Source of the DNA: Campylobacteraceae bacterium
Lineage (GTDB): Bacteria; Campylobacterota; Campylobacteria; Campylobacterales; Sulfurovaceae
DNA length: 34,239 nucleotides
Assembly: GCA_027076905.1 (NCBI GenBank)
Contig: JALTGP010000088.1
Coordinates: 1-34,239 of the forward strand
Direction: 5' to 3'
How positions within the stretch are numbered: the first letter of the stretch is position 1; every line of letters starts with the position of its first letter. Under the pieces are notes generated by a model. The model ran no database searches. It saw only the letters and a program-made list of their open reading frames with translations, and was not told the origin of the DNA. The translations under genes were made by a program, and so were the position numbers. Shown here piece by piece: positions 1-34,239 of this stretch.

Positions 1-668
1 GTAAAACAGCTACATTTATGCCAAAACCAATTTACAATGACAATGGTAACGGTATGCACGTACACCAATCATTATGGAAAGATGGTAAAAACTTGTTCTA
101 TAAAGAGGGAGAATACGCAAACCTTTCCAAAACAGCACTTGATTACCTTTCAGGTATTTTCCAACATAAAGAGGCTGTTGCATCATTTACAAACCCAAGT
201 ACAAACTCATTTAAGAGATTACTTCCAGGTTTTGAAGCTCCAAGAATTCTTACTTATTCTAGCCAAAACCGTTCTGCTGCTTGTAGAATCCCTTATGGTG
301 CAGGAGAAATGGCAACAAGAATTGAGACACGTTTCCCAGATTCAGTAGCTTGTCCTTACCTTTGTTTTGCAGTTCTTATGATTGCAGGTCTTGATGGAAT
401 CAAACAAGGTGGTTATCCTTTAGCTGGTCCATTTAACGAAGATTTATTTGAGTTAACTCGTGAAGAGATTGCTGAAAGAAAAATCCCTGAACTTCCAAAC
501 ACATTTAGAGATGCACTAGAAGGTCTTGAAAAAGATTACGAATTCTTAGCACCAATTATGAGTCCAGAATACGTTCAAGAGTATGTTGATTACATGTTTG
601 ATAGACATGTTATTCCTGTAGAAGGAAGACCAACTGCATTTGAGTACATTTCTACTTACTCTTGTTAA
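1..668 (+). CDS. glnA: Glutamine synthetase type I, 3' part (5' end outside window)
   Basis: This is the C-terminal part of glutamine synthetase, which makes glutamine from glutamate, ammonia and ATP in the cytoplasm. The reading frame is open from position 3, so the gene starts upstream of the window and the ATG at 18 is internal. The stretch MPKPIYNDNGNGMHVHQS is the conserved GS block with the active-site His, and NRSAACRIP is the ATP/glutamate-binding block. In enteric GSI the adenylylated Tyr lies in NLYDLP. Here the matching position reads DLFELT with Phe (codon 447-449), so control by GlnE-type adenylylation is unlikely. The same replacement is known in Helicobacter GS. It converges on nosZ. 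The family call is very secure. Confidence 0.97.
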   Translation, partial: KTATFMPKPIYNDNGNGMHVHQSLWKDGKNLFYKEGEYANLSKTALDYLSGIFQHKEAVASFTNPSTNSFKRLLPGFEAPRILTYSSQNRSAACRIPYGAGEMATRIETRFPDSVACPYLCFAVLMIAGLDGIKQGGYPLAGPFNEDLFELTREEIAERKIPELPNTFRDALEGLEKDYEFLAPIMSPEYVQEYVDYMFDRHVIPVEGRPTAFEYISTYSC

Positions 669-706
669 CATCAGGGGGTAGAGCTTTGGCTTTGCTCCTT
701 AATTAT

Positions 707-732
707 ATGGCAACTATTTTTATAGTCGCCAT
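707..732. terminator. Hairpin between convergent glnA and nosZ
   Basis: An 11-bp stem (707-717 with 722-732, one G-T pair) around a 4-nt loop lies between the two stop codons. It is symmetric, so it could end transcripts from both sides. It lacks a long T tract on either side, so the termination role is inferred. Confidence 0.5.
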
Positions 733-749
733 AAAGTTATAAGTAACGA

Positions 750-3350
750 TTAAAAGAGGTTTGCATTCTCATCAATCCATTTAAAGTATTCAATAATATC
801 TTTAATCTCATCTTCACTCATATGTTGGTTAGGCATTTTAAGATTAAAATAATCAATCATACCTTTAACATAAGCATCTTTGTATTTATGCTCTGGATTT
901 TTAATAAAGTCAGCTACCCATTTGGCAGAGTCTTCACCGTGTCTTTCAAGTACACCTGTAAGGTCTGGTCCTGAACTCACTTTACCAACAACGTGACAAC
1001 CACCACATCCACCTTCACCAAAGGCTTTTTCACCTCTTTGTGCTTGAGTAGATTGCTTGGTCGCAATAAGTCTAACAAGTGCATCTTTGGCTCTGATTCC
1101 AACATCGGCTGTTTTTACCATATATTGCCAAATCATATTCTCAAAGAGAATCGCTTTTTCCATGTCACCTGCTTTTACAGCTTCGTCAGATTTTGCTTTT
1201 TGCTCTTTAATTTGTCCATATTGTGCAAATGCATCATCAACAAGGTCAGCTACCACTTTATGCTCACCAAATTTATTATCTTTTAAGAACTTAACAACCG
1301 ATTGAATAACTTCATCTGTCGCAGCATTTACAGCAACAGTTTTATCATATTCAGCTTTTAACTCTTCTGGAGACATGGTTTTCATTTTAAGTTTTTGAGC
1401 TGATGTGTACTTTTTATTTGGGTCTTTAACCATAAGGTAACCCATCATCTCTAAGTGGAGTGCAGAACAGAACTCGGTACAGTAGTAAGGGAATACACCT
1501 TCAATATCTGCTATAAACTTAATCTCTGTAGTCTCACCTGGCTCTAGTGATGCGTGTACATCATAATTGTCAACGGTAAATCCATGAGTCTCATCTTGAG
1601 CTCTTTCAAGGTTGGTTAAGTACATGGTTACAACGTCGCCTTTATTCACCGTGATTCTCTCAGGGTTGATGTGAGAACGAACCATAGTAGCGTATACTGT
1701 AACTTTGTTTCCATCACGAATAATTTTCTCTTGACCTGCAAGTGTTTTACCTTTGTGAATCTCACCTGTTTTAGAGTTTGTACCCATTGGATATCTTACC
1801 GCAGGATGAAGTTTTTCAACTCTAATGGCTACAGCTTGGTGTGGTTCACCTAGAGGTACTGGCATATCATAAAGCAAGTCCATCGTCTTACCCGAAATAT
1901 CAATCAACTGGTGATTTTGTGGATGAAGAGGTCCAACATTTTGGAATCTATCAATTGCCAATTTGTTAAGAGAGATAATATACTTTCCTTGTGGGTCAGC
2001 AGATTTTCCTTCCATTCCACAAAGGTGTCCTACGTTGTAGTGAACATTCTCTTTGTCAAGAACTTTGAGGTCTTTGTAGTTCCATTTTACAATTTGACTG
2101 TCAACATAAAGTGAAGTATAAATCTCACCATCTACGTTTGAGTACTGATTATGCAATGGTCCAAGTCCTAGCTCTACTTGTCCGTGAAGTGCTGATTTCA
2201 TATCAAGAATCGGAACACCGTATGGGTCTTTTCCTACATATTTTTTATCTGCAATTAGCTTTTTAATTTTACTCCATTTGTAAACAGAAGCGTGAGTATC
2301 TAATTTACCACAAACTGTAATATATTCACCATCAGGAGAGACATCCACACCGTGTGGTGACTTTGGCTCAGGAATCAAGAAAAAACAATCATTTTTAATC
2401 GCAACCTCCATAGGAACAATTCTCATACCATTAATAACTTTTACGTTCTTCTCATCTTCTGCTAATTTAGCCAATTTTTCCCAGTTATAAACATGTAAAA
2501 AGTCGGTATCATTTCTACTCATACCTGCTTCATTTGGTGGCATTCCCACTTCGATTCCACCTGTGTACATTTCGGTGTTAAATGAGTTGGTAAATCCCCA
2601 ACCATTAGAAGCATTTTTACCTGCATCAGATAAATCTTGCATATATGGAGGCATCTCAATTGTAAATGAGTTTTTTGGTTCAATTCTACCTTTTTCATGG
2701 TTGAATTTCCACATGGTTACCCCACCACGATAAGTCTCTTTGTACTCTTCTATTGGGTGATAGTTGTTGTCATATGGTGCTGCATATTGACACGCTTCAA
2801 TGATATAGTCAGAGTTTTGAGTAAAAAATGCACCACCGTGAGCCGACTTAAACACAGGATTTACAACAATCTGCTTGGTCTCAAAGTCATGAAGGTCAAT
2901 AATCGCAATTCTTGGGTTTGCTTTGTCATTAATTGCCAACCACTTACCATCATATTTACCATCTTTTTCAGATAGTGCTGGGTGGTGTGTATCTCCCCAA
3001 TTTAACTCACGTCCTCGTACATTACCTTGTCGAAGTACGGCTTTTGAATCCTCATCAAATCCATACCCTTGCCAAGGCTCTGGTGTAAATACAGCAATGT
3101 ACTTTAATATTTTCATTGAAGGTACACCATAGACCATCACCTGTCCACTCTGTCCACCCGAACTAAATATTAAAAACTCATCACGTCCACCTGTTGGTAA
3201 ATAGGTTTTAGCTGCACGAATTACATCATTTTCGGTCAATCCCCTCTTCTTCATAATCTTTTCAAGTTCACCACTACCAGCTGAGGCTATAGAGACAGCA
3301 AGTGTTGTACCCAAAAGAAGTGAAGAGAGTTTACTAAATGTTTTAATCAT
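750..3350 (-). CDS. nosZ: Nitrous oxide reductase, clade II, with C-terminal cytochrome c
   Basis: NosZ reduces N2O to N2 in the periplasm, the last step of denitrification. The 866-aa protein starts with a short Sec signal peptide (cleavage near ASAG, about residue 24) and not a twin-arginine signal, which marks clade II. The beta-propeller carries the CuZ ligand pair in GDTHHP (H122, H123) and later His motifs such as SPHGVD. The cupredoxin domain has the CuA motif CTEFCSALHLEM (C624, C628, H632, M635). A c-type heme domain follows with CGGCH (C782, C785, H786) and a candidate axial Met near the C-terminus (MPNQHM). This fusion is typical of Campylobacterota. The start has AAGGAG just upstream. 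No nosDFYL-type genes flank it: downstream is convergent glnA, upstream a permease. An FNR-like palindrome lies about 95 bp upstream. Confidence 0.97.
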   Translation of the reverse strand: MIKTFSKLSSLLLGTTLAVSIASAGSGELEKIMKKRGLTENDVIRAAKTYLPTGGRDEFLIFSSGGQSGQVMVYGVPSMKILKYIAVFTPEPWQGYGFDEDSKAVLRQGNVRGRELNWGDTHHPALSEKDGKYDGKWLAINDKANPRIAIIDLHDFETKQIVVNPVFKSAHGGAFFTQNSDYIIEACQYAAPYDNNYHPIEEYKETYRGGVTMWKFNHEKGRIEPKNSFTIEMPPYMQDLSDAGKNASNGWGFTNSFNTEMYTGGIEVGMPPNEAGMSRNDTDFLHVYNWEKLAKLAEDEKNVKVINGMRIVPMEVAIKNDCFFLIPEPKSPHGVDVSPDGEYITVCGKLDTHASVYKWSKIKKLIADKKYVGKDPYGVPILDMKSALHGQVELGLGPLHNQYSNVDGEIYTSLYVDSQIVKWNYKDLKVLDKENVHYNVGHLCGMEGKSADPQGKYIISLNKLAIDRFQNVGPLHPQNHQLIDISGKTMDLLYDMPVPLGEPHQAVAIRVEKLHPAVRYPMGTNSKTGEIHKGKTLAGQEKIIRDGNKVTVYATMVRSHINPERITVNKGDVVTMYLTNLERAQDETHGFTVDNYDVHASLEPGETTEIKFIADIEGVFPYYCTEFCSALHLEMMGYLMVKDPNKKYTSAQKLKMKTMSPEELKAEYDKTVAVNAATDEVIQSVVKFLKDNKFGEHKVVADLVDDAFAQYGQIKEQKAKSDEAVKAGDMEKAILFENMIWQYMVKTADVGIRAKDALVRLIATKQSTQAQRGEKAFGEGGCGGCHVVGKVSSGPDLTGVLERHGEDSAKWVADFIKNPEHKYKDAYVKGMIDYFNLKMPNQHMSEDEIKDIIEYFKWIDENANLF

Positions 3351-3441
3351 ATTATTTCTCCTTATGTTTTTTGAGATTGCAGAAAATTTTCAATAACAAT
3401 ACCCAATATTCATATGGTAGTAGATTTCATTAAATTATAAT

Positions 3442-3455
3442 TTGATTAAGGTCAA
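3442..3455 (-). promoter_or_regulatory. FNR/CRP-family box upstream of nosZ
   Basis: TTGATTAAGGTCAA matches the FNR consensus TTGATN4ATCAA with one mismatch. It lies 92-105 nt upstream of the nosZ start and directly after the stop codon of the upstream permease. Oxygen- or NO-responsive control of nosZ by a Crp/Fnr-family regulator is inferred. Confidence 0.55.
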
Positions 3456-3456
3456 A

Positions 3457-4518
3457 TTATCTAATTTTTTTGAAATAGGCTTCAACAATAAACCAAGCAA
3501 TAAACCCCCATAACACAACAGATGAAACTACAGAGAGCATACCAGCCTTTTTACTCATATGAATAAGAGCTTGTGGGTCTATATTTGAGCTTGAAAATAG
3601 ATAATCTAGCCCCAATCCAAACAGCACACTTCCCAATATAATTGTTCCTAAATAGATAATAAGAGAACGTGTTCCAAGCATCTTTTTGACCACCCCAATA
3701 GTCACCGTATTGGTTGCAGGTCCTGCACTCAAAAAGACAAAAGCGGCCCCCGCACTAACCCCTGAGAGCATCAATCCTGCAGCGATGGGAAGTGATGCCG
3801 TGGCACACACATACATTGGAACAGCGATAACAATGGCAATGACATAAGATACCCACGCATATTCGATTAAAATATCGCTTAGGTTTTTGGGGATAAGCAC
3901 AGTTATTAACGCACCCAAAATCAGACCCCAAAAGAGAGGCTTAGCTATATCCCCAAGAAGCGTCACAAACCCATATCTCAATGCTCCTATAAAAGAGAAG
4001 CTTTTTGTATTCTCTTTCTCTTTTTTGCTACCACAACAAGAGGTTTTCGTTGAACAACAACTAACCTCATCTGAAAATGCTTTTGTGGATGATATTACAA
4101 CCTCCTCTTTGTCAAAAATATTGGTTAAAATCCCTGCTACCATCGCAATAAACATCGAAGTAATCGCACGATAGAGTGTAAATATCCACCCAAACATCCC
4201 ATAGGTCGCCAAGATAGAGTCTACTCCTGTGATAGGCGTAGAGATAAGAAACGAGAGCGTTGCCCCTTTACTCGCTCCTGATTTTTTGATACTTGTTGCC
4301 AAGGGGATAACCCCACATGAACAGACAGGCAGAGGAATCCCAAAGAGTGTTGATTTGACCACCGACCAAATGTTCTCTTTTCCCAGATGTTTTGTCACCA
4401 AACTCTCAGGTACCAACTCATGAAGAACTCCTGCAAAGAGTAAGCCAAAAAGAATATAGGGAGCCATCGCATTACTAAGGTCGATAAGTGCTTCTATAAA
4501 CAGTGTTAAATATTCCAT
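3457..4518 (-). CDS. Permease, SO_0444/ArsP-like Cu/Zn efflux family
   Basis: This is a polytopic inner-membrane permease of about 353 aa with roughly eight hydrophobic segments. The motif PVCSCGVIPLA in the N-terminal half is the hallmark of the DUF318 permease group, which includes ArsP and the SO_0444-type Cu/Zn efflux proteins. A cytoplasmic loop in the middle is rich in Cys pairs (SCCSTKTSCCGS), suitable for soft-metal binding, and a second conserved CATASLP motif follows. I place the start at the ATG at 4518, which has AAGGA 8 nt upstream. A longer open frame to 4650 would overlap the divergent tsaD start and add an implausible N-terminus. It lies upstream of nosZ on the same strand with a 106-bp gap. 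A link to copper handling for NosZ is possible but unproven. Confidence 0.8.
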   Translation of the reverse strand: MEYLTLFIEALIDLSNAMAPYILFGLLFAGVLHELVPESLVTKHLGKENIWSVVKSTLFGIPLPVCSCGVIPLATSIKKSGASKGATLSFLISTPITGVDSILATYGMFGWIFTLYRAITSMFIAMVAGILTNIFDKEEVVISSTKAFSDEVSCCSTKTSCCGSKKEKENTKSFSFIGALRYGFVTLLGDIAKPLFWGLILGALITVLIPKNLSDILIEYAWVSYVIAIVIAVPMYVCATASLPIAAGLMLSGVSAGAAFVFLSAGPATNTVTIGVVKKMLGTRSLIIYLGTIILGSVLFGLGLDYLFSSSNIDPQALIHMSKKAGMLSVVSSVVLWGFIAWFIVEAYFKKIR

Positions 4519-4566
4519 AATATAATCCTTATATTTTGTTATAACACATTTCACTTTAAGCTTATC

Positions 4567-4572
4567 TATAAT
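4567..4572 (+). promoter_or_regulatory. -10 element for tsaD
   Basis: TATAAT lies 25 nt upstream of the tsaD start codon in the 79-bp divergent gap with the permease. No clear -35 is visible, as is usual for Campylobacterota promoters. Confidence 0.5.
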
Positions 4573-4597
4573 AAGATATTTAAATAAAAGGAAATCC

Positions 4598-5611
4598 ATG
4601 ATACTAAGCATCGAATCAAGTTGTGATGATAGCTCCATCGCCATCACCAAAATAGAAGATAATCAGCTCATATTTCATAAAAAAATCTCACAAGAGAAGC
4701 AACACTCCTCTTACGGTGGGGTTGTTCCTGAACTCGCCTCACGACTTCATGCCATTGATTTACCTAATATCCTAGAAGAGACCAAACCCTATCTAGGCAA
4801 CCTTAAAGCTGTGGCTGTCACCAACCAACCTGGACTGGGCGTAACGCTTTTAGAGGGTATCGCCATGGCAAAAATCATTGCTGTAAGCAAAAATATTCCC
4901 CTACTCGCTGTCCACCACCTCAAAGGGCATATCTATTCACTTTTTATTGGAAAAGAGCAGATTTTACCCCTCTTGGTCTTACTCATCTCAGGAGGACACA
5001 CGCAGATAATCCGAGTAGAAAGTCTAGAGAAGATGACCATATTGGCAACAAGCATGGATGATTCAGTGGGTGAAAGCTTTGACAAAACAGCCAAAATGAT
5101 GGGGCTTGGCTACCCTGGAGGTCCCATTATAGAGGCACTGGCAAAAAAAGGAAACGAAAATCGTTTTAATCTGCCAGTGCCACTACGCAACTCTAAACTT
5201 ATCGCCTTTTCACTATCGGGACTCAAAAATGCCGTAAGGCTCACCATAGAGTCACTAGGTGGAGCTAAAAAGATGACTGAACAGGACAGACGTGACCTCT
5301 CAGCCTCTTTCCAAAAAGCTGTAAAACTACATCTTATCCAAAAAAGTAAGAAAGTATTTGTAGATGAAAAAATAAAAGATTTCGCCATTGTAGGGGGAGC
5401 AAGTGCCAATTTTTACATTAGAGAAGCCTATGAAAAACTCTGCGAAGAGTTTGGAAAAACCCTTCACACCGCCCCACTAGAGTTCTGCTCTGATAACGCT
5501 GCTATGATAGGACGATATGCCATCGAAGCGTACAAAAAAGAGCTATTTATTAACCCTTATGAGATTGATATTGTGGTAAATAGAAAACGTCAACAGGGGG
5601 TAGAGTTATGA
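4598..5611 (+). CDS. tsaD: tRNA N6-threonylcarbamoyladenosine transferase subunit TsaD
   Basis: TsaD transfers threonylcarbamoyl from TC-AMP to A37 of tRNAs that read ANN codons, working with TsaB and TsaE in the cytoplasm. The 337-aa protein has the full ASKHA/Kae1 set: N-terminal [25 protein letters not shown], the metal-binding HHLKGH (residues 106-111), SGGHTQ, and the C-terminal CSDNAAMIG with the metal-binding Asp. Length is normal for the family (about 335-345). AAGGAAA precedes the ATG. It is divergent from the permease. Immediately after its stop comes an IS200/IS605-type hairpin remnant. Confidence 0.97.
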
Positions 5612-5624
5612 GCTTAGGCTACCC

Positions 5625-5675
5625 CATGGAAATTATAGCGAAAAACCACCTCTCTTCAGGGGGTGGATGAAAGCA
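5625..5675 (+). repeat. IS200/IS605-type left-end hairpin remnant
   Basis: The stretch from about 5626 shares over 20 bases with the left end of the mini-element at 32078-32120, followed in both by a CCACC...GGTGG hairpin and GGTGGATGAAAG. This is the usual form of a subterminal IS200/IS605 hairpin. No matching right end or transposase is nearby, so it looks like a solo end or an abortive remnant beside tsaD. Confidence 0.5.
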
Positions 5676-5791
5676 GTCGAACTGTTTTGCTACTTTTTCT
5701 TAATAATTATCTCTAGCTCTAAAAACTTAAGTTTAAAATCCATAACAGAGTTGGTACACTACTATATTTCCATTGTGGGATTTTTTAAACC

Positions 5792-6841
5792 CTACTCTTG
5801 TAAGGTTAATTCTTGCATTTTTCGAATGGCTAACTTAAATCCATTACTGGCTGATTGTTTATACCAAAATTTTTGTGCATTTAAACACTCACTTGGTGTC
5901 ATCTCATCACAAACATACCATAATCCTAGAAGATATTGCATATACATATCTTCATTATTAGCCAATTCCCACACTTCATGGTTATTCTCTTCTAAATAAT
6001 CCATTAAAGGTTCTGAAAAACCTTCTCTATAGAACGTGTCTAAAATTTCGATAAAAAATTTTATAGACTCCTCACTCATTTCAGTTATTGGAATAGGTAG
6101 GGTTGATGATTTTTCTTGTTTATAGAAACAACAAAAAACCGTAGCAATAGGATTTCCTGCATCTCCTGCTATGGACATATGTTCCTTAAACTCGTTGATA
6201 CGAGGTTGTTCTTTAAGATTGTGTTGACCTCTGATAATATTTTTAATAATATCACTGTACTCTTCCATTAGATGGTTAACGGTTTGAGTATTATAGACCA
6301 AAGGAGTAAAGTCATTTTCTTGGATTACTTTTTCTTTTTCCTTAATTAGTTCTTTTTTTTCTATCATATCTTCGATTTTTAGACTCTTTTTTATTGGTTC
6401 TTGAATTGGTTTTTCTATGGAGTATTTTCCAATTTTCCAATGTTGCATAATTTTATCAAGTAGGGTAATTGTGGTTTCTGTCAATAGTCTTTTATTGCTG
6501 ATATTTTCTAAAAAATCACTAAAAACTAGTTCAATAATGGCAAGTTCATTTTCATTTTTTTTGAACTTCTCTAATGCCCCTTGATATTCAATGGGTTGAA
6601 ATCCACTATTACGAACAAAGTTTTGACTAATATTATCTCCATGTTGTGCCATATCCAACTCTTGCAAAACAAATTTAATTGCCAACTCTTTAGAGAAAAT
6701 GGTATCATTAACAGTTTCAAAAGTTTTATCAATTAAATTTCTTACACCATCTATTTGAAGTTTTTCTTCAAATTCTTGTTGCTTTGTTGTTTTTACCATA
6801 CAGGTTAAAATTTTTTTAAAAAAATAACTTACTGAATTCAT
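5792..6841 (-). CDS. Hypothetical protein with Sel1-like C-terminus
   Basis: A 349-aa protein I do not recognise as a named family. It has no signal peptide or membrane segment. The middle (about residues 140-190) is highly charged, rich in Lys and Glu and probably helical or coiled. The last 50 or so residues (YLLGLWYVCDE, then AQKFWYKQSASNGFKLAI) resemble a single Sel1-type helical repeat, where W/Y-KQSAxxGxxxA is the signature. Such repeats usually mediate protein contacts. The ATG at 6841 has AAGGAA at good spacing, so that start is preferred. It stands alone, between a hairpin remnant and a gene-free 370-bp stretch. Function unknown. Confidence 0.6.
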   Translation of the reverse strand: MNSVSYFFKKILTCMVKTTKQQEFEEKLQIDGVRNLIDKTFETVNDTIFSKELAIKFVLQELDMAQHGDNISQNFVRNSGFQPIEYQGALEKFKKNENELAIIELVFSDFLENISNKRLLTETTITLLDKIMQHWKIGKYSIEKPIQEPIKKSLKIEDMIEKKELIKEKEKVIQENDFTPLVYNTQTVNHLMEEYSDIIKNIIRGQHNLKEQPRINEFKEHMSIAGDAGNPIATVFCCFYKQEKSSTLPIPITEMSEESIKFFIEILDTFYREGFSEPLMDYLEENNHEVWELANNEDMYMQYLLGLWYVCDEMTPSECLNAQKFWYKQSASNGFKLAIRKMQELTLQE

Positions 6842-6944
6842 TTAATTCCTTATTCATATAATCGCTATTATATAAGAAAAACTCTAAGTAGTTGATGTCC
6901 TTTTGTAAATTCATGTTATAATTTTACACCTATGGTTTATCATG

Positions 6945-6966
6945 TTCATAAGCTGCAGCTTATGAA
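6945..6966. repeat. Perfect 22-bp palindrome
   Basis: The two 11-nt halves TTCATAAGCTG and CAGCTTATGAA are exact reverse complements with no loop, so it suits a dimeric DNA-binding protein better than an RNA hairpin. It lies about 100 bp upstream of the hypothetical gene at 6841 and about 250 bp upstream of the lipoprotein at 7213. Confidence 0.6.
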
Positions 6967-7184
6967 TGCTTTAGCTAATATCAACCTACACTCCTGTCGT
7001 TAATGGCACTAAAATATAGGTATTACTAATATATATCATTTGATAGTCTAACCTTTTTAGTGAAAAAATATTAGTGACTACTTCAATAAATTTAAAATTA
7101 ATATAATTTAAATAAATACATTAATCATATCTTGAATTCCAGCCTAAATACTTTAAAAAATATAAATATAAAATATTAAATTGA

Positions 7185-7190
7185 TATAAT
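7185..7190 (+). promoter_or_regulatory. -10 element for the DUF1566 lipoprotein
   Basis: TATAAT occurs 22 nt upstream of the ATG at 7213 and 10 nt before the AAAGGAG ribosome site. It is the only good -10 in the region. Confidence 0.5.
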
Positions 7191-7212
7191 TACATAAAAC
7201 AAAGGAGTGTTT

Positions 7213-8796
7213 ATGTTAAAAAAAGTATTATTAATATTCAATCTAATATTAGCATTAAGTTTTACGAGTTGTGAAGGAGAAAGTAGTGATAAGAGAGAAA
7301 AATTATTATCTTCAACATTGAGTTTTTTAGGAATTACAGACCCTGTCATTGTCAAGAATATTTGTCAGGATAAAGATAAAGATGGTCTCTGTGGAGAAAA
7401 AGAGCTATTAAGCAAAATAAGCTTGAAAAAAGGGGAGTCAGAAAATGGAACTCTTAAAAAAGTTCTATTAATAGAAAATGATAAATATTTTTTAGAGAAT
7501 ATTATGCCAAATGTTCCACTTTTAGTTGAGATTTATGACCCTCAAAATATTAAATATGATGGGGGAAGTTTAATACTTAGATTTAATGGATTTAAAATAG
7601 AAGAAAAAAAATCAATTAAAGAGATTTCTGCTATTCAATTGTTGGAGGATTGGGAATTCCTTTCCACCCAAGAGACAAAAAAATTTAAAGAGACTGAAAA
7701 TAGGGAACTGTTAGACCATGTAATCTTTAAGAGTTTAGAAAAAAATTATAATTTATTAAGAGATGAATCGCTTAGTACCCAAGTTGCTACCGATAAAGGA
7801 TTAGAGATTTTAGCCAATAAACTCAAAGAAATAGATGTAGCAGAGGAGCTTCCAAACAAGATAGTTTTCTGTACAGATAATATTGCCTGTATTCAAAATC
7901 TGCTAATAACTACTTCCAAAGCGTTAACTATTACGAAAAAGGAGGCAGAGGTTATTGCTCAAAAGGTTAAAAGTGCTAATAGTTCTAATGATTTGAGTAG
8001 CATTATGGTTATACCAACTTTGACACCAGTTCCAACAGTTGTACCAACTTTGACACCAGTTCCAACAGTTGTGCCAACTTCGACACCAGTTTCAACAGTT
8101 GTACCAACTTCGACACCAGTTCCAACAGTTGTACCAACTTCGACACCAGTTCCAACAGTTGTACCAACTTTGACACCAGTTTCAACAGTTGTGCCAACTT
8201 CGACACCAGTTTCAACAGTTGTACCAACTTCGACACCAGTTCCAACAGTTGTAGCAAGATTAAGAGAGATATCAAAAATTAAAAGTACCATTAAAAAAAC
8301 AGGACAAATAACTAGCTACCAAAAGTTTGATGATGGAGATTATCAAATAGGGGTAAACCCGAACTATAGTAGAATTGGGGATATTGTGACCGATAATATT
8401 ACAGGGTTGCAGTGGCAGGATGATAAAGATGCCAAAATAGTCCAAAAAATATGGATAACAGCAGAGAACCATAAGCAAAAAAATTATAATGATACCTCTG
8501 GAGATACAGCCATTACCTATTGTGATAAGCTTACTTTAGGTGGCTATGCCAATTGGCGACTTCCCACACGTAAAGAGTTATTGGGGATTATAAATTATGG
8601 TAGATTTAATCCTTCTATTGATTCTGTTTTTGTTAATGTTAGCTCCAAAAAATATTGGAGTTCTACTAAAATTGCTGATGATAGCAGTAATAGATGGATT
8701 GTTTCCTTTCTAAATGGAGCAATGCTTGATAGTGATGGAAAAACAAATAGCGATAATAATGACAGTTATTATATTCGGTGTATTCGAGGAGAATAG
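7213..8796 (+). CDS. Lipoprotein with Thr/Pro minisatellite linker and C-terminal DUF1566 (Lcl) domain
   Basis: A secreted, probably lipid-anchored protein of about 527 aa. The N-terminus has a hydrophobic signal ending in SFTSC, a lipobox-like site. Near residues 50-65 lies DKDKDGLCGEKE, a Ca-binding EF-hand or thrombospondin-type-3-like loop. The middle (about 267-346) is eight copies of a 10-residue unit, VPTxTPVxTV, a rigid Pro/Thr linker of the kind that spans the cell envelope. The C-terminal 140 residues form a DUF1566/Lcl domain: TGLQWQDD, YCDKLTLGGYANWRLPTRKE, KYWSST and YYIRCIRG are its hallmarks. The ATG at 7213 has AAAGGAG at 5-nt spacing, so it is preferred to the GTG at 7207. 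It heads a run of exported proteins. The role is unknown; adhesion or surface binding is an inference. Confidence 0.85.
   Translation: MLKKVLLIFNLILALSFTSCEGESSDKREKLLSSTLSFLGITDPVIVKNICQDKDKDGLCGEKELLSKISLKKGESENGTLKKVLLIENDKYFLENIMPNVPLLVEIYDPQNIKYDGGSLILRFNGFKIEEKKSIKEISAIQLLEDWEFLSTQETKKFKETENRELLDHVIFKSLEKNYNLLRDESLSTQVATDKGLEILANKLKEIDVAEELPNKIVFCTDNIACIQNLLITTSKALTITKKEAEVIAQKVKSANSSNDLSSIMVIPTLTPVPTVVPTLTPVPTVVPTSTPVSTVVPTSTPVPTVVPTSTPVPTVVPTLTPVSTVVPTSTPVSTVVPTSTPVPTVVARLREISKIKSTIKKTGQITSYQKFDDGDYQIGVNPNYSRIGDIVTDNITGLQWQDDKDAKIVQKIWITAENHKQKNYNDTSGDTAITYCDKLTLGGYANWRLPTRKELLGIINYGRFNPSIDSVFVNVSSKKYWSSTKIADDSSNRWIVSFLNGAMLDSDGKTNSDNNDSYYIRCIRGE
8011..8250 (+). repeat. Eight-copy 30-bp tandem repeat inside the lipoprotein gene
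   Basis: Exactly eight in-frame 30-bp units lie back to back, each encoding a VPTxTPVxTV decapeptide. Units differ at two recurring sites (Leu/Ser and Pro/Ser codons) plus silent changes, giving a mosaic of unit types. Copy-number change would keep the frame and alter linker length. Confidence 0.95.
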
Positions 8797-8797
8797 T

Positions 8798-8821
8798 AGT
8801 AATCTGTCTATACAGATTACT
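8798..8821 (+). terminator. Hairpin after the lipoprotein gene
   Basis: A perfect 10-bp stem (AGTAATCTGT with ACAGATTACT) around a 4-nt loop begins one base after the stop codon. No T tract follows, so it may be a weak terminator or an mRNA-stabilising hairpin between two related genes. Confidence 0.5.
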
Positions 8822-8867
8822 GTTATTAGAGTAGCTTTAATTTAATTTAAAAAGTAGGAGTAATAAT

Positions 8868-9299
8868 ATGATAAGAATAACCCTTTTGATTTTGATAGGA
8901 TTTAGTAGTCTAAGCTTTGCAGAATTCAGTAAAGAGTATGGTGTGGTAAGTGATAGTATTAGTAAACTAGAGTGGCAAGATGAGTACATGAATAATGATG
9001 GAGAGATAAAACAGCTTACTTGGAGTGAATCTATCAATTATTGTGAAACATTAACTTTAAATGGTGACAGGTGGCGACTTCCCAATATTAAAGAGTTAAC
9101 ATCACTTATTGAGGATACCACCTATAATCCTAGTATTAATAATACTTTCGAGTTTATTAGCTCTGACAACTATTGGAGTTCTACCATAAATGTTAATGGT
9201 AGTAATTATGCGTGGATTGTTTATTTTAGTTCTGGAAGTATACACGTTTATGATAAGAAGCATACTAACTATGTTCGCTGTGTCAGAGGAGGAGAGTAA
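8868..9299 (+). CDS. Small exported DUF1566 (Lcl) domain protein
   Basis: A 143-aa protein with a Sec signal peptide (MIRITLLILIGFSSLSFA, cleavage after the second Ala-containing motif near residue 18) and then only a DUF1566 domain. The matching signature pieces are SKLEWQDE, INYCETLTL, RWRLPNIKELTSLI, NYWSST and YVRCVRGGE. It is paralogous to the C-terminal domain of the preceding lipoprotein, without the linker or anchor, so a tandem duplication is likely. A ribosome site, GTAGGAG, lies upstream. The function of the domain is unknown; it is common in surface and secreted proteins of environmental bacteria. Confidence 0.85.
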   Translation: MIRITLLILIGFSSLSFAEFSKEYGVVSDSISKLEWQDEYMNNDGEIKQLTWSESINYCETLTLNGDRWRLPNIKELTSLIEDTTYNPSINNTFEFISSDNYWSSTINVNGSNYAWIVYFSSGSIHVYDKKHTNYVRCVRGGE

Positions 9300-9339
9300 T
9301 ATGTTAGTAGTATGGGTGAACTACCTCTAGCTAAAGTAT

Positions 9340-9413
9340 ATCTTCAAGAGTTGTTCAATATCTGATAGACATACCCCGTCTAAGAGTTCTGGGTTTTCTT
9401 GAAGATTTTTTGA
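9340..9413 (+). terminator. Long-loop hairpin with T tract
   Basis: ATCTTCAAGA at 9340-9349 pairs perfectly with TCTTGAAGAT at 9397-9406 and T residues follow. Inside the loop a second small hairpin (TAGAC with GTCTA, 9366-9382) is possible. It may terminate the DUF1566 transcript or be a small structured RNA. Confidence 0.35.
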
Positions 9414-9474
9414 TAAAAATAATACCACTTATAAATAATAAATATATTTTTGCTATAATCAGAAAAAAGGTTAT

Positions 9475-9933
9475 ATGATGCAGATTTTGTACTTAACTCT
9501 ATCTCTTTTATTTATAATTGGTTGTTCTACTCATGGTGATAAAAAAATCAAACAGCATAGCATGTATCTGGACAAACAATATTTTGAAAAACTAGATTTT
9601 TCGACTGTTGAATTACAGAGAGTTAAGGTTGATAAAAATTGGTACTATGTTAGAAAAGATGGTAAAGCGATACAAGCTATAAGCAATAAAAATGGGGAGG
9701 CAGATGCTTTTAAAGAGGGTTTGGCACGAACTAGAGTTAATGGTAAGATTGGTTTTTTTAATAAAACTTTAGATATTGTTCTTGAACCCATTTATGATTA
9801 TGCTTTTCCCTTTTATGACGGTGTTGCCGAGATATGTATAGGATGTAAGGAGCATGGAGTAGAAGAGAATAGAATGATAGAGGGTGGGGTATGGAAAAGT
9901 ATTGATAGATCAGGATTAGTAGTAGAAGAGTAA
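9475..9933 (+). CDS. Lipoprotein with WG-type repeats
   Basis: A 152-aa protein with a lipoprotein signal peptide (lipobox FIIGC, Cys about residue 17). The body holds two to three degenerate WG (KWG) beta-repeats: WYYVRKDGKAI, then GKIGFFNKTLDIVLEPIYDY and AFPFYDGVA, the latter two following the classic G-x-W/I-G-F-x(n)-P-x-Y-D pattern. Such repeats form beta-structured modules in surface-exposed proteins of unclear function. Two adjacent ATGs (9475, 9478) are possible starts. It sits between exported DUF1566 and CAP-domain proteins on the same strand, so it probably belongs to the same surface gene set. Confidence 0.75.
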   Translation: MMQILYLTLSLLFIIGCSTHGDKKIKQHSMYLDKQYFEKLDFSTVELQRVKVDKNWYYVRKDGKAIQAISNKNGEADAFKEGLARTRVNGKIGFFNKTLDIVLEPIYDYAFPFYDGVAEICIGCKEHGVEENRMIEGGVWKSIDRSGLVVEE

Positions 9934-9967
9934 TAATATTAAATTAAAAACATAAGGAAATATTTTA

Positions 9968-11035
9968 GTGCAATTAAAACAGATGAATATAGTTATAGTC
10001 GTGATGATAATTTTATCAGGATGTGCAGAGCAAGAGAAAATAGATAAAAAGAGTGAAACTCCTATTACTCAAACAGAAGTTATTAATGTCTCTTATGAAA
10101 ACAGTGAAGTTTCAGAACAACGACTTACACAAGTTCAAAAAGATGTTGTAAATGAGCATAATAAAAAACGTAGAAACCATTTTTTTGATTCAGATATTAA
10201 GTATAGCATTCGATTAGAGAAAGAGGCACAAGTTTATGCCAATATATTGGCAAACAGTGGAAAGTTTGAGCATGACCCTAAAAACTATAAAAATAAATTT
10301 GGTGAAAATTTGTATGCACACAGTCAAAATGAGCTTCCTACTATTTTAGATGCAATTACACCATGGTATAATGACGAAGAACCTTATTATCACTATGATA
10401 ATGGTTCATGTGATGAGGGAACTTTCCCTAATGGACAAGAGATTATGTGTGGACACTATACGCAGGTCATTTGGCAAGAGACTAAAGAGGTAGGATGTGC
10501 TTCTGCTCAGTATCGTCAGGGAAATTTTAAAGGGGGGTATATATATGTTTGTAAATATCAAAAAGCAGGAAATATTGTTGGGTTAAAACCCTATTGTACG
10601 GAGTACACTACTGATGATTTATATACTAAAATAGTTCCCTCTTTTAAAAATATATTACTCTCAAATAGGGCTTTTCCTATTGAATTGGTTATCGAAGATA
10701 GAAAGAGCTGTACACGTCAAGATGTCTATAATTCAGCCATTACTTTTGGTATGAATATGAAAAGTATTGTTATTAAAGATTTTCAAATTTTTAATAATGA
10801 TCAATACCCCAACACCTTGGAGTTTAGCCATCTCACTATAGAGGATAGAGAGCTAAAAATGAGAGGAGTGAATAAAAATATTGCAGATAGTAGTTTACGA
10901 AATAAAGAAATCTATATGAATATAAAGCTCATAGGAGAGAGGAAAGAGTATTATGCTGTAGAGTTGGATTGGAATGGCTATGACGCTAGTAAACCCTCTT
11001 TTTCACGACAGATGAGAGCCAAGCTCTATAAATAA
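9968..11035 (+). CDS. CAP (SCP/PR-1-like) domain lipoprotein
   Basis: A 355-aa exported protein with a lipobox ILSGC (Cys19). Residues about 55-205 are a CAP domain of the eukaryote-like PR-1/SCP type: VVNEHNKKRR at the first helix, KFEHDP with a cavity His, GENLYAH, and both CRISP signatures CGHYTQVIWQETKEVGCA and YVCKYQKAGN. The metal-site His and Glu positions are kept. The remaining 150 residues do not resemble anything I know. The start is a GTG at 9968 with AAGGA upstream; an ATG at 9983 lacks a ribosome site. CAP proteins bind sterols, lipids or peptides in eukaryotes; their bacterial role is mostly open. Confidence 0.85.
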   Translation: MQLKQMNIVIVVMIILSGCAEQEKIDKKSETPITQTEVINVSYENSEVSEQRLTQVQKDVVNEHNKKRRNHFFDSDIKYSIRLEKEAQVYANILANSGKFEHDPKNYKNKFGENLYAHSQNELPTILDAITPWYNDEEPYYHYDNGSCDEGTFPNGQEIMCGHYTQVIWQETKEVGCASAQYRQGNFKGGYIYVCKYQKAGNIVGLKPYCTEYTTDDLYTKIVPSFKNILLSNRAFPIELVIEDRKSCTRQDVYNSAITFGMNMKSIVIKDFQIFNNDQYPNTLEFSHLTIEDRELKMRGVNKNIADSSLRNKEIYMNIKLIGERKEYYAVELDWNGYDASKPSFSRQMRAKLYK

Positions 11036-11157
11036 GAAAAAATAGTATAGAAAAAGCAGATAGGGTAATTGAATTGAAAAGTAAACGCTAATTTTAATCA
11101 CATTTTAGATAAAATCCTTTTGAAAATATTTAGGTAATTGACAGATGATAGGACAAA

Positions 11158-11790
11158 ATGACTTCAGAGATTAAACAATATAAAATGTTAGAGGAGATAG
11201 ATAAAAGTTTTAGACTTTCTGCACGTATTAAACAAGCTTTTTTAGAGGTGAATCGACACCATTTTGTCCCCACAGGTTTTGTACATTTGGCATATGAACT
11301 CGATGCCCTGCCTATACAACAGAAACAGTGGATATCTTCACCTTTAACTGTGGCAAAAATGACACATTATTTAGATATAAATGGAGTAGACTCTGTTTTA
11401 GAGATAGGATGTGGAAGTGGTTATCAAGCTGCTATTTTGTCTAAACTTTGTCGGCGAGTATTTACGATTGAGCGTATTGACCCCCTGCTCAAAGAGGCAA
11501 AAGATCGTTTTCGTGAAGAGAGAATCAATAATATATTTACACGATTTGATGATGGTCAGCGTGGATGGGAAAAGTATGCTCCTTTTGAGCGAATACTTTT
11601 TTCTGCCAGTGCAAAAAAAATTCCAAAAACACTTTTTGACCAACTGGCAGAGGGAGGAATTCTTCTCTCTCCTATGGAAAAGAATGGTTTACAAGTTATT
11701 ACACGGTTCTATAAAAAAGATGGAAAGATAATCTCTCAGATGCTTGAAGCGTGTCTTTTTGTTCCTGTGCTTGATGGAAGAGCTAAGTAA
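11158..11790 (+). CDS. pcm: Protein-L-isoaspartate O-methyltransferase
   Basis: This SAM-dependent enzyme methylates isoaspartyl residues in damaged proteins and starts their repair. The 210-aa protein matches the family length. Recognisable parts are the substrate-binding HHFVP and YELDALPI...QWISSP segment (residues 34-62), the SAM motif I VLEIGCGSGYQAA (about 80-92) and the acidic motif VFTIERI. ATAGGACAAA precedes the ATG. It stands alone and converges on ilvD, with a hairpin overlapping its stop codon between them. Confidence 0.93.
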   Translation: MTSEIKQYKMLEEIDKSFRLSARIKQAFLEVNRHHFVPTGFVHLAYELDALPIQQKQWISSPLTVAKMTHYLDINGVDSVLEIGCGSGYQAAILSKLCRRVFTIERIDPLLKEAKDRFREERINNIFTRFDDGQRGWEKYAPFERILFSASAKKIPKTLFDQLAEGGILLSPMEKNGLQVITRFYKKDGKIISQMLEACLFVPVLDGRAK

Positions 11791-11811
11791 GTAGCTCTTC
11801 TTAATTTTTTT
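11779..11811 (+). terminator. Rho-independent-type terminator of pcm
   Basis: AGAGCTA (11779-11785) pairs with TAGCTCT (11792-11798) around a 6-nt loop that includes part of the pcm stop codon, followed by a T-rich tract. It could also block transcripts coming from convergent ilvD. Confidence 0.6.
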
Positions 11812-11815
11812 CTCT

Positions 11816-13504
11816 CTATTCTGCTTCTAGTACAGCACCTGAACTGGCATTGGTCACTAATGCTCTATACTGCTTTAACCAACGGCTACTAAGTGGTTTA
11901 ACTATAGGTGTAAAGTCTGCTCTTCTTTTAGCAATCTCATCTTCACTAATATTTACTCGTAAAATATACTCATCTACATCAATATGAATCTCATCACCAT
12001 TTTCTAGTAGACCAATCATTCCACCTTCGGCTGCTTCTGGTGAGACATGACCGATACTAGCCCCACGAGTAGCACCAGAGAAACGACCATCGGTAATTAG
12101 TGCTACGCTATCTCCTAAACCCATACCCATAATAAGACTGGTAGGACTTAGCATCTCTTGCATACCAGGCCCACCTTTTGGTCCCTCATAACGGATAACT
12201 ACTACATTTCCTGCTTTTACCTCGTTATTTAAAATTCCTCTAATCGCTTCATCTTGTGAGTTATAACAGACAGCCGTTCCCGTAAAGACACGCTCACCTG
12301 TAATCCCTGCCGTTTTAATAACAGCACCTTGCTCTGCTAAGTTTCCATACAGTATCGCCAGTCCACCAACTTTACTATATGGATTGTCAATAGTATGAAT
12401 AATATTTGTATCAACTATCTTGCTATCAGCAATTCTCTCTTTGAGACTCTCTCCTGTAACGGTAAGGTTATCGAGTAGAATATCTTCTCCACGTTTGTTC
12501 ATCTCATGCATCACAGCCGAGACTCCACCTGCTTTGTCGATATCTTGCATATGTACAGTGGTTAAACTTGGAGAGATTTTAGCAATGTGAGAGACACGTT
12601 TAGAGATTTTATTGATATCTTCAAGATTAAAATTCACATCAGCCTCTATGGCAATGGCTAACATATGTAAAACAGTATTAGAACTTCCACCCATCGCCAT
12701 ATCTACTGCAAACGCATTTCTAACAGCATTCTCATTTAAGATATTTTTGATTTTATATTTTGAAGACTCTTTGTACTCCATAAGTGCAATCTCACAAACA
12801 CGTCTAGCAGCTTTTCTATAAAGCTCCTCACGCTCTTTTGTCAGTGCCAAGATAGTACCATTTCCAGGTAGTGCTATTCCCATTGCCTCCATTAGTGTAT
12901 TCATAGAATTAGCCGTAAACATACCTGAACAGCTTCCCCCACTTGGACAAGCATTACACTCAATATCGGTTAGCTCCTCCTCTGTTATCTCTCCTGCTTC
13001 AAACTGTCCAACAGCCTCAAAAGCAGTTGCTAAATCAATTGGAGTTCCATCTTGCTTATACCCCTTTGCCATTGGCCCACCACTTACAAATACTGTAGGT
13101 ACATTAACACGCAACGCACCCATAATCATTCCTGGAACAATCTTATCACAGTTTGGGATAGCAATCATTGCATCTAATTTATGGGCATTCATGACCGTCT
13201 CAATGGAACTAGCAATTATCTCACGACTCGGAAGAGAAAAGAGCATCCCATCGTGACCCATCGCAATACCATCATCAACACCAATGGTATTAAACTCAAA
13301 TGGTACACATCCTGATTTTTTAATCTCATCTTTTACAATTGAAGAAACTTTATCTAAAAAGAAGTGACCAGGGATAATCTCAATAAAAGAGTTGGCTACT
13401 CCTATAAATGGTTTGTCAAAATCCTCATCTTGAAGACCTGTGGCTCTTAGTAGTGAACGGTGAGGGGCTCTGTTATGCCCTTTTTTAACGATATCGCTTC
13501 TCAT
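11816..13504 (-). CDS. ilvD: Dihydroxy-acid dehydratase
   Basis: IlvD dehydrates 2,3-dihydroxy-isovalerate and -methylvalerate in valine, isoleucine and leucine synthesis, using an Fe-S cluster. The 562-aa protein shows [10 protein letters not shown] (residues 39-47), [15 protein letters not shown] (cluster Cys119 and the Lys121 carboxylate site) and [17 protein letters not shown] with Cys192. The first cluster Cys seen in plant-type [2Fe-2S] enzymes is not at the PGH position, as in E. coli IlvD. The C-terminal domain includes [11 protein letters not shown] and [10 protein letters not shown]. Length fits Campylobacterota enzymes (about 560). It is transcribed alone, away from the tRNA cluster. 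Confidence 0.97.
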
Positions 13505-13582
13505 GTTATTCCTTTAATGGTTGTATTTAGAAAAATTTTGAAAATTATATCGAAATACCTTTACAACTAAAAAAAAATTGGC

Positions 13583-13588
13583 TATAAT
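13583..13588 (+). promoter_or_regulatory. -10 element for tRNA-Gly / tRNA cluster
   Basis: TATAAT stands 31 nt upstream of the tRNA-Gly 5' end, with an A/T-rich tract containing TTGGC just before it. It is the best promoter candidate for the tRNA cluster. Confidence 0.55.
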
Positions 13589-13619
13589 CGCACTCCAATT
13601 TAAGATGGAGTCACCGTTT

Positions 13620-13694
<75 letters not shown>

Positions 13695-13749
13695 TACTTC
13701 TTAAATTATGTTATTTAAATTTAACTATATAAGTTTTGGTACTATTTAT

Positions 13750-13836
13750 GCCCGGGTGGTGGAATGGTAGACACAGGGGACTTAAAATCCCCCGGTCATT
13801 GTGACCGTGCCGGTTCGAGTCCGGCTCCGGGTACCA
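13750..13836 (+). tRNA. tRNA-Leu (TAA)
   Basis: A class II tRNA with a long variable arm (CGGTCATTGTGACCG). The acceptor is GCCCGGG with CTCCGGGT, the anticodon loop CTTAAAA gives anticodon TAA, the T arm is CCGGTTCGAGTCCGG, and CCA is encoded. Confidence 0.96.
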
Positions 13837-13920
13837 TTGATAGTTGTCTTCAGTAGACAGCTCGAAATGAGTTGTCATTTTTTTGGGTTTTAATTTGAAG
13901 CTTCTTTCTCTATTTATACT

Positions 13921-13996
13921 GGAGCCATCGCCAAGTTGGTAAGGCCGTAGATTGCAAATCTGCTATTCACCAGTTCGAGTCTGGTTGGCTCCTCCA
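13921..13996 (+). tRNA. tRNA-Cys (GCA)
   Basis: The acceptor GGAGCCA pairs with TGGCTCC, the anticodon loop TTGCAAA gives GCA, the T arm is CCAGTTCGAGTCTGG, and a TCCA end is encoded. Confidence 0.95.
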
Positions 13997-14091
13997 AAAC
14001 ATTATAAAGTTTTTGAAAATTTAAATTTATTTTTATCTTTTTTAGATAGAATTCTATTCCAACTTAAGCATCTTATGTTTAAGCTACATGT

Positions 14092-14179
14092 CGGGAGATG
14101 TCAGAGTGGTCGAATGTGCCGGTCTTGAAAACCGGTGAGGGTAATACCTCCGGGAGTTCGAATCTCCCTCTCCCGGCCA
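14092..14179 (+). tRNA. tRNA-Ser (TGA)
   Basis: A class II tRNA with a long variable arm (GAGGGTAATACCTC). The acceptor CGGGAGA pairs with TCTCCCG, the anticodon loop CTTGAAA gives TGA, the T arm is GGGAGTTCGAATCTCCC, and GCCA is encoded. Confidence 0.95.
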
Positions 14180-14539
14180 TATACCAAAAAAATCACCTTT
14201 TGAAAATATCTACTTTTTACTTTTTTTAACTATCAAAGTATTGTTTTATTTAAGTAAATTTGTTTCTATATATGAATTTTATTGATAAAAAAAGATTTTA
14301 AAAGCTTATATTTCTCTTTCTATGAGGAGTTATACCCCACAGTTATGGGATTTAATCGCTGTTTTAAAAAAGTGTAGAAAAAATCACAAATTTATAAAGT
14401 TTGATTAAAAATTGATAATATCAAGAAAAAATAAGGTTTCTACTGTTATCATGATGATGTAGATTTATCAGATTGATGAGTTTCTTTCGAGTTACATAGG
14501 GGCTTAGCTTTATGGTAAACTAACGATAAAGGAGAAAAT
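14180..14539. other. Gene-free porin upstream region
   Basis: About 360 bp without a credible gene. It holds a 13-bp palindrome TTGATAATATCAA (14412-14424), close to an FNR box but with a 3-nt spacer instead of 4, and ends in the porin ribosome site AAAGGAG. A long leader for the porin mRNA is likely. Confidence 0.4.
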
Positions 14540-15736
14540 GTGAAAATTACAAAATTAAGTTTTGCTGCTATTGTTGCAGTAAGTATGGTGAGTATAGTGA
14601 GTGCAGATGTGACAACTGATATAAGTGGTAATGCTAAATTATATTATGAGACTATAGATGTTGATGGAGCAGAAGCGGGGTTATTTGAACAAGGCACAAA
14701 AGGTATGACTTCTGGTCAAGCTTTAATCTCTGTTGGTTCAAAAGGTAAACTAAGTGATGCAATGGGTTACGGTGTTGAGTACACTGCTATTGATACTTTA
14801 GGTTTAGAGAATAACTTAGTATCAGGTGTTAGAGTTGCTAATGGTGGTTCTGATGCACTTGATACAGTTCATTACGCTTCAAAGGCTTTTATTACTTATC
14901 AAGCTGGAAAAACAACAGCAAAAATTGGTAGACAACACCTAAATACACCACTAGCCTTTACTGAAAAATGGAACATTGCTCCAAACAGCTTTGATGCGGC
15001 TGTATTAATCAACTCAAATATTGAAAATGTAACTCTTATTGGGGCGTATGTTGGTAGAGGAAATGGTAAATTTGGTTCAGTTGTAGCTCCAAGTGGTGAT
15101 TTTAGTACTTATGTAGCTGATGGTGCATATGCAGCAGCAGCTCTTGTTAAACCTATGAAAGATTTAGGAATTAATGCTTGGTATTATAATGTTCAAAAAG
15201 TTGCAGATGCAATGTGGTTAGATGCCAACTATAATGTAGGTGGTGTTAAATTGGGTGCTATATATGCACAAATGATGCCAAAAGCTTCTGGTTCTGATGA
15301 CACTAAAGGATTTGCACTTAAAGCTGGTTCAAAAGTTGGACCTGTAAGTCTATTTGCAGCATACTCTTCAATTGATAAAGATGGTACACTTCCTATCGCC
15401 AATACAGCGACTGGATTTAAGAAAACAAAACTTCCAACAGCAGGTATCTATAATGATGGTGTTATTGTAGCTCACCCAGGTTCAGATACATTTAAAATTA
15501 AAGCAGCTGTTCCAGCAGGTCCAGTTAAATTGATTGGTCAGTTTATCTCAACAACAAATGATATCAATAAAGGTAAAGATGCTGATGAGTTAGATTTAAT
15601 TGTTGCCTCAAAAGTTGCAGGATTAGATGTAAAAGCAATTTACATGAATAGAACTTTTGATACCAGTGCTAAATCAGGTCACTTCAAAAACTCTGACCAC
15701 AGTAATATAAGATTTATTGTTAGTCATAAATTTTAA
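14540..15736 (+). CDS. Outer-membrane porin (Opr-type, Campylobacterota)
   Basis: A 398-aa protein with a Sec signal peptide (MKITKLSFAAIVAVSMVSIVSA) and a body of alternating beta strands rich in Gly, Ala and aromatic residues, ending in HKF, the C-terminal Phe that the BAM machinery recognises. The early segment ISGNAKLYYET and the motif KIGRQHLNTPL resemble the Opr/major outer membrane porins of Sulfurimonas and Arcobacter relatives. The start is GTG at 14540: the ATG two bases earlier runs straight into TGA, while AAAGGAG at 14528-14534 is well placed for the GTG. A strong terminator follows, so it is a single-gene, probably highly expressed unit. Substrate specificity cannot be read from the sequence. 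Confidence 0.85.
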   Translation: MKITKLSFAAIVAVSMVSIVSADVTTDISGNAKLYYETIDVDGAEAGLFEQGTKGMTSGQALISVGSKGKLSDAMGYGVEYTAIDTLGLENNLVSGVRVANGGSDALDTVHYASKAFITYQAGKTTAKIGRQHLNTPLAFTEKWNIAPNSFDAAVLINSNIENVTLIGAYVGRGNGKFGSVVAPSGDFSTYVADGAYAAAALVKPMKDLGINAWYYNVQKVADAMWLDANYNVGGVKLGAIYAQMMPKASGSDDTKGFALKAGSKVGPVSLFAAYSSIDKDGTLPIANTATGFKKTKLPTAGIYNDGVIVAHPGSDTFKIKAAVPAGPVKLIGQFISTTNDINKGKDADELDLIVASKVAGLDVKAIYMNRTFDTSAKSGHFKNSDHSNIRFIVSHKF

Positions 15737-15752
15737 AATAATCTCTTAATTT

Positions 15753-15784
15753 GAGACTTGCAAACTTTTGCAAGTCTCTTTTTT
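15753..15784 (+). terminator. Strong Rho-independent terminator of the porin gene
   Basis: A perfect 12-bp stem, GAGACTTGCAAA with TTTGCAAGTCTC, around a 2-nt nominal loop, followed by six Ts. Confidence 0.93.
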
Positions 15785-15796
15785 AATCTAAAATTT

Positions 15797-16072
15797 CTAA
15801 ATTCCACATTTTCCACTACTACAAGAGCCTTGACTATCAATATGAAATGTTGAGACATACTTGCACTTATTACACTCAAATGTCATCATCTTAGGTCCTG
15901 AACAACCTGTGCTTCGTTGGTCTATTAGTTCCATACTATCTTTATGACACTTGGGACAAACTCCCTTTTGAATGGCTCTTAGTTGCTCTGATTTATCTCT
16001 CATAAAGTAGATATAGCTAACAACTAAGCCTACTATAATAATTAATAAAAAAAATAGTAGATAAAAATTCAT
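15797..16072 (-). CDS. Small membrane-anchored zinc-ribbon-like protein
   Basis: A 91-aa protein with one N-terminal transmembrane helix (residues about 3-24) and a cytoplasmic or periplasmic tail with two Cys pairs, CPKC and CNKC, spaced like a zinc ribbon. The C-terminus is Cys/Ser/Gly-rich (GSCSSGKCG). I place the start at the ATG at 16072, with AGGAG 8 nt upstream; a GTG at 16078 is too close to that site. It ends just after the porin terminator. The function is unknown; redox or metal sensing are possibilities only. Confidence 0.7.
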   Translation of the reverse strand: MNFYLLFFLLIIIVGLVVSYIYFMRDKSEQLRAIQKGVCPKCHKDSMELIDQRSTGCSGPKMMTFECNKCKYVSTFHIDSQGSCSSGKCGI

Positions 16073-16225
16073 ATACACTTCTCCTATAATTTTTTTGGAT
16101 TTTCACTGTATTGTATCATATAGAATAGAAAAGATGAACTCTTTTATAGAAATATTGCTCTATTTCACACTTGCTACTAACTCTTATATTAAAATCAGAT
16201 ATAAAAAAATACAAAGGCTTAAAAA

Positions 16226-16333
16226 ATGAAAACTCTTACAACACTAGCGGTATTAATGTTACTTCAATCATCTTCAAAATCAGCGGCAAAATTGCGTTTG
16301 GCACTTCAACGAAATATGATTCGTCACTTTTAG
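16226..16333 (+). CDS. Possible small peptide or signal-peptide remnant (35 aa)
   Basis: An ATG after AAAGGCTT opens a 35-codon frame whose first 16 residues (MKTLTTLAVLMLLQSS) resemble a signal peptide, followed by a basic tail and a stop. It could be the decayed 5' end of an exported protein or a small secreted peptide. Support is thin. Confidence 0.2.
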   Translation: MKTLTTLAVLMLLQSSSKSAAKLRLALQRNMIRHF

Positions 16334-16392
16334 GAATAGTAAAAATAGAAGAAAAAATATTTATTAAAGTTAATTTATGTTAATATAATTTT

Positions 16393-16983
16393 ATGGGTTT
16401 AAATGTAAAGTTAATTAAAACAAAACTAACACCAGACTTAATTAAAACAGAGGGTCTTACTGTGGTTATCATCTCTATTCTGATGATAGCCATTTATCTT
16501 ATTGCCTCTTCACCTCTCTCTTCAAATTCAAAACAGAATGAAATTTCTATTGATAAGCGGTACTTTAGTAATGGAACAGTGAAAATTTCTACCACTAAAC
16601 GTAATGGTCTAAAGTATGGTGTGGAAAATGAATATTATCCCAATGCTTCTCTTGAGTGGCATAGTAACTATAAAAATGGTTTAAAAGATGGGATACAAGA
16701 GTGGTTTAATACCAAAGGTATCCTAGAGTGGGAGTGTAACTATAAGGAGGATAAAAAAAATGGTATGGAAAAAATCTATTATGTGAATGGGGCATTAAGA
16801 CGAGAGACAGAGTATAAGATGGGGCATAAGCATGGTTGGGAGAGGGTTTATTTTAAAACGGGAGAGATGCAACTTGAGATAAAATATTACAATAATATGT
16901 ATCATGGACCCTATATTAAATATAATAAAAAAGGTAAAATTTTAATAAAACATAGCTATTTAAATAATAAAATAGTGAAATGA
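16393..16983 (+). CDS. Membrane-anchored MORN-repeat protein
   Basis: A 196-aa protein with one N-terminal membrane helix (about residues 21-41, VVIISILMIAIYLIASS) and then a series of MORN_2-type repeats of about 22 residues: GVENEYYPNASLEWHSNYKN, GIQEWFNTKGILEWECNYKE, GMEKIYYVNGALRRETEYKM, GWERVYFKTGEMQLEIKYYN and GPYIKYNKKGKILIKHSYLN. Proteins of this shape are often labelled YwqK-family antitoxins, but no toxin partner is visible here, so that label should not be taken as function. No clear ribosome site precedes the ATG. It borders the left edge of the replicon-derived array. Confidence 0.75.
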   Translation: MGLNVKLIKTKLTPDLIKTEGLTVVIISILMIAIYLIASSPLSSNSKQNEISIDKRYFSNGTVKISTTKRNGLKYGVENEYYPNASLEWHSNYKNGLKDGIQEWFNTKGILEWECNYKEDKKNGMEKIYYVNGALRRETEYKMGHKHGWERVYFKTGEMQLEIKYYNNMYHGPYIKYNKKGKILIKHSYLNNKIVK

Positions 16984-17161
16984 TATTTTTAACTCTTGAC
17001 TTATCCTCTTTTATTTTAGTGACCAAAAATATATTTAAAAGTCTTAGTGAAACTATAAGTCGTTTAATTATTTATTTGGTCGTTAAAAGATTGATTTTTA
17101 TTGCAAATATTTAGCCTAACAAAACCCTCTTGAAATAACTATATTTAGGACTTTAAAAAAG

Positions 17162-17170
17162 TTATTCACA
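17162..17170 (+). promoter_or_regulatory. DnaA box (origin copy 1)
   Basis: TTATTCACA is an exact consensus DnaA box, followed by the AT-rich ATAACTATCTTTATAATAATAG tract conserved in all origin copies. Confidence 0.65.
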
Positions 17171-17261
17171 TCCCTATAACTATCTTTATAATAATAGAAA
17201 GGAACAACAATAAAAAATAGGATGATTTTTACTTTATGCTATACAACCTAAGTCCCATATG

Positions 17262-17267
17262 CTATAA
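17262..17267 (+). promoter_or_regulatory. -10 element placing +1 at the nuc1 start codon
   Basis: TATAAT ends 8 nt before the ATG at 17275, so normal spacing puts transcription start at or next to the A of ATG. No ribosome site is possible in between; a leaderless mRNA is predicted. Confidence 0.6.
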
Positions 17268-17274
17268 TCAAACC

Positions 17275-18819
17275 ATGAAAAAGAATCTAAAAAAACTACC
17301 CATAGGCATTAGTACCTTTAGTAAAATAATGGAACAAGACTATCTCTATATTGACAAAACCAAAGAGGCTTATGAACTTATAATGCATTATCAATACGCC
17401 TTTCTCTCACGCCCTCGTCGTTTTGGAAAGTCACTTTTTATTGATACACTTCAAGAGATATTTGAGGGGAACAGAAAACTTTTTGAGGGTTTGTATATTG
17501 ATGATAAGTGGAATTTTGACGATAAATATCCTGTTATCAAGATAAATTGGGGTGGAAGTTTACGAAATGAAGAGGAGGTAAAACATACTATTTATGAACT
17601 TCTCAAAGAGAATCAAAAAAGATTAGACATAGAGTGTGAATTTAAAAAAAATCCATCAAGTTGTTTTAGAGAGCTCATTCACAAAGCCTATGAAAAGTAT
17701 CAAAAACCAGTAGTCATTTTAATAGATGAGTACGATAAACCCATTCTTGATAATCTTGACCATATGGAGGTAGCAAAAGCTAATCGAGAGATACTTAAAA
17801 GCCTCTATGTCATCATGAAAGACAACGACCGATACATCAAATTTGCTTTTTTAACAGGGGTGAGTAAGTTTACCAAAGCGAGTATTTTTAGTGGACTTAA
17901 TAATCTAAAAGATATAAGTATGTTACCCAAATATGGTAATGTTTGTGGCTATACACAAAATGATATAGAGACTACTATTTTACCCTATTTAGAGGGTGTC
18001 GATTTAAAGAAGTTAAAAGAGTGGTATAACGGTTACAACTTTCTAAAAGATAAAATCTATAATCCCTTTGATATACTGCTTTTTATAGATGCTGATTTCC
18101 TCTTTGATAATTATTGGTTCAATACAGGAACACCAAGCTTTTTAATTAAACTTTTTAAATCAAATGATTATAACCTAGCAAAATTTGAAAATCTAAGAGT
18201 TGGGAAAGAGTTAATAGAGAGTTTTGATATTGAAAATATTAGTTTAGAGACCGTTATGTTTCAAAGTGGTTACTTGACCATCAAAGAGCAGATATTAAGA
18301 AGAAATCGTATTCAATACCTCTTAACTTTTCCTAACCTAGAGACAAAAATGAGTTTTAACAACTATTTGTTAAACTATTTTGTCAAAAAACCAATAGATA
18401 AAATTCCCGTTCAAAATGATTTGGTAGATTTACTTGAAGTTGCCAATCTTGCTGATGTGGAGCAGACCATCAAATCACTCTTTGCCTCTATTGCCTATAA
18501 CAACTTTACCAAAAATGATATAGAGGAGTATGAGGGCTTTTATGCTAGTGTTATCTATGCCTATTTTGTGGGTGCAGGATTTGACAAAGTGTTAGCCGAA
18601 GATGTTACTAATGATGGGCGAATAGATTTGAGTGTATTTATTGACGATTATATCTATATTTTTGAGTTCAAAGTCGATAAAAAAGGGGCTTTGGAGCAGA
18701 TAAAAAGCAAAGAGTATTTTAATAAATATCTCTCTAGTGGAAAAGAGATTTATATTGTTGGGGTAGAGTTTGATTCTAATAGTCGTAATGTTGTTGGGTA
18801 TGATTGGGAGAGGATTTAG
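17275..18819 (+). CDS. AAA-ATPase-like / PD-(D/E)XK nuclease protein, copy 1 (nuc1)
   Basis: A 514-aa protein of the AAA-ATPase_like plus PDDEXK_9 (DUF1703) architecture. The ATPase half has LPIGISTFSKI, a Walker A of the form RPRRFGKS (46-53) and Walker B VVILIDEYD (146-154). The C-terminal nuclease has DGRIDLSV (D451) and IFEFKV (E464, K466). The family is widespread and multicopy in some genomes; its function is unknown. The start is the ATG at 17275, shared by all four paralogues; upstream codons in frame lie in the promoter. It converges on rep1 with 5 bp between the stops. Its 3' half (17698-18451) is identical to nuc2. The partner role of nuc and rep in plasmid maintenance or integration is inferred from repeated pairing. 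Confidence 0.88.
   Translation: MKKNLKKLPIGISTFSKIMEQDYLYIDKTKEAYELIMHYQYAFLSRPRRFGKSLFIDTLQEIFEGNRKLFEGLYIDDKWNFDDKYPVIKINWGGSLRNEEEVKHTIYELLKENQKRLDIECEFKKNPSSCFRELIHKAYEKYQKPVVILIDEYDKPILDNLDHMEVAKANREILKSLYVIMKDNDRYIKFAFLTGVSKFTKASIFSGLNNLKDISMLPKYGNVCGYTQNDIETTILPYLEGVDLKKLKEWYNGYNFLKDKIYNPFDILLFIDADFLFDNYWFNTGTPSFLIKLFKSNDYNLAKFENLRVGKELIESFDIENISLETVMFQSGYLTIKEQILRRNRIQYLLTFPNLETKMSFNNYLLNYFVKKPIDKIPVQNDLVDLLEVANLADVEQTIKSLFASIAYNNFTKNDIEEYEGFYASVIYAYFVGAGFDKVLAEDVTNDGRIDLSVFIDDYIYIFEFKVDKKGALEQIKSKEYFNKYLSSGKEIYIVGVEFDSNSRNVVGYDWERI
17698..18451 (+). repeat. 754-bp direct repeat shared by nuc1 and nuc2
   Basis: Compared base by base, this stretch is identical to 20711-21464, a constant offset of 3013 bp. 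Flanking sequence differs, so the identity is a local conversion tract or a recent duplication. Confidence 0.9.
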
Positions 18820-18824
18820 ACCAT

Positions 18825-19808
18825 TTATCCCTCCAAAACCCCTAACTTCCCATCTTTAGCTAACTCATAAAGAGTAGTCCAAATCTCATTGGCTCTTTTT
18901 GCATCAAATGACTCTCCACTTATTCTGTCGTAAAGTCTTCCCTTTGTTGATATGGATATGGTTATTCTTTTATGGGTATGTTTATCTATGGTATCTAAAA
19001 TATTTTTTCCTATACATGACGTTCGCGTGTACTCTATAAAAACTTTTCGATTAGACAAATAATACTCTGGTCGGATAATTAAATCTATGGTTACACTTGT
19101 TGCTTTTGGTCTTCCTCTTCCAATACATTCCATATTTGATTTATAAATAAATGTAGGAAGTGTGGGGTTATTGTCTAGTTCTTTTTGGGCTAGTTTTAAA
19201 ATTTTTCTTTCAATATCAGGGATTCTTTGATATTTTGTTCCAAAAAATTCATTTAAAGCATCAAGAGACATTCTTTTTCTTTTGCCTATATGTGAGTCAT
19301 ATCCTTTTATCTTTTCTAATAGAGGTAATAGTCGTAGCGTATGTTTACTTTTTAGTGACATTAAAACTTTTGTATCTATATAAGTATAATTATTTTTGAC
19401 TTCAATTATGAGTTTTGCTATTTTTGAGTATAAATCTATCTCTACACAATTATCACCATAAACTATCTCTATTCTTGGAACTAAAACAATCTTCTCTTCC
19501 CATTCCTTAAATTCATTGATAAAAGTGATAGAGGTCTCTTGCATTGCATCTAAATTATTTTTTATCTCTTGTGATGTCATTTTAGTATATTTAAACATCT
19601 CTTTCATATCAACTCTAACCGTATCCATCTGCTTGTCAAAATCAAACTTTTCTAAAATTGTAGCAAGGTAAAATATTGTTTTAATGGCATTACCATTACT
19701 CTTATTGATAGTGTTGTCTATAAAGTTATTGCTAATTTTTTTTCTTGGAGTGATTTTTTCTTTTTGACGCTCCTCTTTTTTTCTCTCTTTCCACTCTGCC
19801 ATTGTCAT
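18825..19808 (-). CDS. Rep_3-family plasmid replication initiator (rep1)
   Basis: A 327-aa initiator with the two winged-helix layout of Rep_3/RepB proteins that bind iterons and open the origin. Features are KISNNFIDN at the N-terminus, LYSKIAKLIIEV and VLMSLKSKHTLRLLPLLEKI in the first domain, MSLDALNEFFGTKYQRIPD, IERKILKLAQKELD and GRGRPKATSVTIDL in the second. A C-terminal extension of about 90 residues (HTHKRITISIST...) is almost identical in rep2. The ATG at 19808 has AGGAGA upstream. It is convergent with nuc1 and divergent from nuc2, with the iteron origin in its upstream gap. Autoregulation by Rep binding to the inverted iterons is likely. No partition, mobilisation or relaxase gene is nearby. 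Confidence 0.88.
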   Translation of the reverse strand: MTMAEWKERKKEERQKEKITPRKKISNNFIDNTINKSNGNAIKTIFYLATILEKFDFDKQMDTVRVDMKEMFKYTKMTSQEIKNNLDAMQETSITFINEFKEWEEKIVLVPRIEIVYGDNCVEIDLYSKIAKLIIEVKNNYTYIDTKVLMSLKSKHTLRLLPLLEKIKGYDSHIGKRKRMSLDALNEFFGTKYQRIPDIERKILKLAQKELDNNPTLPTFIYKSNMECIGRGRPKATSVTIDLIIRPEYYLSNRKVFIEYTRTSCIGKNILDTIDKHTHKRITISISTKGRLYDRISGESFDAKRANEIWTTLYELAKDGKLGVLEG

Positions 19809-19828
19809 TGAGAAAGTCTCCTATTTTA

Positions 19829-19938
19829 TTTTAGTGACCAAAAATATATTATATAGCCTTAATAAAATTATAGTCACTATATTATTAAGATGACCTTTCA
19901 AATCATAAAGCCCTAAAATATATTTTTGGTCACTAAAA
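19829..19938. repeat. 22-bp inverted iteron pair at rep1
   Basis: 19829-19850 and 19917-19938 are perfect inverted copies of a 22-bp unit with core TTTTAGTGACCAAAAATATA, separated by 66 bp. The left copy ends about 20 nt from the rep1 start codon and is probably its operator. Confidence 0.85.
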
Positions 19939-20121
19939 GATTTTATAGTTAAAAATTAAGAATTGAATAAGTCACTAAAATAGAACAAATAGGTCGGTTT
20001 ATTCAGTTATTTGGTCGTTAAAAGATTGGTTTTTCTTGCAAATCTTTAGCCTAATAAAACCCTCTCTAAAGAACTATATTTAGGACTTTAAAAGAGTTTT
20101 AAAATTCTCATTTTAAAAAAG

Positions 20122-20130
20122 TTATTCACA
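20122..20130 (+). promoter_or_regulatory. DnaA box (origin copy 2)
   Basis: Exact consensus TTATTCACA in the same position relative to iterons and AT-rich repeats as in the other two origin copies. Confidence 0.7.
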
Positions 20131-20275
20131 CCCCTATAACTACTCTTATAACTATCTTTATAATAATAGAAAGGAACAACAATAAAAAATAGGAAAAAAT
20201 TATTGATATTTTCTAAAAATAACTAAAAGATAGGATGATTTTTACTCTATGCTATACAACCTAAGCCCAATATGA

Positions 20276-20281
20276 TATAAT
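20276..20281 (+). promoter_or_regulatory. -10 element placing +1 at the nuc2 start codon
   Basis: TATAAT with its last T seven bases before the ATG at 20288 puts +1 on the A of the start codon. A leaderless mRNA is predicted. Confidence 0.6.
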
Positions 20282-20287
20282 CGAACC

Positions 20288-21832
20288 ATGAAAAAGAATC
20301 TAAAAAAACTACCCATAGGCATTAGTACCTTTAGTAAAATAATTGATCAAGACTATCTCTACATTGACAAAACCAAAGAGGCTTATGAACTTATAACACA
20401 TTATCAATACGCCTTTCTATCACGCCCACGCCGTTTTGGAAAGTCACTTTTTATTGATACGCTTCAAGAGATATTTGAGGGAAATAAAAAACTTTTTGAG
20501 GGTTTATATATTGATGATAAATGGGATTTTGACGATAAATATCCTGTCATAAAGATAAATTGGGGTGGAGAGTTAAGAACACCATCAATGGTTAAAAATA
20601 GATTAGAAGATACACTTCTCTATAATCAAAAAAGATTGGGAATAATTTGTGATAAAACAGAACAGTTTGATTCATGTTTTGAAGAGTTAATTCGCAAAGC
20701 CTATGAAAAATATCAAAAACCAGTAGTCATTTTAATAGATGAGTACGATAAACCCATTCTTGATAATCTTGACCATATGGAGGTAGCAAAAGCTAATCGA
20801 GAGATACTTAAAAGCCTCTATGTCATCATGAAAGACAACGACCGATACATCAAATTTGCTTTTTTAACAGGGGTGAGTAAGTTTACCAAAGCGAGTATTT
20901 TTAGTGGACTTAATAATCTAAAAGATATAAGTATGTTACCCAAATATGGTAATGTTTGTGGCTATACACAAAATGATATAGAGACTACTATTTTACCCTA
21001 TTTAGAGGGTGTCGATTTAAAGAAGTTAAAAGAGTGGTATAACGGTTACAACTTTCTAAAAGATAAAATCTATAATCCCTTTGATATACTGCTTTTTATA
21101 GATGCTGATTTCCTCTTTGATAATTATTGGTTCAATACAGGAACACCAAGCTTTTTAATTAAACTTTTTAAATCAAATGATTATAACCTAGCAAAATTTG
21201 AAAATCTAAGAGTTGGGAAAGAGTTAATAGAGAGTTTTGATATTGAAAATATTAGTTTAGAGACCGTTATGTTTCAAAGTGGTTACTTGACCATCAAAGA
21301 GCAGATATTAAGAAGAAATCGTATTCAATACCTCTTAACTTTTCCTAACCTAGAGACAAAAATGAGTTTTAACAACTATTTGTTAAACTATTTTGTCAAA
21401 AAACCAATAGATAAAATTCCCGTTCAAAATGATTTGGTAGATTTACTTGAAGTTGCCAATCTTGATGCTGTGGAGCAGACCATCAAATCACTCTTTGCCT
21501 CTATTGCCTATAACAACTTTACAAAAAATGATATAGAGGAGTATGAGGGCTTTTATGCCAGTGTTATCTATGCCTATTTTGTGGGTGCAGGGTTTGATAA
21601 AGTATTAGCTGAAGATGTTACTAATGATGGACGAATAGATTTGAGTGTATTTATTGACGATTATATCTATATTTTTGAGTTTAAAGTTGATAAAAAAGGG
21701 GCTTTGGAGCAGATAAAAAGCAAAGAGTATTTTAATAAATATCTATCTAGTGGAAAAGAGATTTATATTGTTGGGGTGGAGTTTGATTCTAATAGTCGTA
21801 ATGTTGTTGGGTATGATTGGGAGAGGGTTTAA
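20288..21832 (+). CDS. AAA-ATPase-like / PD-(D/E)XK nuclease protein, copy 2 (nuc2, mosaic)
   Basis: A 514-aa paralogue with all motifs intact: RPRRFGKS, VVILIDEYD, DGRIDLSV and EFKV. It is a mosaic. From 20108 to 20460 the DNA, including the promoter and first 57 codons, is identical to the nuc4 copy (29932-30284). From 20711 to 21464 it is identical to nuc1. The 250 bp in between, residues about 58-141, contains a segment (ELRTPSMVKNRLEDTLLY) unlike any of the other three. Right after its stop codon the expected convergent rep is missing and radC begins. Function unknown; see nuc1 for family context. Confidence 0.88.
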   Translation: MKKNLKKLPIGISTFSKIIDQDYLYIDKTKEAYELITHYQYAFLSRPRRFGKSLFIDTLQEIFEGNKKLFEGLYIDDKWDFDDKYPVIKINWGGELRTPSMVKNRLEDTLLYNQKRLGIICDKTEQFDSCFEELIRKAYEKYQKPVVILIDEYDKPILDNLDHMEVAKANREILKSLYVIMKDNDRYIKFAFLTGVSKFTKASIFSGLNNLKDISMLPKYGNVCGYTQNDIETTILPYLEGVDLKKLKEWYNGYNFLKDKIYNPFDILLFIDADFLFDNYWFNTGTPSFLIKLFKSNDYNLAKFENLRVGKELIESFDIENISLETVMFQSGYLTIKEQILRRNRIQYLLTFPNLETKMSFNNYLLNYFVKKPIDKIPVQNDLVDLLEVANLDAVEQTIKSLFASIAYNNFTKNDIEEYEGFYASVIYAYFVGAGFDKVLAEDVTNDGRIDLSVFIDDYIYIFEFKVDKKGALEQIKSKEYFNKYLSSGKEIYIVGVEFDSNSRNVVGYDWERV

Positions 21833-21848
21833 CAACAGATAATGCTTA

Positions 21849-22508
21849 TCACAACAACCCCTCATCAGAAAAACTATAAAACCCATCTTTAGCCAATATC
21901 ACATGGTCAAGCAACTCAATACCCACCAATTTTCCAACCTCATCAAGTCGTTGAGTCACAGCAATATCTGCTCTACTAGCACTTAGTGTTCCACTTGGAT
22001 GATTATGAGCGATAATAATTCCAGCTGACCTATCAGCAATGGCATCAGCAAAAACCTCTCTTGGGTGAACCAAACTTTGATTTAGCGTACCTATAAAAAC
22101 GGTTCGTGTGTTAATAATATGTGATGCACCATCAAGCGTAATCACTAAAAAATACTCTTGTTGTTTGGTTGAAAATGATTTTAACTCATCGTAGACATCT
22201 TGGGCTGATGTTATCTTACGATTGGATTGAGAAGTGTATCGTTTTGCAAGTTCTAACGAAGCGATAATCTGTGAAGCTTTAGCCACACCTAAACCATGAA
22301 TATTTAGAAGTTTCTCTAAAGATAAATCTGCAAAAGAGTCATCCATCAGAGCTACAATCTCTCGTGAAAGCTTCCGTACATCTTTACCTTTTATCCCAGA
22401 GCCAATAAGCACAGAGAGAAGTTCATCATTTTTAAGGGCTTGGACACCTTTTTTTACTAATTTTTCTCTTGGCTTATCGTCTTTGTGGAGTTCTTTTATT
22501 GTTTTCAT
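21849..22508 (-). CDS. radC: RadC family JAB/MPN-domain protein
   Basis: A 219-aa protein of normal RadC length. The N-terminal half has a helix-hairpin-helix (LLNIHGLGVAKASQI, residues 67-81). The C-terminal JAB1/MPN domain keeps the JAMM zinc motif: Glu151 in HPREVF, then HNHPSGTLSASRAD with His168, His170 and Asp181. RadC is no longer regarded as a repair protein; it is often carried on mobile elements and near defence genes, and its biochemical role is unclear. Here it lies between nuc2 and a restriction-modification pair on the same strand as the latter, in the slot where a rep and origin would be expected. Confidence 0.93.
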   Translation of the reverse strand: MKTIKELHKDDKPREKLVKKGVQALKNDELLSVLIGSGIKGKDVRKLSREIVALMDDSFADLSLEKLLNIHGLGVAKASQIIASLELAKRYTSQSNRKITSAQDVYDELKSFSTKQQEYFLVITLDGASHIINTRTVFIGTLNQSLVHPREVFADAIADRSAGIIIAHNHPSGTLSASRADIAVTQRLDEVGKLVGIELLDHVILAKDGFYSFSDEGLL

Positions 22509-22570
22509 ATTGTTAGTATAACATAAAATAACAATTTATGTTAGAAATATGTCAAATTGTAATGTTTTTG

Positions 22571-22596
22571 CTTCAGTCACTGAGCGAAGTCGAAGG
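22571..22596. repeat. Short dispersed-type repeat
   Basis: CTTCAGTCACTGAGCGAAGT followed by CGAAGG in the radC-res gap. This GTCACTGAGCGAAGTCGAAG-type sequence recurs between genes in many unrelated bacteria and is GC-richer than its surroundings. Recognition is from memory, not a search. Confidence 0.4.
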
Positions 22597-22671
22597 CAAA
22601 GTGGTCAAGCCCCAAAATGCCTCTCTCAAAACACTCTACATCAACATCTCAGAACTCTTTTTAGGAAATTC

Positions 22672-25287
22672 CTATAATATTTTATGAAAAGCCTCTTTAT
22701 ACTCACCCTCATAGAGCATCAAAAACTCCAACTCATCTGACTGTGAAGCCCACAAATTACCCATCATCTCTTTCTCTTTAGTGTCATCATTGGTTCGCAG
22801 ATGTTCCCCTTTATACTCTGCTACAACCGTTTTACCATTATCTAACTTTATAATAAAATCAGGATAAAACTTACCATTCGATGTCTGTAACCAAAAAGCA
22901 TTTTGATGGTCTTTGGCTATGTTTCTTACCCATGTGGTTACTTGTGGTAGTTGGTCTATGTAAAGAGCTACTTCATACTCCTCTTTATAAGAGTCGAATT
23001 TATCTACATACTCATAGTGATGCTTTTTAAAATTAGAACTTCTACTGTCAGGGTTTGGTACATAACTGTTTGGTAAGAACTCAACCATGTTTTCATTACT
23101 CAAAGTAAACTTAGCACTTCCAAGTAACTTATCAAAACTCATCTTTTTAGAAGTAGAGATGAAATCTTTTAACTTTATAAAAATGGCTCTTTTTAATTGA
23201 TACTTTTTAGCCACCAAACTCTGTATATCTATCTCTCTATCAACTCCTAATCTATTGATGACAAAATAGATAAACTCATTAAGTTGTGTAGAGGTTAAGA
23301 CTTTTAAAATATCACTGTTCTCATCATGTATGATTTTAGCAATACCTGTTGAAAGTTTTTTTGCCTCTGTATTACTCTTATATGCTCCATAAGTATGGTC
23401 AACAACTGTTGCACTGACATCTTCATCGTTAAAGAGTGATGTACCCTCATCTAATGACTGCACAAACATACGGTTATCTTTAGATATATCAACAATCCCT
23501 ATTTTCTCTTTTAAATCTATGTTAAATTCGTCTAAACTCAAAGAGGCATGTTTTATAATATCTGATTCATCAATCGTTATGAAATCTAAAATATAACTCT
23601 CTTCAAACTCTATTATCTCACCTTCCTCTTCTACCATCAAATAAGGCAATGAGAAATCTGAAACCATGTCTAAAATAGCAGGATTTAAACTTTGAATCTC
23701 ATCTACTATATTTTTAACCTCATCTTGTTTATCTAAAGGTACTATCTTCTGCATGGTATTTACAAAAGCTTCTCTTTTTGATGGTGTTGGAAGTTTGACA
23801 ATGGTTAATTTTTTAGTCTCACTATTGTAGTTGACATAAGGTGCGATAGAAGCCTTACTCAAAGCTTCTAAGTCTATTTTGTCTCCTACCTCAACTTGTT
23901 GTTTTGTAAATAGTCCATCGCCAAACAGACCACCTAGTTCATCTATACTTTCATGAGTATTCGCAGAATTATTAATGCTTATTTTTGCTTCAAAAGCTTC
24001 AAATCCACTTTTTACCAAAGTATCCCCTATGGTTTCAGCCACACCTTCAAAGTTTTTTGATGCTACATAGACATAAGCATACCCTAGCTCTTCCTTATTT
24101 TTCTCTTCTACATATGGCATACGAAGCACACGCCCTATAAGTTGTTCTATGGCTGTCTTTGATTCCATGTTTGAAACCACGCTCAACACATAAGCAAATG
24201 GACAATCCCACCCCTCTTTGAGTGCATCAACGGTGATAATGTAACGAATAGCACACTCTCGACTAAGTAAATCTATACCATCTATCTCTTTTAGATTACC
24301 TGTCTGTATGGCTATCTCTTCCTCTTTTATGCTCATGTCAAGCAGTATCTGCTTTATTTTGTCATAAGTAAAAGCATCATCTCCTCTGTTTTCATCAGCT
24401 CGTATAAGATTAATGGGTCTTATATACCTCTGCGTGTGCATCTCTTCAAATTTTGCCAACTCTTCAAGATAATTTCTTTTTACGATTCCATCTTGTAATA
24501 TCATCCTTGTGTCATCAAGTGTTTTTAATACAATGGGAAGTTTTATCATGCTTTCTCTTTTTAGAGCTGTAGCGTTTACCGTATAGAGTATGTTACTTGC
24601 ATAAATTTTCTTAGCTTTGCTAGTTTTAGTTACTGGTGTAGCTGTCAACTCTAGTATAAACGCAGGGTCAAGTGCCAACAAGCTTTCAAGACTTAGCCCT
24701 GTACTAGACTTATGGGCTTCATCTAAAATTATGATGGGTTTTACCATCTTCATAACATTTTCCATAGAGGGTGTAATATCTCTGTGTTTTAACATCTCAT
24801 AATAGTTAGAGTTTTCATTATAAAATTTTCGTCCCTCTTTACTCTTGGTTCTAAAACTCTGTATCGTTCCTATTGTGATGACCAACTCTTCACTAGGGTC
24901 AAATTTTTGCTTGTAGGCTTCTTTGATGGAAAGTACATTAACACTATCAAACTCTTTGTCTAGCAATTTTCTATAAAAGTGTCGTTTGTCTTTAAGTGCT
25001 TCTAGTGTTTGAGTAACTATCTTGTCACTAGGAGCTAACCAAAACACAAGATGATAAGACTTACCAAGATACTCATTGGTCAAAATACGCAAACTTTTAG
25101 TAGCAATAAGCGTTTTGCCTCCACCTGTAGGTACACGCATACAGACATAAGGTGTATTATTTTCTTCTATCTCCAAGTACTGATTGCCTGTGACTTCCCT
25201 AAAGGCTTGGGCTAAAGGTCTGCTTTGTGCAAGATTACAAAATGTGTCTAAAGCTTTTATGGACTCTTTTTGGTACTTTTTTAACAT
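22672..25287 (-). CDS. res: Type III restriction enzyme Res subunit (DEAD/DEAH helicase-nuclease)
   Basis: An 871-aa SF2 helicase that, with Mod, forms a type III-like restriction-modification enzyme. It has Q-like MLKKYQKESI at the N-terminus, Walker A PTGGGKT (53-59), DEAH (about 188-191), motif III LELTATP and motif VI EQLIGRVLRMPY. The C-terminus carries a PD-(D/E)XK nuclease, YPDFIIKL then VAEYKGE (about 806-825). It is somewhat shorter than classic Res proteins (about 970 aa) but has all catalytic motifs. Its ATG overlaps the mod stop codon by one base (TAATG), so the two are translationally coupled. It shares the cargo block with radC. Confidence 0.9.
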   Translation of the reverse strand: MLKKYQKESIKALDTFCNLAQSRPLAQAFREVTGNQYLEIEENNTPYVCMRVPTGGGKTLIATKSLRILTNEYLGKSYHLVFWLAPSDKIVTQTLEALKDKRHFYRKLLDKEFDSVNVLSIKEAYKQKFDPSEELVITIGTIQSFRTKSKEGRKFYNENSNYYEMLKHRDITPSMENVMKMVKPIIILDEAHKSSTGLSLESLLALDPAFILELTATPVTKTSKAKKIYASNILYTVNATALKRESMIKLPIVLKTLDDTRMILQDGIVKRNYLEELAKFEEMHTQRYIRPINLIRADENRGDDAFTYDKIKQILLDMSIKEEEIAIQTGNLKEIDGIDLLSRECAIRYIITVDALKEGWDCPFAYVLSVVSNMESKTAIEQLIGRVLRMPYVEEKNKEELGYAYVYVASKNFEGVAETIGDTLVKSGFEAFEAKISINNSANTHESIDELGGLFGDGLFTKQQVEVGDKIDLEALSKASIAPYVNYNSETKKLTIVKLPTPSKREAFVNTMQKIVPLDKQDEVKNIVDEIQSLNPAILDMVSDFSLPYLMVEEEGEIIEFEESYILDFITIDESDIIKHASLSLDEFNIDLKEKIGIVDISKDNRMFVQSLDEGTSLFNDEDVSATVVDHTYGAYKSNTEAKKLSTGIAKIIHDENSDILKVLTSTQLNEFIYFVINRLGVDREIDIQSLVAKKYQLKRAIFIKLKDFISTSKKMSFDKLLGSAKFTLSNENMVEFLPNSYVPNPDSRSSNFKKHHYEYVDKFDSYKEEYEVALYIDQLPQVTTWVRNIAKDHQNAFWLQTSNGKFYPDFIIKLDNGKTVVAEYKGEHLRTNDDTKEKEMMGNLWASQSDELEFLMLYEGEYKEAFHKIL

Positions 25288-27023
25288 TAGTTGTCCTTTA
25301 TATCATAAGGAATATAACGAATAACTACCTTATGTTTTTTCAGTTCATCTTCGGAGATGGTGCTTTTTCGCGTGTATATAATGAGTTGTTTATAACTGTC
25401 ATGTTTTTTGAGAAGTTTTTTCAACTCAAGCACTCTAAAGCGTTCTTCATAAAAATAAAGGTGTTGTTTTTTGAAGCTTCCTACAAAAGGTTTATCTATA
25501 CTTTTTGGTGCTACAGGTTGTTTAAACTCTACAAAGTAGATGTGTTTGGCAATATCTTCAAAACTAAGCTTTGCATTTAATTCTCCTGTATCATCGAAAA
25601 TATCAACACCAAGCTCACAATACTTAAAGCCACCACCAAGCCCCTCTTTGAAGCTATCTATCTCTTTTATGCCTACTACTTTTAGAATATTTTCTTTAAA
25701 GGTTTTCTCTATTTTGGTGTAGTCATCTTTTTTAGTTTCTATTAATGCGTTAACCTCTGTAGAGAGTTTTTCCATACCTTTTGCATTGAGTATCTGTGTG
25801 GTAGTCAACTTCTTTTCAAAAAGTACTGTTTTATCTTTACCTTTAAAAGCGTAACCCTGTTGTACTCTTTTAACTCTTTCTGCTGTTATCTCTTTGGCAT
25901 AATCTAGTGTCTCTATAAGTATAAATTTACGATTACCATTATCTTGTTTGTTTTGCTCTATCACAGCATGAGCTGTTGTTCCACTTCCTGCGAATGAGTC
26001 CAAAACTATATCATTTTTAGATGTTGAAAGTTGTAAGATTCTTTGAATTAATCTTACAGGTTTAGGCGTTTCAAAAAGAGTTTTTTCAAATAATATTTTA
26101 TTACTCTCTTGTTTTGCTTCTTGATTATGTCCAACTTCTCCATGTTTCCATAAACTAATCGGAACCATACCATCTTGAACCTCAGATAAAAACCTTTTTA
26201 ATCTTGGAACATTTGAACCTTCTTTTCCAAACCAAATTCGATTATCATCAACTAATTCTTGTAATTTTTCTTTTGATACACGCCAACATAAACCTACTGA
26301 TGGATTAACTAGCTTACCACTTGGTGTTTCAATTGGATAATCATATTTTTCTGAATATGTTTTAACTGTCAAGTTATCAGAAATCCATATACCTCGTGGG
26401 TCATTATCTAAATTTTTATAACGACTATTTGCTTCATCTGTTCTTGCAAGTCTATTAATTTTAAACTTATCTATTTTTTTAGCATAAACAAGAATATAAT
26501 CGTGACTTACAGAAAAGTATTTTGCATCATTTTTAGGTGCAAATGCTCTTTCCCATATAACTTCTGTAATAAAATTCTCAGCTCCAAAAATTTCATCACA
26601 AATCATTCTTAGATGTGCCACCTCTGCATCATCAATACTTATGAAAATAACCCCATCTTCTTTAAGTAACTCACGCAAAAGCTTCAACCGTGGATACATC
26701 ATACAAAGCCACTTATCACTACGACTCAAATCATCTGCATTAACAGTATCGTTCAACCATTTTTTAATAAGAGGAGAATCCATATTATCATTATAGACCC
26801 AAGAAGTATTACCAGTATTATAAGGAGGGTCAATATATATCATCTTCACTGCATTAGCATAGTAAGGAAGCAGAGACTTCAACGCTAAAAGATTGTCACC
26901 TTTTATAATCATATTTTCACTATCAGCATCACCCACAACTTCTTGACAATCTATGGTTTTATAGGGTATCTCTTTATGATGATGCACCACATCATCTTTT
27001 CCTAACCAGTCTATGTATGGCAT
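25287..27023 (-). CDS. mod: Type III DNA methyltransferase Mod subunit
   Basis: A 578-aa beta-class N6-adenine or N4-cytosine methyltransferase with the order target-recognition in the middle and SAM motif at the end: motif IV DPPYNTG (residues 65-71), then a region of about 200 residues (about 130-330) that should set the target sequence, then motif I DSFAGSGTT (about 340-349). It provides recognition and self-protection for the Res subunit encoded next, with a one-base TAATG overlap. AGAGGT precedes the ATG. The target sequence cannot be predicted by eye. No homopolymer or tandem repeat suggesting phase variation was seen. Confidence 0.92.
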   Translation of the reverse strand: MPYIDWLGKDDVVHHHKEIPYKTIDCQEVVGDADSENMIIKGDNLLALKSLLPYYANAVKMIYIDPPYNTGNTSWVYNDNMDSPLIKKWLNDTVNADDLSRSDKWLCMMYPRLKLLRELLKEDGVIFISIDDAEVAHLRMICDEIFGAENFITEVIWERAFAPKNDAKYFSVSHDYILVYAKKIDKFKINRLARTDEANSRYKNLDNDPRGIWISDNLTVKTYSEKYDYPIETPSGKLVNPSVGLCWRVSKEKLQELVDDNRIWFGKEGSNVPRLKRFLSEVQDGMVPISLWKHGEVGHNQEAKQESNKILFEKTLFETPKPVRLIQRILQLSTSKNDIVLDSFAGSGTTAHAVIEQNKQDNGNRKFILIETLDYAKEITAERVKRVQQGYAFKGKDKTVLFEKKLTTTQILNAKGMEKLSTEVNALIETKKDDYTKIEKTFKENILKVVGIKEIDSFKEGLGGGFKYCELGVDIFDDTGELNAKLSFEDIAKHIYFVEFKQPVAPKSIDKPFVGSFKKQHLYFYEERFRVLELKKLLKKHDSYKQLIIYTRKSTISEDELKKHKVVIRYIPYDIKDN

Positions 27024-27114
27024 TTGACCTCTTTTTTATTGATTAGGTTATTTTAGCATAAATATCTTGTTTTAAGTTACCATCAACTCATCTGTAGAGC
27101 CTAAGCCCAATATG

Positions 27115-27121
27115 ATATAAT
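27115..27121 (+). promoter_or_regulatory. -10 element placing +1 at the nuc3 start codon
   Basis: The ATATAAT here is in the same place relative to the ATG at 27128 as in the other copies. Similarity to the other nuc upstream regions starts only at 27100, so the promoter is the left limit of this copy. Confidence 0.55.
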
Positions 27122-27127
27122 CGAACC

Positions 27128-28672
27128 ATGAAAAAGAATCTAAAAAAACTACCCATCGGCATTAGTACCTTTAGTGAGATAATCGAACAAGACTATCTCT
27201 ATATAGATAAAACAAAAGAGGCATATCGACTTATTACAAGCTACAAATACGCCTTTCTTTCACGCCCACGCCGTTTTGGAAAGTCACTTTTTATTGATAC
27301 GCTTCAAGAGATATTTGAGGGGAATAAGAAACTTTTTGAGGGGTTATATATTTATGATAAGTGGGATTTTGAAGATAAATACCCTGTTATTAAAATAAAT
27401 TGGGGTGGAGATTTACGAAGTGAAGAGAAAGTTAATCATACTATTTATGAGCTTCTAAAAGAGAATCAAAAAAGATTAGATATAGAGTGTGAATTTAAAA
27501 ATAATCCATCAAGTTGTTTTAGAGAACTCATTCATAAAGCTCATGAAAAATATCAAAAACCAGTGGTTATTTTAATAGATGAGTATGATAAACCAATTAT
27601 TGATAATCTTGACCAAATGGAAGTGGCAAAAGTCAATCGTGAAATACTCAAAGGTCTCTATGTAATCATGAAAGATAACGACCGATACATCAAATTTGCT
27701 TTTTTGACAGGGGTTAGTAAATTTACCAAAGCGAGTATTTTTAGTGGACTTAATAATTTAGAAGATATATCTCTTACCCCTGAGTTTGGAACAGTTTGTG
27801 GATATACTCATAATGATATAGAGAGTTCGTTTTTACCCTATTTAGAGGGAGTTAATTTAAAAGAGTTAAAAAAATGGTATGATGGTTATAACTTTTTAAA
27901 CGACAAAGTCTATAATCCTTTTGATATTTTACTATTTATTAAAAATCAATTGCTTTTCAAAAACTACTGGTTCAAAACAGGAACACCAAGCTTTTTAATT
28001 AAACTCTTTCAAACACAAAATTACAATTTAGCTAAATTTGAAAATCTAAAAGTATCTGAAGAGCTAATAGACAGTTTTGATATAGAAGATATTAGTTTAG
28101 AAACGGTTATGTTTCAAAGTGGTTATTTGACTATCAAAGAGCAGATAATAAGAAGAAATCGTATTCAATACATCTTAACTTTCCCTAACCTAGAGACCAA
28201 AATGAGTTTTAACAACTACTTGTTAAACTATTTTGTAAAGAAACCAATAGATAAACTTCCTATTCAAAATAGTTTAATAGACCTACTTGAAGTTGCAAAT
28301 CTCAATGATTTAGAGCAGACCATAAAATCACTATTTGCGTCCATTGCCTATAACAACTTTACCAAAAATGATATAGATGAGTATGAGGGCTTTTATGCTA
28401 GTGTGATTTATGCCTATTTTGTAGGTTCAGGGTTTGATAAGGTGTTAGCCGAAGATGTTACCAATGATGGACGAATTGATTTGAGTGTCTTTATAGATGA
28501 TAAAATCTATATTTTTGAGTTTAAAGTTGATAAAAAAGGGGCTTTGGAGCAGATAAAAAGCAAAGAGTATTTTAATAAATATCTCTCTAGTGGAAAAGAG
28601 ATTTATATTGTTGGGGTGGAGTTTGATTCTAATAGTCGTAATGTTGTTGGGTATGAGTGGGAGAGGGTTTAG
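27128..28672 (+). CDS. AAA-ATPase-like / PD-(D/E)XK nuclease protein, copy 3 (nuc3)
   Basis: A 514-aa paralogue with intact RPRRFGKS, VVILIDEYD, DGRIDLSV and EFKV motifs. Compared with nuc1 and nuc2 it carries scattered changes along its length (for example ITSYKYAFLSRP, NQLLFKNYWFKTG), so it is an older divergence. Its variable segment after INWGG is of the nuc1 type (HTIYELLKENQKRLDIECEF). It converges on rep2 with 5 bp between the stops, the same arrangement as nuc1-rep1. Upstream it has no origin: the cargo block ends about 30 bp before the start. Confidence 0.88.
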   Translation: MKKNLKKLPIGISTFSEIIEQDYLYIDKTKEAYRLITSYKYAFLSRPRRFGKSLFIDTLQEIFEGNKKLFEGLYIYDKWDFEDKYPVIKINWGGDLRSEEKVNHTIYELLKENQKRLDIECEFKNNPSSCFRELIHKAHEKYQKPVVILIDEYDKPIIDNLDQMEVAKVNREILKGLYVIMKDNDRYIKFAFLTGVSKFTKASIFSGLNNLEDISLTPEFGTVCGYTHNDIESSFLPYLEGVNLKELKKWYDGYNFLNDKVYNPFDILLFIKNQLLFKNYWFKTGTPSFLIKLFQTQNYNLAKFENLKVSEELIDSFDIEDISLETVMFQSGYLTIKEQIIRRNRIQYILTFPNLETKMSFNNYLLNYFVKKPIDKLPIQNSLIDLLEVANLNDLEQTIKSLFASIAYNNFTKNDIDEYEGFYASVIYAYFVGSGFDKVLAEDVTNDGRIDLSVFIDDKIYIFEFKVDKKGALEQIKSKEYFNKYLSSGKEIYIVGVEFDSNSRNVVGYEWERV

Positions 28673-28677
28673 ACCAT

Positions 28678-29658
28678 TTATCCCTCCAAAACCCCCAACT
28701 TCCCATCTTTAGCAAACTCATAAAGAGTAGTCCAAATCTCATTAGCTCTTTTTGCATCAAATGACTCTCCACTTATTCTGTCGTAAAGCTTTCCCTTAGT
28801 TGATATAGATATTGTTATTCTTTTATGGGTATGTTTATCTATGGTATCTAAAATATTTTTTCCTATACATGACGTTCGCGTGTACTCTATAAAAACTTTT
28901 CGACTAGATAAATAATACTCTGGTCTGATAATTAAATCTATGGTTACACTTGTTGCTCTTGGTCTTCCTCTTCCGAAGGATTCCATATGTACTTGATATA
29001 TAAATGTAAGAGTTGGACTATTGTCTAGCTCTTTTTGTGCAGGTTTTAAAACTCTCCTCTCTATATCTGCAATTCTTTTATATTTTGTTCCAAAAAAATC
29101 ATTTAATGCATTCAGTGACATTGTTTTTCTTTTACCTATATGAGCGTCATATCCCTTTATTTTCTCTAATAGAGGTAATATCCGTATGCTGTGCTTACTT
29201 TTTAGAGACATCAAAACACTTGTATCTATATAGGTATAATTATTTTTTACCTCAACTATCAATTTTGCTATTTTTGAATAGAGGTCTATGGTAATAAAAT
29301 TACTACCATAAGATATACTAATTTGAGGAATTAACACTATATATTTTTCCCACTCCTCTTTTTCATTAATAAATGTTATAGAGGTCTCTTGCATCATTTT
29401 TAAATTATTTCTTATCTCTTGCCTTGTCATCTCTGTATATTTAAGCATATCATTAAGGTCAATTTTCAGACTATCTAGCCTTAAATCAAAATTAAATTTA
29501 TCTAAAATTGTTGCTAAATAAAAAACTGTTTTAATCGCATTTATATTATTTTTGTTGATAGTATTATCAATGAAATTGTTACTAATTTTTTGTAGAGGTT
29601 TCTTTTTTTGCTCTTCAAGCTCTTTTGCTTTTTTTTCGTTCCACTCTGCTAATGTCAT
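28678..29658 (-). CDS. Rep_3-family plasmid replication initiator (rep2)
   Basis: A 326-aa initiator paralogous to rep1, with the same order of motifs: KISNNFIDN, LYSKIAKLIVEV, VLMSLKSKHSIRILPLLEKI, MSLNALNDFFGTKYKRIAD and GRGRPRATSVTIDL. The last 100 or so residues are nearly identical to rep1, but the N-terminal 200 differ at about a third of positions by eye. The iterons next to it also differ from those of rep1 (GTGACA instead of GTGACC), as expected if Rep specificity and iterons changed together. AGGAAA precedes the ATG at 29658. Convergent with nuc3, divergent from nuc4. Confidence 0.88.
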   Translation of the reverse strand: MTLAEWNEKKAKELEEQKKKPLQKISNNFIDNTINKNNINAIKTVFYLATILDKFNFDLRLDSLKIDLNDMLKYTEMTRQEIRNNLKMMQETSITFINEKEEWEKYIVLIPQISISYGSNFITIDLYSKIAKLIVEVKNNYTYIDTSVLMSLKSKHSIRILPLLEKIKGYDAHIGKRKTMSLNALNDFFGTKYKRIADIERRVLKPAQKELDNSPTLTFIYQVHMESFGRGRPRATSVTIDLIIRPEYYLSSRKVFIEYTRTSCIGKNILDTIDKHTHKRITISISTKGKLYDRISGESFDAKRANEIWTTLYEFAKDGKLGVLEG

Positions 29659-29678
29659 GATATAGTTTCCTAGTTTAT

Positions 29679-29784
29679 TTTAGTGACAAAAATATATTTT
29701 ATAACCGTAGTGGAATATTAGTCATTTTTATATTAAAGTGACCTTTATCTACCTATGACTATAAAATAGTTTTTTGTCACTAAA
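29679..29784. repeat. Inverted iteron pair at rep2
   Basis: TTTAGTGACAAAAA (29679-29692) and TTTTTGTCACTAAA (29771-29784) are perfect 14-bp inverted copies flanking a spacer of about 78 bp, in the same position as the pair at rep1 but with A instead of C at the core end. Confidence 0.8.
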
Positions 29785-29945
29785 TTAAATTATTTAATGG
29801 ACTAAATAGGTTATTTTTATACTTTAATAGGTTATTTTGTCACTAAAAGATTGATTTTTTTGCAAATTTTTAGCCTAACAGAACCTTCTTTAAACAGCTA
29901 TATTTAGGGCTTTAAAGGAGTTTATAAATTATCATTTTAAAAAAG

Positions 29946-29954
29946 TTATTCACA
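29946..29954 (+). promoter_or_regulatory. DnaA box (origin copy 3)
   Basis: Exact consensus TTATTCACA, positioned as in the other origin copies. Confidence 0.7.
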
Positions 29955-30111
29955 CCCCTATAACTACTCTTATAACTATCTTTATAATAATAGAAAGGAA
30001 CAACAATAAAAAATAGGAAAAAATTATTGATATTTTCTAAAAATAACTAAAAGATAGGATGATTTTTACTCTATGCTATACAACCTAAGCCCAATATGAT
30101 ATAATCGAACC

Positions 30112-31653
30112 ATGAAAAAGAATCTAAAAAAACTACCCATAGGCATTAGTACCTTTAGTAAAATAATTGATCAAGACTATCTCTACATTGACAAAACCAA
30201 AGAGGCTTATGAACTTATAACACATTATCAATACGCCTTTCTATCACGCCCACGCCGTTTTGGAAAGTCACTTTTTATTGATACACTTCAAGAGATATTT
30301 GAGGGGAACAGAAAACTTTTTAAGGGTTTGTATATTGATGATAAGTGGGATTTTGACGATAAATATCCTGTCATTAAAATAAGTTTTAGTGGAAGCAGGG
30401 ACATAGAGGCATTAAAACAGAATATTTTTAGAAATATGAACGAAGCACAAGAAAAGTTAGGAATTGAGTGTAGTGAAAACTATAATTATGCTACCTGTTT
30501 TTCTGAATTAATCAAAAAGTCCTATGAGAAATATCAAAAACCTGTTGTTATCTTGGTAGATGAGTATGATAAAGCCATTTTAGACAATATTGACCAGATA
30601 GAAGTGGCTAAAGAGAGTCGTGAAGTGGTCAAGATACTCTATACACAGATTAAAGATAATGACCGATACATCAAATTTGCTTTTTTAACAGGGGTTAGTA
30701 AATTTACCAAGGCGAGTATTTTTAGTGGACTAAATAATTTAGAGGATATATCGCTCAATCCTGAATTTGGAACGGTTTGTGGATATACTCATAAGGATAT
30801 AGAGACTACGTTTTTACCCTATTTAGAGGGAGTAGATTTAGAAGAGTTGCAAAAATGGTACAACGGTTATAACTTTTTAAATGACAAAGTTTATAACCCT
30901 TTTGATGTTTTACTCTTTATTAAAAATAGATTTCTTTTTGACAACTACTGGTTTAACACAGGAACACCAAGCTTTTTAATTAAACTCTTTAAAGCAAACA
31001 GTTATAACCTAGCAAAATTTGAAAATCTAAAAGTCGGAAAAGAGCTAATAGAGAGTTTTGATATAGAAGACATTAGCTTAGAGACAGTTATGTTTCAGAG
31101 TGGTTACTTGACCATTAAAGAGCAGATAATAAGAAGAAATCGTATTCAATACCTCTTAACTTTTCCTAACCTAGAGACAAAAATGAGCTTTAACAACTAC
31201 CTCTTAAACTATTTTGTCAAAAGAGCAATAGATAAAATTCCTGTTCAAAATGATTTGGTAGACCTGCTTGAAGTTTCCAATCTTGATGATGTGGAGCAGA
31301 CCATAAAATCACTCTTTGCCTCCATTGCCTATAACAACTTTACCAAAAATGATATAGATGAGTATGAGGGCTTTTATGCCAGTGTTATCTATGCCTATTT
31401 TGTAGGTGCAGGATTTGATAAGGTATTAGCCGAAGATGTCACTAATGATGGACGAATTGATTTAAGTGTATTTATTGACGATTATATCTATATTTTTGAG
31501 TTCAAAGTTGATAAAAAAGGGGCTTTGGAGCAGATAAAAGAGAAAGAGTATTTTAACAAATATCTCTCTAGTGGTAAAGAGATTTATATTGTTGGGGTGG
31601 AGTTTGATTCTAATAGTCGTAATGTTGTTGGGTATGATTGGGAGAAGGTTTAG
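30112..31653 (+). CDS. AAA-ATPase-like / PD-(D/E)XK nuclease protein, copy 4 (nuc4)
   Basis: A 513-aa paralogue with intact Walker A RPRRFGKS, Walker B VVILVDEYD, DGRIDLSV and EFKV. Its first 57 codons and promoter are identical to nuc2. The segment after VIKI is of a third type (SFSGSRDIEALKQNIFRNMN) and continues divergent through Walker B to KSREVVKILYTQIKDN-like residues, after which it rejoins the common sequence. The -10 TATAAT ends seven bases before the ATG, as in nuc2. After its stop only the last ten codons of a convergent rep remain, followed by transposase debris. Confidence 0.88.
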   Translation: MKKNLKKLPIGISTFSKIIDQDYLYIDKTKEAYELITHYQYAFLSRPRRFGKSLFIDTLQEIFEGNRKLFKGLYIDDKWDFDDKYPVIKISFSGSRDIEALKQNIFRNMNEAQEKLGIECSENYNYATCFSELIKKSYEKYQKPVVILVDEYDKAILDNIDQIEVAKESREVVKILYTQIKDNDRYIKFAFLTGVSKFTKASIFSGLNNLEDISLNPEFGTVCGYTHKDIETTFLPYLEGVDLEELQKWYNGYNFLNDKVYNPFDVLLFIKNRFLFDNYWFNTGTPSFLIKLFKANSYNLAKFENLKVGKELIESFDIEDISLETVMFQSGYLTIKEQIIRRNRIQYLLTFPNLETKMSFNNYLLNYFVKRAIDKIPVQNDLVDLLEVSNLDDVEQTIKSLFASIAYNNFTKNDIDEYEGFYASVIYAYFVGAGFDKVLAEDVTNDGRIDLSVFIDDYIYIFEFKVDKKGALEQIKEKEYFNKYLSSGKEIYIVGVEFDSNSRNVVGYDWEKV

Positions 31654-31658
31654 ACCAT

Positions 31659-31690
31659 TTACCCCTCCAAAACCCCCAACTTCCCATCTT
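31659..31690 (-). pseudogene. rep 3'-end remnant (last ~10 codons)
   Basis: The stretch matches the final codons and stop of rep1 and rep2 (KDGKLGVLEG) in the same position after nuc4. Homology breaks off abruptly at about 31690, where transposase sequence begins. It shows that nuc4 once had a convergent rep. Confidence 0.8.
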
Positions 31691-31905
31691 TTCCTTATGC
31701 GTAAGTGTAACTCCCTTTTCATATACCTTTTGACAAAGATGAACAATAGGCTTTATCCCTTTCCAAGTCATGGTTTTAGACCATTTAACTGCCTTCTTTA
31801 TTGAATCTAAAATTTCTCCATTCCAATGCTCTTCTAATCTTCCCCAACATCTCTCAATAGCATTATATTTACAATGTTGTTTAGAGTAGGATAAAATATC
31901 TCTAA
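31691..31905 (-). pseudogene. DDE transposase C-terminal fragment (ISAzo13-like)
   Basis: Translated on the minus strand this reads KYNAIERCWGRLEEHWNG, then AVKWSKTMTWKGIKPIV and VYEKGVTLTH. The IERCWG block holds the catalytic Glu of a DDE transposase and the MTWKG...KGV order resembles ISAzo13-type enzymes. Only about 70 residues remain: the catalytic Asp residues and the N-terminus are missing, and the C-terminus is fused to the rep remnant. It is a non-functional fragment. Confidence 0.7.
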
Positions 31906-31943
31906 TTATAACTGATGTTACGCAACTTTTTATAGTTCCCACC

Positions 31944-32080
31944 GAGGACGGGATGTCAATGAAATAAGGAATTAAGACTTGAAATTGAACCTACAAGATT
32001 TGATCTTATTTCAATGGCGTTGCCTAGGATGGATGGTAACAAGTAAAATATTTTAACGTCGAGTGGGATTTTTATCAAAT
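31944..32080. other. Unassigned segment with nested inverted repeats
   Basis: No intact gene. TGAAATAAG (about 31964) pairs with CTTATTTCA (about 32006), and an outer imperfect pair TCCCACCGAGGACG with CGTCGAGTGGGA encloses it. It may be a decayed mobile-element end or coding remnant (one frame reads VPTEDGMSMK then stop), but I cannot assign it. Confidence 0.3.
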
Positions 32081-32350
32081 TATAGCGAAAAACCACCTCC
32101 TTTAGGTGGTGGATGAAAGTGGTAGATTTTAAGAAAAAACTTTAATAACAAAATTAAACATTCTATAATTCTTTTTTCGCTACAATAACCCTATGTGAGG
32201 TACAGCATACCTACGAAAACCAAGTAGTCGCAGTCTTCACAAAAAACTTAGTCTAGGCAGGTCATGTCGGACTATAAAAGCTTCCTCAATATCCTAACAT
32301 TAGTTGGGAGTTCTGAAGAATCCACCTTCTTTAGGGGGTGGAGTTGTCAA
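32078..32350 (+). mobile_element. IS200/IS605-type mini-element without transposase
   Basis: The left end has a subterminal hairpin, CCACCTCCTTTAGGTGGTGG (32093-32112), followed by ATGAAAG. The right end has hairpin TCCACC...GGTGGA (32321-32342) followed by GTTGTCAA, the usual IS200/IS605 right-end form. No tnpA or tnpB lies between or beside them, so it is a palindrome-associated mini-element that would need enzymes in trans. It ends 14 bp short of the jetD stop codon. Confidence 0.6.
32193..32350 (+). ncRNA. Candidate TnpB omega-RNA (guide RNA scaffold)
   Basis: A promoter-like TACAAT (32181-32186) is followed by about 155 nt with successive hairpins: AGGTA/TACCT (32198-32212), TAGTC/GACTA (32249-32274), CCTAAC/GTTGGG (32293-32308) and the terminal right-end hairpin. 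In IS200/IS605 elements this 3' region is the omega-RNA scaffold, with the guide beginning just past the element end, here after 32350. Assignment rests on position and folding by eye. Confidence 0.45.
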
Positions 32351-32363
32351 TTTGTGATGGGTG

Positions 32364-33539
32364 TTATTGATGCGATGGCAATCGCACCCTACTCAACGGA
32401 GCAACCACATAACTAAACCGTATCCTCTCTTGCTCAATACGCAAAGCCTCTCCATAAACATTCTCTTTTAGGTTTTCAAATACCCTATACTCCTCTTGGG
32501 TCAAATTATCAAGTTCCCCCAAAAAACGTTTAGAAAGTGTCTCACTAACAGCCAAAAATTTAAACTTCTCAATAACCTCGTCACTCATCAACATCGACTT
32601 TATATGAGGGAAATAGCCTCTAATCTGTGAGAGTATGGCAAATCCATGAGTATCAATATCTCCCCAATAGAGTAACTCTTTGCTCTCTAACCACTTTACA
32701 TTTTTAAGCGACTCAACCCCATATCCCAAACCAAAGATAACCATAGAATTTTTGATATTTGGAAAGCTCAATCCATTAATTTTGTTCTCGGTAATAAAAA
32801 TTTTGTCACAACCAATATCTAACCCCATAAACTCATTTAGAGGCAAAGATATATCACTAAGCCCACCAATATATAACGCCTCATCTAAAATTCTAAACCG
32901 AATGGTTGGCAAATCATATTTTAAACCATAGCGTTTCTCAAACCCATTTTGAGCCAATCGTGTAGGCTCTTGGTCTAAGATGGCACAAAGTAGCGTGTCG
33001 AGTATCTTTTTGTGTTTCTCTATAAACTTGGTATCGACCCCCTCAATATCTAACTCTCTAATATAGAGATTTGGCATAGGATGAGTGATAAAATAGTCAC
33101 AAACAACTAATAGTTGCTCCCAAACTTTATCATTCTCCATTAGAAATTGAGGTTTCTCTTTTAACAGAGGTTCTAAACATGGAAAAGCTTCTAAAGTTTT
33201 TTGAATTAACGCTGTATGCTTTTTAAACTCTCTTGTATTAGATAGCTGTTTTAGAAACTCATCTCTATCTAAAACTAAGATTTTAGGAATAGACTGCTCC
33301 CCCAAAGAGCGATAAGCTATGCTCTGAAACTCAATCTCAAAACTACTCTGTTTTAACTCCTCTATCCAGTCACGAATTTGCATGAAATTTTGTTCTATCT
33401 CTTTTTCTGATAGGTGTTTAAATTTGATAGATAGTTGAAACGTTTCGTTATTTAGATAGGCTTTCAGATGTTCGGCTCGGTTATAGGTGGTTTTTAGTTT
33501 TTTGGTGATATCTTTTGGGTGGATTAGTTTTAGTGGCAT
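32364..33539 (-). CDS. jetD: Wadjet-type nuclease subunit JetD (DUF3322/DUF2220), orphan
   Basis: JetD is the Toprim (topoisomerase VI A-like) nuclease of the Wadjet anti-plasmid system, which cuts small circular DNA extruded by the JetABC SMC complex. The 391-aa protein has an N-terminal DUF3322 region (about 10-190) and a C-terminal DUF2220 Toprim domain with ITENKIN (Glu251) and YWGDIDTHG (Asp294, Asp296), all needed for metal binding, so it looks catalytically intact. Its C-terminus is complete. No jetA, jetB or jetC is next to it: upstream is a divergent gene and downstream is mobile-element debris. It is either an orphan or works with distant partners. Finding it beside plasmid-derived rep modules is notable. 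Confidence 0.8.
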   Translation of the reverse strand: MPLKLIHPKDITKKLKTTYNRAEHLKAYLNNETFQLSIKFKHLSEKEIEQNFMQIRDWIEELKQSSFEIEFQSIAYRSLGEQSIPKILVLDRDEFLKQLSNTREFKKHTALIQKTLEAFPCLEPLLKEKPQFLMENDKVWEQLLVVCDYFITHPMPNLYIRELDIEGVDTKFIEKHKKILDTLLCAILDQEPTRLAQNGFEKRYGLKYDLPTIRFRILDEALYIGGLSDISLPLNEFMGLDIGCDKIFITENKINGLSFPNIKNSMVIFGLGYGVESLKNVKWLESKELLYWGDIDTHGFAILSQIRGYFPHIKSMLMSDEVIEKFKFLAVSETLSKRFLGELDNLTQEEYRVFENLKENVYGEALRIEQERIRFSYVVAPLSRVRLPSHQ

Positions 33540-33653
33540 TTATGATTATCCAATTTCTTAATATAGTGATATTTTAGAGAGATAAGCTTAGATTTGGAAG
33601 TTGCTTTTGAATTTTTCATCTTAAAAAGATAAGAAAAAAAAGAATAATGTAGC

Positions 33654-33659
33654 TATAAT
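33654..33659 (+). promoter_or_regulatory. -10 element for the restriction endonuclease gene
   Basis: TATAAT lies 36 nt upstream of the ATG at 33696 in the divergent gap with jetD. A ribosome site AAGGA follows at good spacing. Confidence 0.5.
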
Positions 33660-33695
33660 TCTTTAAAAAATATTATAGGATAAGTAAGGATACAG

Positions 33696-34239
33696 ATGAA
33701 TCAAGATGAAAGAATAAACTTAGCAATTAACAGAGTTATTTCTGAACTTATGGAAAAGGTAATGGATAGAGTTTTGATTACAGACCCTTTTATTAAAGAG
33801 AACCATCAAGCTAATAAACCTCTATATTCAGCACTGGTCCCTGATGAGATATTTAAAGGTTCACATTTTGAAAGAAGATTTGTAACTCCATTTGGTGGTG
33901 TTTGGGAAAAATTGGCTAAAGAGGTAGCTCTTGAATATCATGGAAATTGTGAAAAAGGTGTAAATGTTTCTGGTTTGGTTGGAGCAGAGAGACTTCGCCG
34001 TATTCAAGAGGTTTTAAATCGACTAGAACATACTCCAAAAGGAGAAAAAAAGATTTTACCTCATTGGAATGAAGAGTTAACCTATATTTTAAGTGGTGCA
34101 GGAGAGCCTACACCGACTAATGTCATTTGTGATATTTTTATTGATAGTAAAAAAACAGGAAAAAAATATGCTTTTGAGATAAAAGCACCATTACCAAATA
34201 GCGACCAAATAAAAGTAAGCAAAGAGAAAATGTTTAAAT
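33696..34239 (+). CDS. Probable TdeIII-family type II restriction endonuclease, 5' part (runs off window)
   Basis: The frame is open from the ATG at 33696 (TAAGGA upstream) to the window edge, giving 181 residues. Recognisable segments are RFVTPFGGVWEKLAKEVA, then NVICDIFID and YAFEIKAPLPNSDQ, where Asp and Glu-x-Lys form a PD-(D/E)XK active site; the EIKxPxPNSDQ ending resembles TdeIII-type enzymes. A cognate methyltransferase would be expected outside the window. It is divergent from jetD with a 156-bp gap. Family assignment is from memory of the motif and is moderately sure. Confidence 0.65.
   Translation, partial: MNQDERINLAINRVISELMEKVMDRVLITDPFIKENHQANKPLYSALVPDEIFKGSHFERRFVTPFGGVWEKLAKEVALEYHGNCEKGVNVSGLVGAERLRRIQEVLNRLEHTPKGEKKILPHWNEELTYILSGAGEPTPTNVICDIFIDSKKTGKKYAFEIKAPLPNSDQIKVSKEKMFK

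What the first reader, a model, noticed from the sequence alone, without database searches (positions are those of the whole stretch)
32078..32350. Stand-alone omega-RNA-like mini-element of IS200/IS605 type
Both subterminal hairpins of an IS200/IS605 element are present, with ~150 nt of promoter-led, hairpin-rich sequence in front of the right end, but no tnpA or tnpB. This is what a mobilisable solo guide-RNA element would look like. Its guide would be the bases right after 32350, in the jetD 3' gap, so it may still program a TnpB encoded elsewhere.
Basis: partly seen in the sequence, partly recalled or inferred. Interest (0 to 1): 0.65.

Follow-up and report, generated by a model that had tools for sequence, protein, structure and literature searches.

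The report
tnpB-less mini transposon keeping guide-RNA end
This is a real 275-base jumping element present in a dozen copies in a Sulfurovum-like genome; it has lost both protein genes of its parent transposon but kept the folded end that, in the parent, makes a guide RNA, so it may still use a related nuclease made elsewhere; elements of this general kind (PATEs) are already known.

Summary
Confirmed and sharpened. Window 32076-32350 is a complete 275-bp non-autonomous IS200/IS605 element: 9 intact copies (98-100% identical), 3 cut by contig ends and 1 decayed, all at unrelated sites. All 15 checked sites (9 full, 6 terminal-only) start after TTAT, and one insertion has a clean empty site in a related genome without target duplication. 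Both hairpin feet carry the IS608-type code (GAAT with TCAA; AAAA with TTAT). tnpB-bearing relatives with the same right end exist in the genus; G032 has tnpA and tnpB and matches at 93% over the last 75 bp. The right-end omega-RNA-like hairpins are kept with strong covariation, and a short in-frame remnant of the TnpB C-terminus lies under the first. Similar tnpB-less elements occur in three more genomes of the genus. This is a PATE (palindrome-associated transposable element), presumably moved in trans, with a retained omega-RNA module. Whether it is transcribed and loads a TnpB is untested: no cognate TnpB or TnpA is in the 85%-complete assembly, the promoter match is at chance level, and some copies break a pair. 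Its 46-bp terminal-only derivatives also match PATE precedent. New member of a known kind; the trans-acting guide is plausible, not shown.

The parts
32072..32075 (+). target tetranucleotide TTAT kept in the left flank (would also be the TAM for a cognate TnpB)
   Evidence: 15 of 15 sites (9 full, 6 terminal-only copies) read TTATC; empty site in G012:C71 reads TTTTTTAT|ACAAAGG; 28 of 33 distinct LE contexts in the loci held have TTAT
32076..32350 (+). whole element, 275 bp
   Evidence: repeat unit in 9 intact copies; boundary from empty site
32089..32092 (+). left guide AAAA at the foot of the LE hairpin (IS608: AAAG for target TTAC)
   Evidence: sequence; IS608 code from PMC5934647; inferred by analogy
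32093..32112 (+). LE subterminal hairpin CCACCTCCTTTAGGTGGTGG
   Evidence: sequence; conserved in full-length and mini relatives
32142..32169 (+). promoter-like TTAATA-16-TATAAT
   Evidence: 0.9 expected by chance, so weak
32211..32227 (+). small hairpin SL0, loop GAAAACCAA
   Evidence: 4 pairs all with both-side changes across minis; few sequences, partly chosen by eye
32250..32273 (+). SL1 hairpin AGTC..GACT around GGCA-GGTCA-TGTC
   Evidence: 8 pairs, two with compensatory changes among minis
32250..32285 (+). in-frame remnant SLGRSCRTIKAS of a TnpB C-terminus
   Evidence: same frame in three mini families, resembles ESLGLGTNLQDYKSE / ESFGVGTTLVDLKHKAS of TnpB copies L074, L085, L070
32293..32308 (+). 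SL2 hairpin CCTAAC-ATTA-GTTGGG
   Evidence: all 6 pairs change on both sides across 12 right ends
32318..32321 (+). right guide GAAT at the foot of the RE hairpin (identical to IS608)
   Evidence: PMC5934647
32322..32341 (+). RE subterminal hairpin CCACCTTCTTTAGGGGGTGG
32347..32350 (+). right cleavage site TCAA, element end
   Evidence: PMC5934647
32351..32366 (+). predicted guide if the right end is transcribed (about 16 nt of flank); runs into the stop codon of jetD on the other strand
   Evidence: inference from ISDra2 (about 16 nt guide, PMC8612924); jetD by Pfam

Best explanation
A PATE-type (palindrome-associated) non-autonomous derivative of an IS200/IS605 element. It keeps the left end, the last codons of tnpB in decayed form, and the whole right end with its omega-RNA scaffold. 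Shown by sequence: mobility as a unit, the TTAT target, the IS608-type end code, and a conserved covarying fold shared with tnpB-bearing elements. Inferred: a Y1 transposase of a partner such as the G032 element moves it in trans by the single-strand route of IS608. Inferred and less certain: when transcribed through its right end it gives an omega-RNA with about 16 nt of flank as guide, which a partner TnpB can load to cut the empty donor site (TTAT + flank) and so restore the copy after excision.
For: Multi-copy unit with unrelated flanks; uniform TTAT target; exact empty site without target duplication for copy L006 in G012:C71; GAAT/TCAA and AAAA/TTAT at the hairpin feet, against IS608 GAAT/TCAA and AAAG/TTAC; complete tnpA+tnpB element in G032 with the same ends, Pfam Y1_Tnp E 4.9e-39 and OrfB_IS605/Cas12f1-like_TNB E 2.7e-26/8.3e-24, RE 93% identical; covariation in SL2 and RE hairpin, 27 both-side cells against 8.2 in shuffles and at most 8 in slid controls; tnpB-less relatives in G020, G013 and G015 whose SL1 covaries; TnpB C-terminal remnant in frame; 3' module of each mini closest to a tnpB-bearing element (G013 mini 97% to G013 full, G000 mini 92% to G032 full, the two minis only 70% to each other).
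Against: No cognate tnpB or tnpA in the held assembly, 84.7% complete. No expression data. Promoter match at chance level. Three copies (L007-L009) carry G32307A, which breaks an SL2 pair. The block 5' of SL1 is not demonstrably homologous between this genome and G013: a hold-out model built without G000 did not find the window. The covariation may have arisen in tnpB-bearing ancestors.
Confidence: 0.6

Rival explanations
1. A plain PATE: mobile or formerly mobile through its ends only; the omega-RNA part is a passive remnant of the deleted parent, kept because the right-end hairpin is needed for transposition.
For: All mobility evidence holds without an RNA; weak promoter; copies with a broken SL2 pair; terminal-only 46-bp copies show that the interior is not needed to persist; no TnpB partner found in the genome.
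Against: SL1 and SL2 lie outside the TnpA-recognised ends yet keep their pairing through both-side changes, also between the mini families of G000, G020 and G013; the 275-bp form, not the shortest form, is the commonest in this genome (9 intact plus 3 cut, against 6).
Confidence: 0.33
2. A REP/BIME-like repeat spread by a RAYT-type domesticated Y1 protein of the host (the Y1_Tnp-SapC fusion on contig C22).
For: It is the only Y1_Tnp match in the assembly, fused to SapC.
Against: Element ends, the IS608 code and a complete IS200/IS605 partner with the same ends in the same genus; the C22 protein shows no link to these hairpins.
Confidence: 0.03
3. An unrelated small regulatory RNA or chance hairpins beside jetD.
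For: It lies 13 nt from the jetD stop codon.
Against: Exact multi-copy unit at unrelated loci; no Rfam family at gathering threshold.
Confidence: 0.02

Closest known systems
PATEs of Haloquadratum walsbyi (PMC3119063)
   Same: IS605-derived, no terminal inverted repeats, near-terminal palindromes, no target duplication, transposase-free, multi-copy; 52-bp terminal-only forms from core deletion parallel the 46-bp forms here; HqIRS71 also keeps part of a C-terminal coding region
   Different: Archaeal; that paper predates omega-RNA and, in the passages read, does not test the right-end RNA fold
PATE-like element of Halanaerobium hydrogeniformans (PMC7290912)
   Same: About 271 nt: LE hairpin, last 58 nt of tnpB and the entire 160-nt right end, almost the same anatomy
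   Different: One copy only; no fold or mobility evidence in the passages read
ISDra2 TnpB and its reRNA (PMC8612924)
   Same: Guide RNA from the tnpB 3' end plus right end, about 16 nt of flank as guide, TAM equals the TnpA target
   Different: There the RNA comes from a tnpB-bearing element; ISDra2 target is TTGAT, here TTAT
IS608 of Helicobacter pylori (PMC5934647)
   Same: GAAT/TCAA right-end code identical, left code of the same layout
   Different: AAAG/TTAC becomes AAAA/TTAT; IS608 carries its genes

Membership tests
PATE (palindrome-associated transposable element) | too short to encode a transposase | tested here: met
   275 bp, no tnpA or tnpB in it
PATE (palindrome-associated transposable element) | near-terminal palindromes related to those of IS605-type elements, no terminal inverted repeats | tested here: met
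   ends match the tnpA+tnpB element G032:C134
PATE (palindrome-associated transposable element) | no target duplication, precise insertion 3' of a short target | tested here: met
   empty site in G012; 15 of 15 sites TTATC
PATE (palindrome-associated transposable element) | mobilised in trans by a Y1 transposase | not testable with these tools
   needs an excision assay; partner TnpA known in G032 but not in this assembly
TnpB omega-RNA | right-end scaffold homologous to one downstream of a tnpB, with conserved fold | tested here: met
TnpB omega-RNA | transcribed through the right end into the flank | not testable with these tools
   no RNA data; promoter match at chance level
TnpB omega-RNA | bound by TnpB and guides cleavage next to the TAM | not testable with these tools
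   needs protein and assay
Autonomous IS200/IS605 element | carries tnpA and/or tnpB | tested here: not met

The most novel reading that the evidence does not exclude
A lineage of dedicated stand-alone omega-RNA elements in Sulfurovum-like bacteria: freed from the tnpB reading frame they keep their own SL1 and a 5' part never seen next to tnpB (R2 model: found in 4 genomes of the genus, in none of the other sampled order-level genomes), borrow the right-end module of a resident tnpB element, and hijack its TnpB in trans to secure their own copies.
Probability: 0.35. Interest if true: 0.6.

Novelty: new member of a known kind. Interest (0 to 1): 0.42.

Why it matters
If the right ends are expressed, one TnpB could be programmed by many guide loci in trans, each protecting its own transposon copy: a simple natural multi-guide system, and a test case for how guide RNAs became separate from their nuclease genes. 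A set of nine near-identical natural scaffolds with different guides is also a convenient experimental set.

Tried and rejected
No match in plasmid or phage records or in viral contigs by pattern. Rfam has no matching family. The two TnpB fragments of the own genome (C61, C152) have a different right end, so they are not the partner. A first MAFFT alignment misplaced SL1 between minis and full-length copies; SL1 was then compared arm by arm, by hand, so that part is weaker evidence. A hold-out model of the block 5' of SL1 failed to find the window, so I do not claim that block is homologous between this genome and G013; shuffles support it only for G000 with one G020 copy (0 of 500; 76 of 500 with the other). 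Joined flanks of other copies gave no clean empty site because their intergenic flanks were too diverged. Two relevant papers, on TnpB and IscB guide RNAs, were not held; from memory, unchecked, PATEs with omega-RNA and stand-alone IscB omega-RNAs have been reported there.

Full report
OBSERVATION. A search of the window's own genome (G000, 2.37 Mb, 318 contigs, 84.7% complete) gives 9 complete copies including the window, at 98-100% identity, three further copies cut by contig ends (C214, C235, C243) and one decayed copy (C61). Flanks are unrelated. In all 9 complete copies and all 6 terminal-only copies the left flank reads TTATC before AAATTATAG. For copy L006 (contig C208) the two flanks, joined, match one contiguous stretch of a related genome (G012:C71) at 83%, and the junction reads TTTTTTAT|ACAAAGG there: a clean empty site with no duplication. 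No gene lies inside; jetD (Pfam JetD_C, DUF3322) ends 13 nt away on the other strand.

ENDS. IS608 is cut at TTAC (left) and TCAA (right), read by guides AAAG and GAAT at the 5' foot of the hairpins (PMC5934647). Here the right end has GAAT at the foot and TCAA at the end, and the left end has AAAA at the foot with TTAT as target: the change in the target is matched by the change in the guide. 28 of 33 distinct left-end contexts in the loci held have TTAT. This is inferred from sequence; no cleavage was tested.

PARTNERS. Among 59 related genomes, G032:C134 has a complete element with the same left end, a divergent tnpA (157 aa, Y1_Tnp E 4.9e-39), a tnpB (375 aa from the start used; OrfB_IS605 and Cas12f1-like_TNB) and a right end 93% identical over 75 bp. 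Named records with this right end are Sulfurovum sp. UBA1140 and Campylobacteraceae MAGs. The own assembly holds only two fragments of another TnpB type and one Y1 domain fused to SapC. Because repeated elements are often lost from such assemblies, absence here is weak evidence.

FOLD. Twelve right ends (minis and tnpB-bearing) were aligned. SL2 and the terminal hairpin form standard pairs in 96.9% of cells (shuffled 77.6%), with 27 both-side changes (shuffled 8.2) and 9 pairs with both-side changes (3 of 500 shuffles reach that); slid controls fall to 41-53% paired. All six SL2 pairs change on both sides. SL1 pairs in all copies compared, with arms picked by hand, and covaries among minis. 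A covariance model of the 3' part finds right ends in 14 of 34 genomes of the genus; several have tnpB coding directly upstream and others do not.

OTHER MINIS. tnpB-less relatives with a left end about 180-200 nt away, or decayed forms of them, occur in G020, G013 and G015. They share SL1 with the base AGTC..GACT(T/A)TAAA; in the frame of SL1 the three families read a decayed TnpB C-terminus (SLGRSCRTIKAS, SLGRACPTLNAP, SQGGVHLTINAS) resembling ESLGLGTNLQDYKSE of other TnpBs. So SL1 most likely stems from the end of tnpB, and the deletion kept it. A model of the mini 5' part plus SL1 finds only G000, G020, G013 and G015 in the genus and nothing outside the genus among 399 genomes of the order, under stricter filters; none of the hits has tnpB beside it in the sequences I read. 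The part 5' of SL1 taken alone is supported as homologous between G000 and G020 but not between G000 and G013. The 3' module behaves differently: the G013 mini is 97% identical to the G013 tnpB-bearing copy and the G000 mini 92% to G032, but the two minis only 70% to each other. This mosaic fits repeated capture of, or exchange with, the resident partner's right end; independent deletions are not excluded.

SHORTER FORMS. The same genome has six 46-bp copies in which the left and right hairpins are fused into one (5 with the left-end loop, 1 with the right-end loop), G020 has nine and G032 one. The same was described for PATEs of Haloquadratum, where core deletion between the palindromes leaves 52 bp, perhaps still mobile (PMC3119063).

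MECHANISM. Shown: unit structure, copy number, target, one empty site, shared ends with an autonomous element, conserved fold. Inferred: movement in trans by a Y1 TnpA; possible use of the right end as guide RNA by a partner TnpB, which would cut the emptied donor site (TTAT plus flank) and restore the copy, as proposed for ISDra2 (PMC8612924). Against the RNA step: promoter match at chance level, a pair-breaking change in three copies, no partner found in the assembly.

PLACE AMONG KNOWN THINGS. It meets the tested features of a PATE. The Halanaerobium PATE-like element (271 nt: LE hairpin, last 58 nt of tnpB, 160 nt of RE) is nearly the same anatomy. What is added here is a multi-copy bacterial family in a Sulfurovum-like genus with a covarying omega-RNA module and related families in other species. 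New member of a known kind; the reading as a dedicated trans-acting guide is plausible and testable.

Noticed in passing
G000: C99:24949, C171:27448, C215:4660, C308:1593, C259:25229, C61:833; G020 nine places; G032:C134:6319: 46/47-bp terminal-only elements with one fused LE/RE hairpin, after TTAT in G000, as in Haloquadratum PATEs; five of six in G000 have the same crossover, so they may be mobile themselves.
   Followed up: partly
window 5631-5705 (also G000 C189:4033, C256:16563): Left end only of another IS200/IS605 element, sharing a stretch of about 30 bp after the hairpin (GTCGAACTGCTTTGCTACTTTTTCTTA) with other remnants: a different, probably longer element.
   Followed up: partly
L061:1368-2774 (G000:C22): Y1_Tnp (IS200-like transposase) domain fused to a SapC domain, 468 aa: a possibly domesticated Y1 protein.
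   Followed up: no
window 17236-18819, 20288-21832, 27128-28672, 30112-31653: Four AAA-ATPase_like/PDDEXK_9 genes of about 514 aa in 15 kb.
   Followed up: partly
window 18825-19808 and 28678-29658, minus strand: Two plasmid-type Rep3 initiators, 78% identical, each tail to tail with an AAA-ATPase_like gene: a duplicated module, perhaps of plasmid origin.
   Followed up: partly
window 31610-31942, minus strand: Fragment of a DDE_Tnp_ISAZ013 transposase just before the element.
   Followed up: no
window 31957-32016: Inverted repeat CAATGAAATAAG/CTTATTTCAATG; parts of this stretch recur on three other contigs.
   Followed up: partly
L057:376-494 (G020:C66): A 119-bp internal-deletion derivative, between the full mini and the terminal-only form in length.
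   Followed up: partly
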